Source of the DNA: Armatimonadota bacterium
GTDB lineage: Bacteria > Armatimonadota > Fimbriimonadia > Fimbriimonadales > Fimbriimonadaceae
Assembly: GCA_029781035.1 (NCBI GenBank)
Contig: JAKOXK010000030.1
Span: forward strand, 62,001 to 126,000
Direction: 5' to 3'
Length of the DNA: 64,000 nt
Part shown: positions 1 through 64,000 of the stretch, in pieces
Position numbering within the stretch: the first letter of the stretch is position 1
Layout: each line of letters opens with the position of its first letter
The notes under the pieces: model-generated
The model's input: only the letters and a program-made list of their open reading frames with translations
The model's database searches: none
Told to the model about the DNA's origin: nothing
Program-made: the position numbers and the translations under genes

Positions 1-1257
1 GAGCTGAGCGACATCTTTGAGGGCTATCGAAGGGCGGGACTCGAGCCGATTCCTCTGATCGAGAGCCTCGGACACATGGACTGGCTTCTAGATGGCGCGT
101 TCAATGCGCTAGCTATCGATCCCCAGACGCCTTATATCCTCGATGCTCGGCGCGGGCAGGCACGAGAGCTTCTGGCTCGTGTTTGGAAGGAGGCCATCGA
201 CTTGCTGCACCCGTCGGCAGTCCACTTTGGCTTGGACGAGACCGACAAGCGGGGAATGAAAGACGATCCGACTCTGGCCACGCGCCTTTGGGACTGGCAG
301 GTGCCCAATCTGGTTGGACTGGCACAAGCCTCTCGGGTGACACCCATGGTCTGGGGCGACATGATCCTCAGTCCGGGCCAGGCACCTGACGCCACCCATG
401 CGGCAAACGTTGCCGATGCCGCCCACCGGGCGGCGAAACTGCCTCGGGGCACCTTCGTCTGCGACTGGCATTACTTGTCAACGGACGATCCGGACCGGTT
501 CACCTCGCTGTCCCGGTTCAAGAGCCTTGGCCTCGTGCCCATCGCCTCCTCTTGGTGGCAACCACGGAACATTCGTTCGCACACTCTCGCTGCGATCCGG
601 GAGAAGACGGGAACACTGCAGACGACGTGGGCCGGTTATTCCACCGATGAGGCCGCCATGATTCAGTCCCCCGAGCAATTTGCAGCCTATGTCACCGCTG
701 CTGACTTCACCTGGTCTGGGCGCACCGATCCAGTGGCGAAGCTCCCCTACGACCCGCTCGACGTGCTGAGAAAGCTGATGTTTGGCCCTCGGGCCGCGCT
801 GACGGACCTGCCAGGCGCCTGTTGGTCAACGATCGGCTCATCCCGAGTCGACCGGCTTAACGGCGTCCTCTTCAACACAATGGAGCCTCTGGCCCTTAAC
901 ACACCGCTGACGTCAGCTGGGAGTCAGGGTGCGAGTTCTCTGATCCTCAAGCTAGCTACGAAGGCATCGGAGTTGGCTTTGGCCCTGGATTGCGTCTCCT
1001 GGGAGCCGGAAGGAACGCCGGTGGCGGACGTGCAACTTGTGTTCAGCGATGGCACGATTCTCGATCGGGCACTCCGCTATGGAGGCGAGGTGCGGGTTCC
1101 GGAAGACGGCCGACCAGACTTGGAGTGTGAGCGAGCCGGTACTGTCAGCATTCTACGGCTTCCCATCGGCAGCGGGAGGGGGAACCTCGAGGAGATCCGC
1201 ATTCAACCCCTGAGCCGCACGGCTGGACTCCGCGTTCTGGGGGTGTCAACGTTTTGA
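1..1257 (+). CDS. GH20-like glycoside hydrolase, 5' end outside window
   Basis: The frame is open from the first base and stops at 1255-1257, so the N-terminus lies upstream of the window. About 418 residues are visible. The early segment PIPLIESLGHMDW and the HFGLDE motif resemble the strand ends and the Asp-Glu catalytic pair of GH20 beta-N-acetylhexosaminidases, which use substrate-assisted catalysis. The last ~130 residues have no obvious catalytic motif and may form a beta-sandwich. The stop overlaps the TTG start of the next gene, so the two are translationally coupled. A role in amino-sugar release fits the serine hydrolase next door and the MurQ region further on, but substrate and location are inferred. 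Confidence 0.7.
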   Translation, partial: ELSDIFEGYRRAGLEPIPLIESLGHMDWLLDGAFNALAIDPQTPYILDARRGQARELLARVWKEAIDLLHPSAVHFGLDETDKRGMKDDPTLATRLWDWQVPNLVGLAQASRVTPMVWGDMILSPGQAPDATHAANVADAAHRAAKLPRGTFVCDWHYLSTDDPDRFTSLSRFKSLGLVPIASSWWQPRNIRSHTLAAIREKTGTLQTTWAGYSTDEAAMIQSPEQFAAYVTAADFTWSGRTDPVAKLPYDPLDVLRKLMFGPRAALTDLPGACWSTIGSSRVDRLNGVLFNTMEPLALNTPLTSAGSQGASSLILKLATKASELALALDCVSWEPEGTPVADVQLVFSDGTILDRALRYGGEVRVPEDGRPDLECERAGTVSILRLPIGSGRGNLEEIRIQPLSRTAGLRVLGVSTF

Positions 1258-2300
1258 ATCCGGTTGAACTCCTACTTGGCCAACTGGTCGAGGAGCACGT
1301 GTTTCCAGGATGTGCGTTCGCCTTCGGTACGGCGGAGACGTGTGAAACCGGGGCAGTCGGGCGGTTTCGTTACGACCGGGATGCACCTGTAGTGACCGAC
1401 GCGACCCCCTTTGACCTAGCGAGTTTGACCAAAGTCGTGTGCACGACTCCGCTCTGCCATTGGATGTGGACGAACCGTGGCCTTGAGTTCGATTGGCCAG
1501 TCCGTTCGATCCTGCCGCAGTTCCAACACCCTGGGGTGACCGTCGAACACCTGCTTCGGCACCAGTCTGGACTGATGCCTTACTTGTCCGAACCTGAGTT
1601 GTGCCAATGTCACAGCGATGTCGTGGATCAGATCTGTCGGCTCGAACTGACGGATGCACCAGGATCCAGGACCGTCTACAGTTGCCTCGGCTTCATCTTG
1701 CTCCAAGAGATCCTGGAGCGGCTGACCGAAGATCCCCTCGATCGCCTGTACGCCCAACACGTGGCCCAACCGCTCGGCGCTCATGGCCTTTCGTTTCGGG
1801 GCACCTCAGACCTGGACGCCAGTTCACCACCGACCATGGTTCTGGAGCCGTGGAGACATGACAAGCTAGGGAACCCTGAGTTGGGCCACGGGTTTGTCCA
1901 GGGTGTTGTCCACGATCCGCTCGCATTCGTGTCCGGCGGTGTTTCCGGCAACGCCGGTTTGTTTGGCTCAGCCCAAGCCGTGGCTGCTTTCGCTCAGTCG
2001 GTGGTGCGGCACCTCTCAGACTGGAACGATTGGATGCCGGTCGCAGGCTTAGGCCGACGCGGGCTGGGCTGGGACGTCAGGGATCCGTCGGCGTCTTCGG
2101 CTGGACCAGCGTTCCCGCCGGGCTCTTTCGGTCACACGGGCTTCACTGGTACCTCAATCTGGATCGATCCCGTCGCCGGGTTCTTTGCCGTCCTCTTGAC
2201 GAACAGCATCCATCCTGACGGTCCGGTGGAAGCGATCCGAGAATCCCGGGCCCGGTACAACACCGTCGCCCACGAGTGTGTCTGTGGAAAATGTACGTAA
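1254..2300 (+). CDS. Serine hydrolase, class C beta-lactamase/PBP-like
   Basis: The 348-residue protein carries S57-L-T-K60, the SxxK nucleophile motif of the beta-lactamase-related superfamily, then Y142-S-C in the place of the usual Y-x-N, and a C-terminal GHTGFTG segment matching the HTG/KTG box. The family includes D-aminopeptidases, esterases and low-molecular-weight penicillin-binding proteins; which one this is cannot be told. I see no signal peptide at the TTG start, which overlaps the stop of the glycosidase by four bases (TTGA). Coupling to a hexosaminidase suggests cell-wall or muropeptide processing, but that is inference. The Cys in place of Asn in the second motif is unusual. 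Confidence 0.8.
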   Translation: MNPVELLLGQLVEEHVFPGCAFAFGTAETCETGAVGRFRYDRDAPVVTDATPFDLASLTKVVCTTPLCHWMWTNRGLEFDWPVRSILPQFQHPGVTVEHLLRHQSGLMPYLSEPELCQCHSDVVDQICRLELTDAPGSRTVYSCLGFILLQEILERLTEDPLDRLYAQHVAQPLGAHGLSFRGTSDLDASSPPTMVLEPWRHDKLGNPELGHGFVQGVVHDPLAFVSGGVSGNAGLFGSAQAVAAFAQSVVRHLSDWNDWMPVAGLGRRGLGWDVRDPSASSAGPAFPPGSFGHTGFTGTSIWIDPVAGFFAVLLTNSIHPDGPVEAIRESRARYNTVAHECVCGKCT

Positions 2301-2372
2301 AAAGACGTACACAAAGGTCCCTGCCAGGGAGAAAAACTGGGACGGATTTGCGCAAGGCGTGGCATAATGCTC

Positions 2373-2437
2373 AGTGAGGCTTCGGCTCCGCATTTGCTCT
2401 CCCCTTGGCGGTGTTCTGAGGCCTCACTTGTTTTTTA
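2373..2437 (+). terminator. Probable terminator with large structured loop
   Basis: AGTGAGGC at 2373-2380 is exactly complementary to GCCTCACT at 2421-2428 and is followed by TGTTTTTT. The 40-base loop is longer than usual and has pairing potential of its own. It sits between the convergent serine hydrolase and etfA genes and would end plus-strand transcription. A short independent RNA ending at the same T run cannot be excluded. Confidence 0.5.
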
Positions 2438-2449
2438 AAGCAGGCCTGC

Positions 2450-3277
2450 CTAGACTTTCTTAGACATTTCTGGCACTGCGTCGAAGAGGTCGGCCACGAG
2501 CCCCAAGTCAGCGAACTCGAAAATCGGGGCATCCGGATCCTTGTTGATCGCCACAATGCACTTTGAGTCTTTGATTCCTGCCATGTGCTGCGTGGATCCG
2601 CTGATTCCTGCCGCGATATAGAGGTCCGGCGCCACGATCTTGCCGGTCTGGCCCACCTGGAGTTCGTTAGGTGCGATACCGCTGTCGACTGCCGCTCGGG
2701 TCGCGCCGACCGCGCCGCCCAATTTGTCCGCAAGGGCCCCGATCACCTGCTCAAACGTGTCGGAATCACGAAGTGGCCGCCCGCCCGAAACGATCCTCTT
2801 GGCTTGGGTCAGGTCGGGACGACCTCCACTGCGTATCCGTTGGTTGATCCTCTTGGCACGGCCCTCGTTGGAAGGCTCGATTCGCAGAGTCTGGGCCGGT
2901 CCGGGGCCACCAGCAGGGAAATTGCTGGGCCGGAACGTCACGATGACGGGCGTCGTCAACGTCTGCACCGTTGCCACGACAGTTCCGGCTACGATCGGTC
3001 GGTGGAACACGTCTGGGGCCTCGACTTCGATCGCGTCGGTCACCATGGCCGCATCCATCAAGCCCGCGATGCGAGCCAGCAGGTCCTTCGAGCACATCGA
3101 AGACACGCCGGCTATATGGGTGTAACCCTCGGCCGCCGCCCGCACGGCTTCCGCAGCCGAATCCGCGACGCAGTCCGACGCGAGTTCGAGAAGGTCCCAC
3201 TCCATGCCAAGCTGCTGGAAGAACCCCGACGCCAGTTCGGCGTCCGTGGATCCAGAGGCGACCAGCAGTCCTCTCAC
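2450..3277 (-). CDS. etfA: Electron transfer flavoprotein alpha subunit
   Basis: EtfA binds FAD and, with EtfB, passes electrons from acyl-CoA dehydrogenases to the quinone pool. The C-terminal FAD-binding block GISGSTQHMAGI begins near residue 224 and is followed by VAINKDPDAPIFEFADLG, both diagnostic. At 275 residues it is shorter than many EtfA proteins (about 310-325), the loss being in the N-terminal domain. The start is GTG, overlapping the etfB stop by four bases (GTGA), so EtfB and EtfA are coupled. The FadN-like gene upstream and the acyl-CoA dehydrogenase at 12.4 kb give it a plausible beta-oxidation context. Confidence 0.93.
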   Translation of the reverse strand: MRGLLVASGSTDAELASGFFQQLGMEWDLLELASDCVADSAAEAVRAAAEGYTHIAGVSSMCSKDLLARIAGLMDAAMVTDAIEVEAPDVFHRPIVAGTVVATVQTLTTPVIVTFRPSNFPAGGPGPAQTLRIEPSNEGRAKRINQRIRSGGRPDLTQAKRIVSGGRPLRDSDTFEQVIGALADKLGGAVGATRAAVDSGIAPNELQVGQTGKIVAPDLYIAAGISGSTQHMAGIKDSKCIVAINKDPDAPIFEFADLGLVADLFDAVPEMSKKV

Positions 3278-4011
3278 AAGACACCTCGGTCTTTCAGGGC
3301 TGCCAGCAGTTCGTCGACTGACCCGACTCTTCGGCCCGCGGGCCGAGGCGGAGGGGCCGCATACCGAACGATGCGGACCTTCGGCACGGCTCCCGTTGCC
3401 CGAGGCTGTTTGGACAAAGGCTTCGAGCGTGCCTTGATGATGCCGGGAAGGGCGATGTACCGGGGTTCGTTGAGCCGCAGGTCAGTGGTCACCACACAGG
3501 GGAGGGGCATCTCGAGGGTTTCTTCGCCGGTGTCGGTCTCTCGCGAGACTCTGATGGAACCGTTCAAGCGCTCGACTTTGCAGGCAAATGTCGCTTGAGG
3601 CCAATCCAGCTTCGCCGCCAGCATCTGTCCCGCCTGGTTGCAGTCGTCGTCTGTCGCTTGCTTACCCATCAAGACGAGGTCAGAGCCCGACTGGCGCACA
3701 ATGGCTTCAAGTTCAGCGGCCACGACTGAGGAGTCAAGGGGATCGGTGGTTTCGACGAGCACGGCTTCGTCGGCACCGATCGCGAGAGCTTTACGAAGCT
3801 GTTCCTCGCACTCGGGACCGCCAACACTGACGACCGTGACGTGGACTGAAGCGTCCCTTTCCTTCATCCGCACCGCTTCTTCGACGGCGATCTCATCGAA
3901 AGGGTTGACGTCGTATTTGACTCCGGCGACGTCCAAGCCGGTCCCGTCAGCGAGCGGTCTCACCTTCGCATAGGGGTCCACTACCCGCTTTACAGGCACT
4001 AGGATCCTCAT
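3274..4011 (-). CDS. etfB: Electron transfer flavoprotein beta subunit
   Basis: The protein starts MRILVPVKRVVDPYAKVRP and contains NPFDEIAVEEAVRMKE, the usual EtfB N-terminal and AMP-site regions, and later LVLMGKQATDDDCNQ. Its length of 245 residues is normal for the family. EtfB pairs with EtfA as a heterodimer holding FAD and AMP. It is the first gene of the etfBA pair. A 122-base gap separates it from the FadN-like gene upstream, so joint transcription is possible but not shown. No strong Shine-Dalgarno sequence is seen before the ATG. Confidence 0.93.
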   Translation of the reverse strand: MRILVPVKRVVDPYAKVRPLADGTGLDVAGVKYDVNPFDEIAVEEAVRMKERDASVHVTVVSVGGPECEEQLRKALAIGADEAVLVETTDPLDSSVVAAELEAIVRQSGSDLVLMGKQATDDDCNQAGQMLAAKLDWPQATFACKVERLNGSIRVSRETDTGEETLEMPLPCVVTTDLRLNEPRYIALPGIIKARSKPLSKQPRATGAVPKVRIVRYAAPPPRPAGRRVGSVDELLAALKDRGVL

Positions 4012-4133
4012 AAGCTTTGAGAGTACCGGAAGGCGATTGCGCTTCGGGACTGGCGACCGACGGGCTTGAGCTCTGACTGAAGATCGCCCGGCCGAGTTCG
4101 TGCCGATGCTGGTGTCTTGGGCCCGAAGCGGCT

Positions 4134-6287
4134 CTAGTTCTTCAGAGGCTTACCCGTCTCGAGCATGTGCCTGATCCTCAAGACGGTGAGCCCCTCCTTC
4201 AGGAGCACCTGAAACGCGTTGCGCTCACGGGCCAAGGCGTCCTCAAAGCTGGTGGACTTGGCGAGAACCTGCTTGATTTGGTCACCGACGCGGACGTCGT
4301 GTTCCGTCATCTCACCCACCTTTTGAAGTTCGCTGTAAGCTTGCTCGATCATTCCAGTAATCGGCCCGCTGACGTCAGTCCAGCCTGTTTCCGGCTTTGG
4401 CGTAGCTTTAAGGGCCAAGTTCTTGGCTTCCGTGAAGAGCATGTCGGGGTGGTAGACGGTCACGTCCTCGCGCCGGAGAAAGCCATAGCGCCGAGCATCG
4501 TCGGCGTTGGCTGAGACAGTACCGAGGGCCAGCACCTTTGCCGACTCGACGAGTGCTTTCGCACCGGTCGAGTTCCGCTGTCGGATATGAGCGGTGCCAC
4601 CGCCACCAGGGATCAGCCCAACTTTTGCTTCGGGAAGGCCGATCTGGGCTTCTGGTTGGGCCGCCAAGACGCTGCAGGAAGTGGCCATCTCGAATCCGCC
4701 GCCGAGGCAGAAGCCGAAGACCGCGGCGACGCTGGGCAACTTGGAGATGAGAAGACCGAGTTGCTGGAACTTGTTGAGGCCCTTCTCCAGGTCGTCGAAC
4801 CTCTTCTCCGATGCACAACCGAGGAGGAACTGGAGGTCGTATCCGGCAGAGAAGGACTTGGCTTCGCTCGTCAGGACAAACCGGCTGATCTTCCCGTCTT
4901 CGAGAAAAGCGGTCAGTTCATCGACGAGACCGATCGTGAAAACGCCCATCTTGGTGGTCGTGCAGATCGCCTCGACCCCGTCACCCATTTCGCGGATGTT
5001 GAAGTGGTCGTGCTTCGCGATGATCGGAAAGTCTTGGATCGTCCGGTATTGCGGTTCGTGCTTTCGGGCGACGTAGTTGCCAGCACTATCCAGCATCTTG
5101 TCTCCGTCGAAGTACTTTTTGGGTGCCGCGTGGACCATGTCGGCGATCGCGAACGGGCCGGCTTCCCAACCGAAGCCCCACATCATGACCCGGTCGAAGT
5201 CTTCCACACCGTGGCTAATGTCGTTCTTGAGGTACTCGGCGTACTCCAAGGTCAACGGAAGATAGGCGCGCATGAACTCTCCGACCTCGTCTCTGAGGTT
5301 GAGTCCTTCTCGGAGTCTTTCGGCCAGGGGCATCTTGGCGAGAGCGTCGATCGATCCCAGTTGGGGTTCGAGCCTCATCCGGTACCCCAACCCTTGGAGG
5401 TCCAGAGACATCAGCTCCTTGCCTTCGCGACGGTAATAGCCTTGCCCAGCCTTGTCGCCGATCCAACCTTTGTCCCTGAGGTACTTCAGTGATCGCGGAG
5501 GAGCCAAATGCTTCGTGTAGGGATCGTCGGGGCAGCGGGCAAGGAGATTGTTCGCTATGTCCTCCATGATGTCGAGGCCCACAAGGTCGTTCAGGCGGAA
5601 ACTGCCCGACCGGGGCCGTCCCATGAAGGGGCCTGTGATCGCATCGACTTGCTCCACCGTCAGGCCGAGTTTCTCCGCACAGTGGGTGGCGTAGTACATC
5701 GACCACATGCCGAAGCGGTTCGCGATGAAGCCTGGCGTGTCCTTGGCGACGACGACGCGCCGCGCACAGCGGGCTTCAAGGAACGCGGACATGTCTTTGA
5801 CTGTCTGAGCACTGGTCTCGGGGGTCGGTATCAGCTCCAGAAGCTTGAGGTAGCGGGGGGGATTGAAGAAGTGAGTCCCAATGAAGCGACTGCGAAAGTC
5901 CGCGCTGCGGCCCTGAGCCAAGACTGAGATCTCAAGTCCGCTCGTGTTGGTCGAGATGAAGGCATCGGGACGCAGGAGGGGCTCGATCAACGAGAAGAGC
6001 GACTTCTTCGCCTCGGCTTTCTCAACAATGGCCTCGCACACCCAGTCTGCGTCCCGGATCCACTGTGTCTCGCGGTCAATGGATCCGAGGCGCACTGTCT
6101 CGGCGGTGTCAGCCACGTAGAAGTGCGGCGGCCTTGCCTTTTTCGCTCGGTCAAAGGCAGCCTTTACGGCCTCGTCGTTCACATCGAGAAGGCTGACGTC
6201 GAACCCTAGGTTCGCTAGGTGGGCGGCTATCCCACTGCCCATTGTCCCCGCACCTATCACGACCACGTATCGAACGTTCCGATCCAT
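4134..6287 (-). CDS. fadN: 3-hydroxyacyl-CoA dehydrogenase / enoyl-CoA hydratase fusion, FadN type
   Basis: The 717-residue protein begins with a Rossmann motif (GAGTMGSG) of 3-hydroxyacyl-CoA dehydrogenase. The dehydrogenase C-terminal domain follows (GTHFFNPPRYLKLLE, KDTPGFIANR). The C-terminal third is a crotonase-fold region containing FSAGYDLQF and GGGFEMA. This dehydrogenase-first order matches Bacillus FadN and not E. coli FadB, where the hydratase comes first. The enzyme would carry out the hydration and oxidation steps of fatty-acid beta-oxidation. No thiolase gene is present in the window. The promoter region contains a 12-bp inverted repeat (6321-6385). Confidence 0.88.
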   Translation of the reverse strand: MDRNVRYVVVIGAGTMGSGIAAHLANLGFDVSLLDVNDEAVKAAFDRAKKARPPHFYVADTAETVRLGSIDRETQWIRDADWVCEAIVEKAEAKKSLFSLIEPLLRPDAFISTNTSGLEISVLAQGRSADFRSRFIGTHFFNPPRYLKLLELIPTPETSAQTVKDMSAFLEARCARRVVVAKDTPGFIANRFGMWSMYYATHCAEKLGLTVEQVDAITGPFMGRPRSGSFRLNDLVGLDIMEDIANNLLARCPDDPYTKHLAPPRSLKYLRDKGWIGDKAGQGYYRREGKELMSLDLQGLGYRMRLEPQLGSIDALAKMPLAERLREGLNLRDEVGEFMRAYLPLTLEYAEYLKNDISHGVEDFDRVMMWGFGWEAGPFAIADMVHAAPKKYFDGDKMLDSAGNYVARKHEPQYRTIQDFPIIAKHDHFNIREMGDGVEAICTTTKMGVFTIGLVDELTAFLEDGKISRFVLTSEAKSFSAGYDLQFLLGCASEKRFDDLEKGLNKFQQLGLLISKLPSVAAVFGFCLGGGFEMATSCSVLAAQPEAQIGLPEAKVGLIPGGGGTAHIRQRNSTGAKALVESAKVLALGTVSANADDARRYGFLRREDVTVYHPDMLFTEAKNLALKATPKPETGWTDVSGPITGMIEQAYSELQKVGEMTEHDVRVGDQIKQVLAKSTSFEDALARERNAFQVLLKEGLTVLRIRHMLETGKPLKN

Positions 6288-6320
6288 CCCTGTACCTAGC
6301 CCGTGTCGGCCACCTGAAAT

Positions 6321-6385
6321 GCCCCCGTGACCATCGGTGATCTTACCGCCTGCGTGAACCCGAGAGAGTGAACGGTCACGGGGGC
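6321..6385. repeat. Perfect 12-bp inverted repeat in divergent promoter region
   Basis: GCCCCCGTGACC at 6321-6332 and GGTCACGGGGGC at 6374-6385 are exact reverse complements separated by 41 bases. It lies between the divergent fadN-like gene (start 6287) and the secreted protein gene (start 6528). It could be a paired operator or the stem of a leader RNA; the sequence does not decide. Neither arm is followed by a T run, so a terminator is unlikely. Confidence 0.6.
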
Positions 6386-6414
6386 GTGAGCGAGATTGGG
6401 AACGCTAGATCATG

Positions 6415-6521
6415 CGTTGGCGTCAGGCAGAAACAGGAGGACCAACGGGTGCTCCGCCGAGGGCTGTCCGAAAGGCGCCCCGGGTCGTCTGGCGAAAGAC
6501 GAGCACCTCTGGTCCTGGAGG
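6415..6521 (+). promoter_or_regulatory. Structured 5' leader, riboswitch-like
   Basis: Upstream of the ATG at 6528 several helices can be drawn. CGTTGG 6415-6420 pairs with CCAACG 6442-6447. GGTGCTC 6448-6454 pairs with GAGCACC 6501-6507 and encloses two hairpins: GGGC 6461-6464 with GCCC 6477-6480, capped by CC-GAAA-GG, and GTCT 6487-6490 with AGAC 6497-6500. AGGACC 6438-6443 can instead pair with GGTCCT 6511-6516, which abuts the ribosome-binding site TGGAGG 6516-6521 and excludes the first helix. This resembles a three-way junction with a switchable helix. I do not recognise a known class. Confidence 0.45.
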
Positions 6522-6527
6522 ATTTCC

Positions 6528-7700
6528 ATGCGGCAAACTCATTTCGTCGTCGGCGCTCTTCTAGCCTCTCTCACTGCCTTGTCATCAGCCACGACTGTGT
6601 ACGTCATGTCGAGCGGCTACGAACCACAGGACACGGCAGTGGCAGCTGCCCTGACCGGCTATGGCCACAAAGTCGTGCCCGGCGTTCAGTACTGGCAGTT
6701 CGATGGAACCCAAAGTCTGGCTGGGATCGATGTCGTCTACGTTCAGGCCAACTACAACTACAGCTCACCGGACATGCCGGGATCGGGTCAGTCAGCGCTT
6801 GTTTCCTACGTTTCTGAGGGTGGTGGCCTCGTGACGACGGAATGGGTGTATTGGGACATCGCCGCCTATGGGTGGTTCTCCACGTTGGCGACCATTCTGC
6901 CCGGCGAACCCACGACTTCGTATAACAGGAACCCGAGTTACGACTTGGTGCAGGCCAGCCCAGATCCCGTGGTCAACTCGGGCCTGCCCGAATCGTTCTC
7001 GATTCCAGCCGACGACATCGCCGGTTGCGAAACCAACTTGACCACGCGCGCCGGGGCCACTGACTTCTATGACAGCGTCCTGTTCGGCCCTAGGGTCGGC
7101 CTGTGCGGATGGGACTGTGGGACGGGCCGAGTCGCGAGCTTCTCGATGGTGTGTGGCGTGAACATGTTGACCGACGGGTTTGGAGGACGCCTGGTCTCCA
7201 ACACATTGGACTGGGCCTCTCACGGGGCGGGCTCGTTCATGATCCCCGTGGACACGTTGACCGTCAAGTTCGGGCGGTTGAGCAGCGGCAGCGTGGCTGA
7301 CCTCCAAGTGATCGATGGTGTGACCGCCGAGGTCTGCAAGTTCATTGTCCCGAACCAGCAAGTCGCCCCAATCACCGTGGAAGTGGGCGGGACTTCGCCG
7401 GTGACTGTGCCGGTCTCTCTGGTGTTCAGGACGTTCTCGCGAATGTCGGCATCGGGAGCGTTCACCATGACGCAAGACCTGTACGACTTCACCACCTCCT
7501 CGTTCAGTGCGACTGGATCCGTCATTATCCCGATCTCGTCGAACTATGTGTCGATCGCGGTTGCTGGAGACGGTGACTTGGCCCGCTTTCTTGGGCCGAT
7601 GAACGCCGTCAAGGCCCGGTATCGAGTGCGGCAGGTGGGGCCGGCGGCAGCATCGCTTTGGTGCAACGAGATGGATCAAGCGGTCTGGTTCGTCCGATAA
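6528..7700 (+). CDS. Secreted protein with Fimbriimonadales-type C-terminal module
   Basis: The start chosen at 6528 has TGGAGG six bases upstream and opens a signal peptide (MRQTHFVVGALLASLTALSSA). The mature region opens VYVMSSGYEPQDTAVAAALTGYGHKV and includes GLVTTEWVYWD, reminiscent of a glutamine-amidotransferase-like or ThuA-like fold, but no catalytic residues can be assigned. Residues about 242-390 align end to end with the last 150 residues of the FG-GAP protein at 9546-11471. Shared points are a GTSP turn, DLYDF/DLFDF and KARYRV/RARIRV near the end. The module ends WCNEMDQAVWFVR here. The function is unknown; an exported or surface location is inferred from the signal peptide. Confidence 0.75.
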   Translation: MRQTHFVVGALLASLTALSSATTVYVMSSGYEPQDTAVAAALTGYGHKVVPGVQYWQFDGTQSLAGIDVVYVQANYNYSSPDMPGSGQSALVSYVSEGGGLVTTEWVYWDIAAYGWFSTLATILPGEPTTSYNRNPSYDLVQASPDPVVNSGLPESFSIPADDIAGCETNLTTRAGATDFYDSVLFGPRVGLCGWDCGTGRVASFSMVCGVNMLTDGFGGRLVSNTLDWASHGAGSFMIPVDTLTVKFGRLSSGSVADLQVIDGVTAEVCKFIVPNQQVAPITVEVGGTSPVTVPVSLVFRTFSRMSASGAFTMTQDLYDFTTSSFSATGSVIIPISSNYVSIAVAGDGDLARFLGPMNAVKARYRVRQVGPAAASLWCNEMDQAVWFVR

Positions 7701-7716
7701 ACCAGCCTAGAGTGGT

Positions 7717-7746
7717 TTGACAGCCGAAGTTTGCCGAAGCTATACT
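7717..7746 (+). promoter_or_regulatory. Sigma-70-type promoter for infC-rpmI-rplT
   Basis: A perfect -35 TTGACA at 7717-7722 and TATACT at 7741-7746 are 18 bases apart. Transcription would begin near 7753 and give a leader of about 47 bases before infC. The spacer contains a direct repeat, GCCGAAG-TTT-GCCGAAG. This is the best housekeeping promoter match in the window. Confidence 0.75.
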
Positions 7747-7799
7747 GTGACGGCAAAAATGCGGAAAACAGACCTTCGAGGTGACCGACCATAGGGCGC

Positions 7800-8384
7800 A
7801 TGAACATGCGGCGACCCCGCCGCGAACCTCTGCCCGACATCAACGAGCGGTTGCTCCGCTTCGAACAAGTTCGAGTCATTGGGCCCGATGGGGGCCAAAG
7901 GGGGGTCATGTCGAGCAGGGAAGCCCTGAACCAGGCGCGCGAGGAGGGCCTCGACTTGGTACTGGTCGCCGACAAGGCCGACCCGGCCGTTGTCAAGATC
8001 GTCGACTACGGCAAGCACAAGTACGAGCAGTCGAAGCTCAAAAAAGACAAGAAGCCTAAGGGCCAGGACGTCAAGGGGGTAAAGTTATCGCCCAACATCG
8101 GTGAACATGACGTCCAGGTCATCGTCAAGAGGGCGCGGGCGTTTCTCACCGAGGGTGACAAGGTCCGCGTCGTGTGCCGGTTCCGACAACGCGAACTGAG
8201 CCATCCCGAAGTCGGTAGGCGTAAGATCGAAGCCGTGATCGAAGCGGTCGCCGACCTGGGAAGGCCCGACAAAGACCCGACACTCAGCGGTCGCGAAATG
8301 GTGGTCGTCATCAACCCGACCCCGACCGGGAGCAAGAAAGATGGCAAAACTGAAAACAAGCAAGACGGCGGCAAAGAGGTTTAA
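7800..8384 (+). CDS. infC: Translation initiation factor IF-3
   Basis: IF-3 binds the 30S subunit, checks initiator tRNA and start-codon pairing and prevents premature 50S joining. The N-terminal domain is seen in INERLLRFEQVRVIGPDGGQRGVMSSREAL, the lysine-rich linker in HKYEQSKLKKDKKPKG, and the C-terminal domain in IGEHDVQVIVKRARAFLTEGDKVRV. A 25-residue hydrophilic Lys/Asp/Gly tail follows. The start is ATG (7800 or 7806) and not the rare AUU/AUC used for autoregulation in enterobacteria. The last 44 bases also encode the beginning of rpmI. Gene order infC-rpmI-rplT is the common bacterial one. Confidence 0.95.
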   Translation: MNMRRPRREPLPDINERLLRFEQVRVIGPDGGQRGVMSSREALNQAREEGLDLVLVADKADPAVVKIVDYGKHKYEQSKLKKDKKPKGQDVKGVKLSPNIGEHDVQVIVKRARAFLTEGDKVRVVCRFRQRELSHPEVGRRKIEAVIEAVADLGRPDKDPTLSGREMVVVINPTPTGSKKDGKTENKQDGGKEV

Positions 8385-8535
8385 GATCTCGGGCTCCGGG
8401 AAGATCATGCGACGCAAGTCGTACAACAACCATATGTTCTTCCACAAGTCAGGCGGGCAAAAGCGTCGCCTCGACCAAGTCGCAGAGCTGAGCTCGACCG
8501 AGAAAAAGCGCGTCCGGCGCCTCTTGGCGATCTAG
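8341..8535 (+). CDS. rpmI: 50S ribosomal protein L35
   Basis: The 64-residue basic protein MAKLKTSKTAAKRFKISGSGKI is L35 over its whole length. Its ATG lies inside the end of infC, giving an unusually long 44-base overlap in a different frame. A GGGAGC element within infC just upstream can act as ribosome-binding site. This arrangement should couple L35 synthesis to translation of the IF-3 tail. Confidence 0.96.
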   Translation: MAKLKTSKTAAKRFKISGSGKIMRRKSYNNHMFFHKSGGQKRRLDQVAELSSTEKKRVRRLLAI

Positions 8536-8612
8536 ACCCGTCAGTCGCCCCTCATACCGTCACCGCCCAATGGGGCTGGGAAGCGGTCCGAAAAACAAAC
8601 TGAGACAACCCC

Positions 8613-8960
8613 ATGGCAAGAGTCAAACGAGGCCTGATGCGCCAGAAGCGGCACCGCAAGGTGCTCTCAAGCGCGAAAGGCTATTTCCAACGCAAGAAGA
8701 ACGTTTTCAAGAACGCGCACGAACAGGTCATGAAGAGTGGCCAGTACGCGTTTCGCGACCGCCGCAGGCGCAAGCGCGATTTCCGACGACTTTGGATCGC
8801 GCGCATCAGCGCCGCCTGCAGGCTTTGCGACACCAAGTACAGCGTGCTGATTGATGGCATGACCAAGAAGGGCATGCAAGTCGATCGCAAGATGATGAGC
8901 GAATTGGCCATTGCCGACTTCGACGCGTTCAAGAAACTCGTCGACCAGGCGACGGCCTGA
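8613..8960 (+). CDS. rplT: 50S ribosomal protein L20
   Basis: The protein is 115 residues and matches L20 throughout (MARVKRGLMRQKRHRKVLSSAKGY, then FRDRRRRKRDFRRLWIARISAACR). L20 binds 23S rRNA early in 50S assembly and in several bacteria represses its own operon. The 77-base gap after rpmI contains a small GCCC-AATG-GGGC hairpin. That could be part of such control but is too weak to assert. It ends the infC operon, with a GNAT gene 24 bases downstream. Confidence 0.96.
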   Translation: MARVKRGLMRQKRHRKVLSSAKGYFQRKKNVFKNAHEQVMKSGQYAFRDRRRRKRDFRRLWIARISAACRLCDTKYSVLIDGMTKKGMQVDRKMMSELAIADFDAFKKLVDQATA

Positions 8961-8984
8961 CCTCCGGCCCCCAGACAGCCCGCT

Positions 8985-9461
8985 GTGGACCCGTTACGCG
9001 CCGAGATCGTTGCCGCGCATGACGAATCCCACTTGGAGACCGTCAGGGGGCTTTTTCGCGAGTACGAGCAAGCTATTGGGATCGACCTCTGTTTCCAAGG
9101 CTTTGAAGATGAACTTGCCGGTCTCCCCGGCCGCTATGCGCCACCTACCGGTGGCCTGTGGCTCCTCAAAGTGGAAGGGCGGTTCGAAGGGTGCATCGCA
9201 CTCCGTATGCTCGATGAGTCCACCTGCGAGATGAAGCGGCTCTACGTGCGGCCGAGCCTTCACGGCCGTGGGTTTGGAAACCTGTTGGCACGCCACGCCG
9301 TCGAGCGTGCGCGGATGCTTGGCTACCGTCGGATGGTGTTAGACACCCTGGAATCGATGGTGAGTGCGCGCGCGCTTTACTGCAAGCTGGGGTTCCGGGA
9401 GACGGGTCCTTACACTTCGAACCCGCATAAGGCCGTGTTCATGGAACTGGATCTGTCCTGA
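8985..9461 (+). CDS. GNAT family N-acetyltransferase
   Basis: The protein is 158 residues from a GTG start. It contains the acetyl-CoA-binding region CEMKRLYVRPSLHGRGFGNLLARHAVERARMLGYRRMVLDTL, with the Gly-rich loop after strand 4, and ends with the typical YCKLGFRETGPY. This is the whole GNAT fold. The acetyl acceptor cannot be predicted. It follows rplT by 24 bases and could be read through from the infC promoter. Confidence 0.85.
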   Translation: MDPLRAEIVAAHDESHLETVRGLFREYEQAIGIDLCFQGFEDELAGLPGRYAPPTGGLWLLKVEGRFEGCIALRMLDESTCEMKRLYVRPSLHGRGFGNLLARHAVERARMLGYRRMVLDTLESMVSARALYCKLGFRETGPYTSNPHKAVFMELDLS

Positions 9462-9545
9462 CGGCCTCCGGCAAAGTTACCACCGCAATTATTCCTGTAT
9501 CTTTCCTCTCCAGGTTCCCATAGAATAGGGCACAAGGAGCTTTTG

Positions 9546-11471
9546 ATGCCACTATTCGCCTCGGTGTGCGCGCTGGCCGCACTCGCCTTGCCAGCATTGC
9601 AGGTCGCGTCCCTCACACCGGCTTCGGCTGCAGTGTCGGGACAGATTCAAGTGACCTCCCTGCCTGGAACGAATTCCGAGGGACTGGACACGCAAGACAC
9701 CATCCCGCAAATGCCGGGATGGCCCGTCACGACGGGCCGACACCCGAACTTCGTCCCAACCCGCGGAGTGGTGTTTGCCGACCTCGATGGAGATGGGAAG
9801 CAGGAAATCCTCGCCCCAAGTACTCAGGGTTTCCTTTATGCGTGGCACCTCGATGGAACGGCCGTTGCGGGGTTTCCGGTGTCGACCATTGGTTTCCCTC
9901 AGTACCCGCCCAGCGTCGCTGACCTGGACGGCGATGGACACCCCGAGATCGTTCAGACGACCCGAGGACTGACCAGTGGAGGGCGTCTCTACGTCTTTGA
10001 CCGGAACGGCAACATACTGCCCGGATGGCCGAAGAGCCTCAACAACAACAATGTCGAATACAGTGCAGCTTTGGCAGACCTCGACAATGACGGCAAACTC
10101 GAGATCATTGTCGGGGAGCGGGCCTACCCGATCGGGCGTCTCCACGTGTTCGAAATGGACGGTACTGAGTGGGGAGGCAACTGGCCCGTCACTCTGGACC
10201 ACGTGCCCGCCCAAAGCGCGGCAGTTGCTGACGTGGATGGCGACGGGAACAAGGAGGTCTTTTACGCCTCCTACAATTCGATGTACCTGATCAAGCGCGA
10301 CGGCACGATGATGCCCGGGTGGCCCAAGCAGATTCCTAATGCGAACTTCAGCTATCAGTGTGCGGCCCTGGCCGACGTAGACCATGACGGCAAGCTTGAG
10401 ATCGCTGTCGGGGCCCACCAGACTGCCGCGGGATGTTACGTGTTTCGCTATGACGGCACGATAATGCCCGGGTGGCCCCAGTACACGCAGACTTGGACAT
10501 ATGGCGCTCCAACCGTTACGGACCTCGAAAACGATGGCAACCTCGAAATACTGGACGGCCAGGCGGGCTATGTCACGGGACCCTCGAATGCGTTTTGGGT
10601 CTGGAACTCAACGGGACAAGTCCGAGCAGGCTTTCCCTATGTCGTGGATCATGGAGGCGGCTCAGAAGGCCCGTTCACAGTGGCCGACGTCGACGGTGAC
10701 GGCGTCCAAGAGGTCTTCGCCGACCACAACGAGATGGTCAGCAACCAGGGGTACTTGTTCGGCATGAGTGCGTCGGGCCAAGACCTGCCTGGATTCCCAC
10801 TGCGGACGAACGGATTCACCTACATGAACGGCGCGACGATCGGTGACGTGGATGGCGACGGACATGACGAATTGGGAGTGATCGCCTACAACGACACGAC
10901 GGTGACGATCTACCTTTACACGTTGCCTTGGCTCTACAAGACTTCTGGCCTTGAGTGGCCCACTTACCATGCTCGCAACGTACACGATGGGCTCTTTGCT
11001 CCCCTCCATCAAATCACGCCGGACGCATACCATATATCGCGAGGATTCCTGGTGGGTGGCGACCTTTCGAGCGTCCAGCATGTCGACGGCAACTATTTGA
11101 CCGTGAAGAAGGGCATCACTGCCTTCGTCTCCGACTACCCTGTGACCGTAGAGTTTGACGGCACATCGCCGACCCAGAACCCCAGCTCGCTCCGCATGGA
11201 CGCGACCTTCCACGTCAGCACCGCTTCGCTCGGCTACGTTCTGGATCTCTTCGACTTCGCCGCAGGTAGTTGGGACGTCGTGGACAGCCAGACCGGGATT
11301 GGGCCATTGGCCGACACCACGGTGACCGTGACCGGCAGCAACGTGTCTCGCTATGTGCAGCCCGTTACCGGTAAGGTCCGAGCTAGGATCAGAGTCAAGA
11401 ACCCTGGGATCGCGGTGTCGTCGACTTTCAACGTTCTTGTGGACGCCATCGACTGGCGGATTGCATCGTAG
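9546..11471 (+). CDS. Secreted FG-GAP/VCBS repeat protein with C-terminal module
   Basis: The ATG at 9546 is preceded by AAGGAG (9534-9539), better placed than the TTG at 9543. A signal peptide (MPLFASVCALAALALPALQVAS) leads into at least seven repeats of the type ADLDGDGKQEIL, DLDGDGHPEIV, DLDNDGKLEII, DVDGDGNKEVF, DVDHDGKLEIA and DVDGDGVQEVF. These are calcium-binding DxDxDG loops of beta-propeller blades, many followed by GWP or GFP turns. The last 150 residues are the same module as in the 6528-7700 protein and end DAIDWRIAS. Extracellular adhesion or matrix binding is likely by family; the ligand is unknown. Confidence 0.85.
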   Translation: MPLFASVCALAALALPALQVASLTPASAAVSGQIQVTSLPGTNSEGLDTQDTIPQMPGWPVTTGRHPNFVPTRGVVFADLDGDGKQEILAPSTQGFLYAWHLDGTAVAGFPVSTIGFPQYPPSVADLDGDGHPEIVQTTRGLTSGGRLYVFDRNGNILPGWPKSLNNNNVEYSAALADLDNDGKLEIIVGERAYPIGRLHVFEMDGTEWGGNWPVTLDHVPAQSAAVADVDGDGNKEVFYASYNSMYLIKRDGTMMPGWPKQIPNANFSYQCAALADVDHDGKLEIAVGAHQTAAGCYVFRYDGTIMPGWPQYTQTWTYGAPTVTDLENDGNLEILDGQAGYVTGPSNAFWVWNSTGQVRAGFPYVVDHGGGSEGPFTVADVDGDGVQEVFADHNEMVSNQGYLFGMSASGQDLPGFPLRTNGFTYMNGATIGDVDGDGHDELGVIAYNDTTVTIYLYTLPWLYKTSGLEWPTYHARNVHDGLFAPLHQITPDAYHISRGFLVGGDLSSVQHVDGNYLTVKKGITAFVSDYPVTVEFDGTSPTQNPSSLRMDATFHVSTASLGYVLDLFDFAAGSWDVVDSQTGIGPLADTTVTVTGSNVSRYVQPVTGKVRARIRVKNPGIAVSSTFNVLVDAIDWRIAS

Positions 11472-11479
11472 CTTTCCTT

Positions 11480-11505
11480 GGCTGGGCGGCTCTTTTCGCC
11501 CGGCC
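11480..11505 (+). terminator. Possible terminator hairpin after FG-GAP gene
   Basis: GGCTGGGCG 11480-11488 pairs with CGCCCGGCC 11497-11505 (nine pairs, one T-G wobble) around a GCTCTTTT loop, nine bases after the stop codon. No T run follows, so intrinsic termination would be weak. Confidence 0.35.
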
Positions 11506-11686
11506 TCCAATAAGCAGGCTGGGCCCAAGGGCCTGAAAACCTGGCCTCAGGAGGGATGGGGAGAGGCCACGCCGTGGTGTCGCCCTCCGCGCGAGCAGTC
11601 AGTACGGTTCTGTCCATGATTTGAACCGCGAAAGGCGTTGAGGGGGAGCCTGACAGAGTTGCTCGGTCCTTAGGTGCCAGGCAGAC

Positions 11687-11702
11687 TGTGACCCAAGTCA
11701 CA
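11687..11702. promoter_or_regulatory. CRP/FNR-type palindromic operator
   Basis: TGTGACCCAAGTCACA fits the CRP consensus TGTGA-N6-TCACA exactly, and the arms extend to seven bases each (CTGTGAC / GTCACAG, 11686-11703). It lies 69 bases before the ATG of the small exported protein gene at 11771 inside a 299-base intergenic region. This is where a class I or II activator site would be expected. No CRP-family gene is in the window. Confidence 0.5.
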
Positions 11703-11770
11703 GCCCAACTGGGAACGGGCCCGTGTCCAGGGACCGTCAACTGGCATAAGGAGAGCAGGAGGTTGAAAAG

Positions 11771-12163
11771 ATGATCCGAAGAACTCTGAAGGCGGCCATG
11801 CTGGTCGCTCTAAGCGCCTCGATGATCGTTCCCAGTTTTGGTTTCGGAACGCCACAGCATTCAAATGGCTCGGTCCAGCATCGAAAGCAAACGCGTGACG
11901 AGTGGAGGAATCTCTCGATCGCCTCGGGCGCTGCAGCCATCTTGGGTTTGGTAGCCCGGAACGGCACCCTCACGTTGCTGGGAACGGCAGGCGCCCTTTA
12001 CTCTGCTTATCGGTATGAGGAAGACAGGAAGAGCGCGAACAAAATGGATCGCGAGCGGGCCGCCCTATACAGCCACCGGTATGTGAAGATCAACGGCAAG
12101 AAGTACAAGAGGCGCGTGGTCGTGCGACACGGCACGAAGTACTTCCAGTTCGTCAGGGCCTGA
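11771..12163 (+). CDS. Small exported or membrane protein, unknown function
   Basis: The protein is 130 residues with a strong AGGAGG (11757-11762) before the ATG. It has an N-terminal signal-like segment (LKAAMLVALSASMIVPSFGFG) and a second hydrophobic stretch (SIASGAAAILGLVARNGTLTLLGTAGALYSAY). The basic C-terminus is rich in Lys, Arg and Tyr (YVKINGKKYKRRVVVRHGTKYF). Such short, Gly/Ala-hydrophobic then basic proteins recur in Armatimonadota-like genomes, but I know no family name. The CRP-type palindrome upstream suggests conditional expression. Confidence 0.65.
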   Translation: MIRRTLKAAMLVALSASMIVPSFGFGTPQHSNGSVQHRKQTRDEWRNLSIASGAAAILGLVARNGTLTLLGTAGALYSAYRYEEDRKSANKMDRERAALYSHRYVKINGKKYKRRVVVRHGTKYFQFVRA

Positions 12164-12418
12164 GTCTATCCAAGCGACTTTAAGCCACCCATCGCACCCT
12201 CAAAGTCGGTGCCAAAGCCCTCTCCAGGCATCCGACAGGCCCCGTCTGATACGGCGGGGCCCTTGATTCCGAAAGCTTCAGCGCCGGGTTGTACGGAGAG
12301 TCGCTCAGATTTGGTTTGCTGAACCGTGTTTGCCACGCCAGGGTGAGCTAGGACGGAGTTGAGAGGCCTGAGGCGTTGATCTCGGTCCGTCAATAATCCT
12401 CCAGAGGATCCCGACGAC
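12164..12418. other. Intergenic region without a supported gene
   Basis: Between the small exported protein and the acyl-CoA dehydrogenase there are 255 bases. GGCCCCG and CGGGGCC (around 12238-12261) can pair but are not followed by a T run. A minus-strand frame ends at 12166, but most of its length opposes the dehydrogenase and it has no recognisable domain. I see no promoter I would defend. Confidence 0.4.
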
Positions 12419-13552
12419 GTGATCACTGACACTAAGCCACCGCAAGCCACGCCCGAAGAAGAACAGTTGTTCCTGGGAGGGGTTCGTGAGTTCGTTGACT
12501 CGTACCTTCTTCCGAACACGCGACACTGGGAGCACGACCGACTGCCTGACGACATTTTTGCGGAATGCGCCAAGCGCGGCCTGCTGAGTATGACGGTGCC
12601 CAAGGCAGCCGGGGGATCCGGAATGAGTTGTGTGGCTTACACCGAGGCGTGCCGGCTACTGGCACAGGGGGATCCGGCCCTGTCCATGAATGTGGCTGCG
12701 ATCAACGCTCTTTGTCTTCGTCACCTGAACGAGCTCACGACTCCCGATCAGCGCGAGAAGTACCTGACGAGGGCCATGCAGGGCGAGATTGAGTTGGCCT
12801 GGGGGCTGACAGAACCTGAAGCCGGTTCGGACGCCCGGAGAGTGAGGACAATGGCAAGGCCGATCGAGGGCAGCCCGGGCTACTTCCATCTCAATGGCGA
12901 CAAGATGTTCATCACGAACGGCGGCCGGGCCCACCTGATCATCATCATCGCTCGGGTCAACGAAAAGGAACTGAGTGCCTTCTTGCTCGAGACCGACCAA
13001 CCGGGCTTCCGGCTCGGTGAGAGGATTCCCACGATCGGAGTCCGAGCGTCCTGGACCAGCCAGTTCACACTCAAAGATGCCGTAGCGTGGCACACACCAT
13101 GCACGTTCGAGCAGGCTATCGGCTTCCTGCACCAGGGTCGCCTCGGCATCGCCGCCATGGCGCTTGGCATCGCCGAAAAGGCTCACGAACTCGCCGTCAA
13201 GTACTCCATGCAGCGCGAGCAGTTCAACAGGCGCCTCTGCGACATGCAGAGCGTGCAGAACATGATTGCCGACTCGGAGACCGAGATCCAAGCGGCCCGG
13301 CTCTTGGTCAGAAACGGCGCTGAGAAGTTCGACCGCGGGGAGGATGTCGTCAAAGACGCGAGCATGGCTAAGCTGTATGCCAGCGAAACCAGTAACCGTG
13401 TGACGAACCGAGCCCTCCAGATACACGGCGGTCGAGGCATGACGTTCGAGTACCTCGTTGAGAAGCTCTGGCGGGACGCGAAACTGACAGAGATCGGCGA
13501 GGGTTGCAGCGAGATTCAGCGGCTCGTCATTGCCAAGCAAGTCTGCAAGTAG
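12419..13552 (+). CDS. Acyl-CoA dehydrogenase
   Basis: This 377-residue flavoenzyme catalyses the first, alpha-beta desaturating step of beta-oxidation and hands electrons to the EtfAB pair. The middle domain shows LAWGLTEPEAGSDA, the FAD/substrate loop. The C-terminal helical domain shows REQFNRRLCDMQSVQNMIAD and QIHGGRGMTFEYLVEKLWRDAKLTEIGEGCSEIQ, where the Glu of IGEGCSEIQ is at the usual catalytic-base position. It starts with GTG, preceded by AGAGGA (12403-12408). Chain-length specificity is not evident. It stands alone, about 6 kb from the fadN-like gene. Confidence 0.92.
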   Translation: MITDTKPPQATPEEEQLFLGGVREFVDSYLLPNTRHWEHDRLPDDIFAECAKRGLLSMTVPKAAGGSGMSCVAYTEACRLLAQGDPALSMNVAAINALCLRHLNELTTPDQREKYLTRAMQGEIELAWGLTEPEAGSDARRVRTMARPIEGSPGYFHLNGDKMFITNGGRAHLIIIIARVNEKELSAFLLETDQPGFRLGERIPTIGVRASWTSQFTLKDAVAWHTPCTFEQAIGFLHQGRLGIAAMALGIAEKAHELAVKYSMQREQFNRRLCDMQSVQNMIADSETEIQAARLLVRNGAEKFDRGEDVVKDASMAKLYASETSNRVTNRALQIHGGRGMTFEYLVEKLWRDAKLTEIGEGCSEIQRLVIAKQVCK

Positions 13553-13752
13553 ACCGTGCAACTGGGGGCGCATACCGTGCTCGATCCGGAGGGTGTCGCT
13601 CGCATGGGCCAGGTTCTCAGCAGCCAACGCCTCGTGCGTTATCCGAACGTGACCTGATCTCATGCCTGAGGCTGGGACTGAGTTCGGTTCAGGCGCCGGG
13701 TGTCCAATCCCGTCCGTAACCTTAGCCACAGGTTTTCGTCAATAATAGGCAA

Positions 13753-14709
13753 ATGCTACCGGTGTTCGCAGCCTTGGCCTTAATGCCAAGACCTCAAGAC
13801 GAAGTCGAGCTGGTCCGAAAATTCACGACGGGCCAGACGCTGAACTACGAGTTCAAGACTCACCTTGAGGACGAGGCCAAAGCGGCTGGCTGGGCTTTCT
13901 TCATGCCGTCTGAGCAAGATGTGAACTATGGGTTCACGATGAAAGTCGAAGACGCCAGAAAAGATGGGTTTGCGGTCATTCTCTATGAACGTCCGGTCAT
14001 GACCTTTATCGACGGCGAGACGGCGGACCATCCCCCGAGGACCAAGGTCGAAAAGGTAGGCCTGAAAGTGAGACTGACCCTGTCTCCCATCAACGAGATC
14101 ACCGACGCGAAGGACCTGAGCCCGAAGAAGCCAGGGGACTCAGGCGGAGGCCTCTACTCCTTCTCCGCGCCAAGTGCTGTGGCCCAGACCGACATTGTCA
14201 CGAAGATGGTGTCGGAACTCAACGCCCTGGCCATGTTCATTGGGAACCTCGATTCCGCCCTTGACTTCTCACCGAAACTCCCTCTGGACGATGTGAAGCC
14301 GGGGGCGACCTGGCAGAAGACGGTCGGGTACCAGCCTCGAGACATCAAAGGAACCGACAAACAGGCCGTCCAGCGCCTTGACTACACATACACGTTCGAT
14401 GGGCTCGTCGACAGCGACGGCAAGAAGGTGTACCAAGTCACAGCTGCCTTAGACCTCGACACCGACGCGTCCAAGTTCCTCAACCAGGTCATGGGGATGA
14501 CGTCCGACGAAAGTGGGCTCAAGGAACTGAAGCTCCAACTGAAAACGAAGATCGTCTACCTGCTCGACCAAGTCACGAAGAACACGCTCAAAGCGACGGC
14601 CGAGTCAAAGGGCGGCTTCAGCATCACAACGACGGATGATCCCGACACTCCCGCCTTCCAACAAAGAATGACGGGCCGTAGCACCCTGGTGCTCAAGAGC
14701 ATCAGTTAG
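13753..14709 (+). CDS. Exported protein of unknown function
   Basis: The protein is 318 residues with a very short hydrophobic start (MLPVFAALALMPRPQ) that may act as a signal peptide. The body is mostly predicted beta with many Lys and Asp residues. It includes a segment rich in DAKDLSPKKPGDSGGG and ends in STLVLKSIS. The overall pattern, with alternating strands such as GQTLNYEFKTHLEDE, resembles lipid-carrier-like barrel proteins (DUF6263-like), but I cannot confirm this. It is followed 35 bases later by a membrane glycosyltransferase. Confidence 0.65.
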   Translation: MLPVFAALALMPRPQDEVELVRKFTTGQTLNYEFKTHLEDEAKAAGWAFFMPSEQDVNYGFTMKVEDARKDGFAVILYERPVMTFIDGETADHPPRTKVEKVGLKVRLTLSPINEITDAKDLSPKKPGDSGGGLYSFSAPSAVAQTDIVTKMVSELNALAMFIGNLDSALDFSPKLPLDDVKPGATWQKTVGYQPRDIKGTDKQAVQRLDYTYTFDGLVDSDGKKVYQVTAALDLDTDASKFLNQVMGMTSDESGLKELKLQLKTKIVYLLDQVTKNTLKATAESKGGFSITTTDDPDTPAFQQRMTGRSTLVLKSIS

Positions 14710-14744
14710 GCGGCCATCTGTCGTTTCAGCCACAATAAGTCCGC

Positions 14745-16517
14745 ATGGAGGCAACAGAGCTTCACGGCGGGCCAAGTCCGAGTCCCGAGGCTGGTCGGTC
14801 GATCTTCGACGTCGCGTGGCTCGGGCCCATCCTGTTCGCCGTCGCGCTCCTGATCCGACTCGCCGGCATTGGTTGGGGCTTGCCGGACTCCAGGCACTTC
14901 TGGAGCTACCATCCCGATGAGCCGGTGATTTGGGCATACAGTCAGCAGATCAAGCCGGCAGAAGGGAAGTTCACCCCGGGCTTCTACAACTACGGCACTC
15001 TTTACTTGACCCTGCTGCGCGTCTCGACCGACGTCGTGAACGGCTATGGAGGCCGCCCCCCTGTGAACTCATCGCCAGAAGACACGGCAGCAGCCATGGC
15101 CCGGTACCACCTGGCTGGCCGAATGCTTAGCGCCCTGGCTGGCGCCGGGCTCGTGTGGGTCGTATTTGCGATCGTCCGTAGGCGGGCCTCATGGGTCGGA
15201 GCCCTGATCGGTGCCCTTTCGGTCACGGTGGCGCCAGCCCTGGTCGTTCATTCCCGGTTTCAGACCGTGGATGTGCTGGCGACGTTTCTCCTGACGGTCG
15301 GGCTCTTCTACTCGATCAAGCTGACACCCGACGGAGGCGATACTTCGCACAGTTCAAGAGACGCCGTGCTGTCTGGCCTCTTCTACGGTTTGAGCGCAGG
15401 GACCAAGTACACGGGTCTCCTGGGGCTCCTGATGTTGGCCGTCATGTGCATCGGAACAAGGAAATGGCGGGAATTGGCCATGGGCGTGGCAACCTGTGTG
15501 GCGACGTTCGTCGTCACGACGCCCGGGATCCTGCTCGATCGAGCGAAGTTCTGGCGGGACTTTGGCTATGAGATGGCCCACACCTCGCAAGGACACGGTC
15601 TCGTTTTCGCCGGAACCGCACCCGGATTCCTCTTTCATTTGGTCAACCTCAGCATCGGTTTTGGGACGATTCTCTTGCTGCTGGGAGTGTTCGGTCTTGG
15701 ACGGGCGGTTGGACGACGGCACCTCTGGGCAATCGCCCTCGCGGCATTCGGTCTGGGCTACTACCTCCTGATTGGTAGGGCAGAGGTCAAGTTCATGCGC
15801 TACACGTTTCCGTTGATGCCAGTCCTTGCTGTTGGTGTCGGGTGGATTGTCGGCCGCGCCCACGAGCACCCGGACCGTAGGTTCAAATCGGTCGGCGCTG
15901 GTGCGATCTTGGGCCTCGCCGGGCTCGGTGGAGGCGGACTCATGTTGACGGCTCTCGCCACCGGGGATATGACAGGCCCAGACCCGCGAGATGTCGCAGC
16001 CGACTACTTCCGACAAATGCCGGCTGACACCGTAGTTGGACTGGTGTCCGATCCCTGGTTCTACACTCCTTCCTTCTATCCCCAGGCGGGGTGTCCTCGC
16101 TGGGTGCCCCAACCTGAACGCGACCAGCTAATGGAGCAATCCGGTTCACCGAGGGTGACCCGGTATCTGGGAGATGGTCGAAAGGACTGGGACGTAAGGC
16201 TCTTGACCGAGACGAAGCCCCAGTTTGTCGTCGCGAGCAGCTTTGAAGTCGAGGGACTCACACGCCACGACCCTCGGTTTCAATCTCAAAACGAGGACTA
16301 CGAGGCCTTCATGAGGCAGTTGGCCCAAGACTACATTCTCGACCGGACGTTTCCCGCTTCGGACGCTGTGCGGCCCAATCCGTTGAGCCTGGTGCACGAC
16401 ATGATGTACGTCCGTCCTACCATATGGGTTTGGAAGAGAACAGACGATTCAGCGAAGCGGCAGAGTGGTTCCTCGACCACCTCCAACACGAACGGGGCGC
16501 CAGCCGGCACACGTTGA
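14745..16517 (+). CDS. GT39-like integral membrane glycosyltransferase
   Basis: The 590-residue protein has around ten hydrophobic helices. It carries the early motif FWSYHPDEPVIWAY, in which an acidic pair follows the first helix, as in the catalytic loop of GT39/ArnT-type enzymes that use polyprenyl-phosphate sugars. GLSAGTKYTGLLGLL matches the conserved SxxxKY(T/S) element of this superfamily. It is probably an inner-membrane protein glycosylating an exported acceptor. The C-terminal tail (after YVRPTIWVW) is hydrophilic and overlaps the xerC start by 94 bases, which may mean it is dispensable. Confidence 0.8.
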   Translation: MEATELHGGPSPSPEAGRSIFDVAWLGPILFAVALLIRLAGIGWGLPDSRHFWSYHPDEPVIWAYSQQIKPAEGKFTPGFYNYGTLYLTLLRVSTDVVNGYGGRPPVNSSPEDTAAAMARYHLAGRMLSALAGAGLVWVVFAIVRRRASWVGALIGALSVTVAPALVVHSRFQTVDVLATFLLTVGLFYSIKLTPDGGDTSHSSRDAVLSGLFYGLSAGTKYTGLLGLLMLAVMCIGTRKWRELAMGVATCVATFVVTTPGILLDRAKFWRDFGYEMAHTSQGHGLVFAGTAPGFLFHLVNLSIGFGTILLLLGVFGLGRAVGRRHLWAIALAAFGLGYYLLIGRAEVKFMRYTFPLMPVLAVGVGWIVGRAHEHPDRRFKSVGAGAILGLAGLGGGGLMLTALATGDMTGPDPRDVAADYFRQMPADTVVGLVSDPWFYTPSFYPQAGCPRWVPQPERDQLMEQSGSPRVTRYLGDGRKDWDVRLLTETKPQFVVASSFEVEGLTRHDPRFQSQNEDYEAFMRQLAQDYILDRTFPASDAVRPNPLSLVHDMMYVRPTIWVWKRTDDSAKRQSGSSTTSNTNGAPAGTR

Positions 16518-17329
16518 CGGCCTACGCCAAAGACCTCGAACAAGCCGCCGAGTTCTTCCGCAAGCAAGGCAAGCGCGACTGGTCCGAAGTCGATGCGCCT
16601 GCGATCTTCCTTTTCCAGTCGTCTCTGGGGCCGCCTACATCCGTCACGACTTTGAGGAGGAAGGTCTCTGCCCTCCGGTCTCTGCTCAAGTTCCTCAAGC
16701 GTCATGGGCAGGGCCCGGCCTGCGAACTGCCAAGCGTCGCGGGAGCACGACTGCCCAAGAGACTCCCCAAAGCGCTCGCAGTCGATCAACTGGAAGCGCT
16801 CTTGGGCGCTCCCGACGTGTCGAAGCCTGCCGGCCTCCGTGACCGGGCCCTGATGGAACTTGTCTACGGAGCGGGCCTGCGTGTGAGCGAGGCCTGCGAA
16901 CTCACATTCTCCGAACTGGACCTCGACACGGCTTCAATGCGTGTCACGGGCAAGCGGGGTAAGACCAGGCTGATCCCGCTTCCGGCCATGACGATTCCAT
17001 GGATCGAAAGGTACTGGGTGTCTGCCAGGCCGGCTCTCGCGCGGCGCCCGGTCGAGGCGTTCTTCCTCAACGCCCATGGCCGTCCCTTGTCGCGCTCGAT
17101 GGCTTATCGCATCCTCGAGACCCACGCCCGTATCGCCGGAATTCAGTCGCACGTGGGACCACACGTTCTTCGCCATACCTACGCTGTCCACCTCTTGCGG
17201 GGCGGGGCAGATCTGCGGGCGGTGCAAGAGCTTCTGGGCCATGCGAGTGTGAGTACGACCCAGGTGTACACGCAGCTTGACATCGACGAAGTGCGCCGCA
17301 AGTACCGCGACGCGCACCCTCGAAAATGA
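16424..17329 (+). CDS. xerC: Tyrosine recombinase XerC/XerD
   Basis: The 301-residue protein resolves chromosome dimers at dif by site-specific recombination. The N-terminal SAM-like DNA-binding domain is recognisable (WFLDHLQHERGASRHTLTAYAKDL). The catalytic set is complete: R153, K177, H247, R250, H273 and the nucleophile Y282 (GHASVSTTQVYTQ). The ATG at 16424 lies 94 bases inside the preceding glycosyltransferase gene. A later start would cut into the core-binding domain, so the overlap is probably real. Whether it is the XerC or XerD partner cannot be settled from one gene. A phage-type integrase is unlikely because length and neighbours are chromosomal. Confidence 0.9.
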   Translation: MGLEENRRFSEAAEWFLDHLQHERGASRHTLTAYAKDLEQAAEFFRKQGKRDWSEVDAPAIFLFQSSLGPPTSVTTLRRKVSALRSLLKFLKRHGQGPACELPSVAGARLPKRLPKALAVDQLEALLGAPDVSKPAGLRDRALMELVYGAGLRVSEACELTFSELDLDTASMRVTGKRGKTRLIPLPAMTIPWIERYWVSARPALARRPVEAFFLNAHGRPLSRSMAYRILETHARIAGIQSHVGPHVLRHTYAVHLLRGGADLRAVQELLGHASVSTTQVYTQLDIDEVRRKYRDAHPRK

Positions 17330-17334
17330 AGCGC

Positions 17335-17850
17335 TCAGAGCTTGGCCCGGACCTTCAACACGCCCAACACGACGCCGCCGTCGTTCGCGATCTGGCTTGT
17401 GGCCTCCACCAGCCCATCGACTGCTTTCGCGTGGCCAACGTTCTTCGGGTCAGCCATGTCCTTTACGATCTGACCCTTGAGCGAGGTGTCGGTCGTCGCC
17501 AGTACGTTTCCCTGCGGGTCGGTCACGACGACCACGTCGTAACTGCCGCTCCGTTGCACGGATTCGATGATTCCCTGGAGGCGAGCACTCCGGTTTTCAT
17601 TGACGACCGACTTGGTCTCCAGTACCGGGATCACGAGGGCAGACGCGAGCCCATCGATCCCGCGCCGAAAGGCCTCTTGTTTTTCCAGCGTGGTCCGGAT
17701 TCCCTGGGCCCAGAACAGGACGGCAAGCGTCAGAATGCCAGCCAGGACGACGGCTGCCAGCTTGACCGTTGGATTGGCCCTTTTGAGTTCGGCCACGGGG
17801 CCGGTAGGGGGCGTCTCGGGTGACACACTGGGCGCAGGCTCTTCCGCCAT
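17335..17850 (-). CDS. Single-pass membrane protein with PDC/Cache-like sensor domain
   Basis: The protein is 171 residues. It has a Pro-rich cytoplasmic N-terminus, one transmembrane helix (VKLAAVVLAGILTLAVLFWA) and an extracytoplasmic region. That region has the pattern SYDVVVVTDPQGNVLATTDTSLKGQ typical of PDC or single-Cache ligand-binding folds. There is no signalling output domain, so it may be a partner subunit. It follows tsaD on the same strand by 10 bases and ends five bases from the convergent xerC. Confidence 0.65.
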   Translation of the reverse strand: MAEEPAPSVSPETPPTGPVAELKRANPTVKLAAVVLAGILTLAVLFWAQGIRTTLEKQEAFRRGIDGLASALVIPVLETKSVVNENRSARLQGIIESVQRSGSYDVVVVTDPQGNVLATTDTSLKGQIVKDMADPKNVGHAKAVDGLVEATSQIANDGGVVLGVLKVRAKL

Positions 17851-17860
17851 GGCCGCCAGT

Positions 17861-18853
17861 TTAGTCGATAAGTCCTGGCAAGAGTGCGTTGGGTAGGCAG
17901 TCCAAGTCCGGTCCGTCGGACTCCCCTCGGGCCAAACGAATCCCCCCTGCGATCCCGATCATAGCGGCATTGTCCGTGCACAACTCGAACCGCGGCGTGT
18001 GGAACGCGGCCCCGCAACGGGCGCATTCGGACGACAGCCGATCGCGGAGCGACACGTTCGCTGCCACCCCGCCGACCAAGGTCAGTGCCTGCGCTTCGTT
18101 CGCTTCGACCGCGTGCATCGCTTTGGTGGCCAAGGCGTCCACGATCGCCTCCTGAAGGCTCGCTGCTGCGTCAGAGACCGACAGGTGAACTCCTTCCTTT
18201 TCGACGAGCCTTGCCACGGCCGTCTTGAGCCCGCTGAAGCTGAAGTTGGCCGGATCCCTTGCAAGGCCTCGTGGCAGGCGATAATGGTCCGGGTCGCCTC
18301 CAAGTGCGGCGTTTTGGATCGCCAGTCCGCCCGGATAGCCCAGCCCGAGCACGCGCGCGCCCTTGTCGAACGCCTCGCCAGCGGCGTCGTCTATCGTCTG
18401 TCCGAGCAGCCGGTACCGACACGGAGACTCCACCCAGACCAACTCGGTGTGCCCTCCTGAGACGATGAGACACAGGTGCGGAAAGGGAACCGCGCATCCG
18501 TCGGCCAGAACGCTCAGAATGTGTCCTTCGAGGTGATGGACGCCCAGAATCGGGACTTGCCATGTCAGCGCCAGCGCCTTGGCGGCCGAGACGCCGACAC
18601 TCAGGGCCCCGACTAGGCCCGGGCGGTTGGTCACCGCGATTCCATCGACGGTCCAGTCGCCCAACGCGTCCTCAATCGCGGGCAGAATCGCTTCGACGTG
18701 AGCTCTGGCGGCCGCTTCAGGGACGACTCCCCCCCACTTGGCGTGCATCGACGCCTGGCTGGCCACAACGTTTGTGACGACACGGGTGCCCTGAACCACA
18801 GCCGCACTGGTTTCGTCACAACTGGTCTCGATGGCAAGGGTCAGGGAAGACAT
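17861..18853 (-). CDS. tsaD: tRNA threonylcarbamoyladenosine transferase TsaD
   Basis: TsaD (Kae1/YgjD) transfers threonylcarbamoyl to A37 of ANN-decoding tRNAs. The protein is 330 residues, normal length. It begins LTLAIETSCDETSAAVVQG, has the metal-binding histidines in PEAAARAHVEAILP, GVHHLEGH, the ATP-site IVSGGHTELV and the C-terminal TDNAAMIGIAG. In the window it is followed on the minus strand by the Cache-like protein and preceded by rimI, a frequent neighbour of tsaD. TsaB and TsaE are not seen. Confidence 0.96.
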   Translation of the reverse strand: MSSLTLAIETSCDETSAAVVQGTRVVTNVVASQASMHAKWGGVVPEAAARAHVEAILPAIEDALGDWTVDGIAVTNRPGLVGALSVGVSAAKALALTWQVPILGVHHLEGHILSVLADGCAVPFPHLCLIVSGGHTELVWVESPCRYRLLGQTIDDAAGEAFDKGARVLGLGYPGGLAIQNAALGGDPDHYRLPRGLARDPANFSFSGLKTAVARLVEKEGVHLSVSDAAASLQEAIVDALATKAMHAVEANEAQALTLVGGVAANVSLRDRLSSECARCGAAFHTPRFELCTDNAAMIGIAGGIRLARGESDGPDLDCLPNALLPGLID

Positions 18854-18871
18854 GAAGTCGGGCCGCTGGTA

Positions 18872-19330
18872 CTACTGGATTTTGTCGAGATCGTAGAGCC
18901 ACATGACGACAGCGTCCTCCTTGTTGTCGGGGTAGTACTTCTTTCGCAGTCCGACCCCGACGTATCCCATTGCCTCGTAGAGCTTGATAGCGGGTTCGTT
19001 GCCGGCACGCACTTCCAGTGTCGAGCAGGTCGCACCGAGGTTCTTCGCGCGTTCGAGTAGTTCGTCCATCAACGCTCGGCCAATTCCGGACAGACGACGG
19101 TCTGGATCGACGGCGATCGTGGTGACATGGGCTTCGTCGGCAAGCACCCAAGCTCCTGCATATCCCACGACGGTGCCGTCGGCCAAGGCGACGATGAAGA
19201 CTCCGTGAGCATGGTCAAGTTCGTTCCTGAACGACCGCTCAGACCAAGGTGACGATTGCGACCGCTTCTCAATCTCCATGATTGGCCCGATGTGCTCTTC
19301 GGCCAACTCGACGAACCGGACGCCCTTCAT
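18872..19330 (-). CDS. rimI: Ribosomal-protein-alanine N-acetyltransferase RimI-like
   Basis: This is a 152-residue GNAT. It contains MEIEKRSQSSPWSERSFRNEL near the start and the acetyl-CoA loop VDPDRRLSGIGRALMDELLERA. LEVRAGNEPAIKLYEAMGYVGVGLRKKYYPDNKEDAVVMW is the RimI signature. RimI acetylates the N-terminal alanine of ribosomal protein S18 in E. coli. Its stop lies 18 bases upstream of tsaD, a known functional neighbourhood. The start overlaps the livF stop by four bases (ATGA). Confidence 0.9.
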   Translation of the reverse strand: MKGVRFVELAEEHIGPIMEIEKRSQSSPWSERSFRNELDHAHGVFIVALADGTVVGYAGAWVLADEAHVTTIAVDPDRRLSGIGRALMDELLERAKNLGATCSTLEVRAGNEPAIKLYEAMGYVGVGLRKKYYPDNKEDAVVMWLYDLDKIQ

Positions 19331-20028
19331 CCGCCGAGATAGGCTTCCTTGACCTTAGGGTTGGTCAGAAGGTCGCGGCCGTTGCCTTCGAGCACGATGT
19401 GACCTGTCTCCAAGACGTAAGCACGATCGGCGATTTCAAGGGCTCGGTTAGCGTTCTGTTCGACAAGCAGGATCGTCACGCCGTCCTTGTGCAGTTCGCC
19501 GATGATGTTGAAGATCTCAGTCACCAAGTTCGGTGCAAGGCCCATGCTCGGCTCGTCCAGCAGTAGCAGCTTCGGCCGGGACATCAGGGCTCGGCAGATC
19601 GCCAACATCTGCTGTTCGCCGCCACTCAGCGTGCCAGCGCTCTGTTTGAGCCGCTCTCGGATCCTCGGGAACTTGTCCATGACCTTTTCCATGTCTGACT
19701 GGATCTCGTTGTCGGTTCGGGTGAAAGCTCCGAGTTGCAGGTTCTCCTGTACGGTCATGTTGGTGAAGATACGGCGGCCCTCAGGAGACTGTGAGATGCC
19801 CATCCTGACGATCTTGTCGGGGGCGGTTCCTTGAATCTCCGACCCCTTGAATCGAATCGCGCCCTCCCGGGGTCGATTCAGGCCGCTCACGGTCCTGAGG
19901 AGAGTGCTCTTTCCCGCGCCGTTTGACCCGATGATCGACACAACCTCCCCCTCTTGGACGTTCAAGGTCACCCCGTTCAATGCCTGGATAGCACCGTAAT
20001 AGACGTCGAGGTTGTCGATCTCAAGCAT
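19327..20028 (-). CDS. livF: Branched-chain amino acid ABC transporter ATPase, LivF type
   Basis: The 233-residue ABC protein has Walker A GSNGAGKST, signature LSGGEQQMLAICRAL, Walker B LLLLDEPSMGLAP and the LivF-specific C-terminus NPKVKEAYLGG. LivF energises uptake of Leu, Ile and Val together with LivG, LivH, LivM and a binding protein. None of the partners is in the window, because the upstream neighbour is a divergent adaptor gene. The four-base overlap with rimI implies co-translation with rimI-tsaD, an odd partnership. Confidence 0.85.
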   Translation of the reverse strand: MLEIDNLDVYYGAIQALNGVTLNVQEGEVVSIIGSNGAGKSTLLRTVSGLNRPREGAIRFKGSEIQGTAPDKIVRMGISQSPEGRRIFTNMTVQENLQLGAFTRTDNEIQSDMEKVMDKFPRIRERLKQSAGTLSGGEQQMLAICRALMSRPKLLLLDEPSMGLAPNLVTEIFNIIGELHKDGVTILLVEQNANRALEIADRAYVLETGHIVLEGNGRDLLTNPKVKEAYLGG

Positions 20029-20172
20029 GGAGGCTCATTTTAGCCTGTCGCTGGTCGGGGCCAGGGGTTCTGTTATCGTCACCGTTCGTCCCGATGCTCG
20101 CAACCTGAGAAGCTTAGGATCGGTATAACGGGGCAAAGCCGGTATCGGGGCGGCTAAGTGGAGTGGCGATTG

Positions 20173-21783
20173 ATGAGTCTCAGGCAGTTCGGCGCAGTGT
20201 TTCTCGTGATCGTGGCAGCTGGTTGCATGATGCCAGGCGCCGCCAAGAAGACCCCTTCCAGCACGGCCAAGGTCGAGCGTGGTGACGTTTCCGTCGAAGT
20301 CGTCGAAACAGGCTCGCTTGATGCTGACAAGACCGTTGAGGTGAAGAGCCGGGTATCGGGCCGGGTCAAGAAGCTTTACGTCGATGAAGGGGACTTCGTG
20401 AAAGCCGGGCAGTTGATCGCTGAGATCGATCCCCAGGAAACGCAATTGCAGGTCGACCAGAACAAGGCCCAAGTCGCAGGCGCGGTCGCAGGCGAACAAA
20501 GGCAGCAGGTCGAGCTCGAACAGCGGCGTGTCACGGCCGCCAACGCCCTCGAGAAGGCGAAGTCTAACCTTCGACAACTGACGCTCGAACTCAAGGCCCA
20601 ACCGACTCTGACGCGCGCATCGGTGACTTCGGCCAAGTCTGCCTATGACGCTGCAACGAAGTCCTACGATCAACTGGTGCAGGTGACACAGCCCAATGCC
20701 AAGGTCGCGACCGAGATCGCGCTTAAGGACGCCCAGAACAACCGGGACAATGCTGAGAACGAACTCAACCGACTGAAGAGCCTCATGTCGCAAGGGTACG
20801 TCGCTCAAAGAGACGTCGACAACGCCACACTGCAAGCCCAACTGGCGCGGACCAAGCTCAGCAATGCGCAAGAGAACCTTGATCGATTAGACGAGAATCA
20901 AAGGCTCGAAAGGGATCAGTCAGCCGAACGGGTCAAACAGGCAAAGGCCGATCTCGATCGGGCCACGGCGAACACGATCCAAGACACGACCAAGCGTGAG
21001 GAGTACCTCCGGGCTGTCAAGGACGTTGGCGACGCCCAGACCGCTCTGAGGGACGTAGAGGCGCTCAAGGCCGCCCAACGCCAGCAAGGGGCCCAGATCC
21101 AGCAGCTTCGCAGCGTGCTGAGTGACGGCGAGCGCCAACTGCGGGAAACTCGCATCTTGTCCCCCATTGACGGGATCGTCACGAAGAAGCTCGTGCAAGA
21201 AGGCGAACTGGTCGCTAGTTTGAACAGCTTCAGTGCGGGCACAACGATCGTCAGGATCGAGGATAGGAGCAAGATGGTCGTCAAGCTGGACATAAACGAG
21301 ATCGATGTCGCGAAACTGACGATCGGCACGCGCGCAGAAGTCACGGTTGACGCCTTCCCCAAGCAGACCTTCTCGGGGCATGTGACCAAGATAGCGCCAG
21401 CCAGCGATACAGTCGGCACCACGACGTCGTCCACGGACGTGGTCGTCAAGTACCAAGTCGAAGTGACGCTCGACGACAGTGACGCCAAGCTCAAATCCGG
21501 CATGTCGGCGAAGTGCACGATGAAGGTCATGGACAAGAAGGACGTCCTGCGTCTGCCTCTCGAATACGTCGGTAAGGACGACAAAGGCAACTACGTGCGC
21601 CTCGCGCCCAAGAACCCGAAGGATCCCAAAGACAAGGGAACGCGGGTTGATGTCACGATCGGCGCTCAGTCCAGCACCCAGGTAGAGATCACGAAGGGCG
21701 TGACCGAAGGCCAAGACGTGGTCAAGCCCGACTACACCGGGCCGGCACGCAAAGGAATGATGAGCGTCAAGGCTGAAGACTAG
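20173..21783 (+). CDS. MacA/HlyD-type efflux adaptor lipoprotein
   Basis: The ATG at 20173 has GGAG about ten bases upstream and opens a lipoprotein signal (MSLRQFGAVFLVIVAAGC, lipobox VAAGC). Then come a split biotinyl-lipoyl domain (GRVKKLYVDEGDFVKAGQLIAEIDP ... SPIDGIVTKKLVQEGELVA), a long coiled-coil hairpin of about 200 residues rich in Gln and Lys, and a beta-barrel domain ending VDVTIGAQSSTQVEITKGVTEGQ. The coiled coil is longer than in most RND adaptors and would bridge to an outer-membrane factor. It is three bases upstream of an FtsX-type permease, forming a MacA-MacB-like pair. The GTG at 20158 is the alternative start. Confidence 0.85.
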   Translation: MSLRQFGAVFLVIVAAGCMMPGAAKKTPSSTAKVERGDVSVEVVETGSLDADKTVEVKSRVSGRVKKLYVDEGDFVKAGQLIAEIDPQETQLQVDQNKAQVAGAVAGEQRQQVELEQRRVTAANALEKAKSNLRQLTLELKAQPTLTRASVTSAKSAYDAATKSYDQLVQVTQPNAKVATEIALKDAQNNRDNAENELNRLKSLMSQGYVAQRDVDNATLQAQLARTKLSNAQENLDRLDENQRLERDQSAERVKQAKADLDRATANTIQDTTKREEYLRAVKDVGDAQTALRDVEALKAAQRQQGAQIQQLRSVLSDGERQLRETRILSPIDGIVTKKLVQEGELVASLNSFSAGTTIVRIEDRSKMVVKLDINEIDVAKLTIGTRAEVTVDAFPKQTFSGHVTKIAPASDTVGTTTSSTDVVVKYQVEVTLDDSDAKLKSGMSAKCTMKVMDKKDVLRLPLEYVGKDDKGNYVRLAPKNPKDPKDKGTRVDVTIGAQSSTQVEITKGVTEGQDVVKPDYTGPARKGMMSVKAED

Positions 21784-21785
21784 CT

Positions 21786-23012
21786 ATGGGAGTCTTCGAC
21801 TCGTTTCTCGTTGCCCTGAACATGCTCAGGCTGCACAAGCTGAGGGCATTCCTCACCATGCTCGGCGTGATCATCGGAGTCATGAGCGTCTCCCTTGTCA
21901 TGGAGGTCAGCGGAGGGTTCAGCCACTTCCTCACAGATGAGATCAAGAAGCTGGGTAGCGACACCATCATCCTGGCGTTCGATCCAGGACGGAATGAACG
22001 ATCGAGCTTAGGACGGATCGACAAGCTGACGACCGAGGACATCCGCTACATCGAAGACCGGTGTACGACGATCGAGATGGCCTCCGGCATCTTGATGGTG
22101 CCAGGCAAGCCGATCCGGCGGGGCGACAAAGAGCTCAAAGACCCTCGCGTTTTCGCGACAGATCAGAACCAGGCGCAGTTGAGTCGAGTCGGCATCCAGA
22201 TGGGTCGGCACATGACCAAGGAGGATCTCGATGGCTTGGCTAACGTGTGCGTCATCGGCGATGAAGTCAAAACCCAACTTTTCGGCACCCACAGCCCGAT
22301 CGGTCAAACGATCACCTTCTCCGGCTTGACCCTCGAGGTCGTCGGTGTCATGGAAAGGATCGACATCATGGGAACCACGAACGGCAAAGACGTTTGGCTC
22401 CCGATCTCGACCGCGCAGAAGAAGTGGCTCGGGGGCGATGCCGTGAGCTATATCACGTGCCGTCCCAAGAGTGGGTTCACAGTCGAACAGGGAATGGACG
22501 ACGTCTGGCGCACCATGATGCGCAGGTCGGGAAACAAGCCGATCTACCGGGTGGACTCGCGCGAATCCATCATCAACGTCTTCGGAACGATCGTCGGCGC
22601 AGCAGGAACGATCCTGGCAGGCGTAGCGGCTCTCTCACTGCTTGTCGGCGGTATCGGCATCATGAATATCATGCTGGTCAGCGTCACGGAGCGCACTAGG
22701 GAGATCGGCCTCCGCAAAGCAGTCGGTGCCACGTCTTGGGCCGTGCTGACCCAGTTCATCGTCGAATCGGCCCTCCTCGCGCTCGTCGGTGGTCTGATCG
22801 GCATGGGAATAGCCATCGCCATCGGACAACTCGTGACGTTCGCCACCGTTCAGATGAAGTTCCCGACCAAGTCGGGCCTGACGATGCCGTTTGATCCGAT
22901 CGCCGGTGTCATTGCCAGCATCGTGTCGGCGTTGATCGGGGTCGTGTTCGGCGTCTATCCAGCCGCAAAGGCTGCCAGCCTGAGCCCCATCGAAGCGCTG
23001 CGCACCGAATGA
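21786..23012 (+). CDS. MacB/FtsX-type ABC transporter permease without ATPase domain
   Basis: The 408-residue protein has one N-terminal helix (LRAFLTMLGVIIGVMSVSLVM), a large periplasmic MacB_PCD domain and a C-terminal FtsX block of three helices. That block includes LLVGGIGIMNIMLVSVTERTREIGLRKAVGA and DPIAGVIASIVSALIGVVFGVYPAAKAASLSPIEALR. The Gly-Ile-Met-Asn-Ile-Met and ERTREIGLRKA motifs are typical of mechanotransmission permeases. Its ATPase must be encoded separately; none is adjacent in the same operon. With the adaptor it should form an efflux or lipoprotein-related machine. Confidence 0.88.
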   Translation: MGVFDSFLVALNMLRLHKLRAFLTMLGVIIGVMSVSLVMEVSGGFSHFLTDEIKKLGSDTIILAFDPGRNERSSLGRIDKLTTEDIRYIEDRCTTIEMASGILMVPGKPIRRGDKELKDPRVFATDQNQAQLSRVGIQMGRHMTKEDLDGLANVCVIGDEVKTQLFGTHSPIGQTITFSGLTLEVVGVMERIDIMGTTNGKDVWLPISTAQKKWLGGDAVSYITCRPKSGFTVEQGMDDVWRTMMRRSGNKPIYRVDSRESIINVFGTIVGAAGTILAGVAALSLLVGGIGIMNIMLVSVTERTREIGLRKAVGATSWAVLTQFIVESALLALVGGLIGMGIAIAIGQLVTFATVQMKFPTKSGLTMPFDPIAGVIASIVSALIGVVFGVYPAAKAASLSPIEALRTE

Positions 23013-23021
23013 GCGTTTCGA

Positions 23022-23864
23022 TTACTGCCTGAGCTTCGCCACCAACCAGTCCAAGCCCTTCTCAAGCTCTGAGCGGATCTTGTTCTCGACTTCGGGATCC
23101 TTGGCAGTCACGCCGTGACCCATGCCGTCTACAAGTACCTCAACGTGCTCTCGGCCCGCCTTCTTCATCGCTTCGTCGAGCCGATCGGCTTGCTTGAACG
23201 GTACCAGCGGATCCGCTTTTCCCTGAATGGTGTAGACCGGGGCAGAGTTAGCATCGATTCGGTTGATCGGGCTGAACTCCTTGACATCGTTGCTGGACGG
23301 ATCGTACTTCTTGCCAAGAACCTGTGTGGATATGAGGTTTGCCAGGTTCTTGTCGAAGTCCTGGCTCAGGTCGGCCGGTCCGAAGAGGTTGACGACTGCC
23401 TTGACCCTTGCCGATGGCGCGGCCGTGTCTGGACCCATGTTGTCGGTGAACCCGAGAAGAAGGGACAAGTGTCCTCCCGCACTCCCTCCAATCGCTCCCA
23501 TACGCTTGGGGTCGATGCCGTATTCAGCAGCGTTCTTCCTCAAGAACCGAACGGCCTCTTGACAGTCGTCGATCATGGCTGGCCATTTAGCCTTGGGGGC
23601 CAGACGATAATCAAGGTTCGCTACGGCGACCCCTTTGTCGGCCAGTGCCTCGGCCAGGGGAGCCATGTCGCTCCGCTTGCCAGAGATCCAGGCGCCTCCA
23701 TGGATCATGATTGCGATCGGAACGGGCCTCCGCACTGGCTTCTCCGGCATATAGAGGTCCAGCATGAGCCCAGTATCGTCAACACTCCGGTAGACGATGT
23801 CGGACTTGACGGTCGGCCCAGCAAGGAGAAGGGCGCACAACGCGATCGGCAGCATGCCCAACAT
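23022..23864 (-). CDS. Secreted alpha/beta hydrolase (esterase/lipase, BD-FAE-like)
   Basis: The protein is 280 residues with a signal peptide (MLGMLPIALCALLLAG). It has the oxyanion-hole motif IHGGAWISG and the nucleophile elbow GGSAGGH. The Asp region IQGKADPLVPF and the His region DGMGHGV complete the triad of the HSL/BD-FAE group. Related enzymes act on acetylated or feruloylated polysaccharides or small esters. It is convergent with the permease gene and 45 bases downstream of hspR. Confidence 0.82.
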   Translation of the reverse strand: MLGMLPIALCALLLAGPTVKSDIVYRSVDDTGLMLDLYMPEKPVRRPVPIAIMIHGGAWISGKRSDMAPLAEALADKGVAVANLDYRLAPKAKWPAMIDDCQEAVRFLRKNAAEYGIDPKRMGAIGGSAGGHLSLLLGFTDNMGPDTAAPSARVKAVVNLFGPADLSQDFDKNLANLISTQVLGKKYDPSSNDVKEFSPINRIDANSAPVYTIQGKADPLVPFKQADRLDEAMKKAGREHVEVLVDGMGHGVTAKDPEVENKIRSELEKGLDWLVAKLRQ

Positions 23865-23909
23865 TGTATCGCGTTGTTCACGGACAGGAGTCTCGATCGC
23901 GGATCGGCT

Positions 23910-24314
23910 CTAGATTTCCGGTGTCCGACGCTTGGTCACCCGGAGTACAGGGAGCAACGGCTCGTCGGCCCGTATGGGTGTACTCGAATTCGCTAGGATC
24001 TGCTGCACTCGTCGCTCTACTTCGGCGGCGTAGTCGTGGACCTGTTGCTCGAATTCCTTGCGTTGGTCGTCGAGGTCGTCAAGGAGCCGCAAGATGATCT
24101 CAACCCCAGCCAAGTTCACGCCCATCTGTTGCGTCAGCCTTTGAATCCGCCTGACCCTGGCGATGTCCTCGTCACTGTAGAGCCGGTTCTTAGCCCCGAC
24201 CCGCGATGGCACCACAAGGCCAAGGCGCTCGTACTGTCGCAGGGTCTGTGGGTGGACGTTGCACAGTTCGGCAGCGACTCCGATCATGTAGACGGGCTGA
24301 TTGGATCTTCTCAT
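23910..24314 (-). CDS. hspR: HspR, MerR-type heat-shock repressor
   Basis: The 134-residue protein has a MerR helix-turn-helix ([30 protein letters not shown], then [18 protein letters not shown]) and a coiled dimerisation helix. It has no effector-binding domain, as in Streptomyces and Mycobacterium HspR. HspR binds HAIR elements with DnaK as co-repressor. The start overlaps the dnaJ stop by four bases, and a HAIR-like sequence sits before dnaJ, so autoregulation is likely. dnaK and grpE are not in the window. The basic tail KRRTPEI ends the protein. Confidence 0.88.
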
Positions 24315-25270
24315 TGGCCTTGCTCTGTTTCCAGGAGCTCTTCGAGGAGTTTCCTCTGACGCTCGGTCAGCTTCTTTGGAACCGTGATCTTCACTCGGGC
24401 AAGAAGGTCTCCATGGCCCCCGCCGGTCTTCGACACACCCTGTCCCTTAAGCCGGAAGACCTGCCCGGACTGTGTGCCAGGGGGGATCGACATCTTGCCG
24501 CTGGACCGGGGCGTCGGCACGGAGATCTGACCTCCGAGCGCGGCGACCGTGTAAGGGACGGGCACCTCGACTTCAGTATCTAGGCCCTTCCGCTTGAAGA
24601 CGGGGTGGGGCATGATTCGGACCGTAACGAACAAGTCGCCGCTCTTGCCACTGGAACCCTTGGCGCCCCCGCCAGGAACACGAAGTTTCTTTCCCTCCTC
24701 AAAGCCCGCTGGGATCGTGACGACGATCTTTCGCATGTTGGGCACAGTCCCTGTCCCACGGCAGTTCGGGCAAGGGCCGGGACGTCCGCCTGTCATGCGG
24801 ACCCGTCCGCTACCGGAACACGTCTGGCAGGCGTCTTCGGTCTGGAAAGTCAGAGTCCGCTTCGTGCCCGAGTCGATTTCGTCCAGGGTGACGTCGAGGA
24901 CGCGCTCGACGTCACGAGGAGGCACCTGGTGGGCACGGTTGAACGGATCGCCACCGAATCCGAAGAGATTGCCAAAAAGGCTCCCGAGGTCCACCTCGCC
25001 CTCTTGACCGAATCCGCCAAAGTCGCCTGAACCCGCGAATCCATGGGCGTTCTCCCAGTTCGATCCGAAGCGGTCGTACTGTGACCTCTTCTCGGGATCA
25101 CTGAGCACAGCGTACGCCTCGCCAACTTCTTTGAACTTCGCTTCTGCGCTCGCGTTGCCCGGATTGACGTCGGGGTGGAACTTGCGGGCCAACCGGCGAT
25201 ATGCACTCTTGATCGCCTTGTCATCGGCGTCCTTTGGAACGCCAAGAACCTCATAGTAGTCTTTCGTCAT
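24311..25270 (-). CDS. dnaJ: DnaJ/CbpA-like J-domain co-chaperone with half-size zinc region
   Basis: The protein is 319 residues. The J domain is intact with HPD ([34 protein letters not shown]). A Gly/Phe-rich linker ([25 protein letters not shown]) follows. Only two zinc motifs remain, CQTCSGSG and CPNCRGTG, instead of the four of classical DnaJ. Two beta-sandwich substrate-binding domains follow and end [21 protein letters not shown]. It stimulates DnaK ATPase and delivers clients. It forms an operon with hspR. The two-motif arrangement lies between class A and class B J-proteins. Confidence 0.9.
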
Positions 25271-25290
25271 AATGCCGTCGGGCTCAATGA

Positions 25291-25311
25291 CATGAGCGTA
25301 CCATACTCAAG
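25291..25311 (-). promoter_or_regulatory. HAIR-like HspR operator upstream of dnaJ-hspR
   Basis: On the minus strand the sequence reads CTTGAGT-N7-GCTCATG. The published HAIR consensus is CTTGAGT-N7-ACTCAAG, so the first half matches 7/7, the second 5/7, and the spacing is exact. It lies 20-41 bases before the dnaJ start codon, and the same transcript encodes HspR. Confidence 0.7.
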
Positions 25312-25347
25312 ACGCGCGTGTAGCTCTGCTGGGCTAGAACCTGAGAA

Positions 25348-26253
25348 ATGGCCTCAATCGAACTCAAGCAACGGTCGGGAAACGCCGAGAATGCAGATGT
25401 GGATCTCGCTAGTTTGGAAATCCGGATGTCGCGGAGTGAAAACCTCCCGACGCTGCCTCAGTCAGCAAGCCGGGTTCTGCGTTTGGCCGACGATCCCGAC
25501 GTCAGCCCGCGCAAGATCGAACAGGCCATCGAACTCGATCCTGCAGTGGCCGCCAAGATCCTGCGTGTGGCCAACTCCGCCTACTACGGCACCACACAGG
25601 TTGCCACATTGGGGAGGGCGATCAGCTTTTTGGGGTTGACGACCGTGCGTTCGGTGATCATCAGCATCGCCATGCAGCAAATGGTCACCGGACGGACTCA
25701 GTGTCCGAGCTTCAACAAGGTCGACTATTGGCGGCACTCCTTGGCCGTCGGTACGATTGCCCGGATCATCGGCAAGCTTAAAGTCCCGGGCAAGGCGGAG
25801 GAACTCTACTGCGCCGGAATGCTCCACGAGATCGGACTGCTGGCCATGGACAAGTTCGTGCCTCAGGAACTGCATGTCGCCATCACACGGGCCCGCGAGA
25901 GCGGACGACCCCTGGAAGAGACCGAAACCCACGTTCTCGGCTTCAACCACAGCCAGGTCGGCGCCGTCCTCTCCCGACGCTGGGCGATGAGCCCGACCGT
26001 GACCGACGCGATCCAAAACCACGGTCATCCGACCACCGATGGAGAACATGCTCAGACGACCCTGATCGTCGCGATCTCCAATGCACTCGCCAACGCGGCT
26101 CACTTCACCCACAACAATACCAACGACCAGACCGGCGTCGATCCGGCCCTGGCTCATGCCGTCGGCCTGCCGGAAGAGCAGTTCGGCATCATTTGTGAGG
26201 TCGTTGGCCAAGAGGTCACTCGGGCTCAGGAACTTTTCCAGATCGCGGCCTGA
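25348..26253 (+). CDS. HDOD domain signalling protein
   Basis: The 301-residue protein is nearly all HDOD, an HD-related domain that usually lacks the metal-binding His-Asp set. Typical segments are NLPTLPQSASRVLRLADDPDVSPRKIEQAIELDPAVAAKILRVANSAYYG, ISFLGLTTVRSVI and YCAGMLHEIGLLAMDKFVP. HDOD proteins take part in stress, motility and cyclic-di-GMP signalling, usually as regulators without known catalysis. It diverges from dnaJ with 77 bases between, so the HAIR-like element also lies in its upstream region. Confidence 0.9.
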   Translation: MASIELKQRSGNAENADVDLASLEIRMSRSENLPTLPQSASRVLRLADDPDVSPRKIEQAIELDPAVAAKILRVANSAYYGTTQVATLGRAISFLGLTTVRSVIISIAMQQMVTGRTQCPSFNKVDYWRHSLAVGTIARIIGKLKVPGKAEELYCAGMLHEIGLLAMDKFVPQELHVAITRARESGRPLEETETHVLGFNHSQVGAVLSRRWAMSPTVTDAIQNHGHPTTDGEHAQTTLIVAISNALANAAHFTHNNTNDQTGVDPALAHAVGLPEEQFGIICEVVGQEVTRAQELFQIAA

Positions 26254-26319
26254 CAAGGGGTCGGCATACGCCGAAGACCGTCCAAGGGACGGGCTGCGCC
26301 CGTCGGTAAACTCCAGGCC

Positions 26320-27498
26320 ATGGCACTCGATAAGAAAACGGTCCGAGACGTGGACGTTCGCGGAAGAAAGGCGCTCGTCCGCTGCGATTTCAATGTCCCG
26401 TTGGACGGGACAACGATCACGGACGACAGAAGGATCACGGAGGCCCTTCCGACGATCAAATACCTGGTTGAAAACGGTGCCGCTGTCGTCCTGTGCAGCC
26501 ATCTAGGAAGACCGAAGGGTGGCCCAGAGCCAAAGTACAGCCTCCATCCAGTCGCGCTGAGACTCTCTGAACTCCTCCACAAGGATGTGCCGCTAATGCC
26601 GGACTGCATCGGCCCCATCGTCGATAAGCACGTCGCCAATATGAAGTCAGGCGAGGTGGTCTTGCTGGAGAACGTGCGGTTCCACGGCGAGGAAGAGAAG
26701 AACGAGCCCAGTTTCGCCGCCCAGTTGGCGCATGGGAAGGATTTGTACGTGAACGACGCGTTTGGCACCGCGCACCGGGCGCACGCGAGCACCGAGGGCG
26801 TGGCCAGGCTCCTCCCGGCAGTGGCGGGCTTCCTCATCGAGAAGGAGATCCGGTACCTCGGCGAGGCCGTCACTGACCCGGCGAGGCCGTTTGTAGCCGT
26901 CCTGGGAGGCGCCAAGGTGGCAGACAAAATCAAGGTGATCGAGAACCTGCTTCCAAAAGTCGACAGACTCCTGGTCGGTGGTGGAATGGCCTTCACGTTC
27001 CTGAACGCCCAAGGCTTCGAGGTAGGGAAGTCGCTGCTCGACGATTCCAGCATCGAGTTCTGCAAAGGCCTATTGCAGCACAGTAGCGGAAAAGTCATGG
27101 TGCCGGTTGACGCGGTCATAGCGCCCACGATGAGTGAAGACGGGCCCGTCACGGTCGTCGACGCCAACAAGATGCCGCCAGAGGAGATGGGGCTGGACAT
27201 CGGTCCGCGCACGTCTCAGCACTTCAGCGATGTGATCCGTTCGGCCGGAACGGTGGTATGGAATGGCCCCATGGGCGTTTTCGAGATGGAGGCGTTCTCC
27301 GAGGGCACGAGGAACGTCGCCCACGCCATGGCCGAGTGCAAGGGAGTGACGATCGTTGGAGGCGGTGACAGCGCAGCAGCGGTGGAAAAGTTCGGGGTTG
27401 CTGACCAAGTGACACATGTCAGCACGGGCGGCGGGGCCAGCCTTGAGTTCCTCGAAGGGATCGAGCTTCCTGGCATCGCCGCCCTGATGGACAAGTGA
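26320..27498 (+). CDS. pgk: Phosphoglycerate kinase
   Basis: The 392-residue glycolytic enzyme transfers phosphate from 1,3-bisphosphoglycerate to ADP. The N-terminal substrate site [27 protein letters not shown] and the basic patch around RAHASTEGV are present. The nucleotide site is seen in [10 protein letters not shown] and the hinge in [15 protein letters not shown]. The phosphate loop GGGDSAAA and the C-terminal [13 protein letters not shown] complete it. No gap or tpi gene is adjacent, so it stands alone. It is convergent with the lysozyme gene, four bases apart. Confidence 0.96.
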
Positions 27499-27502
27499 AC
27501 CC

Positions 27503-28108
27503 CTAGAACGGCCACCGTGCAGCTAAGTCGCCTCGGTCGCCGGTGAAGCGGTTCCGGTCCACGGCACCCAAGATGCCGGGGACGCGACCCGTGTCCGTGT
27601 ACTGCCACAGCGTCCAGTCGGTCCAAGGTCGAGGGAGCCTGCCTAGGCTTCTGGAGTAACGTGCAATCCAAAGCGGGCAATGGAAGAGTGGACTCATGAG
27701 CGAGACGCCCCGTCGGGTGAGGAACGACGGACTCGAATACAATAACGGCCATCGGCCGATGGCACGCTCGACATACGTTGCGAAAGATTCGGCTTCGGTC
27801 AGCGTCAGCCGGCCATCTTCCCAGTCGAGACACACGAGTTCACGAGTTCCGGGTTTCACTGTATCGAGATAATGCGCGGCCTGCTCCTGGCCTGAACCAG
27901 CACGTCCAAAGTGATAGGACCCAACGAGGAGCCCCACAGACCGAGCCCTGGCAATCCTTTCGGCGAACGTCGGGTCGACCAACGACCGCCCCTCAGTCGC
28001 CTTGAGGACAGTGGCCATGATGCCTGCCCGCGCAATATCGTGGAAACCATTGGCTGGCTCGACGGTGTTGTGATGACTGATGTCGATAATGGAGTCAAGA
28101 ATTGGCAT
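27503..28108 (-). CDS. GH25-family lysozyme
   Basis: The protein is 201 residues. It has IIDISHHN with D9 at the start of the barrel, [13 protein letters not shown], and the catalytic CLDWEDG with D95 and E97. PLWIARY and a [10 protein letters not shown] end also match N,O-diacetylmuramidases (GH25). The enzyme hydrolyses the MurNAc-GlcNAc bond of peptidoglycan. I see no signal peptide, which is common in phage-type GH25 and raises the question of how it leaves the cell. No phage genes are nearby. Confidence 0.85.
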
Positions 28109-28159
28109 TCAGAGGACCTCGCCGTGCTTTGAGGCCCTCGGAAAGACAAAGCTCTTGGT

Positions 28160-28621
28160 TCACAGACCAGGCAATCGGAGGATGGTTTGCCACTCTTCAG
28201 GAGTGACAGGCAAGACGCTCAGTCTTTGTCCCCGCATGAGGACTTTCATGTCCTCGAGCCCCGGTGTCGTTCGAAGCTCCGACAACGGAACGATCCGGGC
28301 GAATTTCCTGACAAAGAGCACGTCCCGTGTCATCCAACGAGGATTGTCCCGGGGGCTCTTGGCGTCGTAGTACTCGCTGGCTGGATCGAACTGGGTCGGA
28401 TCCGGATAGGCCTCGGAGACGACCCTCATCACGCCAACGATTCCGGGCTCGTCGCAACTGGAATGGTAGAAGAACGCTTCGTCGCCGTTGCTCATGGCGT
28501 CGCGGAAAAAGTTCCTGACCGTGTAATTGCGGCAACCCTCCCAGACGTCTGGCCCGTTCTTGGCTGCAAGGTCGTCGATAGAATAGCAGTCAGGTTCGCT
28601 TTTCATCAACCAATAGGCCAC
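28160..28621 (-). CDS. EVE domain protein
   Basis: The 153-residue protein is a complete EVE domain: MAYWLMKSEPDCYSIDDLA, VWEGCRNYTVRNFFRDAMSNGDEAFFYHSS, GVMRVVSEAYPDPTQFD and PRWMTRDVLFVRKF. EVE belongs to the PUA-like superfamily and binds modified bases such as 5-methylcytosine derivatives. Stand-alone EVE proteins occur widely and some accompany defence genes, but none is next to it here. The small gene at 28625 lies just upstream and may be co-transcribed. Confidence 0.9.
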   Translation of the reverse strand: MAYWLMKSEPDCYSIDDLAAKNGPDVWEGCRNYTVRNFFRDAMSNGDEAFFYHSSCDEPGIVGVMRVVSEAYPDPTQFDPASEYYDAKSPRDNPRWMTRDVLFVRKFARIVPLSELRTTPGLEDMKVLMRGQRLSVLPVTPEEWQTILRLPGL

Positions 28622-28624
28622 TGC

Positions 28625-28876
28625 CTATTGTGACATGGGGCGGTTCTGACCTTCGTCGATGGTGGCGGAAGCCGAGGCGAAAGACCGGTCTTGTTCAAGC
28701 TCGTTCGCCCAGGCCTCGATCGCTGAAGCCAGCGCGGAGGCATGAGCCCGCATGAACTCGGGATCTACCTTTTTCGAGGTCGTGAAGTGCTCAATCAACA
28801 CCCGGAGTTCGGACAAAACCAAACGGTCAACCATCAAGTGCTCTGTGTCAAAGAATAGGGCGCGACAACACGCCAA
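28625..28876 (-). CDS. Small hypothetical protein
   Basis: The frame gives 83 residues, or 69 from the internal ATG at 28834 (MVDRLVLSELRVLIEHF), which reads more naturally. The sequence is predicted to be helical (RAHASALASAIEAWANELEQD) and ends with a hydrophilic tail. No domain is recognised. It ends three bases before the EVE gene start, which supports it as a real coupled gene. Neither candidate start has a strong ribosome-binding site. Confidence 0.5.
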   Translation of the reverse strand: MACCRALFFDTEHLMVDRLVLSELRVLIEHFTTSKKVDPEFMRAHASALASAIEAWANELEQDRSFASASATIDEGQNRPMSQ

Positions 28877-28942
28877 GACACCAGGATACGTTGTCTTCCA
28901 GATGTCAGGATGGGCCCTGATGTTCCACCGGATGCGATATGT

Positions 28943-30142
28943 CTAACTCTTGGAGGAATCTCGTAGGCCCAAACTCACATTCCCCGTCACAACGCTCACA
29001 TCAAGCGTCCCGTTGCCTTGTCCCAGACGACCGACGATCTTTTGGGCTTCCACGACTTCGTCCTCAAGTTCTATCGACTTGCTGACCGATCCTCTCAAGG
29101 TTGAAAGTGTGACTCGACAATCGCTACCGTCCATGATGCTCACGCTGACGTCGCCCGTCACAGTCGTGATGTTCACGGCACCTTCGACGGGAGTCGCAAT
29201 GTCGACGGACACGTCTCCGGACGCCGCCTCGACACTCAGAGTCTTTGGCCGACCGGACTCGACCGCCACGTCGCCACTCGACGTTTTCAACTCGATCACG
29301 CCAGAGACATCCTCGAGGCGTATGTCGCCCGACTTGGTTTCAACGGCGAGGATCGAGGCCTCGCAACGCTTGACCTTGACGTCACCCGAACCTTGAGCCA
29401 GTTGAATGGAGCCTGTGGCCTCGGAGATGGACAAGTCGCCGCTAGAACCGTCAACGCGGACTGACGCTTGCGTGCCAGCAATCTTCACGTCGCCAGATGC
29501 CAGCTTCACTTCGACCGGCACACCTGTCGGGACGTACACGGTCAAATCAGTCGTCATGTTCTGGCCCTCAGGTTGCCGGAAGACGACCTGATGTTCGCTT
29601 TCCTCAAGGACAGGGGTGTAGACGTCAGCCATCTTCTTGGCTTCCTCCGTGTCATAGGAACGGAAAGTCGCGTCGACGATCAGCGAGCCCAGTTCCGCGC
29701 CGCCTTGCACCGACACGTCCCCTGAACGCGCTTCGATTCGCAACGTCTTGCCTTCGGGCACGTGCAAGGGCAACTCGACCCTCTTCGTTTGGCTGGCCCC
29801 GAAGAAGACGGAGAAGCCGCCGCCTTTTTTGGCCTCGTCTGCCGCATGCTTGATGGCTTCGACACCTTTGTTGACGTTCTGCCGGACCTGTCCAGCAATG
29901 TCGTTCCAATTGACGTTCTTAGCAACGTCCTTGCCGATCTTCTCGATCGAACTGATGAATCGGCCGATCGGGTCTTCACTCACTGATTCGGTGGATCCCG
30001 CTTCGCCTTCTGACGGCGATTCGACGGTTCCCTTAGGCTCGTCGGGAGCCTCGCTGAACGCTTCGATCAGTTCGGCGGCGTCGTCCGGTGAAAGCTTGCC
30101 CTCTTGCACCAGCTTCATGATGCGTTTGACTTCGTCCTTCAT
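28943..30142 (-). CDS. DUF4097 beta-solenoid-like protein with SHOCT-like N-terminus
   Basis: The protein is 399 residues. The first 30 residues (KRIMKLVQEGKLSPDDAAELIEAF) form a SHOCT-like helical motif. An acidic linker follows, then a long series of short strands with recurring SGDV/SGDI units such as RSGDVSVQG, ASGDVKIAG, SSGDLSISEA, KSGDIRLED, SSGDVAVES and ASGDVSVD. This is DUF4097, a repeated right-handed beta structure. No signal peptide is seen. Its partner three bases upstream is DUF2089. Such pairs are common in Firmicutes-like genomes and are thought to sense envelope state, but no biochemical function is firmly known. Confidence 0.8.
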   Translation of the reverse strand: MKDEVKRIMKLVQEGKLSPDDAAELIEAFSEAPDEPKGTVESPSEGEAGSTESVSEDPIGRFISSIEKIGKDVAKNVNWNDIAGQVRQNVNKGVEAIKHAADEAKKGGGFSVFFGASQTKRVELPLHVPEGKTLRIEARSGDVSVQGGAELGSLIVDATFRSYDTEEAKKMADVYTPVLEESEHQVVFRQPEGQNMTTDLTVYVPTGVPVEVKLASGDVKIAGTQASVRVDGSSGDLSISEATGSIQLAQGSGDVKVKRCEASILAVETKSGDIRLEDVSGVIELKTSSGDVAVESGRPKTLSVEAASGDVSVDIATPVEGAVNITTVTGDVSVSIMDGSDCRVTLSTLRGSVSKSIELEDEVVEAQKIVGRLGQGNGTLDVSVVTGNVSLGLRDSSKS

Positions 30143-30145
30143 GTC

Positions 30146-30544
30146 CTATGCTCCTTTCAGCCTAGCTTTGGCCTCATCGGCCGAGATGACCCCTTGCTCC
30201 AGTTCGTCGAGGATACGGCGTCGGTCTTCGATCGTCTTGGGCTTGGCCCTGGTCGAATCTTTGTACGGGATGAGTCCCATCGCCTCCAAAAGGGCGTCCA
30301 ATCGCGATCGGACGGTCGGATAGCTCAGATTCAGCTCCTTTTCAACCGTGCTGATCACGCCCTTTGCGCGGAGAAACACTTCGAGGAAATCGCGTTGCTC
30401 TTTGTTGAGCTTTGACGTTTCGGGGAGCTTGAACCTGCCCCGGATGGTGACGCCTCCTTGGACGGAGGTGAGTTCGCTCACGTAAAGAGGGCCGCCTGTG
30501 ACCGGGCAGCTCGTGGGAATGTCGTGCAGTTCCTTTTCGTCCAT
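30146..30544 (-). CDS. DUF2089 family DNA-binding-like protein
   Basis: The protein is 132 residues. The front CPVTGGPLYVSELTSVQGGVTIRGRF recalls the zinc-ribbon-like start of DUF2089, here with only one Cys. The core LPETSKLNKEQRDFLEVFLRAKGVISTVEKELNLSYPTVRSRLDALLEAMG is a clear winged-helix or sigma-region-4-like helix-turn-helix. The tail RRILDELEQGVISADEAKARLKG repeats the SHOCT-like helical style of the next gene. It is likely a transcription regulator that acts with the DUF4097 protein encoded three bases downstream. Confidence 0.8.
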   Translation of the reverse strand: MDEKELHDIPTSCPVTGGPLYVSELTSVQGGVTIRGRFKLPETSKLNKEQRDFLEVFLRAKGVISTVEKELNLSYPTVRSRLDALLEAMGLIPYKDSTRAKPKTIEDRRRILDELEQGVISADEAKARLKGA

Positions 30545-30650
30545 GTAGCCACCGCCAGTTGGTTGAGTAGTTCTACCTTACGTTCATGAATCGGCAGTGG
30601 TTGCAGGGTCCGATAGGTCTGATTTGTAGTGATTGGTTTGAGATTTCTAT

Positions 30651-31655
30651 TCACAGCAACTTTTCGGCGCACTCGGCCACAAGGTCGACGTCGATCGAAC
30701 ATACGGAATCCCCGGCCATGGGATGCAAGACCGACAAGTTGCGGACTGGAGGTGCCCACAGGCGGTGGATGCCTTCCCTGAACAATCCGACAGTGGGAGT
30801 CCGGGTCGAACACGCCAGGTGCAGGATGCCATTGTCCAGCGTCACGACCAGCTTGGCCTTTGAGATCGCACCGACGACTTGGGGCAAGGTGAAATGGCCG
30901 CGCAAATCGTGGACGCCCGAATTGATCAGGCGCGACTCTTGATCGGCACCCCGCCAATAGCGGCCCTGGTCAGCGGGTTTGGCTCCCAAGAGCCCGACAG
31001 AAGAGCCGCGAGCGGCGAGGCGTTTCGCAAGTTCGATCCACTTGTCAACCGGCCAGAGCTTGTCTGGCAGGCTCGCCGCTGTCGCGACCAGCACCTCAGG
31101 CACGTCACCAGCCACGGGTTCGATGGGAATCCGATAGGCTGGAATCGGACCGTCCAGATAAGCCAGGCGACAGAAGATCTCGGCGATCCAACCGGAATCG
31201 AGAATCGGATAGGTGTTCGTCAGAGTCGGTGACGCCCATTCGGGATCAACCCAAAGCGCACCTCGCTCGTCCTCTGGAAACGCCATGTCTCCCCGGCCGT
31301 CTGGACCGATGCAAGGGCCGCAGACAAACGTGTCTTGGCCCGCCAAGATGGACGCGGCGGCCTTTGCCCAAGGGGTCTGTTCGACGTTTACGACCAAGTC
31401 GTACGTTTGGTCTGACAGGTAATAGGCTGTGGTGCGCGGATCGGTACCGTGCAGGGGGTAGGAGGCAGTCAGAAGTTCGCTGGCCTTCGCCAGTTCCGCC
31501 ACGCGGGTTCCGCCAAAGTAATGGAGCGACCCACCGTGGCGGGTACGGAGCATCTGCATCAGAGGCGTTGCGACCGCGAAGTTGCCAAGGTTGTCGTTCG
31601 TGATCAGAGCGATCCTCGGCGATTTGGCCAGGGTCTCGCCACCGTATCTGCGCAC
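30651..31655 (-). CDS. GT9-family (heptosyltransferase-like) glycosyltransferase
   Basis: The frame is open to 32252, but the part beyond 31655 opposes the sugar kinase gene and has no family resemblance. A GTG at 31655 fits best and gives 334 residues. RIALITNDNLGNFAVATPLMQMLR is the N-terminal GT9 motif. VLVATAASLPDKLWPVDKWIELAKRLAARGSSVGLLG is the nucleotide-sugar domain, and LVVTLDNGILHLACSTRTPTVGLF is the conserved C-terminal DNGxxHLA block. GT9 enzymes add heptose or related sugars to lipopolysaccharide cores. The acceptor is unknown, and no other LPS-core gene is adjacent. Confidence 0.8.
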   Translation of the reverse strand: MRRYGGETLAKSPRIALITNDNLGNFAVATPLMQMLRTRHGGSLHYFGGTRVAELAKASELLTASYPLHGTDPRTTAYYLSDQTYDLVVNVEQTPWAKAAASILAGQDTFVCGPCIGPDGRGDMAFPEDERGALWVDPEWASPTLTNTYPILDSGWIAEIFCRLAYLDGPIPAYRIPIEPVAGDVPEVLVATAASLPDKLWPVDKWIELAKRLAARGSSVGLLGAKPADQGRYWRGADQESRLINSGVHDLRGHFTLPQVVGAISKAKLVVTLDNGILHLACSTRTPTVGLFREGIHRLWAPPVRNLSVLHPMAGDSVCSIDVDLVAECAEKLL

Positions 31656-31733
31656 CTGCCAATTCTGGCGGATCAAACGTGCGGATGAGCCGCACACGGC
31701 CACAGAATCCGTGCAATCCGCAATAATCTCTGC

Positions 31734-32687
31734 GTGCCCTTCTTCCTTGGGTTCGACTGTGGAGGCTCCAGCACCCGTTGTGTCGTGATCAACGAGAGGA
31801 ACGAAGTTGTCTTTGAAGGACACGGTGGGCCTGCGAACCTGTCCACGACGCCACACGACGATGTGGCGGCCAGCCTCCAGCAAGCGTCGATCGGATGTCC
31901 GACCCCTGATGCTGCGGTCGGCTGTTTTGCAGGTCTCCTCGACGCAGGCGCCCGGCATGCCGCTTCCAGACTCCTCAGCACCCTTCTCCCCGGCGTCGCT
32001 GTCGACGCCTACGCCGACTACGTTGCCGCTTTGGCGGCCGCACCAGACGAGGCTGACGTGGTCGTCATTGCCGGTACCGGATCGGTCTTTTGCTCTTGGA
32101 AGGAGGGAAGACCGTTCAAGACTGGTGGAGGCGGTGCGTTGCTGGGTGACGAGGGATCTGCGTTCGACCTGGCACGGATTCGTCTCCGGACGATGATCTG
32201 CGGGGAACCCGGCTCCGACCCAGGCCCAAATCTGGCTGCTGCGATGGATCAAGCCCTTGGTACGGCCAAAATCGACCTGTTCGTGGCTGCGCTTTACCGG
32301 CAGTCAGCTCCAGCGCCCCTTGTCGCGTCGCTGGCTCCTGCTGTCGTGCGTGACGCCCTTCAAGGTGAGGTGTGCTCGACGGCTGCAATGCGACGCGCCA
32401 TGAGTTCATTGGGCCGGGGTGTCTTCAGTCATATGCGGGCGAAGTCGGCACAAGGCGACCTCTGTCGGATCGTGTTGGCTGGCGGCCTCTGGGAGATCGA
32501 CCCCGTTCTTCAGACCTTCTTCGAGGAGAGTCTCCATGCCGAAACGGAAACCGATGACGAGGGGTTCCTGAGGTTTGGACCTATTTCCAGTCCGTTCCGT
32601 CAGTATCATGGGGTGCGCCTGCAAACAGCGCCCGCCATGGGTGCAGCGCGGCTGGCAAGACGTTTGTTCTATGGGAACGGAATCTAG
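31734..32687 (+). CDS. N-acetylglucosamine/N-acetylmuramic acid kinase-like (BadF family)
   Basis: The 317-residue protein starts with GTG and has the phosphate-1 loop FLGFDCGGSSTRCVV. It also has ADVVVIAGTGSVFC and GGGGALLGDEGSAFDLAR, the hallmark of BadF/BcrA-type N-acetylglucosamine kinases, and IVLAGGLWEIDPVL near the end. Its stop overlaps the murQ start by 17 bases. Because MurQ acts on MurNAc-6-phosphate, a kinase producing that substrate (MurK-like, acting on MurNAc and GlcNAc) is the best guess for specificity. GlcNAc-only activity remains possible. Confidence 0.82.
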   Translation: MPFFLGFDCGGSSTRCVVINERNEVVFEGHGGPANLSTTPHDDVAASLQQASIGCPTPDAAVGCFAGLLDAGARHAASRLLSTLLPGVAVDAYADYVAALAAAPDEADVVVIAGTGSVFCSWKEGRPFKTGGGGALLGDEGSAFDLARIRLRTMICGEPGSDPGPNLAAAMDQALGTAKIDLFVAALYRQSAPAPLVASLAPAVVRDALQGEVCSTAAMRRAMSSLGRGVFSHMRAKSAQGDLCRIVLAGGLWEIDPVLQTFFEESLHAETETDDEGFLRFGPISSPFRQYHGVRLQTAPAMGAARLARRLFYGNGI

Positions 32688-33492
32688 AAACCCACGGTCG
32701 ATCGGTCTCGACAAGATGACCGCACGTGAAATCGTGCGTCTCATGGACGAAGAGGAGCAGGCCGTGCAGCGGGCGGTCGTTGCCGCTGAGGAAAAGGTCG
32801 CTGTGGCCGCTGAGCACGCCGCAGAAGCCTATCAAAGGGGTGGAAGGGTGATCTATGTGGGTGCGGGCACTAGCGGCCGCGTAGCGACCATGGACGCCGC
32901 CGAAATGGTTCCGACTTTTGGACTCGATCCGGCGCGGTTCGTCGCTGTCGTTGCCGGTGGGCCCGCTGCTGAGGGCCGAGCGGTCGAAGACGCCGAGGAC
33001 GATGAACACGCGGCGATCGAGGCCCTGAACAACCTCGGTCTCGGTCGAAAAGACATCGTCATCGCTTTGGCCGCCTCAGGGCAAACAGCGTTCGTCGTCG
33101 CGGCCGCCCGGCACGCTTCACAAAAAGGTGTCTGGACGTGCGGGATTGCCAACAACAAGAAGGCCCCCCTCTTCGATCACGTCGACTTGGCCATCCTCCT
33201 CGACACGGGACCTGAAGTCCTCACCGGATCCACCCGTCTCAAGGCCGCGACGGCGCAGAAGAGGGTGCTTAACGCGATCTCCACCACCGCGATGGTGTTG
33301 AGCGGCAAGGTCGTCGAAAACCTGATGGTCGACGTCAAAGCGAACAACCAAAAGCTGCGCGAACGGTGTGTCCGGATCCTACGCGACCTCACGACGGTCA
33401 GTGAAAGTGAAGCGGAGAGGGTGCTAGCTGCGCACACTTGGAACGTACGACAAGCCCTTGCCGTCTTGCGCGCGAACGAGATCGCAAGCTAG
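32671..33492 (+). CDS. murQ: N-acetylmuramic acid 6-phosphate etherase
   Basis: MurQ cleaves the lactyl ether of MurNAc-6-P to give GlcNAc-6-P and D-lactate, a key step in peptidoglycan recycling. The start at 32671 gives MGTESRNPRSIGLDKMTAREIVRLM, the standard MurQ N-terminus, and a length of 273 residues, slightly short for the family (about 300). The SIS domain is clear (VIYVGAGTSGRVATMDAAE, DIVIALAASGQTAFVVAAARHA). It also has GPEVLTGSTRLKAATAQKRVLNAISTTAMV and the C-terminal UBA-like helices. A longer frame starts upstream but has no family match there. It is coupled to the kinase by a 17-base overlap. Confidence 0.94.
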   Translation: MGTESRNPRSIGLDKMTAREIVRLMDEEEQAVQRAVVAAEEKVAVAAEHAAEAYQRGGRVIYVGAGTSGRVATMDAAEMVPTFGLDPARFVAVVAGGPAAEGRAVEDAEDDEHAAIEALNNLGLGRKDIVIALAASGQTAFVVAAARHASQKGVWTCGIANNKKAPLFDHVDLAILLDTGPEVLTGSTRLKAATAQKRVLNAISTTAMVLSGKVVENLMVDVKANNQKLRERCVRILRDLTTVSESEAERVLAAHTWNVRQALAVLRANEIAS

Positions 33493-34526
33493 GTCGCCTT
33501 GGCTGTGTTCCACAAAACGTCCCATTCGTCGAACGTAAGTTCGCGAAGCGGCCGCCCTGCCATGCGCTCCATCGCTTGAAACCGGGTCGTGAAGCGATCC
33601 ACCATCTGTCGAAGTGCGTCTTCAGGTTCCACTCCAAGCCATCTGGCGATGTTCACGACCGTGAACAGCAAGTCTCCGACCTCCTCAGCCACTCCTTCTC
33701 CGGTCTCGACCGCCTGCTGGATCTCCGCCTCTTCTTCGCGAAGCTTCTCCCAGACCCCGTCGATGTCTTGCCACTCAAAGCCGTTGCGTGCCGCGCGTTT
33801 GCTGACTTCGTAGGCCCTCAACAGCGCGGGCATGGCCCTTGGGACGCCGTCGAGGATAGAAGCCGTCTTCTCGGACCCGCCCTTTTCCTGAGTCTTGATC
33901 GCGTCCCAGTTACGCAGCACTTCGTCAGCATTGGCCACAGCGGTGTCACCAAAGACGTGGGGATGACGCCTGACCAGTTTCTCCGTGATCACGCCTGCGA
34001 CAGTGTCGGTGTCCCAACGTCCTGCAAGCGCCTCGATCTGTGCGTGCATCAATGGCTGAAGCAGGACATCGCCCAGCTCCTCCTTCATCTTCTCGCTGTC
34101 TTCTCCGTCGATAGCGTCCACCAGCTCGTACGCTTCTTCAATCAAATGGCGCTTCAACGTGGCGTGCGTCTGAGCTTGATCCCAAGGACATCCGCCAGGC
34201 CCAAGCAATCGGTCGACGACCCACACGAGGCCATAGAGGCCCCCAGCGTGGTTCACGCGTCTGGCGGGGACAACCAGCGAGTCACCGGCCGTCCAGGCGT
34301 AGTCGGCAGCCTCCCGCAAAGAAAGGCTCGTCGCCTCGTCGTCGCGCACCAAACTGACCCGGAGGGCCGGGTCGTAACCTCTTCTGATCAGGCCGAGGGC
34401 TTGTTGGCCGGTGTCAATCCCGAAGCCCGAGTAGACCTGGTGGGCACGCTCGTCCGGTACCAGGACAACCGGTGCCAAGTGAAATTGAAAACTGCCCCTG
34501 AGGCCAAGCCGATGGAGAAGTTCCAC
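33489..34526 (-). CDS. mazG: MazG nucleoside triphosphate pyrophosphohydrolase with N-terminal extension
   Basis: The 345-residue protein holds two MazG domains. The first runs from GGCPWDQAQTHATLKRHLIEEAYELVDAI to ELGDVLLQPLMHAQI. The second contains GFEWQDIDGVWEKLREEEAEI and EVGDLLFTVVNIARWLG. Both have the acidic metal-binding ExxE...ExxD pattern. The first 95 residues (PALRVSLVRDDEATSLSLREAADYAW, SLVVPARR) resemble the C-terminal end of a tetrapyrrole-methylase domain, as in YabN-type fusions, but the methylase core is absent. MazG cleans non-canonical NTPs. It follows the foldase gene by three bases and overlaps the murQ end by four, convergently. Confidence 0.88.
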   Translation of the reverse strand: MELLHRLGLRGSFQFHLAPVVLVPDERAHQVYSGFGIDTGQQALGLIRRGYDPALRVSLVRDDEATSLSLREAADYAWTAGDSLVVPARRVNHAGGLYGLVWVVDRLLGPGGCPWDQAQTHATLKRHLIEEAYELVDAIDGEDSEKMKEELGDVLLQPLMHAQIEALAGRWDTDTVAGVITEKLVRRHPHVFGDTAVANADEVLRNWDAIKTQEKGGSEKTASILDGVPRAMPALLRAYEVSKRAARNGFEWQDIDGVWEKLREEEAEIQQAVETGEGVAEEVGDLLFTVVNIARWLGVEPEDALRQMVDRFTTRFQAMERMAGRPLRELTFDEWDVLWNTAKAT

Positions 34527-34529
34527 TCG

Positions 34530-35462
34530 TCAGCCCTTGCCAAAGGAAGACTTGAGCTGGTCGTCGAAGACGGTGCCCTTGTACTCGATCTTGGCTTTGG
34601 CCCGGAAGTCCGCCATCATCTTGCCCAGATCGTTCTTGACTCGGCCTCGGTCAAGCATCATGGTTCGACGGGTCTGTGCCTTCAGTTTGTCGTCAAGTGG
34701 GATCTTCGTCGCTTCAAGGACGTCTTCGACCAGGATCTTCGCGAACATCTTGTCAGTACCCAGCCAGTCCGTCGTTCCGCCCTTCTTCGTCGATTTGATG
34801 GCAGCCAGTGTGTCGCCTGCAAGCGCCGACTCAGGGACGTTTCCCATGAGCCCGTCGTTCAGGTTCGTGAGGTCTGTGCTCATCTCCCGAGCGACGTCAC
34901 CGAAGGCTTTGCCGCCCTTGAGCGCGGCGTCGACAGCTTTCTCCTTGTCTGCACTGTCCACTGTAATCACGCGGAGGCGGTACCGCTTGGGCAGGGAATA
35001 CAGTGTCGGGTGGTCGTTGTAGAACTTCTCGACTTCCTGGTCCGTGATGTTGATGCCCATGGTCTGGAGCTTGAACTGCGCCAGTTGAACGAGCGTGTCG
35101 TACTTGATGTCGTCCATCGTAAAACCCAGCCGCGTAAAGCCAGGGATCAAGTCTGGGTTCTCGGCAGCGCGCTGCTTGACCGCTGCCTCCACTTCGGCGT
35201 CACTGGGATAGACGCCGTCTTGATTGGCCAACTGAAGCATCAGCGTCTCGTCCATCAGTTTGCTGAGAGTCAGGTAGCCAGGGGTGGCCTGGACGAACTT
35301 GTCGTTCACCAACGACCCCACGTTTGGCAGAACCTCCATGCGCTTGTAGTACTCCTTAGCATCGATCGCTCGGCCATTGACGACCACCAGGGTCTTGTCC
35401 ATCGGAGTCTGGGCAAAGGCGGCGATAGAGACCAGTGCGGTGGTCAACAGGATCGTCCTCAT
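34530..35462 (-). CDS. Exported SurA/PrsA-like peptidyl-prolyl isomerase
   Basis: The start at 35462 opens a signal peptide (MRTILLTTALVSIAAFAQ) and gives 310 residues; the longer frame upstream has no signal. The N-terminal chaperone domain has KTLVVVNGRAIDAKEYYKRMEVLP and LSKLMDETLMLQLANQDGVYPSDAEVEAAVKQ. A parvulin-like domain is suggested by YRLRVITVDSADKEKAVDAALKGGKAFGDVAREMSTD and LNDGLMGNVPESAL, though its catalytic residues are degenerate. The role would be folding of exported proteins. It is coupled to mazG (three-base gap). Confidence 0.78.
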   Translation of the reverse strand: MRTILLTTALVSIAAFAQTPMDKTLVVVNGRAIDAKEYYKRMEVLPNVGSLVNDKFVQATPGYLTLSKLMDETLMLQLANQDGVYPSDAEVEAAVKQRAAENPDLIPGFTRLGFTMDDIKYDTLVQLAQFKLQTMGINITDQEVEKFYNDHPTLYSLPKRYRLRVITVDSADKEKAVDAALKGGKAFGDVAREMSTDLTNLNDGLMGNVPESALAGDTLAAIKSTKKGGTTDWLGTDKMFAKILVEDVLEATKIPLDDKLKAQTRRTMMLDRGRVKNDLGKMMADFRAKAKIEYKGTVFDDQLKSSFGKG

Positions 35463-35574
35463 GACGGGCATTCTGACGGGTAGGGGCGCCAAAAGTGTCG
35501 CACGGCCCAGGATTTCGGGCGGCCTCAGCACCCACGCCATCGAGCAACGCCCGAATGGTCGTCTCCGTCTCTAG

Positions 35575-36113
35575 TTGAAGGAAGTGATTAGGTTCTTGAA
35601 CCTGATAGGTTCCGTTTTGGCGCTCGGCCTCTTGATCTCGGGCGTCTACGGTCTATTCTCAGGAGCCGGCATCCTCAGGGCCGACGCTGAACTGGCCAGA
35701 CATCGGGTGCGGGTGCTTGGGATGTCGTCTCTCGTCAGTGGCTCTATGGACTGGGCCCCCTAGCGCACAGCTACCGGCTGACAGTCGACTACCCGGCCGG
35801 AGTTCCGGTGGGATCAAGCGTTTTCGATTGCACGTCCCAGACGTTCCACAGCCATCCGCCTGGAAGCCGGATCACCGTCGAGTACGATCCGGACGAACCT
35901 GGCTTCGTCCGCCGAGGTCCAGGACTTGCCGACGATCCCACCTTCGGGTGGCTCGGGAGTTCCGCTCTGATTTTCGCAGTAGGGGCAGGCATGGCGGCGT
36001 CCTTCGTCGGGTCGGCACGCAGGATGGCGCTCAGTGCCACATCGGGTACGACCGACTCCGAAGACGACGGGACTGAGCTTGAAGAAGAGATCCCGGCTGA
36101 ATCTGAAGGCTGA
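35575..36113 (+). pseudogene. DUF3592-like membrane protein gene broken by a frameshift
   Basis: Frame 1 (35575-35763) encodes a transmembrane start (LIGSVLALGLLISGVYGLFSGAG) and stops. Frame 3, open from about 35691 to 36113, encodes SYRLTVDYPAGVPVG, then SRITVEYDPDEPGFVRR and a second helix (WLGSSALIFAVGAGMAASFVG). Together the pieces reproduce the DUF3592 plan of TM, a Y-x-V-x-Y segment, a V-x-YDP-x-x-P segment and TM. The change of frame must lie near 35690-35735. There is no classic slippery heptamer, so a real mutation or an assembly error is more likely than programmed shifting. The TTG start at 35575 is uncertain. Confidence 0.55.
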
Positions 36114-36178
36114 TCGACGTCTGTACTTGCGACGGGTTCTCCCCACACCGGTGACACGGCATCCTGCAAAATAGGCCG

Positions 36179-37573
36179 ATGCGCGTGATCATGCTCTCGT
36201 GGGAATACCCGCCCCGGATCGTGGGAGGCATTAGTCCGCACGTGAAGGAGCTCTCGCAAGAGCTGTCCGCGCTAGGTGTCGAGGTGCACGTGGTCACAAA
36301 GGCCACGCCTCAAGCCCCAGACGAGGAGACCGAACCGAGTGGCGTCAAAGTACACCGGGTGGATCTGCCTCGGGAACCGCACAATTTCGTCCACGAGATC
36401 CAATTGCTGAACCAGGCTACCGACCTCCGCGTTCGGCGTCTCTTGGAGGACTGGCGACCGGGTGGGAGTCCGACCATCTTCCACGCCCACGACTGGCTTT
36501 CGTTGGACTCAGCCAGAGACCTGAAGTACGAATATCAACTACCAGTGGTAGCAACGGTCCATGCGACCGAGTGGGGCCGTAACAGCGGCATTCACAACGA
36601 GATGAGCAAGTACATCCATGAACAGGAGTACTGGCTCACCTACGAAGCCTGGAGGGTCATCGTCTGCAGCGAGTTCATGAAAGGAGAGGTCGGACGTTAC
36701 TTCTCCTGCCCGGGCGACAAAGTGGACGTCATCTACAACGGGGTCGATGCGAGCAAGTTTGGGTTTGACGCGACACCCGAAGAGATAGCAGTCTGGCGGG
36801 CACGGATCGCCCGGCCCGACGAAAAGGTCGTCCTCTATGTCGGACGGTTTGTGCGTGAGAAGGGCATCCATGTGCTCCTGAACGCGGCAAGCTCGGTTTT
36901 GGCGGAGGAACCGGACACGAAGTTCGTCGTGGTCGGCGGAGGGAACCGAGACAACTTGGAACGGTTTGCCCGGTGGTTCGGGCTCGAGGACAAGATCCTC
37001 TTCACGGGATTCATGAAGGGAGCTCCTCTCTATCAGCTCTATCGATGTGCCGACGTGGCGGTGTTCCCGTCGCTGTACGAGCCGTTTGGCATCGTCGCGC
37101 TCGAAGGCATGGCGGCAGGCTGTTCGGTGGTCTCTTCTGACGCCGGAGGGCTGAAAGAAGTGGTGCTGCACGACAAGACCGGAACGACCTCGTTCGCAGG
37201 TGACCCCGGATCTCTGGCTTGGGCTGTCATCCGCGTGTTGCGCGACCCGTCCCGGGCAGCTAGGTTGAAGGAAGCAGCAGCGCTACGACTCAAGACGGAC
37301 TTCAACTGGAGACACATTGCCGAGCAGACTAGGGACGTCTACGAGCGCGTCTGGAAAGAGTTCCTCCACAGCTACTGGGCCGACAAATCCTTGTGGCCTG
37401 TCACTCCAGGAGCCACCGAACGCGCCGAGCGTTTGCGGGTCAGGGACAAGGCCGTGGCGGGCGCCTACGTTCCGAAGCCGGAACCATCGGTCGCCGTGCC
37501 TGCAGCACGCCTCAGTGCAGACGAAGTGATTGCGGCTGGAGAGTCGGAAGACGAAGAGCGAACCGAACGCTAA
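36179..37573 (+). CDS. GT4-family glycosyltransferase, glycogen-synthase-like
   Basis: The protein is 464 residues. The N-terminal domain begins MRVIMLSWEYPPRIVGGISPHVKELSQEL, with the Gly-Gly loop of glycogen/starch-synthase-like GT4 enzymes, and continues FHAHDWLS. The C-terminal domain has VVLYVGRFVREKGIHVLLNAA, FTGFMKGAPLYQLYRCADVAVFPSLYEPFGIVALEGMAAG and the E-x7-E pair there. It likely makes a glucan or a glycogen-like polymer from a nucleotide sugar. The last 60 residues are hydrophilic, acidic and probably disordered. No branching enzyme or ADP-glucose synthase is adjacent. Confidence 0.87.
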   Translation: MRVIMLSWEYPPRIVGGISPHVKELSQELSALGVEVHVVTKATPQAPDEETEPSGVKVHRVDLPREPHNFVHEIQLLNQATDLRVRRLLEDWRPGGSPTIFHAHDWLSLDSARDLKYEYQLPVVATVHATEWGRNSGIHNEMSKYIHEQEYWLTYEAWRVIVCSEFMKGEVGRYFSCPGDKVDVIYNGVDASKFGFDATPEEIAVWRARIARPDEKVVLYVGRFVREKGIHVLLNAASSVLAEEPDTKFVVVGGGNRDNLERFARWFGLEDKILFTGFMKGAPLYQLYRCADVAVFPSLYEPFGIVALEGMAAGCSVVSSDAGGLKEVVLHDKTGTTSFAGDPGSLAWAVIRVLRDPSRAARLKEAAALRLKTDFNWRHIAEQTRDVYERVWKEFLHSYWADKSLWPVTPGATERAERLRVRDKAVAGAYVPKPEPSVAVPAARLSADEVIAAGESEDEERTER

Positions 37574-37630
37574 GACCACTGGCAGGCGTGGAAAGAGTGA
37601 GGAGTGACACTGCACTCCGAGGCGGTTCCA

Positions 37631-39055
37631 ATGTCGAAGTCCGTTGCTGTCAGTCTTCTTGTCCTCGTCTCTGGTTATGGCGCGGCCCAAGTGCCGTACA
37701 GCACGGTCCCCGATTGGCGCTCCACCGACCAGCACTACGCCACCGGTGGTGCTGTCGCCGACTTGAACAACGATGGTTGGCCCGACCTCGTTGTCTCGAA
37801 CGGCAACGACATGAGGTCCGAGAAGAACGGGGTCTTCATGAACGTCGGTGGGACGTTTGCAACGACGCCGACATGGGAGTCGAACGACCTTGGGAAGCAC
37901 GGCCACCTGGCTGTCGGCGACTACGACAATGATGGTTGGCTGGACGTGGCCGTTACGGTACTGAACCCGGCGTCGGGGGCACCCGGAGTGAAGGTCTACA
38001 GGAACGTCGGCGGTGTCCTGACGCCATTGCCCGTTTGGACAAGCTCCAACAGCTTTTATGGATGGCACGCGGACTGGGGCGATGTCGACCTGGACGGCGA
38101 CCTCGACTTACTGGTCGGGTCTTCCGACGCTTATGGAAGCGGTCGTTGGAAGAACTTCATCTATTTCAACAACGGAGGCGTCTTGGAGACGACGCCCAGC
38201 TGGCAATCGGTGGACACGCGGAACCTCGACGACATGGAGTTCTGTGACGTTGACGGGGACGGCGACCTGGACGTGGTCGCAGCGGGGAGCCAGACCTGCA
38301 ACTGGGTCTACCGCAACACCGGCGGCGTGCTGAGCAGCGTTCCTGACTGGCAGAGCACGGACAACACGAATCAGATGGCGAACACCTTGGTCGTCGGTGA
38401 CGTGACGGGCGATGGCCGACCCGACTTTGTCATGAGTGACAACAACCAAGTCGGAGGCGGGTCCGGCGATTTCAAGCTCTACCGGAACAACGCCACCGGT
38501 GCCTTCGAAACGACACCGGGATGGCGATACCACGATGGCTATGTCTCGGGCCTTGCCCTGGCCGACGTCAACAACGACGGTCGCCTCGACCTGGCCACCG
38601 GTGCCTGGTGGGGCAAGACACGGATCTTCCTCAATACGGGTACCGGCTTTGGCAACACTCCCAGTTGGAACTCGAATCCGACCCAGGTCGTCGAAGCGAT
38701 CGCGTTCGGCGACATCAACCGAGACGGCCTGGTTCTAAACGCCGAGTGGAAAGATCCCTATACCGGCCAAACGCGGCCCGCCCCGCTCGCACAGGCCCAG
38801 TCGATCCGCATTGGTGCGGTCAACCGCAAGCTCTTCAAGCTGGACCACCAGCCGATCGAATCCGCAGTTCAAATCCTCGTGGACAGCCGTGTGTTGGCAC
38901 GTGCCGATTACACGGTCGACCTTAGACGCGGATATGTGACGCTCAAGAGTGCGCCGACCCGAACGATCCGAATCGACTCCGTGTCCTCGACGAAGCTCGA
39001 CATGTTCGTGACCGACTGGGAGAACAACGGGAACGTGGTCTACCTGTGGAAGTGA
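37631..39055 (+). CDS. Secreted FG-GAP/VCBS repeat protein
   Basis: The ATG at 37631 has GAGG eight bases upstream and opens a signal peptide (MSKSVAVSLLVLVSGYGAAQ). The GTG at 37604 is in frame but less likely. The 474 residues contain repeats ADLNNDGWPDLV, DYDNDGWLDVA, DVDLDGDLDLLVG, DVDGDGDLDVVA, DVTGDGRPDFV and DVNNDGRLDLA, with recurring TTP-x-W turns such as TFATTPTWES and FETTPGWRY, forming a beta-propeller with calcium loops. The C-terminal 90 residues (IRIGAVNRKLFKLDHQPIES on) are unlike the module of the two proteins near 7 and 10 kb. It is 57 bases after the GT4 gene. Confidence 0.8.
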   Translation: MSKSVAVSLLVLVSGYGAAQVPYSTVPDWRSTDQHYATGGAVADLNNDGWPDLVVSNGNDMRSEKNGVFMNVGGTFATTPTWESNDLGKHGHLAVGDYDNDGWLDVAVTVLNPASGAPGVKVYRNVGGVLTPLPVWTSSNSFYGWHADWGDVDLDGDLDLLVGSSDAYGSGRWKNFIYFNNGGVLETTPSWQSVDTRNLDDMEFCDVDGDGDLDVVAAGSQTCNWVYRNTGGVLSSVPDWQSTDNTNQMANTLVVGDVTGDGRPDFVMSDNNQVGGGSGDFKLYRNNATGAFETTPGWRYHDGYVSGLALADVNNDGRLDLATGAWWGKTRIFLNTGTGFGNTPSWNSNPTQVVEAIAFGDINRDGLVLNAEWKDPYTGQTRPAPLAQAQSIRIGAVNRKLFKLDHQPIESAVQILVDSRVLARADYTVDLRRGYVTLKSAPTRTIRIDSVSSTKLDMFVTDWENNGNVVYLWK

Positions 39056-39064
39056 CCGGACCGG

Positions 39065-39589
39065 TCACTTTTTGATCAAATCGTCTGGGATCGGTCCGCC
39101 GATTCCGTCGCCAGCCCAGGTGATCGATTCGATCCACCACCGCTTGCCGTCGAACGTGAGTTGCAGACTGTTGACGCCCCGCTCGATAGGCTTCTCGTCG
39201 GTCGGCGTTTTTCGGGACTCGTAGGCGGTGAACACCTGGGCGATCGGGCCGTACTTCTGGATTTTGCTTCCGATCTCCTTCTCAAAGAAGCCCTCCTTTT
39301 CGAGGATAGGCCCGGCTCGAGTGACGTAGTCGTCCGGGGTCAGGACGAACTTCCCGACACCGTCGGCTTGCTTGATCGTTGGCACCATCCTGGCCCCTTC
39401 GGCAAAGAGGTTCTTGAACCGGTTCCAGTCTCGCGCTTGGCCAGCCGGGCCGGAGATAACGTCGTAGAGTGTGGCTACCGTGGACTCGACGGTCTTGGTG
39501 TCGGCTGAATAGTCCTTCTTGGCCCCTGCCTGCCCCATAGAGGCGACGGCGAAGCATGTCAGAAGCAGTGGAAGGGTGGCGCGGTTCAT
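39065..39589 (-). CDS. Exported SnoaL/NTF2-like protein
   Basis: The protein is 174 residues with a signal peptide (MNRATLPLLLTCFAVASMGQAGA). The mature chain has KTVESTVATLYDVISGPAGQARDWNRFKNLFAEGARMV, and SLQLTFDGKRWWIESITWAGD near the end, the usual start and end of a cone-shaped NTF2-like fold. Catalysis is uncertain. It ends ten bases from the convergent FG-GAP gene. Confidence 0.75.
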   Translation of the reverse strand: MNRATLPLLLTCFAVASMGQAGAKKDYSADTKTVESTVATLYDVISGPAGQARDWNRFKNLFAEGARMVPTIKQADGVGKFVLTPDDYVTRAGPILEKEGFFEKEIGSKIQKYGPIAQVFTAYESRKTPTDEKPIERGVNSLQLTFDGKRWWIESITWAGDGIGGPIPDDLIKK

Positions 39590-39614
39590 GGGGCTCCTAG
39601 AATTGAGACGCGGC

Positions 39615-39926
39615 TCAACCGTTCAGGCGTTGCTCTATTGTTGGTGTCGGTGGCGGCTGGGTCAGCGGGAGAGGCCGGTCGTTGTTGATGATGTGCTCTT
39701 GGACGAGGCTCCGAAGTTCGTCGATCTGCCGTTGCATATGGTCCAGGTGTTCGACGACCCGCGTGTCTTGCTGTGGAGTCATGCGCATCAGCTCAGCCAT
39801 GCGCCGCTGATGGCGGGTGAGGATCGAGACGATGGGAACGATCGTCGCCACGAGAAAGACGCCACAGATCCCGATCACGTCCTCTATCGAAGCCAGCGGG
39901 AGCAGGGACGGTGAGAGTATGTCCAT
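39615..39926 (-). CDS. Small membrane and coiled-coil protein, paralogue of next gene
   Basis: The 103-residue protein has a single hydrophobic segment (IEDVIGICGVFLVATIVPIVSIL) followed by HQRRMAELMRM, a coiled region (VVEHLDHMQRQIDELRSLVQEHI) and a Pro-rich tail ending PTIEQRLNG. The plan, including the HQR-MAE box right after the helix, repeats the protein at 39936. The arrangement is PspB-like in outline but I cannot claim homology. Function unknown. Confidence 0.65.
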   Translation of the reverse strand: MDILSPSLLPLASIEDVIGICGVFLVATIVPIVSILTRHQRRMAELMRMTPQQDTRVVEHLDHMQRQIDELRSLVQEHIINNDRPLPLTQPPPTPTIEQRLNG

Positions 39927-39935
39927 CGTTGGCGC

Positions 39936-40253
39936 CTACGAGTTGATGCGTTCTTCTAGGGAAGGAACCGGAGGTGGAAGAACAGCAGTTTGGTCTGTCT
40001 TGACGATCAATTCGTTGACTTGGTCCCGAAGATCGGTCACTTGAGTCCTCAAAGCCTCCACTTCCCGCCACAGGGTGGGATCTGACTGAGGCTGCCGTCG
40101 GATGATCTCGGCCATCTTGCGCTGATGGTGCGTGAGGATGGCGATAATCGGTATCCCGAAAGTCATGAGGATCGCCAGCCCCCCGATCAGGGCGGGCTCT
40201 AGTTCGGCAGTGAGCGGGAGACCGCAAAGTCTCAGGATGGGGTCAGTCCACAT
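39936..40253 (-). CDS. Small membrane and coiled-coil protein, paralogue of previous gene
   Basis: The 105-residue protein has hydrophobic LIGGLAILMTFGIPIIAIL, then HHQRKMAEIIRRQPQSDPTLW, a coiled coil (VEALRTQVTDLRDQVNELIVKTDQ) and a tail ending PSLEERINS. It shares the order and the HQRKMAE and (I/L)E-x-R-(I/L)N elements with its neighbour, so the pair probably arose by tandem duplication. The two genes are nine bases apart and likely cotranscribed. Confidence 0.65.
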   Translation of the reverse strand: MWTDPILRLCGLPLTAELEPALIGGLAILMTFGIPIIAILTHHQRKMAEIIRRQPQSDPTLWREVEALRTQVTDLRDQVNELIVKTDQTAVLPPPVPSLEERINS

Positions 40254-40265
40254 GGCGTTTCTGTC

Positions 40266-40799
40266 CTAGTCGTCCGCAAATCCGCGTTGGCCAAGGCCTT
40301 TGACCATGACGAGCGACCGGTACGTCTTGTCCCGCCACTGAAAATGATCCACGGCTTTAAAGCCCCGCTTCTCATAGTACTCAACCAAGCTCGTCGCGGT
40401 TTCGACAGTGTCGAGTGCCAGGGACTGATATCCCCTGCGAAGGGCCTCGGTCGATACCGTATCAATGAGCTCGGAGCCAAGGCCTTGCCCCCGAAGAACT
40501 GGCTCGACGGCGAACTGCCCTAGCACGGCGACACCTGGCTGTCCGTAGAGGGGCGGCTTAGTCCCATCCATCGCTGTGATCAGAAGCGCCGTGCCGACAA
40601 TCCGTCCTGCCAGCTCCGCCACATAGCAGGTTCCCTCGGCGATGCGGTACCGAGTGGTCTCGATCGTCTGGTAGCTCCCCGTCGCGTTCCAACCTTGGTC
40701 GGCCAAGGTCTTATAGGCCCGGTGCAGCAGGTCGGTCAGTTCCTCGATGCTGTCGTCAGGAGCGAGGGTGCGGATCGTTGCCTTTGGGGTGGCCGCCAC
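40266..40799 (-). CDS. GNAT family N-acetyltransferase
   Basis: This 177-residue GNAT has the acetyl-CoA loop VLGQFAVEPVLRGQGLGSELIDTVSTEALRRGYQSLALDT and the final SLVEYYEKRGFKAVDHFQWRDKTYRSLVM. It starts with a plausible N-terminal strand (ATIRTLAPDDSIEELTDLL). The acceptor is unknown. The gene is 12 bases upstream of the tandem membrane protein pair on the same strand. Confidence 0.85.
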   Translation of the reverse strand: MAATPKATIRTLAPDDSIEELTDLLHRAYKTLADQGWNATGSYQTIETTRYRIAEGTCYVAELAGRIVGTALLITAMDGTKPPLYGQPGVAVLGQFAVEPVLRGQGLGSELIDTVSTEALRRGYQSLALDTVETATSLVEYYEKRGFKAVDHFQWRDKTYRSLVMVKGLGQRGFADD

Positions 40800-40846
40800 G
40801 TTGGTGGCCAGGATACCAGTCAGACTGCTGGACCAGGCTCAAATCG

Positions 40847-40882
40847 TGCTATGCTGAGGCTCTGAGCCCCCCTTGGAGGGGC
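40847..40882 (+). promoter_or_regulatory. Extended -10 element and leader hairpin before the EF-G paralogue
   Basis: TG at 40847-40848 with TATGCT at 40850-40855 forms an extended -10 element. No good -35 is seen 16-18 bases upstream. GCCCC (40866-40870) and GGGGC (40878-40882) form a small hairpin in the resulting leader. The ribosome-binding site GGAAGG (40894-40899) lies eight bases before the TTG start. Confidence 0.4.
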
Positions 40883-40907
40883 CACTACGTTTTGGAAGGT
40901 TTCGCAG

Positions 40908-42977
40908 TTGAAACAGTACACACCCGACAAGATTCGTAACGTCGCTATTGTAGGTCACGGCGGTGCAGGAAAGACCATGTTGGTCGAGCACATGCTGTAC
41001 ACCGCCGGAGCAACAGACCGCGTCGGTAGCACCGACGGAGGCAACACCCAGAGCGACTACGATCCGCTAGAGGTCAAGAGGAAGATTTCGATCGGCTCTA
41101 CGGTGCTGCCTCTCGAGTGGCACGACCACAAGGTCAACCTCATCGACGTCCCCGGTTTTTCCGACTTTGTCGGAGAGCTGTATTCGGTCGCACGAGTCGT
41201 GGACTCGATGATCATCGTTTGCGAGGCGAAACGCGACCTCGACGTCGGGTTCGACCTGGCTTGGGAAGTGGCGGAAAAGCACGGACTCGCCCGATGCATT
41301 TTCGTCAACAAGCTGGAAAGGGACAACGCCGACTACCAAGGGCTGATGGAAACCCTGCACGCTCGGTACGGGAACCGGATTGTTGAGTGTCAGATCCCTA
41401 TCGGTCATCAGGCGGCTTTTAGCGGAGTTCTGGATCTGCTGAACATGAAGGTCTACAAAGGGAAGGACCGAGGCGCTGAGATTGAAGACGTCCCGACCGG
41501 TCACCTCGACGACGCCAAGAAGCTCCAAGAAAAGATGATGGACGCCGCCGCCGAGGGCGACGACGCGTTGATGGAGAAGTACTTGGGTGGTGAGGAACTG
41601 ACCCCAGAGGAAGTCGAACACGGTCTGATGGAAGGCACGCTCCACGGAAAGGTGATCCCCGTCCTGATCGGCTCCGCTGCGAGCGGCATCGGTGTCGCCA
41701 CTCTTCTCGACCGCATCGTCGGGGAACTCCCATCGCCCCTCACCCACCCGTTCACGACCGCTGACGACAAGGAGATGAAGGAAGACCCGAACGGGCCGCT
41801 TGTGGGCTTTGTCTTCAAGACGACGGCTGACCCCTACGTCGGCAAGATCAACTACGTCCGTGTCTTCAGCGGCATGCTCAAAGCCGACGACCACGTTTGG
41901 AACATCGGGCACGACAAAGACGAGCGCGTCCACAACCTCTTCTTCGCCCACGGCAAGAACCAAGAGACGGCTCAGGTCGTGTGGGCCGGCGACATCTGCG
42001 CCATCGCGAAACTACAAGACACTCACACGGGCGACACGCTGTGCTCGGCAAAAGAGAAGATCAAGCTCGCCCCAGTCGAGTTTCCCGATCCCATCTACCG
42101 TGTCTCGATCCACCCCGTGACCAAGGCCGACGAAGACAAGCTCGGTTCGACTTTGGAGCGAATCCTGGAAGAAGATCCCACGTTGCGGTACACACGCGAC
42201 ACCGTGATGCACCAGGAACTCCTCGAGGGAATGGGCGACATCCACATCGACACCGTGATCGACAAGATGAAGACACGGTTCGGCGTCAACGTCACGATCG
42301 GCGAGGCAAAAGTCCCCTACCAAGAGACGATCAAGAGCACGGCCCAGGCCCAAGGAAAGTTCAAACGGCAGACGGGCGGCAAGGGCCAATACGGCGATTG
42401 TTGGCTACGCCTCGAACCCAGGGGCCGAGGCGAAGGATTTGAGTTCGGGAACGAGGTCGTGGGCGGCTCCATCCCCAAGAACTTTATCCCCGCGATCGAG
42501 AAGGGCGTTCGCGAAACCATGTCGACCGGATTTCTGGCCGGCTACCCGGTTGTCGATGTCAAGTGTGTCGTCTATGACGGTTCGTACCACGACGTCGACT
42601 CGAGCGAGCAGGCGTTCAAGACTGCAGCCCGGATCGGGTTCAAAGCGGCGGCGGAGAAAGCTCAGCCGACCATCCTTGAGCCGATCATGCGGGTTCATGT
42701 GGACGTTCCAGACGAGGCTGTCGGTGACGTCGTGGGAGACCTGAACACCCGGCGGGGCCAGCTGCAGGGAATGGAGCCCATCGCTCCCGGCAAGACCCGG
42801 GTGAACGCGATGGTGCCCATGGCCACAATGATGCGGTACGCCCTGGACCTGCGGTCGATCACCAAGGGCCGCGGGCTCTTCAGCAGCGCCATGGCGCGGT
42901 ACGAAGAGCTACCGTCCAACGAGCAGATGGCACTGATTAAAGAGTACGAGAAGCAGAAGAAGGAAGACGAGGACTAG
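40908..42977 (+). CDS. fusA: Elongation factor G paralogue (EF-G-like)
   Basis: The 689-residue protein starts with TTG and shares the whole EF-G domain plan: GTPase, barrel, and domains III-V ending TKGRGLFSSAMARYEELPSNEQMALIKEYEKQKKED. Its GTPase motifs differ from the standard factor. G1 is GHGGAGKT, G3 is DVPGF in place of DTPGH so the catalytic histidine is replaced by Phe, and G4 is NKLE in place of NKxD. This matches EF-G-like paralogues more than the housekeeping translocase, which would be encoded in the str operon elsewhere. A specialised or recycling role is possible. The fusA symbol is used in the family sense only. Confidence 0.8.
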   Translation: MKQYTPDKIRNVAIVGHGGAGKTMLVEHMLYTAGATDRVGSTDGGNTQSDYDPLEVKRKISIGSTVLPLEWHDHKVNLIDVPGFSDFVGELYSVARVVDSMIIVCEAKRDLDVGFDLAWEVAEKHGLARCIFVNKLERDNADYQGLMETLHARYGNRIVECQIPIGHQAAFSGVLDLLNMKVYKGKDRGAEIEDVPTGHLDDAKKLQEKMMDAAAEGDDALMEKYLGGEELTPEEVEHGLMEGTLHGKVIPVLIGSAASGIGVATLLDRIVGELPSPLTHPFTTADDKEMKEDPNGPLVGFVFKTTADPYVGKINYVRVFSGMLKADDHVWNIGHDKDERVHNLFFAHGKNQETAQVVWAGDICAIAKLQDTHTGDTLCSAKEKIKLAPVEFPDPIYRVSIHPVTKADEDKLGSTLERILEEDPTLRYTRDTVMHQELLEGMGDIHIDTVIDKMKTRFGVNVTIGEAKVPYQETIKSTAQAQGKFKRQTGGKGQYGDCWLRLEPRGRGEGFEFGNEVVGGSIPKNFIPAIEKGVRETMSTGFLAGYPVVDVKCVVYDGSYHDVDSSEQAFKTAARIGFKAAAEKAQPTILEPIMRVHVDVPDEAVGDVVGDLNTRRGQLQGMEPIAPGKTRVNAMVPMATMMRYALDLRSITKGRGLFSSAMARYEELPSNEQMALIKEYEKQKKEDED

Positions 42978-43001
42978 ACTCGCCCATCCTGTCTCGTTCA
43001 G

Positions 43002-43043
43002 CGGTGGCCCCAGGCATCAAGAGCCTGGGGCCACCGTCTCTTT
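43002..43043 (+). terminator. Strong intrinsic terminator after the EF-G paralogue
   Basis: CGGTGGCCCCAGGC (43002-43015) and GCCTGGGGCCACCG (43023-43036) form a perfect 14-bp stem with a seven-base loop, followed by TCTCTTT. It ends the plus-strand EF-G transcript 25 bases after its stop codon. Confidence 0.85.
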
Positions 43044-43080
43044 GACTTCCGGGAACCCCACCGAGAATGGTGGGAGCACA

Positions 43081-43119
43081 CGAGCAAAAACAAGATCACC
43101 CGTCGAACGACGGGTGATC
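43081..43119 (-). terminator. Intrinsic terminator of the PEP-CTERM gene
   Basis: GATCACCCGTCG (43094-43105) and CGACGGGTGATC (43108-43119) form a perfect 12-bp stem. Reading on the minus strand, the hairpin is followed by TTGTTTTTGCTCG. It faces the EF-G terminator, so the two convergent genes each have their own. Confidence 0.85.
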
Positions 43120-43161
43120 CTGATGTTTCCTTATCTGAGAGGTTGACTCTCAAGTCGGGGC

Positions 43162-43836
43162 TTACTTGCGGCGCTTGCGAGCAAGGGCAGCGAGGCCGAT
43201 ACCGAGAGCGATCATGCTGACCGGCTCGGGAACGGCGTTGACCATCATGTTGATCTGACCGGAGCCGTAGCCCATGACACCGAACTCGGTCCAAGCGGTC
43301 GTGCCATAGCCGCCGCCGTAGCCGAAGTGCGAATAGTCGCGGCCGAAGGACTCAGCAAGTCCGTTGACGTCGCGGCAAACATAGCTCCAGCTCGGGCCAA
43401 CCGTCTGCATGGCCACGAGGTACTGCTGACCAGCCGTGAGGCCGCCGATGTTGACGTTGGCGTCATAGGTCACGCCGAGGAGGCCGAACACGTTGTCGGT
43501 GAAGTAGGACTTGGTGGCGCCGATGAGTCCCGAGGAACCGATCAGGGTGCTGCCAGTGCTGTCGTACACTTCGACCCAAACCTGCGAGCTGGCGTCGCTG
43601 AACTGCAGGTAGTTGGCTTGGACGTGGTTGATCACGGTGCCACCGGCGACGGCGGTCACGAGCTGTCCAGCTTGCAGACCGGCGTTGGTGCCGAGGTCGT
43701 TGACGCCACCATCGGCGTCGCCATTGCCTGCGCTGTAGCCGAAGCCTGAACCAACGCTGTGATCGTAGAGGGTGACAGCGAAAGCGCCGGTCGAAATGGT
43801 CGCGAACGCCATCAGAATCAGAGTCTTAAGTTTCAT
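43162..43836 (-). CDS. PEP-CTERM exosortase-sorted protein
   Basis: The protein is 224 residues with a signal peptide (MKLKTLILMAFATISTGAFA). The body is Gly, Ala, Ser and Tyr rich, with jelly-roll-like strands (VWVEVYDSTGSTLIGSSGLIG, YLVAMQTVGPSW). The C-terminus VPEPVSMIALGIGLAALARKRRK is a textbook PEP-CTERM tail: motif, helix and basic end. An exosortase would cleave it and release or anchor it at the surface, probably with the polysaccharide matrix. GGAGAGATAG is a good ribosome-binding site. No exosortase gene is in the window. Confidence 0.9.
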   Translation of the reverse strand: MKLKTLILMAFATISTGAFAVTLYDHSVGSGFGYSAGNGDADGGVNDLGTNAGLQAGQLVTAVAGGTVINHVQANYLQFSDASSQVWVEVYDSTGSTLIGSSGLIGATKSYFTDNVFGLLGVTYDANVNIGGLTAGQQYLVAMQTVGPSWSYVCRDVNGLAESFGRDYSHFGYGGGYGTTAWTEFGVMGYGSGQINMMVNAVPEPVSMIALGIGLAALARKRRK

Positions 43837-43974
43837 TGACTATCTCTCCAGGTCACTAGAAATGGACGACCGAATCGGCCCCCTTCCAGAACCATTAGAA
43901 ATCTAGCACAGATATGGCCGTGTGTGCCGAATCATGCCAAGAATTAGCAAGAAACTGGTAATTTCATGGGACTT

Positions 43975-45948
43975 TTACGGAACCCCTTGTGGAAAAGAAG
44001 GTGAATTCTCAGCAATGCTCGCGCTTCTGACGGCGTTGGACTCTTTCGGCTGCCGCTTTCCGATCTCGTAGACGGTCCACTCGATGGGCGCCTTCCCGGT
44101 CATCCGAACGTGAAAGTGGTAGGCGCGCCCGTTCCGTGCTGTTCGCCGTGCAGGGGCGCCGCTTGGCAGGATCAAGGTGTCCTTCTGGCTCTTTGAGGGG
44201 CCGATCAGGGAGTCTGTCATCCCCTGCAACGCGAGCTCAGTCTCGGTGAGATCGGCGGACTCTGAACTCAGTGTGACCTGTCTGACTTGGTTGCCCAGTC
44301 CCTCCTCGTCCGAGGAGCCGTAAAGGGCGAGGAGCCTCGACAAAAGACGCCGCTGGCGTAGGTCGAGAGTGGCCAGTTCGATGCTCTGTCCTTTGGCCAC
44401 ACTGTCGAGGAGGCTTCCAGAGAGCGTTCCCAGGAACTCGGCCGACATGTCTTCCACCGTGTGCTCCGAGCGAGGTTTGACGTACCCGATCGCGGTCAGG
44501 GGGGCCATCGACAGGTACTCGGCGGCACGATAGGCAGTCAGGGAACCGACGGCCGCGCAATACCGCGCCCATGGGCTCATCGGCACGTACCCGTTCGCCA
44601 GAAGGCTCGTCATGAGACGTGCCAACGGCCGGCGGTCGAGCCGGAGCTTCTCGGAAAGGGTGGGAAGGCACGGCTTGACCAGAATCACTCCATCGTCAAC
44701 GGTCGGGTCGATCGCGGCCGCAGCAGCCTGCTGGTCCCAAAAGAGACGCAGCGATAGATTGCCGTCAGAGACGAACCGGTGTGCCGGGGTCAGAAGGGTG
44801 TCGGGGAGCGACGCGACAACATCTCGCTGCGTCAACTGCCCGAGCGCGAACACCAGATCGGTCGCTGTCGCGGACAACGGGTCTACTCTGTCGGGCCGCG
44901 ACAACAGTTGGCGGTCGGCATCGCTCAGGGCATGATCGTTCAGGTACGGGACTGGGTATCGGGGCAAAGTCGCGACTTCTCGGGGCAGCAGGCGCTCAAC
45001 CGAGCGGGCCGCTTCGGAGAGCGGCACAGACTTGTTCTGGGTGGCCTCCAGCCCCTCCGGGATCGAAAGGCTCGGCAACCGAGACAGCCACTCGGTGTAT
45101 GGGACAAAGGCCCAGGAGACCGTGCTGCCCGACCGGTCTTGTACAGCGAGGCTCCCTCCTATGCTGGTGAAGTTGTCCTGGATGTTCAGCCGAAATCGCA
45201 AAGGGCTACGTGCCGAGTCAGTCATCGTCACGACATCAGTCCAGATCGGGTCTTTGAACTCGGCATCGGTCACTGACGCACGAACGACGCTCGCAAACTC
45301 ACTTTGTGACCGCTCGAACTCCTTCAGCTTGGCCATCGAGGCGCTGTCAAGGTTGAACGCCCCTTCGAGTGGAGACGAACTGAAGGTCACCGACCCTCTT
45401 GGTTCAAGTCTCAGGGCCGAGTTCATGGGAGCATGGGCGAAGAGCCACTGGTTGAGCCGCGAGACGGGCGATGCCAATCGAGGGCCGTCCAAGCTGACGC
45501 CGCGGTTGTCAGACGGATGCAGTGTGAACTTCAGCTTCTCCAAGAAGGCGGTCGTCATGTCCGCCGACCAGACCTCGTCGCCGACCTTCTGTGCATACGC
45601 TGCTTGTCGCTGGTTGAGCGTCTTTGACTCGGAGTCGAAGTCTCTTTGAAGGATGCGGGTAGCCAGTTCCGGTGGTCGGACCAGCACCCATCCGCTCCGA
45701 GCCGGCTCCCAACTCGCGTCGTTGGCCCTCGCAATGAGGTTCAGCAGTCGCTTGACGGGCATCTTGGAGACGTTGATCGCGACGACGTTGTCCTTGAGGT
45801 TGCCGTCCACGTCAAGCTTCAAACCGAACCGCTCCGCCAGGTACGGCACGGCCATTTCGAGCCTCTGCCCCCGGACGCACAACGACACAGGCATGTCGGG
45901 GAAGTCTTGGGGCGGAGCCAGGGCAGCCAGCAGGGCGACAGCGAACAC
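43975..45948 (-). CDS. Large exported protein with STN/secretin-N0-like domain
   Basis: The 657-residue protein starts with a short signal-like segment (MFAVALLAALAPPQ). Residues about 20-95 (RGQRLEMAVPYLAERFGLKLDVDGNLKDNVVAINVSKMPVKRLLNLIARANDASWEPARSG) have the strand-helix pattern of STN or secretin N0 domains. These bind partner proteins at the outer membrane. No secretin barrel follows; the rest is a long region with many short helices and no recognised domain. It is 43 bases downstream of guaB on the same strand. Similar N0-only proteins are common in Armatimonadota and Planctomycetota, mostly unstudied. Confidence 0.65.
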   Translation of the reverse strand: MFAVALLAALAPPQDFPDMPVSLCVRGQRLEMAVPYLAERFGLKLDVDGNLKDNVVAINVSKMPVKRLLNLIARANDASWEPARSGWVLVRPPELATRILQRDFDSESKTLNQRQAAYAQKVGDEVWSADMTTAFLEKLKFTLHPSDNRGVSLDGPRLASPVSRLNQWLFAHAPMNSALRLEPRGSVTFSSSPLEGAFNLDSASMAKLKEFERSQSEFASVVRASVTDAEFKDPIWTDVVTMTDSARSPLRFRLNIQDNFTSIGGSLAVQDRSGSTVSWAFVPYTEWLSRLPSLSIPEGLEATQNKSVPLSEAARSVERLLPREVATLPRYPVPYLNDHALSDADRQLLSRPDRVDPLSATATDLVFALGQLTQRDVVASLPDTLLTPAHRFVSDGNLSLRLFWDQQAAAAAIDPTVDDGVILVKPCLPTLSEKLRLDRRPLARLMTSLLANGYVPMSPWARYCAAVGSLTAYRAAEYLSMAPLTAIGYVKPRSEHTVEDMSAEFLGTLSGSLLDSVAKGQSIELATLDLRQRRLLSRLLALYGSSDEEGLGNQVRQVTLSSESADLTETELALQGMTDSLIGPSKSQKDTLILPSGAPARRTARNGRAYHFHVRMTGKAPIEWTVYEIGKRQPKESNAVRSASIAENSPSFPQGVP

Positions 45949-45991
45949 GGTTGCTCCTTTCTAACGTGTCCGAAGCCAGGATCGTGCCGGG

Positions 45992-47470
45992 TCAGTCGCC
46001 TTCGCCACTGACGAACGGGGACGAGTAGTTCGGCGGCTCCTTCGTGATCCAAACATCATGGGGGTGCGACTCCCGAAGTCCTGCGTTGGTGATCTTGACG
46101 AACTCGGCCTTGGCCTGCAACTCACCAATCGTCCTCGCGCCAAGGTATCCCATTCCGCTCTTGATGCCGCCCATGATCTGGATCATGGTGTCGGACAAGG
46201 GTCCCTTGAAAGGAACTCGTCCCTCGACGCCCTCGGGGACGATCGCCGCCGAAGTGTCCTTGACCGAGAAATAACGGTCGCTGGAGCCCTGCCGCATCGC
46301 CCCGATGGAACCCATGCCTCGATAGACCTTGTAGGCCCGGTTCCTGTAGATCTCGGTTTCGCCTGGAGACTCCTCGCATCCGGCGAACATGTTGCCCATC
46401 ATGACCGTGCTCGCCCCAGCGGCCAGGGATTTCACGACGTCGCCACTGGACCTGATGCCGCCGTCGGCGATGGTCGGGATGCCCAGTTTGAGCGCTTCCT
46501 CACAGCACTCCATGACTGCGGTGAATTGAGGAACGCCCACGCCGCTCACGACACGCGTCGTGCAAATCGACCCAGCACCGATTCCAAGGCGAAGTCCGTC
46601 GGCACCGGCATTGTGGAGGTCGCGGACTCCGTCCCGGGTGGCCACGTTGCCCGAAACCACCTTCAGGTCGGGCAACTTCTTTTTAAGCATCCGGGTGCAC
46701 TCGATCACCCCGATGGATTGGCCATGGGCTGCATCGATCACGACGAAGTCGACACCTGCTTCGTACAACTCCTTCGCCCTCTCATAGGGCTCTCGGAGCG
46801 GCCCTATCGCAGCTCCTACGACCAACCGTCCCTTGGTGTCTTTGGTCGCGTGGGGGTGGCGCTTGACCTTTTCGATGTCCTTGATCGTGATCAGACCTTT
46901 GAGCATGCCTTCGCCGTCCACAATGGGCAGCTTTTCGATCCGGTGTTCGGCGAGGAGGGCTTGGGCTTCGTCCAGAGTGGTGCCCGGTTTGGCCGTGACG
47001 AGGTTCTTGCTCGTCATCCGTTCGCGGATTAACATCGCGTAGTCCGAAACAAACCGGATGTCACGGTTGGTGAGGATGCCAACGAGCTTTCCGAACTCGT
47101 CTGTGATCGGGACGCCGCTGATCCGAAAACGGGCCATCAACGTGACGGCGTCTTGAATCGTGTCGTCGGGGCCCAGTTTGAAGGGGTCCGTGATGACCCC
47201 GTGCTCACTTCGCTTGACCCGGTCTACCTGTTCCGCCTGGACATCGATCGGCATGTTCCGGTGGATCACGCCAACACCGCCTTCGCGGGCGATCGCGATA
47301 GCGAGGCGGGCCTCCGTGACCGTGTCCATCGGGGCAGAGACGATCGGCACGTTCAGACGGATGCCCGGAAGAAGGAGGGAAGAGGTGTCGACTTCGCTGG
47401 GGGTCACTTCAGACCGCTTGGGAATCAGAAGGACGTCGTCAAAACTGAGCCCATCAATGAACGAAGCCAT
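45992..47470 (-). CDS. guaB: Inosine-5'-monophosphate dehydrogenase
   Basis: The 492-residue enzyme oxidises IMP to XMP, the committed step to GMP. The N-terminal barrel start is [15 protein letters not shown]. Two CBS domains occupy roughly residues 95-210 ([32 protein letters not shown], then [29 protein letters not shown]). The catalytic Cys is in [13 protein letters not shown], the IMP site in [19 protein letters not shown] and the flap in [19 protein letters not shown]. All key regions are present. The start is [12 protein letters not shown] at 47470. Confidence 0.96.
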
Positions 47471-47576
47471 GTCGAATTATGGCGGGAAGCTAGGGCCGAG
47501 TCCAGGGCCAACCGGGAACCGTGTACGGAAGGCGGGCGGCACCTTGAGGATTGGCGGTCCTGGCAGAATGGAGAGG

Positions 47577-48578
47577 ATGGAGTACCGCTCGCTGGGCCGC
47601 ACAGGCCTGTTGGTCAGCAACCCGTGCCTAGGCACCATGACTTTCGGCTGGGAGCCTGACGACTGGGGCAGCCACGAGCCGGAAGCCATGAAGGTGATGG
47701 CAAAGGCCCTCGAACTCGGCATCAACTTTTACGACACAGCGGACGTGTATGCCCAAGGAACGAGCGAGACGATCTTGGGCAAAGCGATCAAAGGGAAGCG
47801 CCACGAATTGGTCATCGCCACCAAGTGCCATGGACGCATGAGCGAGACGGACCCCAACGCGCGCGGCAACACGCGACACCACGTCATCGAAGCCTGCGAG
47901 GCCAGTCTGAAGCGACTGGGGACCGACTGGATCGACCTGTATCAAATCCACCGGCCCCAGCCGAGCGTGTCGATCGATGAGACGTTGAGAGCCCTCGACG
48001 ACTTGGTCCGGTCAGGCAAAGTCCGGTACATCGGCACCAGCACGTTCGCGGCATGGCAGGCCTGCGAAGCTCTCTACGTGGCCAAGGCTTTGGGAACCAA
48101 CGTCTTCGTCTGCGAGCAACCGCCGTACAACCTCTTGGACCGATCGATCGAGCGAGAGCTCCTGCCGTTCCTGAGGACCTATGATTTGGCGTGCATTCCA
48201 TGGTCGCCGTTGGCCGGTGGACAACTGTCCGGCAAGTACCTCGAGGCTCCGAAGTCGGCGCGGTATTCCAAGAGCGACCCCATGGGCCGAGTGTCGGCTC
48301 AATCGATGGCGGTCGTCAAGAAGTTGAAAGCTATCGCTGACAAGGAGGGTCTCACCTTGACACAACTCAGTCTGGCTTGGGTCGCCTCGCAACCAGGGAT
48401 CACCGTACCGATCATCGGCGCCCGGACTCCCGAGCAGCTGCAGGATTCCGTCATGGCCTGCCAAACGAAACTGTCTGCCAAAGTGCTTGCGAAGATCGAC
48501 CAAGTGTGCTCCCCGGGTTCCACACTGGTTCGCTACTACAACGCCGACTTCGGACCGAACGCCCGTCCTCTGGTTTAG
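47577..48578 (+). CDS. Aldo/keto reductase
   Basis: The frame is open further upstream, but that part opposes guaB. MEYRSLGRTGLLVSNPCLGTMTFGW is the usual family start and gives 333 residues; an ATG nine bases earlier is an alternative. Catalytic residues appear in NFYDTADVYAQGTSE (Asp, Tyr), VIATKCHG (Lys) and DLYQIHRPQP (His). The cofactor site is in VPIIGARTPEQLQDS. It matches the AKR-7/12-like YajO/Tas group that reduces aldehydes with NADPH. The substrate is unknown. The GGAGAGG element is too close to 47577, so the exact start is uncertain. Confidence 0.88.
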   Translation: MEYRSLGRTGLLVSNPCLGTMTFGWEPDDWGSHEPEAMKVMAKALELGINFYDTADVYAQGTSETILGKAIKGKRHELVIATKCHGRMSETDPNARGNTRHHVIEACEASLKRLGTDWIDLYQIHRPQPSVSIDETLRALDDLVRSGKVRYIGTSTFAAWQACEALYVAKALGTNVFVCEQPPYNLLDRSIERELLPFLRTYDLACIPWSPLAGGQLSGKYLEAPKSARYSKSDPMGRVSAQSMAVVKKLKAIADKEGLTLTQLSLAWVASQPGITVPIIGARTPEQLQDSVMACQTKLSAKVLAKIDQVCSPGSTLVRYYNADFGPNARPLV

Positions 48579-48718
48579 CAGCTCCGAACGGGCGCCCAGC
48601 AGACGAAGGCGTCCTCAGGTGCGCTTGAAGCTGACGCTGGGCCAGGTCAAGGCGGGAATCGGCATGGCGACAGCCAGTCTCAGGCGGAGGTGCTCCTTAC
48701 CAGGTAAAACAGTGCCTC

Positions 48719-50638
48719 ATGCAGGTTCAAGTCGCTGAGTTCGCAAAGCAGCACGGGGTCACGGCAACGGCCGTGATCAGTGTCTTGGACGACCTTGGCG
48801 TCGGACATGACGAATCGTCCTTTGAAGCTGACAAGGACATCGTAGACCTGATCGTTGAGGGACTTTCGGAAGCAGCCGCTTCTGAGGACACGATCCACTT
48901 GGCGCCGGGCAAATCCACGCCACGAGACCTGGCGGCGGCCCTCGGCAAGCCGGACAAAGAGGTCCTGACCGCCTTGATCAAGCAGGCAAGGGTCATGGCG
49001 ACCCTGACGACGACCCTCAAACCCGAGGTCGCGGAGAAGGTGGCCGAGCTGTTTGGAAAGACAGTCAAGTGGGAAGAGCCGAAGGCCCCCAAAGCGGCGT
49101 CCCCCAACAGAAAAGTCGCCAAAGCCGGTCAGAAGGAGAAACGCCCTCCGGTCGTCACGATCCTTGGTCACGTCGACCATGGCAAAACGAGCTTGTTGGA
49201 CTACATCCGCAAGACAAACGTCGTCTCCAAAGAGCATGGCGGGATCACCCAGCACATTGGCGCCTATCAAGTGAACCTGCCCGAGGGCGTGATCACGTTT
49301 CTCGACACTCCGGGCCACGCGGCATTCACCGCTATGCGTGCCCGCGGTGCCCAGGTGACGGATATCGCGATCCTCGTAGTCGCTGCCGACGACGGCATCA
49401 TGCCGCAGACCATCGAGGCCATCAGTCACGCCAAGAACGCCGAAGTTCCCATCATCGTCGCTGTCAACAAGATCGACAAGCCTGACGCCAACGTGGAGCG
49501 CATCAAGCAGCAACTCACCCAGCACGAACTGATCCCCGAAGAGTACGGCGGACAAGTCATCGTCTGTCCGGTGAGCGCGCACACGGGCGAAGGTGTGCCG
49601 CACCTGCTTGAGATGATCCTGCTCCAGGCCGAAGTCATGGAGCTGCAGGCCGATTCCCGGGCGCCTCTGGCCGGGGTCGTGATTGAGGCACAGCTTGAGA
49701 AAGGCCGGGGCCCGGTGGCCACCATTCTCATCGATGACGGCACGCTCAAGGTGGGCGACATCATCGTCGTGGGGAACACCTGGGGCAAAGTGAAGGCGAT
49801 GACGGACTGGCAAGGGCAGCGGATGCAGCAGGCCGGCCCCTCCACGCCCGTCGAAGTTCTGGGGCTGAGCGACGTCCCGGGCGCAGGCGACCGCGTTGAG
49901 CCGGCTAAGGACGAACGTTCCGGGCGTGACCTCGTGGACGATCGGCTGCAGGCAGAAAGGGCCAAAGCGATGACGTCGCCCAAGCGACGGGTCAGTCTTA
50001 AGGACATTCGCAAGATCGGGGAAGAAGACGAGATCAAGGATCTCAACCTGATCGTGAAAGCCGACGTACAGGGAAGCGTCGAAGCTGTCAGAGGTCTCCT
50101 TGAAAAGGTCGAGAGCGACGAAGTCAACGTCAAGGTCATCCACGCTGGAGTCGGCACGATCACAGAGAGCGACATTCTGCTCGCCAGTGCAGCGAACGCA
50201 ATCGTTGTTGGATTCAACATCAAGCCCGAGGCGGGGGCTAAGGCCGAGGCTGAACGACACAAGGTCGAGATCCGCACCTACACGATCATCTACGAGCTGA
50301 TCGAGGATATCGAGAACGCTGTGAAAGGCATGCTCGAACCCAAGTTCGAAGAGGAGTTCCTCGGGACGGCCGAAGTCAGGGCGGTCTTCAAACTCACAAA
50401 AGCCGGAAAGGTCGCGGGATCCCACTGCACAGACGGTCGCGTTGTCCGCAACGCATCTGTGAGGGTCACCCGTAACCGGGAGCTGGTTTACGAGGGCAAG
50501 ATCGCATCACTGCGCAACGTCAAGGAGGACGTCCGCGAGATCATCGCAGGCCAAGATTGCGGCATCAAGTTCGACGGGTGGGAAGACTTCAAAGAGGGCG
50601 ACAGCATCGAAGCCTACGAGCTTGTCCAAGTGAACTAG
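48719..50638 (+). CDS. infB: Translation initiation factor IF-2
   Basis: The 639-residue GTPase positions initiator tRNA and promotes subunit joining. Two IF2_N-like motifs lie at the front ([26 protein letters not shown] and [27 protein letters not shown]), then a short lysine-rich linker. The GTPase follows with [32 protein letters not shown] and NKID, then domains II-IV ending [20 protein letters not shown]. The N-terminal region is short, about 130 residues before G1. The usual nusA and rbfA neighbours are absent. No strong ribosome-binding site precedes the ATG. Confidence 0.95.
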
Positions 50639-50647
50639 GACGCCGCG

Positions 50648-51355
50648 TCACGGATCTCGGAGCCACTCCTCGTCCTTCGTGCCACCGTAAAAACGTCCGT
50701 CCGCCTGCCTGGGGCGCGCTCGGTTCTTCGCGTGACCGTCACAAGCCACGAAGTTGAAGTGGTCGTGGTGCCGCGGATTGCCGTCATCCAAGGGTTGGAA
50801 GGCCTGGTCGCGCTCGCCATACACCCAGTTGATCTCATGGCGGGCCTCACCATTGCCGAATCCGGGATCCGACGCGAGGGGCCAGCCCTCGGCGAAGAGA
50901 ATGGTAGAAGATGGGTATGAGATGGCAGTCGTGGCGGCCCATGCGGCTCCGATCGGCTCGTCCTCGTCGTCCTGCACGTTGTTCAACGCGTAGTCGTAAC
51001 TCCACGTCTTCGAAAGTCCCAGTGGCCAGTTCGGCTCTGGCAGAGCATGGACCATGTGGCGGCTCGCCGCCGGGCAGTCGAGAAACCGATAGTCTTTGGC
51101 ATAGGGCTGCAGGGTGTCTCCCCAAGCCACGGGGTTCGGTCCCCCGTAGTCTGGCCCTGTGAACGTGTCGTCGCTGTCCTCAGCGTACAAGACCGCTGCC
51201 AATCCGATCTGGTGCATGTTGTCCAGGCACGCCGTCTGTTTCGCCGATTCCTTGGCTTGGGAGAAGACCGGGAACAGAATGGCCGCGATGATCGCGATGA
51301 TAGCGATCACCACCAGAATCTCGATCAGTGTGAAAGCACGTCGTCTGGAGGCCAT
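50648..51355 (-). CDS. Type II pseudopilin-like protein, DUF1559 style
   Basis: The start at 51355 places the prepilin leader at the N-terminus ([51 protein letters not shown]) and gives 235 residues. The upstream frame lacks sense. Cleavage before Phe and methylation by PilD is expected. The body has LYAEDSDDTFTGPDYGG and the C-terminal H-x9-DG-like HDHFNFVACDGHAKN, the usual pattern of this huge secreted family in Planctomycetota and Armatimonadota. The function is not known; no type II secretion gene is adjacent. Confidence 0.85.
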   Translation of the reverse strand: MASRRRAFTLIEILVVIAIIAIIAAILFPVFSQAKESAKQTACLDNMHQIGLAAVLYAEDSDDTFTGPDYGGPNPVAWGDTLQPYAKDYRFLDCPAASRHMVHALPEPNWPLGLSKTWSYDYALNNVQDDEDEPIGAAWAATTAISYPSSTILFAEGWPLASDPGFGNGEARHEINWVYGERDQAFQPLDDGNPRHHDHFNFVACDGHAKNRARPRQADGRFYGGTKDEEWLRDP

Positions 51356-51514
51356 GTGGCGTGTTCGTGTCGTAACCTTACCAATCAGTATGCCCGTTGA
51401 GGCGGACAGGGACAAGAATAAGAAGACACTAATCACCTTTTGGTCAAAGTGTCCAAGTATTACTGACGTATGTTTCGTCAAGTTCGGTCATTGTCTAGTA
51501 TCCTTGGGGGACTT

Positions 51515-52144
51515 ATGGTGAAACGACGGCGAGCCTGGCCTAGTGCCCTGGGCATAGCTTCCTTGGTGATCGTAGCGGGCTGCAACCCAGGTGGCGCTGC
51601 GAAGAACGCGTCTTCGACAACGTCTTCCAAGGCGAAACCGACCCGGGTCGCGGTCAAGCACGGACTCGATCCGGCGGCGATCAACATCTCACGGACGGCA
51701 AAGGACATTACGATCGAAGACCTCTTGAAGATGGAGCGTCCCGAAGGACTGGCCGACGACATCTCCTCTGCAGCTTTTCAGGATCAGCGTGTCGGGCCCC
51801 TCGAGACACAAGTCTGGCGGATCAAAGCGAAGGTCAAAAGCATCATCAAGCGACGGGACGGCGACTACTTCCTGACGATCGAGAGCCCGTCTGGAGCGAC
51901 GACCGTGGTCGAAGTGCCCGACCCGAGCCTTTGTAAGGGCAGTCCTTTGGAGAAGGACATCACTGAGGTTCGCTCGGAGCTCGAGGCGAAGTTCCACCCC
52001 AACGACAAGCCGAAAGACGTCAATGCTGAGGCGACGATCGAGGGTGTTGGATTCTGGGGTCAAAAGGGCAAGCCAGGGGGCAAGTCATCGGGCAATGGAG
52101 CGCGGCTGATGCCAGGTCTGGGATTCGAGTGGGGCGACCACTGA
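51515..52144 (+). CDS. Lipoprotein of unknown function
   Basis: The ATG at 51515 has a GGGGGA stretch just upstream and opens a lipoprotein signal (MVKRRRAWPSALGIASLVIVAGC, lipobox VAGC), giving 209 residues. The mature part has an unstructured Ser/Thr/Lys linker and then an OB-like segment (RIKAKVKSIIKRRDGDYFLTIESPSGATTVVEVPDPSL). It ends VNAEATIEGVGFWGQKGK. The tail (LMPGLGFEWGDH) is Gly rich. The OB-like pattern suggests nucleic acid, sugar or metal binding, which is a guess. Confidence 0.7.
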   Translation: MVKRRRAWPSALGIASLVIVAGCNPGGAAKNASSTTSSKAKPTRVAVKHGLDPAAINISRTAKDITIEDLLKMERPEGLADDISSAAFQDQRVGPLETQVWRIKAKVKSIIKRRDGDYFLTIESPSGATTVVEVPDPSLCKGSPLEKDITEVRSELEAKFHPNDKPKDVNAEATIEGVGFWGQKGKPGGKSSGNGARLMPGLGFEWGDH

Positions 52145-52171
52145 CGCGCACAAACTGAAAGCCAAAACCAA

Positions 52172-52197
52172 AGAGGACGCCGGCAAGGGCGTCCTCT
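52172..52197. terminator. Bidirectional hairpin terminator between convergent genes
   Basis: AGAGGACGCC (52172-52181) and GGCGTCCTCT (52188-52197) form a 10-bp stem with a GGCAAG loop. On the minus strand the hairpin is followed by a T-rich stretch (TTTGGTTTTGGC), and on the plus strand by TCTGATT. It probably serves the lipoprotein gene and the pseudopilin gene at 52229. Confidence 0.65.
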
Positions 52198-52228
52198 TCT
52201 GATTGGGAATACAGTATTTGGGCCCTGC

Positions 52229-53011
52229 CTACCACTTCTCTTCGGAGACGTCGATCCAGGGGAACCACTGCGGACACGGCTGGAGCTGAGCCTGTTCGGG
52301 TGTGCTCCAGACCGTAGTCGCTACGGACTTCCACCACTCGGGAAGCTTGTGGTAGTGGGCATGGGTGTCGGCATAGACGTAGTTGGAACCGTCCTGGTGC
52401 CTGTTTAAGAGCCCAGTCTTGCCGTCCGGCGCCACCCAGCGACCTGGGTTGATCAACTCGAAGTTGCTGCCGCTCCCGGTCTCGGCGATGAAGATCTTGC
52501 TGGCCGGGGCCGTGATCGTGGACATGTTGCCGCCCGACACAGAGAAGTACTTGCCGTGGTACGGGGCACCGTCGTCCAACCGGCGGAAGAAGTAGTAGTT
52601 CAGGGCATACGAAAGCAGCTCGCCCTGCACGTGGATTCCGCTGTTCTTTGGCCATTCGGCGAGCCCGGTATTGTCATCCGGACAGTGGAAGAACTTCGTG
52701 TCTTTGGCATAGACCAACAAGAGGTCGGCCCAGTTGAGTTCTCCGGCACCTTTGCCAGCATGCCACGAGAAAACCGTATAGGGCGGGCCCTTATACGTGT
52801 TCGCGTCGTAGTTGGCCATAGGAAGCGTGTCGTCTGAATCTTGCAGGTATAAATACAGGGCAAGCCCAACTTGCTTCGTGTTCGAAAGACACTGAGTCTT
52901 CTTTGCGGCTTCCTTAGCCTGTGTGAAGACCGGGAACAATATGGCGGCCAATATCGCGATGATCGCGATGACCACCAAGAGTTCAATGAGGGTGAACGCT
53001 CGGTTTTTCAT
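52229..53011 (-). CDS. Type II pseudopilin-like protein, DUF1559 style
   Basis: The start at 53011 gives [49 protein letters not shown], a canonical prepilin N-terminus, and a length of 260 residues. The body has [17 protein letters not shown] and a C-terminal [21 protein letters not shown], matching the H-x9-DG family end. It is similar in plan to the 50648 protein but clearly diverged. The two flank the lipoprotein at 51515. The role is probably in an extracellular filament or secretion device. Confidence 0.85.
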
Positions 53012-53151
53012 ATTTTTTGCACCAAGAAGGGCTAGATTGTACAAGCAGGTCCTCAACCAAGGGCCGAAAGGCGACTATTAGTAAGAGGATTCTAACAAAA
53101 CCACAAGGAATCTACGAGCCCTGATCCGGGTCAGAAGACCATAGGGTGAGG

Positions 53152-53616
53152 TCAAGCCGCGTGAGGCTGAGTGTCTTCAGGATTCGACCGGGCTTGTTGG
53201 AAGGCTAGGCGAATCCTTCCTGGGCGAGCCAATGTCTCCGCCTTCAAGAGCCGAATGATCCGCTCCCAACCGACGGCCGATGCTCCTGTCGACTGCTCGC
53301 GGATGATCCTCAGGACCAGGTTTTGGGTGTCCCGGTGGTGGATCGTACAATCAATCACGAAGCTCATTCCTCGTTGTCCTCCGGAGACCCGGACGATCCT
53401 GCCGATGGCCCAAAGACACGGGTCTTCCGTGCACAGGCGGACCCTGAACGCACGCTCCGACGCGTTGACGACGTGAGCCAGTTGTGTCACCCCTTGGTCT
53501 TCGATGACGACCGGAAAGTGTTCCTCACCGACTATGTTCAGTCGCCAGTACTTCCGCCGTTCGTGATGCAGATCAGACCAAGATCCTGCATTGGAACTCT
53601 CTAAGCCGGCCCCCAT
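53152..53616 (-). CDS. PilZ-like domain protein
   Basis: The ATG at 53616 has AGGA seven bases upstream and gives 154 residues. ERRKYWRLNIVGEEHFPVVIEDQG resembles the start of a PilZ domain, with the RR-x-x-x-R box slightly altered to RRKYWR. Later segments (GRIVRVSGGQRGMSFVIDCTI, NLVLRIIREQ) give the beta-barrel pattern. PilZ domains bind cyclic di-GMP. The missing second motif (D/N-x-S-x-x-G) leaves ligand binding doubtful. Confidence 0.55.
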   Translation of the reverse strand: MGAGLESSNAGSWSDLHHERRKYWRLNIVGEEHFPVVIEDQGVTQLAHVVNASERAFRVRLCTEDPCLWAIGRIVRVSGGQRGMSFVIDCTIHHRDTQNLVLRIIREQSTGASAVGWERIIRLLKAETLARPGRIRLAFQQARSNPEDTQPHAA

Positions 53617-53746
53617 AACGTTCCTATTCCACACCGTGGCATGTCCAAATTGCTGGGAATCGTGGAAATGCTGTGCGTGTAGGATCGGGCAACGGAAGGG
53701 CCAGGCATCAGATGACGCCTGGCCCACGGTGATTGGGTACCGAACC

Positions 53747-54136
53747 TTACTTGAGTTCGACCTTCGCACCGGCCTCTTCGAGCTTCTTCTTGAGCTCGTC
53801 GGCTTCGGCCTTCCCAATGTTCTCTTTGACGGGCTGAGGGGCGCCGTCGACGAGATCCTTGGCCTCCTTGAGGCCGAGTCCGGTGACTTCGCGCACGACC
53901 TTGATGACGTTCAACTTGTTGTCGCCCGTGGCGGCCAGCACGACCGTGAACTCGGTCTTCTCTTCTGCGGCAGGAGCTTCCGCGCCACCGCCCGCCATCA
54001 TCATGGGCATGCCCATCATCGGCGCGGCGGCCGTGACTCCGAACTTGTCTTCGAGAGCGGTCTTGAGCTCACTGAGCTCGATCGCGGTCATGCCAGCGAT
54101 CTGTTCGACGATTTTTTCAACAGTAGCAGATGCCAT
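53747..54136 (-). CDS. rplL: 50S ribosomal protein L7/L12
   Basis: The 129-residue protein has the N-terminal dimerisation region ([29 protein letters not shown]), an Ala/Met/Gly hinge and the C-terminal factor-binding domain. That domain is [47 protein letters not shown]. Two dimers or more bind L10 on the ribosome stalk and recruit GTPase factors such as EF-G and IF-2. It follows rplJ by six bases. The initiator is followed by ASATV, the common start. Confidence 0.96.
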
Positions 54137-54142
54137 GGTTGG

Positions 54143-54841
54143 TTACTCCGTGGGGGTCTCAGAGGCGGGCTCAGCAGGAGCTTCAGCCTCGGGGGTCGGG
54201 GCGTCGGCGGCTGGCGCCTCGGCGGTGGGTGCAGCTTCTTGTTCGGCTGTCTCGGCAGGTGCTGCAGCTGCGGGCTCTGAGGCCTCTTCCTTGGCTGCGG
54301 CCTCCTCTTTGGGCTTCGAGGGCTCGGCGCCAAGCTTGTCCGCAGCGGCATAGAGCGTGCGGATAGGCTGGGCGTAGAGGGCCTCGATCGTTCCAACGAG
54401 GTTGCTGATCGGCGCGGCTACGGCGCCGATGACCTGTGCGATCAAGACCTCGCGAGGTGGCAGCTTGGCGAGCGCATCGACTTGTTTGTCGTCGAAGAGG
54501 GTTCCGGCGATGTACCCGCCCTTGATCACGAGTGACTTGTGGGTCTTGGCGAAGTCAGCAAGGACTTTCGCACAGTCCGACTCGTTCTCGTAGACAAAAG
54601 CAATCGCGGTGGGCCCGCTCGTCATGGCTTCGGGAAGGTTGTTCGCGTCGTCGCCTGCGGCGATCCTGAACAGAGTGTTCTTGACAACGCTGAACTCGCC
54701 GCCTTTGGCTTTGAGCTGCTTGCGGAGGTCCTGAAGCTCAGAAACCCTCATGCCGCGGTACTCGGTGAAGAGCACCCCTGCGGCTTTCTGGTACTTTGCT
54801 TTAGTCTGCTCGATGACGTTAGCCTTTTGGGCTGTCGGCAT
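54143..54841 (-). CDS. rplJ: 50S ribosomal protein L10 with long Ala/Pro/Glu tail
   Basis: L10 is the stalk base that carries L7/L12 dimers. The first about 170 residues are normal (QKANVIEQTKAKYQKAAGVLFTEYRGMRVSELQDLRKQLKAKG, TLFRIAAGDDANNL, LAKLPPREVLIAQVIGAVAAPISNLVG). The last about 60 residues are an acidic Ala/Pro/Glu repeat (EEASEPAAAAPAETAEQ on), absent from standard L10 of about 165-175 residues. An AGGAGG ribosome-binding site lies five bases upstream. It is cotranscribed with rplL, and a structured leader precedes it. Confidence 0.95.
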   Translation of the reverse strand: MPTAQKANVIEQTKAKYQKAAGVLFTEYRGMRVSELQDLRKQLKAKGGEFSVVKNTLFRIAAGDDANNLPEAMTSGPTAIAFVYENESDCAKVLADFAKTHKSLVIKGGYIAGTLFDDKQVDALAKLPPREVLIAQVIGAVAAPISNLVGTIEALYAQPIRTLYAAADKLGAEPSKPKEEAAAKEEASEPAAAAPAETAEQEAAPTAEAPAADAPTPEAEAPAEPASETPTE

Positions 54842-54952
54842 GTTTCCTCCTGTAGCCGGGATCCGACCTGGCTACAAACGATTGGGCTCCCGTCCGATGG
54901 CAGGAAGCGGGAGCCCAATCAGCTTGATGTGCCGGCGCTCGCCGGAAACATC
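54842..54952 (-). promoter_or_regulatory. Structured leader of rplJL, L10-leader-like
   Basis: Three hairpins lie between the rplJ start and 54952. GATGT-CCGGC (54926-54936) pairs with GCCGG-ACATC (54941-54952) with small bulges. GATTGGGCTCCCG (54880-54892) pairs perfectly with CGGGAGCCCAATC (54908-54920). TGTAGCC (54851-54857) pairs with GGCTACA (54870-54876), directly next to the AGGAGG site at 54846-54851. The position is that of the L10-binding autoregulatory leader known in many bacteria. The rigid 13-bp stem could act as an attenuator, but no T run follows it. Confidence 0.55.
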
Positions 54953-55118
54953 CGTCAATTCGTCTCTTCGCCACCCTCGGTCGGCATCATTAAGGCCCAG
55001 GGGCCACCGACTGTCTTCGGAGAGCTTGAGGGCGATTATGGCACGGACGGCTGGATCTTGTAGGACTCGAGCCTCCGTATGATGCTGAGATGCGGGCGCC
55101 AACCCACCGATAACAGAA

Positions 55119-55463
55119 ATGATGCCCGCCGAGATTGAGTGGCCGATCGTCCTGGAAACCAGCACCCACGCTCTGGTCGGATCCAAGCTGTTCGAGCCCT
55201 TTCTGGCCGAACGTCGGCAGCAGAATCAAGCCGTCTGGGCCGATTCCCAGCATTGGCGGCTCGGCTTCTACTTTGGCAAACAAGATACGCGCCTCTGGGT
55301 TCCTCGCCGGTCGAAGGACGGGATACCTGTCGAAAGTGTCCTTGTCATCAACTTTGGACACGCCCTCGGGCGAAAGGCGTTCCGGATCTTGATGCTCGCT
55401 TACGGAACCGGACTGGTGGCACTGTGTATGGTCGGCTGTGCCTTAGCCGGTGTCCGCTGGTGA
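55119..55463 (+). CDS. DUF5808-like small membrane protein
   Basis: The protein is 114 residues. The central block HWRLGFYFGKQDTRLWVPRRSKDGIPVESVLVINFGHALGRKAF matches the DUF5808 plan: W-x-x-x-x-Y, D-x-R-x-x-V-P-K/R, then NFG. A C-terminal transmembrane helix follows (LMLAYGTGLVALCMVGCALAGV). The start may be either ATG at 55119 or 55122. It diverges from rplJ and converges with the YciI-like gene, one base apart. Function unknown. Confidence 0.6.
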   Translation: MMPAEIEWPIVLETSTHALVGSKLFEPFLAERRQQNQAVWADSQHWRLGFYFGKQDTRLWVPRRSKDGIPVESVLVINFGHALGRKAFRILMLAYGTGLVALCMVGCALAGVRW

Positions 55464-55464
55464 A

Positions 55465-55917
55465 CTAACCTCCAGCTGCCGATCCAGAACCCTTTTCCGA
55501 AATCGGCGGAGCCTCTTTGCCGTTCCAGCGCTTTACGACCGCGTCCAAGTACTTGGACCGCACTGTCGGATCCTCTTGGACCAGCCGAAAGGCTGCCTCG
55601 TCGTTCGCTGCTTTTAGGATCCAAAGATATCCGCTGCCGTCGGCAAACGGCCCGTCCATCAAGATCGAACCTTTCGACCGAAGGTACGCGGTGTACTGCT
55701 CATGGTTGGTCCGAAGAACGAGGTCGCTGGCGTCACCAGGTCTGGGATCCGGTGTCAGCCAGACGGCATAGAGTGTGCTGGCCGCTTTGGCAGCCTGAGC
55801 AGGTGCTGCCTGGCCCGGCGCGGCCGCTTGCGGCTTGTTCGCCTGCGGCAGCCCAAAGGCGACGAGAGCGACCGATGTCGCACCGGCAAGGGCTGTGAAT
55901 GCTCTGGCTAATGTCAT
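55465..55917 (-). CDS. Exported YciI-like protein
   Basis: The protein is 150 residues with a signal peptide (MTLARAFTALAGATSVALVAFGLPQANK) and an Ala/Pro/Gln spacer. The domain STLYAVWLTPDPRPGDASDLVLRTNHEQYTAYLRSKGSILMDGPFADGSGYLWILKAANDEAAFRLVQEDP has the YciI fold, including H-x-x-Y and the GP turn. YciI-like domains are small ferredoxin-like barrels of unclear catalysis. Export is unusual for this family. Confidence 0.7.
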   Translation of the reverse strand: MTLARAFTALAGATSVALVAFGLPQANKPQAAAPGQAAPAQAAKAASTLYAVWLTPDPRPGDASDLVLRTNHEQYTAYLRSKGSILMDGPFADGSGYLWILKAANDEAAFRLVQEDPTVRSKYLDAVVKRWNGKEAPPISEKGSGSAAGG

Positions 55918-56001
55918 CCGTGGTGTCTCCTGGAGCGCATTACACTTGTACGACGTGGGAGCCCGTGTTGGGGTTCGCCAGTGACACGGGGTCGGCCACG
56001 C

Positions 56002-57846
56002 TTATTCGGGGAGGGGAAGGCCCATGGCCGCCAGCCACTCTTTCAGTTTTGTCGTCCTGGCCACATCATCGCTGGGAAGCTGCAACGGCCTGCCTCGGGC
56101 GTCGACGATGATCCCGACCGTCCCACCCTCCAGTTTCATGGTGCGCGGCTTGCCTTTTCCTTCGCCGATGTCGAGGTTCTTGTGAGGTGTGATCGTGGCC
56201 TCCAGGAACTCGTTGCGGCCAAGAGGAATGACTTTGATGGAGCCGACTGAGACGGACTCGTTCACTCCGGGGCCCGCCACGGTCACAGCGGTGTCTCCCG
56301 GCTTTGCGTTCCCGGTCGGCGCGATGCAGTGGCCACACTTGACGATGCAGTCGTACTCGAACACCTGTTTGGCGGCCTCATAGAAGTGTTCAGACAGGAC
56401 TCCCAAGTGCGGCATCATGAAGATCGAGTCGACCGTGATCATCGTCACGCCCTCAGGCTCATAGGCGTCGAGCATCATGAGCGCCGATTGGGCACGTCGC
56501 GGGGCATGGGACAGCACCCCGCCCGAACCGATGATCATGTCGAGCTTCATCATCTTGATCAGCGTTTCGCCTGTTGCGGTCTGGTCGAAGATCTGTCCAA
56601 CGTCGCGCTGCTGTTGCGTCCCGAGCAGCGTCCTTGCCAGCGATTTGTGGTGGCCAAAAGCCAGACGGAGGGCCTCACGTGCGACCGCCTGTTCGATCAA
56701 CAGGTCTTCATAGGTTTGCGGGATCGTCGTCGGCCGGATCATCTTGTTCCGTAGACGGTTCCGTACCTCGAAGGGATCGATCATCATCGGGATCCAGCGC
56801 GAGATGTTGGCCGTTCCCGCCTCCTTCAACACGTTACAGATGGAGTACGACAGGCCGAGGTTGGCCGAAACCGTCCGGTTGTAGACGCCGTCGAAGACGG
56901 AGAACACGTCGGTCGTGGCACCCCCGATGTCGACCCCAAGGACGTTTATGCCCTCGTTGCGGGCATACTCCTCGAGCAGTTTGCCGACGGCGTTGGGGGT
57001 CGCCATGATCTCCTCGCTCGTCCACTCCAGAAGCTTCGAGTAGCCAGGAGCCTGCTGCATGACATGTTCGAGAAAGAGCTCGTGGATCTCGTCTCGGGCC
57101 GGGCCGAGGTTCTCAGCCTCGAGCGACGGACGAATGTTGTCGACGACCTTGGTCGCGATGCCCGAGCCAAGTACCTCGGTGACCTCGGTGCGGGCCTCAG
57201 TGTTGCCGGCGAAGATGACCGGAAGCTTCATGTCTCCAAAGCGAGGTTTCGGATCGGCCCGATGGATCACTTCGGCCATGTCCACCAAGTGCGACTTGGT
57301 ACCACCGTCAGTGCCCCCCGACATGAGGATGATGTCGGGACGCAACTGCCGAAGCCGCTCGACTTTCTGCCACTCCTTTCTGCCATCGTCGACCGCCAAA
57401 GTGTCCATCAAAATGGCACCAGCGCCCAGTGCAGCTCGCTCGGCCGACTCGGCGCTCATGGATTTGACGACACCAGCCACCATCATCTGAAGGCCGCCAC
57501 CTGCCGACGACGTGGAGACGTATAGGTCGGAAGCTTCAAGCGAGTTTGACCGCGATCCCTGCGACTCACCGCTCTTGAGCAGTCTCCAGACACGCCCGTC
57601 TTTCAGGAGAGACCTCTTGCCCTTCGAAACGCCTTCCGGAACCTCCGTCTCAGTGAGTTCCTCAAGCTCTGTGATCGAGTTGACGACGCCTACGGTCACG
57701 TCCTCGAACGGTTTTTCGACCGTCGTCGGCGCCTCGCCTCGAGCGATGAGCCGGTATTCGCCCCTGTCGTTCTGCTCGATCAAGATGGCTTTGGTCGTGG
57801 TCGATCCACAGTCGGTGGCGACGATGCGCTTCACGTTGTCGGACAT
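56002..57846 (-). CDS. glmL: GlmL/MutL-type ATPase (glutamate mutase accessory protein)
   Basis: This 614-residue protein of the actin-like ATPase superfamily has ATDCGSTTTKAILIEQ as phosphate-1, SAGGGLQMMVAGVVKSMSAESAERAALGAGA, DIILMSGGTDGGTKSHLVDMAEVI and GVDIGGATTDVFSVF. IGSGGVLSHAPRRAQSALMMLDAYEPEGVTMITVDSIFMMPHLGVLS and CIVKCGHCIAPTG also match GlmL (MutL), not DNA mismatch MutL. GlmL is associated with B12-dependent glutamate mutase or ornithine and lysine mutases, apparently for repair of the cofactor. No mutase subunit gene is in the window. Confidence 0.85.
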   Translation of the reverse strand: MSDNVKRIVATDCGSTTTKAILIEQNDRGEYRLIARGEAPTTVEKPFEDVTVGVVNSITELEELTETEVPEGVSKGKRSLLKDGRVWRLLKSGESQGSRSNSLEASDLYVSTSSAGGGLQMMVAGVVKSMSAESAERAALGAGAILMDTLAVDDGRKEWQKVERLRQLRPDIILMSGGTDGGTKSHLVDMAEVIHRADPKPRFGDMKLPVIFAGNTEARTEVTEVLGSGIATKVVDNIRPSLEAENLGPARDEIHELFLEHVMQQAPGYSKLLEWTSEEIMATPNAVGKLLEEYARNEGINVLGVDIGGATTDVFSVFDGVYNRTVSANLGLSYSICNVLKEAGTANISRWIPMMIDPFEVRNRLRNKMIRPTTIPQTYEDLLIEQAVAREALRLAFGHHKSLARTLLGTQQQRDVGQIFDQTATGETLIKMMKLDMIIGSGGVLSHAPRRAQSALMMLDAYEPEGVTMITVDSIFMMPHLGVLSEHFYEAAKQVFEYDCIVKCGHCIAPTGNAKPGDTAVTVAGPGVNESVSVGSIKVIPLGRNEFLEATITPHKNLDIGEGKGKPRTMKLEGGTVGIIVDARGRPLQLPSDDVARTTKLKEWLAAMGLPLPE

Positions 57847-57918
57847 GTGAGGCTCATTATGCCCTGGCTCAGGTTCCGGTCACAACCGACCGTGGGCCAG
57901 TCATGGGGTGCGGTAGTG

Positions 57919-57948
57919 GTGACAAATCCGCCGGGCACCGGTCATACT
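57919..57948 (+). promoter_or_regulatory. Probable sigma-70 promoter for PilZ gene
   Basis: GTGACA (57919-57924, 5/6 to TTGACA) and CATACT (57943-57948, 4/6 to TATAAT) are 18 bases apart, the spacing seen for infC. It points toward the PilZ-like gene at 57975 and leaves a leader of about 20 bases. Confidence 0.5.
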
Positions 57949-57974
57949 GGCTTTTTCTTTTAGTCGTTTCATAA

Positions 57975-58577
57975 ATGTCAATCCATATAGAGGACGAGAG
58001 CAGGTTCCTGGGTCACCAGGCTAGGGTCGTTAGGCTGCACTCGGGAATCGTCGCACACGGTCGCATCGTGGCCGCGACACCCAGTGCCGTGACGGTTGAT
58101 TTGGCGCAGCCACTGCCAGAGACTGCGTTGGGGCCAGTGTTTATCGAGGTCTATGCTGGCCCGATCGTGATGCACCGGGAGGGGATCATCGAGACCAACT
58201 CGGGCACCGTGATCGAAGTGGAAGTCGAGGCCCGGCCTGACGCGTGCCCTGGTGAGCGCCGCATGTGGTGGTGTCAGAGCTCACCGTTTGGCACAGTCTC
58301 GAACGACTTTGGGAACGTGGACATCGTTGTCAAGGCGGTCGGAGCCGGCCACATAGCTTTCGACGCCGCCAGGCCCTTGCCCTCACCTGGACAACTGTCG
58401 CTTTGTGTGAGGTTCGACGGCATTGAAGAGGTCATGGAGGCAAAGGTCTTGTGGCAGTTCGTCTTCGCTGGCGCCGTCCACGGAGTCCTCGAGATCGAGT
58501 CGGGACCGCGTGTCAGTGCGGCTCGTTGGCGCCAATTGGCCTGCTCGATCGCAGGAATCGAGGGAAAAGTCCTCTAG
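57975..58577 (+). CDS. PilZ-like two-part barrel protein
   Basis: The protein is 200 residues. The first 80 are a YcgR-N-like flank (GHQARVVRLHSGIVAHGRIVAATPSAVTVDLAQPLPETALGPVFIEVY). The second half contains FGNVDIVVKAVGAGHIAFDAARPLPSPGQLSLCVRFDG and AKVLWQFVFAGAVHGVLEIESGPRVSAARWRQL. The barrel order fits PilZ, but the RxxxR motif and the D-x-S-x-x-G box are not clear, so cyclic-di-GMP binding is uncertain. A different, unrelated protein family of similar fold is possible. Confidence 0.5.
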   Translation: MSIHIEDESRFLGHQARVVRLHSGIVAHGRIVAATPSAVTVDLAQPLPETALGPVFIEVYAGPIVMHREGIIETNSGTVIEVEVEARPDACPGERRMWWCQSSPFGTVSNDFGNVDIVVKAVGAGHIAFDAARPLPSPGQLSLCVRFDGIEEVMEAKVLWQFVFAGAVHGVLEIESGPRVSAARWRQLACSIAGIEGKVL

Positions 58578-58649
58578 TCGGCCCTTCTTCCCGGTGCGGG
58601 CTGCGGCGTCTAGCCGTAGAAAGGTGCAGGACACAGAACCGAGGACCAC

Positions 58650-58880
58650 ATGACCTTCATCGTAACCATGCACCAGGATGACGAAGGAACTTGGATTGGC
58701 CACTGCCCGGTGATTCCCGGCCTCCGGGTCGAAGGCACGACCATGGACGAGGCGCGATACCGACTCTGGGAGACGATCCAAGAGCGGCTGGAAGAGTTCT
58801 GTGAGCAGGGGATTCCCATCAAAGTCCACGTCGAAGAGATGGAGATACCGTTCGGTATCGAAGCCACGCGCCGAAACTGA
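58650..58880 (+). CDS. HicB-like antitoxin domain protein, no HicA partner
   Basis: The 76-residue protein MTFIVTMHQDDEGTWIGHCPVIPGLRVEGTTMDEARYRLWETIQERLEEF is a HicB half-RNase-H fold with typical (C/S)P-x-x-PG and T-x-x-EA elements. HicB usually neutralises the HicA mRNA nuclease encoded beside it. There is no short basic HicA-like frame on either side. It has no C-terminal DNA-binding domain. Orphan HicB domains are frequent and may be regulators without toxin. Confidence 0.75.
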   Translation: MTFIVTMHQDDEGTWIGHCPVIPGLRVEGTTMDEARYRLWETIQERLEEFCEQGIPIKVHVEEMEIPFGIEATRRN

Positions 58881-58964
58881 AGCCTGGAGTTCACCAAGCG
58901 TCCATCACGGCTTGCTGGCGACCCGGTCTTTTCTCCATGATCCCTAGGATATACTGGGGCTGCT

Positions 58965-60101
58965 TTGGCAGGAGTCAGGTTCCAAAACGTCTCGAAGGTC
59001 TTCGGTAAGGACGTGAAGGCCGTTGATGACCTCAGTCTCGACATCCGCGACAGTGAGTTCATGGTCTTGGTCGGGCCGTCAGGGTGTGGCAAAACGACAG
59101 CCCTGCGCATGATCGCGGGTCTGGAAGAGGCCACTTCAGGCGATCTGTTCATTGGGGAAAACCGCGTCAACGACGTGCCGCCGAAGGACCGTGACATCGC
59201 CATGGTCTTCCAAAACTACGCCCTCTACCCCCACATGACGGTGTATGAGAACATCGCATTTGGGCTGAAGTTGAGAGAGCTGAAGGGGTTCTTCTGGCAA
59301 GTGAGCCACATGGGGGAAGCCACCCAGAAGAAGAAGGAGATCGACAGCCGCGTCCAAGAGGTGGCAAAAATGCTTGCGATCGACCAGCTTCTCCACCGCC
59401 GCCCCAAGGAGCTCTCTGGCGGGCAGCGGCAACGGGTGGCTTTGGGCCGGGCCATCGCGCGCAAGCCACGGGTGTTCTTGATGGACGAACCCCTCAGCAA
59501 CCTCGATGCCAAGCTTCGGATCCAGACTCGTGCCGAATTGATCCGTCTGCACCGGGACCTCGGGATCACCACGGTCTACGTCACCCACGACCAAGTCGAG
59601 GCCATGACCATGGGACAGCGGATCGCCGTCATGAGCAACGGTGTGCTGCAGCAGTGCGACGAGCCGGAAAACGTCTACAACAAGCCGGCCAACAAGTTCG
59701 TGGCCGGGTTCATCGGGGCCCCTCCCATGAACTTCCTCGACGGTACGGTGACCAACGGACACGTGGACGTCGGTGCCTTCAAGATAGGGCTCCCTGCGGG
59801 TAATCCCCTCAAGGGTCAAGTCGGCAAGAAAGTCACAGTAGGCATTCGGCCAGAGGACATCTACGACAGTACGACCAACTGCCCGGTTCCCTTGACCGCA
59901 GAGAACTCGTTTGACGCTCAAGTCGACGTGTTGGAGAAGCTTGGAGCCGAGGACACGGCCTATTTGGTCGCCGATGGTCTCCATATCACGGCGACGCTCG
60001 ACCCTTCTGCGCGGATCGAAGCGGGCAAGGGCTCTACTTTCGCCGTCGATCTCGACAAGATCCACGTGTTCGAGTTCGAGACCGGTATGGCAGTCCGCTG
60101 A
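58965..60101 (+). CDS. ugpC: Sugar ABC transporter ATPase, MalK/UgpC/MsmK type
   Basis: The 378-residue protein has GPSGCGKTTALR, Q-loop FQNYALYPHM, signature LSGGQRQRVALGRAIA, Walker B VFLMDEP and H-loop YVTHDQVEAMTM. The MalK-like C-terminal regulatory OB domain contains VTVGIRPEDIYD. A 20-residue insert after LKLRELKG (FFWQVSHMGEATQKKKEI) extends the helical subdomain. Such ATPases serve several carbohydrate importers. No permease or binding protein is nearby, so it may be a shared MsmK-type ATPase. The TTG start is close to a TATACT element (58950-58955). Confidence 0.88.
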   Translation: MAGVRFQNVSKVFGKDVKAVDDLSLDIRDSEFMVLVGPSGCGKTTALRMIAGLEEATSGDLFIGENRVNDVPPKDRDIAMVFQNYALYPHMTVYENIAFGLKLRELKGFFWQVSHMGEATQKKKEIDSRVQEVAKMLAIDQLLHRRPKELSGGQRQRVALGRAIARKPRVFLMDEPLSNLDAKLRIQTRAELIRLHRDLGITTVYVTHDQVEAMTMGQRIAVMSNGVLQQCDEPENVYNKPANKFVAGFIGAPPMNFLDGTVTNGHVDVGAFKIGLPAGNPLKGQVGKKVTVGIRPEDIYDSTTNCPVPLTAENSFDAQVDVLEKLGAEDTAYLVADGLHITATLDPSARIEAGKGSTFAVDLDKIHVFEFETGMAVR

Positions 60102-60401
60102 TCGACGCCGACTGAGAAAGGGGGCGGGCCCCGCCTTCGCAGGCCCGCCAACTAGCACTGGTCGCCTATTTGCGACCCTCGTCGCGTCACCAGATTGGAT
60201 GCGACACGGCTCAAAGTGGCCCTGAAAGAACGTCGGCCGAAACTTACGAGAAAAGTCATTCCCCGGCCAAGCTCTCAGCCCCCCGCGACACGTGGTCGTT
60301 GAGTGCCGCCTCGATTGAGGCAAGGACCAAGATCCTCACCAATCTTTGTACAGGACTGATGCCCCGCGCAATCGAACTTTTTCAGTCACGATTGAGTGGG
60401 T
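60102..60401. other. Intergenic region with a terminator-like hairpin
   Basis: In this 300-base gap GGCGGGCC (60123-60130) and GGCCCGCC (60142-60149) form an 8-bp stem 22 bases after the ugpC stop. There is no T run, so it is a weak terminator candidate. The remainder to 60401 shows no gene, tRNA or repeat that I can support. Confidence 0.5.
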
Positions 60402-61838
60402 TCAGCGACACCGGGCCAGCAGGACACGTGGCTCGGACATTTCGGCAAACGCGCTGGCAATGCCCTCGCGACCAGTGCCGCTGCGCTTGACCCCGCCGTA
60501 GGGCATGTTGTCGAACCGGAGTGTCGGATAGTCGTTCACGATCACTCCACCCACTTCCAAGCTGCGGAAAGCCTCCTCCGAAACTCGCATATCGTGAGAA
60601 AAGACGCCGCAGTGGATGCCGTAGGACGACTGGTTGACCCGTTCATAAGCTTGGGAGGGCTTACCAAATGCCTGCAAAGTCAAGACGGGCCCGAAGACCT
60701 CGCACCCTCCAAGCCGCGAATCCGGTGAAACATCCTCAAGCAACGTCGGGCCGACGACGTTTCCGACCCGCTCCCCGATGACAAGCCCTTTGGCACCACG
60801 GTCGAGGGCTTCTTGAGTCCATTCCTGCACCTTGTCGGCGGCAGCTGCGCCGATCAGGGGCCCGCAGACAGTCTCGGCGTTCCTCGGATCGCCGGTCGGA
60901 CAGTCGCGGGTAGCTTCGATCAGCCTCTCTTTGACGTCCCCATACACCGATTGCTCGACCAACACGTGCTGGATCGAGATGCACACTTGGCCCGCGTAAC
61001 CATAGCCGCCCGCAACGAGGCGAGAGACCGTCCAGTCGAGGTCTGCGTCCGCCATGACGATGGCGGAGGCGTCGCCACCAAGTTCGAGTGCGACCCTCTT
61101 TTCAGGTACGAGCCCCTTGATCATCCACCCTACAGTGTCGGAACCGGTAAATGACACCATCTTGATGCGCGGGTCTGTGACCGCCTTTTGCGTCGTTGGC
61201 CCGTTGCAGACAACTGCGTTCAGAACCCCCTCTGGACACCCCGCTTCGTGGATCAGCCTTGCCAGAGTGAGCGAGGACAAGGGTGAGAGGGGAGAAGGTT
61301 TGAACACGACGGTGTTGCCCGCTGCCAGGGCCGGGGCGATCTTGTGCGCCGCCAGGTTGTAGGGCCAGTTGTAGGGAGTCACGGCCAAGACGGGCCCAAC
61401 GGGAAACCTCTCGACGAGGCAACGATATCCCGTACCCCGCTCATCAAAGTCAGTTGGAAGGACCTCGCCGCTAGGAGAAGACAAGTAGTCCGCGGCCAAG
61501 TCGAAGGTCACCGCAAGCCGCTTGACCTCGCCCCACGACCAAGTGACGGGCTTCCCGACTTCGTCTGTGAGCAAGTCGACCAACTCCTGTGCCCTTTCGC
61601 GGACAAGTCTCGCGATAGTCCGCAGCAGGGTCTGCCGGTCACGTCGGCTTGATGCCTTCCAGGTGGCGAACGCTGAATCGGCGGCGTCGATCGCCGCGTC
61701 CATCTCTTGCCAAGTCCCTTCGGCGCAAGTTCCCACCACGTGGCCGTCGTACGGCGCGTAGACCGGGCCCTTGGCGACGCCCTGATCACAGACGCCGCCA
61801 AAAAAGTGACCACCGACAAGCAGTTCGCGGTGTAGCAT
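60402..61838 (-). CDS. NAD(P)-dependent aldehyde dehydrogenase
   Basis: The protein is 478 residues. The cofactor region has VTPYNWPYNLAAHKIAPALAAGNTVVFKPSP and MVSFTGSD. The general base Glu is in ALELGGDAS and the catalytic Cys in GYAGQVCISIQHVLV. The C-terminal FDNMPYGGVKRSGTGREG is the oligomerisation motif region. It most resembles succinate-semialdehyde and lactaldehyde/glyceraldehyde-3-P type ALDH. No operon partner narrows the substrate. Confidence 0.9.
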   Translation of the reverse strand: MLHRELLVGGHFFGGVCDQGVAKGPVYAPYDGHVVGTCAEGTWQEMDAAIDAADSAFATWKASSRRDRQTLLRTIARLVRERAQELVDLLTDEVGKPVTWSWGEVKRLAVTFDLAADYLSSPSGEVLPTDFDERGTGYRCLVERFPVGPVLAVTPYNWPYNLAAHKIAPALAAGNTVVFKPSPLSPLSSLTLARLIHEAGCPEGVLNAVVCNGPTTQKAVTDPRIKMVSFTGSDTVGWMIKGLVPEKRVALELGGDASAIVMADADLDWTVSRLVAGGYGYAGQVCISIQHVLVEQSVYGDVKERLIEATRDCPTGDPRNAETVCGPLIGAAAADKVQEWTQEALDRGAKGLVIGERVGNVVGPTLLEDVSPDSRLGGCEVFGPVLTLQAFGKPSQAYERVNQSSYGIHCGVFSHDMRVSEEAFRSLEVGGVIVNDYPTLRFDNMPYGGVKRSGTGREGIASAFAEMSEPRVLLARCR

Positions 61839-61948
61839 TGTCTGATTAGACCCGAACGGCGGCAGGCCCGCGCCTTGGACACTGGGTGGGCCGTCTGAAG
61901 TCGTAGGGCGAATCGAGCGGGACTCTGGGGCAGCGAGGATACCGAGGG

Positions 61949-62665
61949 ATGGAACTGCGTAGAAAGGTCATTTGTGCAATCGACACTGGGGATCTGGACA
62001 GGGCGATCAAGGTCGTGCGGAGTGTCGGGCCGTACGTGGGCGCTTTCAAGATCGGGCATGCCTTGACACTGCCCCACGGATTGGACGTCATCGATCGTCT
62101 GCAGGACGTTGGAGCTGACCGGATCTTCCTTGACCTCAAGTTCCACGACATCCCCAACTCGGTCGCGCTTGGAATCCGCGAAGCGGCCAAGCACAGCGTT
62201 TGGATGACGACCCTTCACGTATCTGGCGGCCCAGCCATGCTCGTCGCTGCGGTCGAAGAGGCCCGCGCTTTCGCCGTCAACGAGGCACCTTTGCTCGTCG
62301 GAGTCTCTGTTCTGACCTCCCTGGACGAAAAGACGCTCAACGAACAGCTCGGCGTGTGCCGCGGGCTGGAGGAACATCTGATAGCCCTGTCCAAGATGGC
62401 GATCGAGTGCGGACTCGACGGCGTCGTCTGTTCACCTCATGAAGTCAGAGCAGTGCGACAAGCGATCCGGCACGGGGTCATCGTGACCCCAGGGATCCGG
62501 CCCGCAGATCATTCCGCCAACGACCAAAAGAGAGTCGGCGATGCCCGCTCAGCCCTGGATGCAGGATCGGACTATCTTGTGATTGGTCGCGTCCTCACCG
62601 AGTGCACCGACATCCGCAAAGCGATGATGGAGCTTGGCTTGCTCGAAGACGAGACCGTTGGCTGA
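61949..62665 (+). CDS. pyrF: Orotidine 5'-phosphate decarboxylase
   Basis: The 238-residue TIM-barrel enzyme makes UMP from OMP. VICAIDTGDLDRAIKVVRSVGPYVGAFKIGHAL is the barrel start with the Asp, and DLKFHDIPNSVALGI carries the catalytic Asp-x-Lys-x-x-Asp set. VTPGIRP and YLVIGRVLTE are the phosphate-binding loops. It is the group I, class 1 type common in bacteria. It overlaps the start of mutY. Confidence 0.95.
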   Translation: MELRRKVICAIDTGDLDRAIKVVRSVGPYVGAFKIGHALTLPHGLDVIDRLQDVGADRIFLDLKFHDIPNSVALGIREAAKHSVWMTTLHVSGGPAMLVAAVEEARAFAVNEAPLLVGVSVLTSLDEKTLNEQLGVCRGLEEHLIALSKMAIECGLDGVVCSPHEVRAVRQAIRHGVIVTPGIRPADHSANDQKRVGDARSALDAGSDYLVIGRVLTECTDIRKAMMELGLLEDETVG

Positions 62666-63719
62666 AGCGTACGAACTCCAGCGTGCCCTTCTGGAGTGGT
62701 TCCGTCGTAGCCAGCGGGATCTCCCTTGGCGGCGGTCACGCACGCCGTACTCGGTGTGGGTCAGTGAGACCATGCTCCAACAAACGACCGTCGCGACCGT
62801 CGTACCGTATTTCGAGCGGTGGATGGAGCGTTTTCCGACAGTTGAGGCCCTCGCCCAGGCTGACTTGGACGAAGCACTTGCGCTCTGGGCCGGTCTGGGC
62901 TACTACAGCCGGTGCAAACGACTGTGGCTCGCTGCCCGTTCAGTTGTGGAGTCAGGCTGGCCTCCGACAATAGCAGGTTGGCTCGCGCTACCCGGCGTTG
63001 GGCGCTACACGGCCGCTGCTGTCACTTCGATCGCCATGGGACAAGCGAATGCAGTCGTCGATGGGAACGTGGAACGCGTCTACTCCCGCTTGTGTGGCGA
63101 TGATTCGGCTGAGGCAGTGCTGAAGAAGAAGGCCTGGGCGTGGGCGGAGTCGGTCATTCCGTCCAACGCTCCCGGTGAGTGGAACGAGGCACTCATGGAG
63201 TTGGGTGCCACCGTGTGCCGTCCCGGCGCGCCCCAGTGCTCTGAATGCCCCCTCCAAACATTTTGCGCGGCCCGTCTTGCTGGAAATTCCGCCGAACTTC
63301 CTCGTCGGGCCGCACCCTCTGCACCGGTTTTGCTCCAGCACCACATCTGGCTCCCGAAATGGGAGGACCGGCTCGGGATTCTCCGATCGGGCCCGGGTGA
63401 GTGGTGGGAGGGACTGTGGGGGTTTCCCCGCTCTCCCGACCCCAAGGCACTGAGCCGGCTCCTCGGCTTCTGCGAACTGACGACGATAGGGGCGTTCAGA
63501 CACTCGGTCACCCGTCACCGGATCCACGTCCAAGTGGCGCTTGCCCAGGTGCACCGGCCTGTCGGTTCGCTGCAGTGGGTGACCGACGATCAGCTTCACC
63601 GTTTTCCCATGCCGGCTCCGCAACGCCGGGCACTCGCTCTACTGCGGACTCGAATCCGACTCGCGGACGGGCAACCACCCCTGTTCGATACAGAATCCCA
63701 AGAAGTTGTAGATCAGTAG
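62634..63719 (+). CDS. mutY: A/G-specific adenine DNA glycosylase MutY
   Basis: MutY removes adenine paired with 8-oxoguanine. The 361-residue protein has catalytic E45 in VSETMLQQTTV, the helix-hairpin-helix LPGVGRYTA and D143 in VVDGNVERV. The 4Fe-4S ligands are C195, C202, C205 and C211 (C-x6-C-x2-C-x5-C). The C-terminal NUDIX-like 8-oxoG recognition domain follows. The TTG at 62634 gives a 32-base overlap with pyrF; a TTG at 62658 would give an eight-base overlap and is equally possible. Confidence 0.93.
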   Translation: MACSKTRPLAEAYELQRALLEWFRRSQRDLPWRRSRTPYSVWVSETMLQQTTVATVVPYFERWMERFPTVEALAQADLDEALALWAGLGYYSRCKRLWLAARSVVESGWPPTIAGWLALPGVGRYTAAAVTSIAMGQANAVVDGNVERVYSRLCGDDSAEAVLKKKAWAWAESVIPSNAPGEWNEALMELGATVCRPGAPQCSECPLQTFCAARLAGNSAELPRRAAPSAPVLLQHHIWLPKWEDRLGILRSGPGEWWEGLWGFPRSPDPKALSRLLGFCELTTIGAFRHSVTRHRIHVQVALAQVHRPVGSLQWVTDDQLHRFPMPAPQRRALALLRTRIRLADGQPPLFDTESQEVVDQ

Positions 63720-63950
63720 GAAGGCCAGTGTGTAAAGGCAGACGGTGACAATGACCGTCAGGGTCTTGAGCCCATAGCGCCGGGCGAATCTCTCTTGCCG
63801 CAAAAAGGATTGCCGCGCCCGGTCTCGGCTAGATCCCTCTCGAAAGCGGGCCAATCCCGCACGCTGTAAACGTCGAACCCATCGTCGGCGGATCAGCCAA
63901 AGCATCGCTGCCCAAAGGTCTCGAGCGATCCTCCGGGCGATCCAACTCAT
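63639..63950 (-). CDS. Small basic membrane protein, hypothetical
   Basis: The frame gives 103 residues. It has an Arg-rich N-terminal half (WIARRIARDLWAAMLWLIRRRWVRRLQRAG) and one clear transmembrane helix (LTVIVTVCLYTLAFLLIYNFLGFCI). Its last 81 bases lie antisense to the mutY end, which weakens the call. The helix and the positive-inside charge pattern argue for a real protein. No family is recognised. Confidence 0.5.
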   Translation of the reverse strand: MSWIARRIARDLWAAMLWLIRRRWVRRLQRAGLARFREGSSRDRARQSFLRQERFARRYGLKTLTVIVTVCLYTLAFLLIYNFLGFCIEQGWLPVRESDSSPQ

Positions 63951-64000
63951 TCGGGGAGCCCAGACAGAGTGACCGGATCAACGACGGCACCCGTGTCGCT

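Follow-up and report, generated by a model that had tools for sequence, protein, structure and literature searches.

A predicted HspR operator with a third half-site upstream of the dnaJ-hspR operon in Fimbriimonadaceae (Armatimonadota)

Introduction

The dnaJ gene analysed here, from a bacterium of the family Fimbriimonadaceae, is preceded by a short inverted repeat and followed by a gene for a MerR-family regulator. Is this repeat the operator through which HspR controls its own operon, or does it only resemble one? The HspR-binding element HAIR has the consensus CTTGAGT-N7-ACTCAAG (PMC7464140), and the HspR/HAIR regulon of Streptomyces coelicolor comprises the dnaK operon, clpB, and lon (PMC2687793). 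A literature search found no report on an HspR/HAIR heat-shock switch in Armatimonadota. The window, i.e., the whole 64-kb stretch of DNA that was analysed, belongs to a 3.42-Mb draft genome and lies on its contig C12 (C12:62001-126000). The comparisons described below indicate that HspR very probably uses the site as its operator for the dnaJ-hspR operon, and the HspR switch as a whole is the explanation that we hold with high confidence.

The predicted operator and its neighbouring genes

On the minus strand, positions 25311-25291 read CTTGAGTATGGTACGCTCATG. This sequence matches HAIR at 12 of 14 positions with a spacing of exactly 7 nt, and both mismatches are in the right arm. It is the sole site with two or fewer mismatches to HAIR in the window, and it is housed in the 77-bp gap between dnaJ (ATG at 25270, minus strand) and an HDOD-domain gene (ATG at 25348, plus strand). 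The features of the region are listed in Table 1.

Table 1. Predicted operator elements and genes of the dnaJ region (positions within the window)
Feature	Position	Strand	Evidence
HAIR operator (predicted), CTTGAGT-ATGGTAC-GCTCATG	25291..25311	-	20 nt between its end and the dnaJ start codon; kept in 57 distinct family promoters
Third half-site TTGAG, +24 from the HAIR 5' end	25283..25287	-	TTGAR at +24 in 46/57; extended motif single in the genome
dnaJ, 319 aa, J domain and DnaJ C-terminal domain	24311..25270	-	TIGR02349, 319.9 bits, below the cut-off of 377
hspR, 134 aa, MerR-family heat-shock repressor	23910..24314	-	NF047375, 113.6 bits, above the cut-off of 105; Pfam MerR_1
HDOD-domain gene, divergent	25348..26253	+	PF08668, 182.5 bits; ATG 36 bp from the operator

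The original prediction, which described CTTGAGT-N7-GCTCATG at this place as a HAIR-like element, was exact in its sequence, coordinates, spacing, and number of matching positions. It had also placed the element in the dnaJ promoter region, upstream of an HspR gene co-transcribed with dnaJ. The start of hspR and the stop of dnaJ share the sequence ATGA (a 4-bp overlap), so the two genes are presumably co-transcribed. According to the curated NCBIfam model, the gene beside dnaJ is a true HspR. A structure search for a solved HspR returned matches solely to other MerR-family and related proteins. Comparison of the intergenic DNA with plasmids gave no match.

Conservation in the family and the likely regulon

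In dinucleotide shuffles, 0.16 HAIR matches per 64 kb are found at two or fewer mismatches, and it follows arithmetically that about 2e-4 such matches are expected in the 77-bp gap. Across the whole genome, 18 distinct sites with two or fewer mismatches are present. There is no genome-wide excess of HAIR: at three mismatches, 155 matches were counted versus 212 for the reversed control. Since no genome-wide signal can be noted, targeted promoters and a comparison across relatives were used. Among 15 fetched HAIR loci of this genome, only the dnaJ and hsp20 sites clearly precede a heat-shock gene, and nearly all the others are inside long ORFs.

HAIR is found in 57 distinct Fimbriimonadaceae dnaJ promoters. 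Its distance to the ATG is exactly 20 nt in 34 of these promoters, and it has three or fewer mismatches in 47. Per position, the information content of these promoters is high in both HAIR arms and low in the flanks. In some family members (L022), the dnaJ HAIR is degraded.

The site with the fewest mismatches in this genome (one mismatch; C71:94922-94942, L001:1501-1521) is followed 24 nt later by the likely start codon of an hsp20 gene; owing to an upstream TTG start, the site was counted as in-ORF in one tally. Some hsp20 genes of relatives (L084, L085, L086, L087, L090, L091, and L094) also have HAIR-like sites of varied quality, and other hsp20 copies are without them. With three or fewer mismatches allowed, dnaK is preceded by a HAIR-like site in 28 of 29 relatives. 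The dnaK gene of this genome (L016, C12:3-1010) is cut by the contig start, and the assembly does not contain its promoter; in the congeners G001 and G003, HAIR stands before dnaK. For clpB, 15 of 24 relatives have HAIR upstream of the start or spanning it at three or fewer mismatches, and 21 of 24 at four or fewer, but no HAIR-like site was found at the clpB of this genome (L116, C58:78553). The clpB genes of congeners have a weak HAIR (4-5 mismatches) across the start codon, and the clpB sites of other relatives are better. HAIR-like sites before 24 lon genes are not beyond chance.

The original prediction had proposed a search before dnaK, clpB, and lon and would have been undermined by the absence of HAIR from other chaperone genes. 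The expectation was borne out for dnaK and clpB in relatives and for hsp20 in this genome, but not for its own clpB or for lon. The likely regulon comprises dnaJ-hspR, dnaK, clpB, and some hsp20 genes, and not lon.

A match of 12/14 positions is weak by itself. It is the conservation in the family that settles the question: the site is more than a chance match because HAIR is kept in 57 distinct promoters and is found at dnaK and clpB of relatives, while lon is negative. The reading of the locus as autoregulated HspR heat-shock control is thus supported by comparative evidence.

The third half-site

The conserved part of the family dnaJ promoters extends beyond HAIR. At +24 to +28, the information content is 1.1-1.9 bits, and TTGAR at +24 is approximately as frequent as in the HAIR left arm (46 and 47 promoters, respectively). 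When TTGAGYRTNNTANNCTCANGNNNTTGAG, which joins HAIR and the third half-site, was searched with three or fewer mismatches allowed, there was one match in this genome, at the dnaJ HAIR and with 0 mismatches, and 0 control matches. Of 61 genomes of the class, 31 have a single match each to a slightly looser three-half-site form, with one mismatch allowed, and its reversed control had no match in the 61 genomes. Nearly all the loci checked (29/30) are at dnaJ. The third half-site is also present at dnaK in eight of 17 family members, where its offset is +25.

Could this TTGAG be the ribosome-binding site of dnaJ rather than a repressor half-site? About 12 nt separate its end from the dnaJ ATG, and there is no other obvious Shine-Dalgarno sequence for dnaJ. 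Nevertheless, we consider such an explanation rather unlikely, because the offset to HAIR is constant while the distance from TTGAG to the ATG ranges from 3 to 15 nt, and because the element recurs at dnaK. At dnaK, the start codon is more distant from the element and is often preceded by an AGGAG-like site of its own, and the sequence TTGAG is that of a HAIR half-site, unlike the Shine-Dalgarno consensus. In this view, a second HspR unit, weaker and closer to the start codon, is probably placed on the third half-site.

The divergent HDOD gene

The divergent arrangement of dnaJ and the HDOD gene, which the original prediction had pointed out together with a possible co-control, is found in 41 of 67 related loci (the loci were not de-duplicated). 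This arrangement, as well as the short distance from HAIR to the HDOD start codon in the window, might mean that the conserved inverted repeat serves the HDOD gene as its operator or is shared by both genes. However, HAIR is located about 20 nt from dnaJ also in loci where HDOD was not detected (e.g., L155, L157, and L165). The distance from HAIR to dnaJ is constant with or without a detected HDOD gene, whereas the distance from HAIR to HDOD is variable. We regard an HDOD or shared operator as improbable: the divergent orientation stands, but the spacing of HAIR follows dnaJ. Some co-control of the HDOD gene is possible. The preferred reading is that of an HspR operator belonging to dnaJ-hspR.

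Overlap with an ECF-type promoter

In the regions upstream of dnaJ, dnaK, and clpB in the family, the motif G[AG]AAC-N17-CGT occurs 27 times at a spacing of 17 and two times or fewer at any other spacing. The shuffle means are about 0.03-0.07 promoters per set. The ECF-type motif was found in 28 of the 57 family dnaJ promoters and in most of the dnaK and clpB promoters of the family that were tested. Where relatives have the motif at dnaJ, dnaK, or clpB (L019-L131), it overlaps or precedes HAIR. In 23 dnaJ promoters, the HAIR spacer contains the [CT]GT of the ECF-like -10 element; in four, this element is 5-6 bp upstream of HAIR.

The dnaJ promoter of the window itself has no recognisable ECF -35 element, and the combination of a GGAAC-like -35 with a GTT -10 is absent from it. 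A search for a sigma-70 promoter at the HAIR site gave no match. Five ECF genes of this genome (L223-L227) were considered as a source of a particular sigma factor to which the motif could be tied, and this assignment was rejected: only L226 has the motif, 247 nt upstream. None of the five exceeds the cut-off of the SigH_actino model.

The position of the ECF-like -10 within the HAIR spacer in 23 promoters raises the question of whether the conserved block mainly reflects a constraint on the core promoter, with HspR control being secondary. This is very unlikely, given that members whose -10 element lies 5-6 bp upstream of HAIR still keep both arms and that the copy in the window keeps HAIR without an ECF -35. 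Finally, a functionless chance resemblance, although such matches are common in the genome and do not exceed the reversed pattern in number, is hardly credible for an element that is kept at a fixed position across 57 distinct promoters, amid flanks that are not conserved, and recurs at dnaK, clpB, and hsp20, with lon as a negative control.

Proposed mechanism and origin of the two operators

The mechanism of HspR, DnaK, and HAIR, including autoregulation, is established in Actinobacteria (PMC10415612; PMC2687793). The operator, the layout of the operon, its conservation, the members of the regulon, and the ECF-type motif of relatives can be read from the sequences. From the known system, we infer for Fimbriimonadaceae that HspR binds the operator, that DnaK acts as co-repressor, and that heat induces the operon; the function proposed for the third half-site and the participation of a sigma factor are also inferences. 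In an unstressed cell, an HspR dimer would sit on the inverted repeat, with DnaK as the probable co-repressor, and block transcription of dnaJ and hspR; the additional unit probably seated on the third half-site would be weaker. Heat or misfolded protein would pull DnaK off, HspR would be released, and expression would begin for dnaJ and hspR as well as for the remaining genes with HAIR, which are hsp20 in this genome and dnaK and clpB in relatives. Newly made HspR would then shut the system again. In many relatives, where the operator coincides with an ECF-type promoter or directly follows it, relief of occlusion could be combined with activation by a stress sigma factor.

A second heat-shock branch may exist in the same genome. 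Two groEL genes have CIRCE-like sites (L220, L221, and L222; C7:68534, C85:40890 and 40942) at a distance of 0.6-1.2 kb upstream, and the genome also has an hrcA gene (C86); together, they suggest that this branch is controlled by HrcA.

The gene order in related families bears on the origin of the dnaJ operator. In the families of the same order (f2-f5), dnaK-(hsp20)-dnaJ-hspR are mostly together (on different contigs in G036), and HAIR stands before dnaK. No HAIR was found before dnaJ in the five f5 loci examined. In the family of the window, dnaK is located elsewhere than dnaJ-hspR, and both units have HAIR. The simplest reading of these arrangements is that the operon was split and a second operator was gained. 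A more elaborate proposal is that the three-half-site HspR element was born at the split of dnaK-dnaJ-hspR, provides the operon of the repressor itself with tighter or graded autoregulation than at dnaK and clpB, and is in many members superimposed on a SigH-type ECF promoter, which would amount to a mycobacterial-like dual control in a distant phylum. We give this proposal an even chance of being correct.

The comparative sequence evidence argues that an HspR/HAIR switch operates in Armatimonadota. Operon splitting can also be studied in the family as a natural experiment, with an operator on each half. Testable predictions on cooperativity in HspR binding, and on dual control beyond Actinobacteria, follow from two features: the constant offset of the third half-site and the SigH-type promoter that overlaps the operator.

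Comparison with known systems

Like S. coelicolor, Fimbriimonadaceae have a MerR-family HspR, HAIR, an hspR gene inside the operon that it is predicted to control, and dnaK and clpB as putative targets. Unlike in S. coelicolor, dnaJ-hspR forms a unit apart from dnaK under a separate operator, HAIR is absent from lon, and an hsp20 gene has it. Thus, the expectation of control as in Streptomyces agrees with the HspR/HAIR sites at dnaJ-hspR, dnaK, and clpB and does not extend to lon.

SigH of Mycobacterium tuberculosis has the promoter consensus GGAAYR-N17-GTT, and at clpB of this species, the SigH promoter is overlapped by the HspR site (PMC4803200). In Corynebacterium glutamicum, SigH and HspR are within one network (PMC3489674). 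The spacing of the ECF motif in relatives is identical to that of the M. tuberculosis SigH consensus when counted from GGAAC. Unlike in the SigH/HspR systems of M. tuberculosis and C. glutamicum, the dnaJ promoter of the window lacks the -35 element, and this genome is without an ECF gene over the SigH_actino cut-off.

Campylobacter jejuni HspR binds cooperatively to a strong HAIR and flanking weaker sites, in which the left arm is kept and the right arm is degenerate (PMC7464140). The extra left-arm-type site beside HAIR in Fimbriimonadaceae is similar, which makes C. jejuni a fair precedent for a weaker second HspR unit. Unlike C. jejuni, Fimbriimonadaceae have a single half-site at one fixed offset, conserved like a HAIR arm. 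The core finding adds a further example of a known switch, and the three-half-site layout is a modest variant of it.
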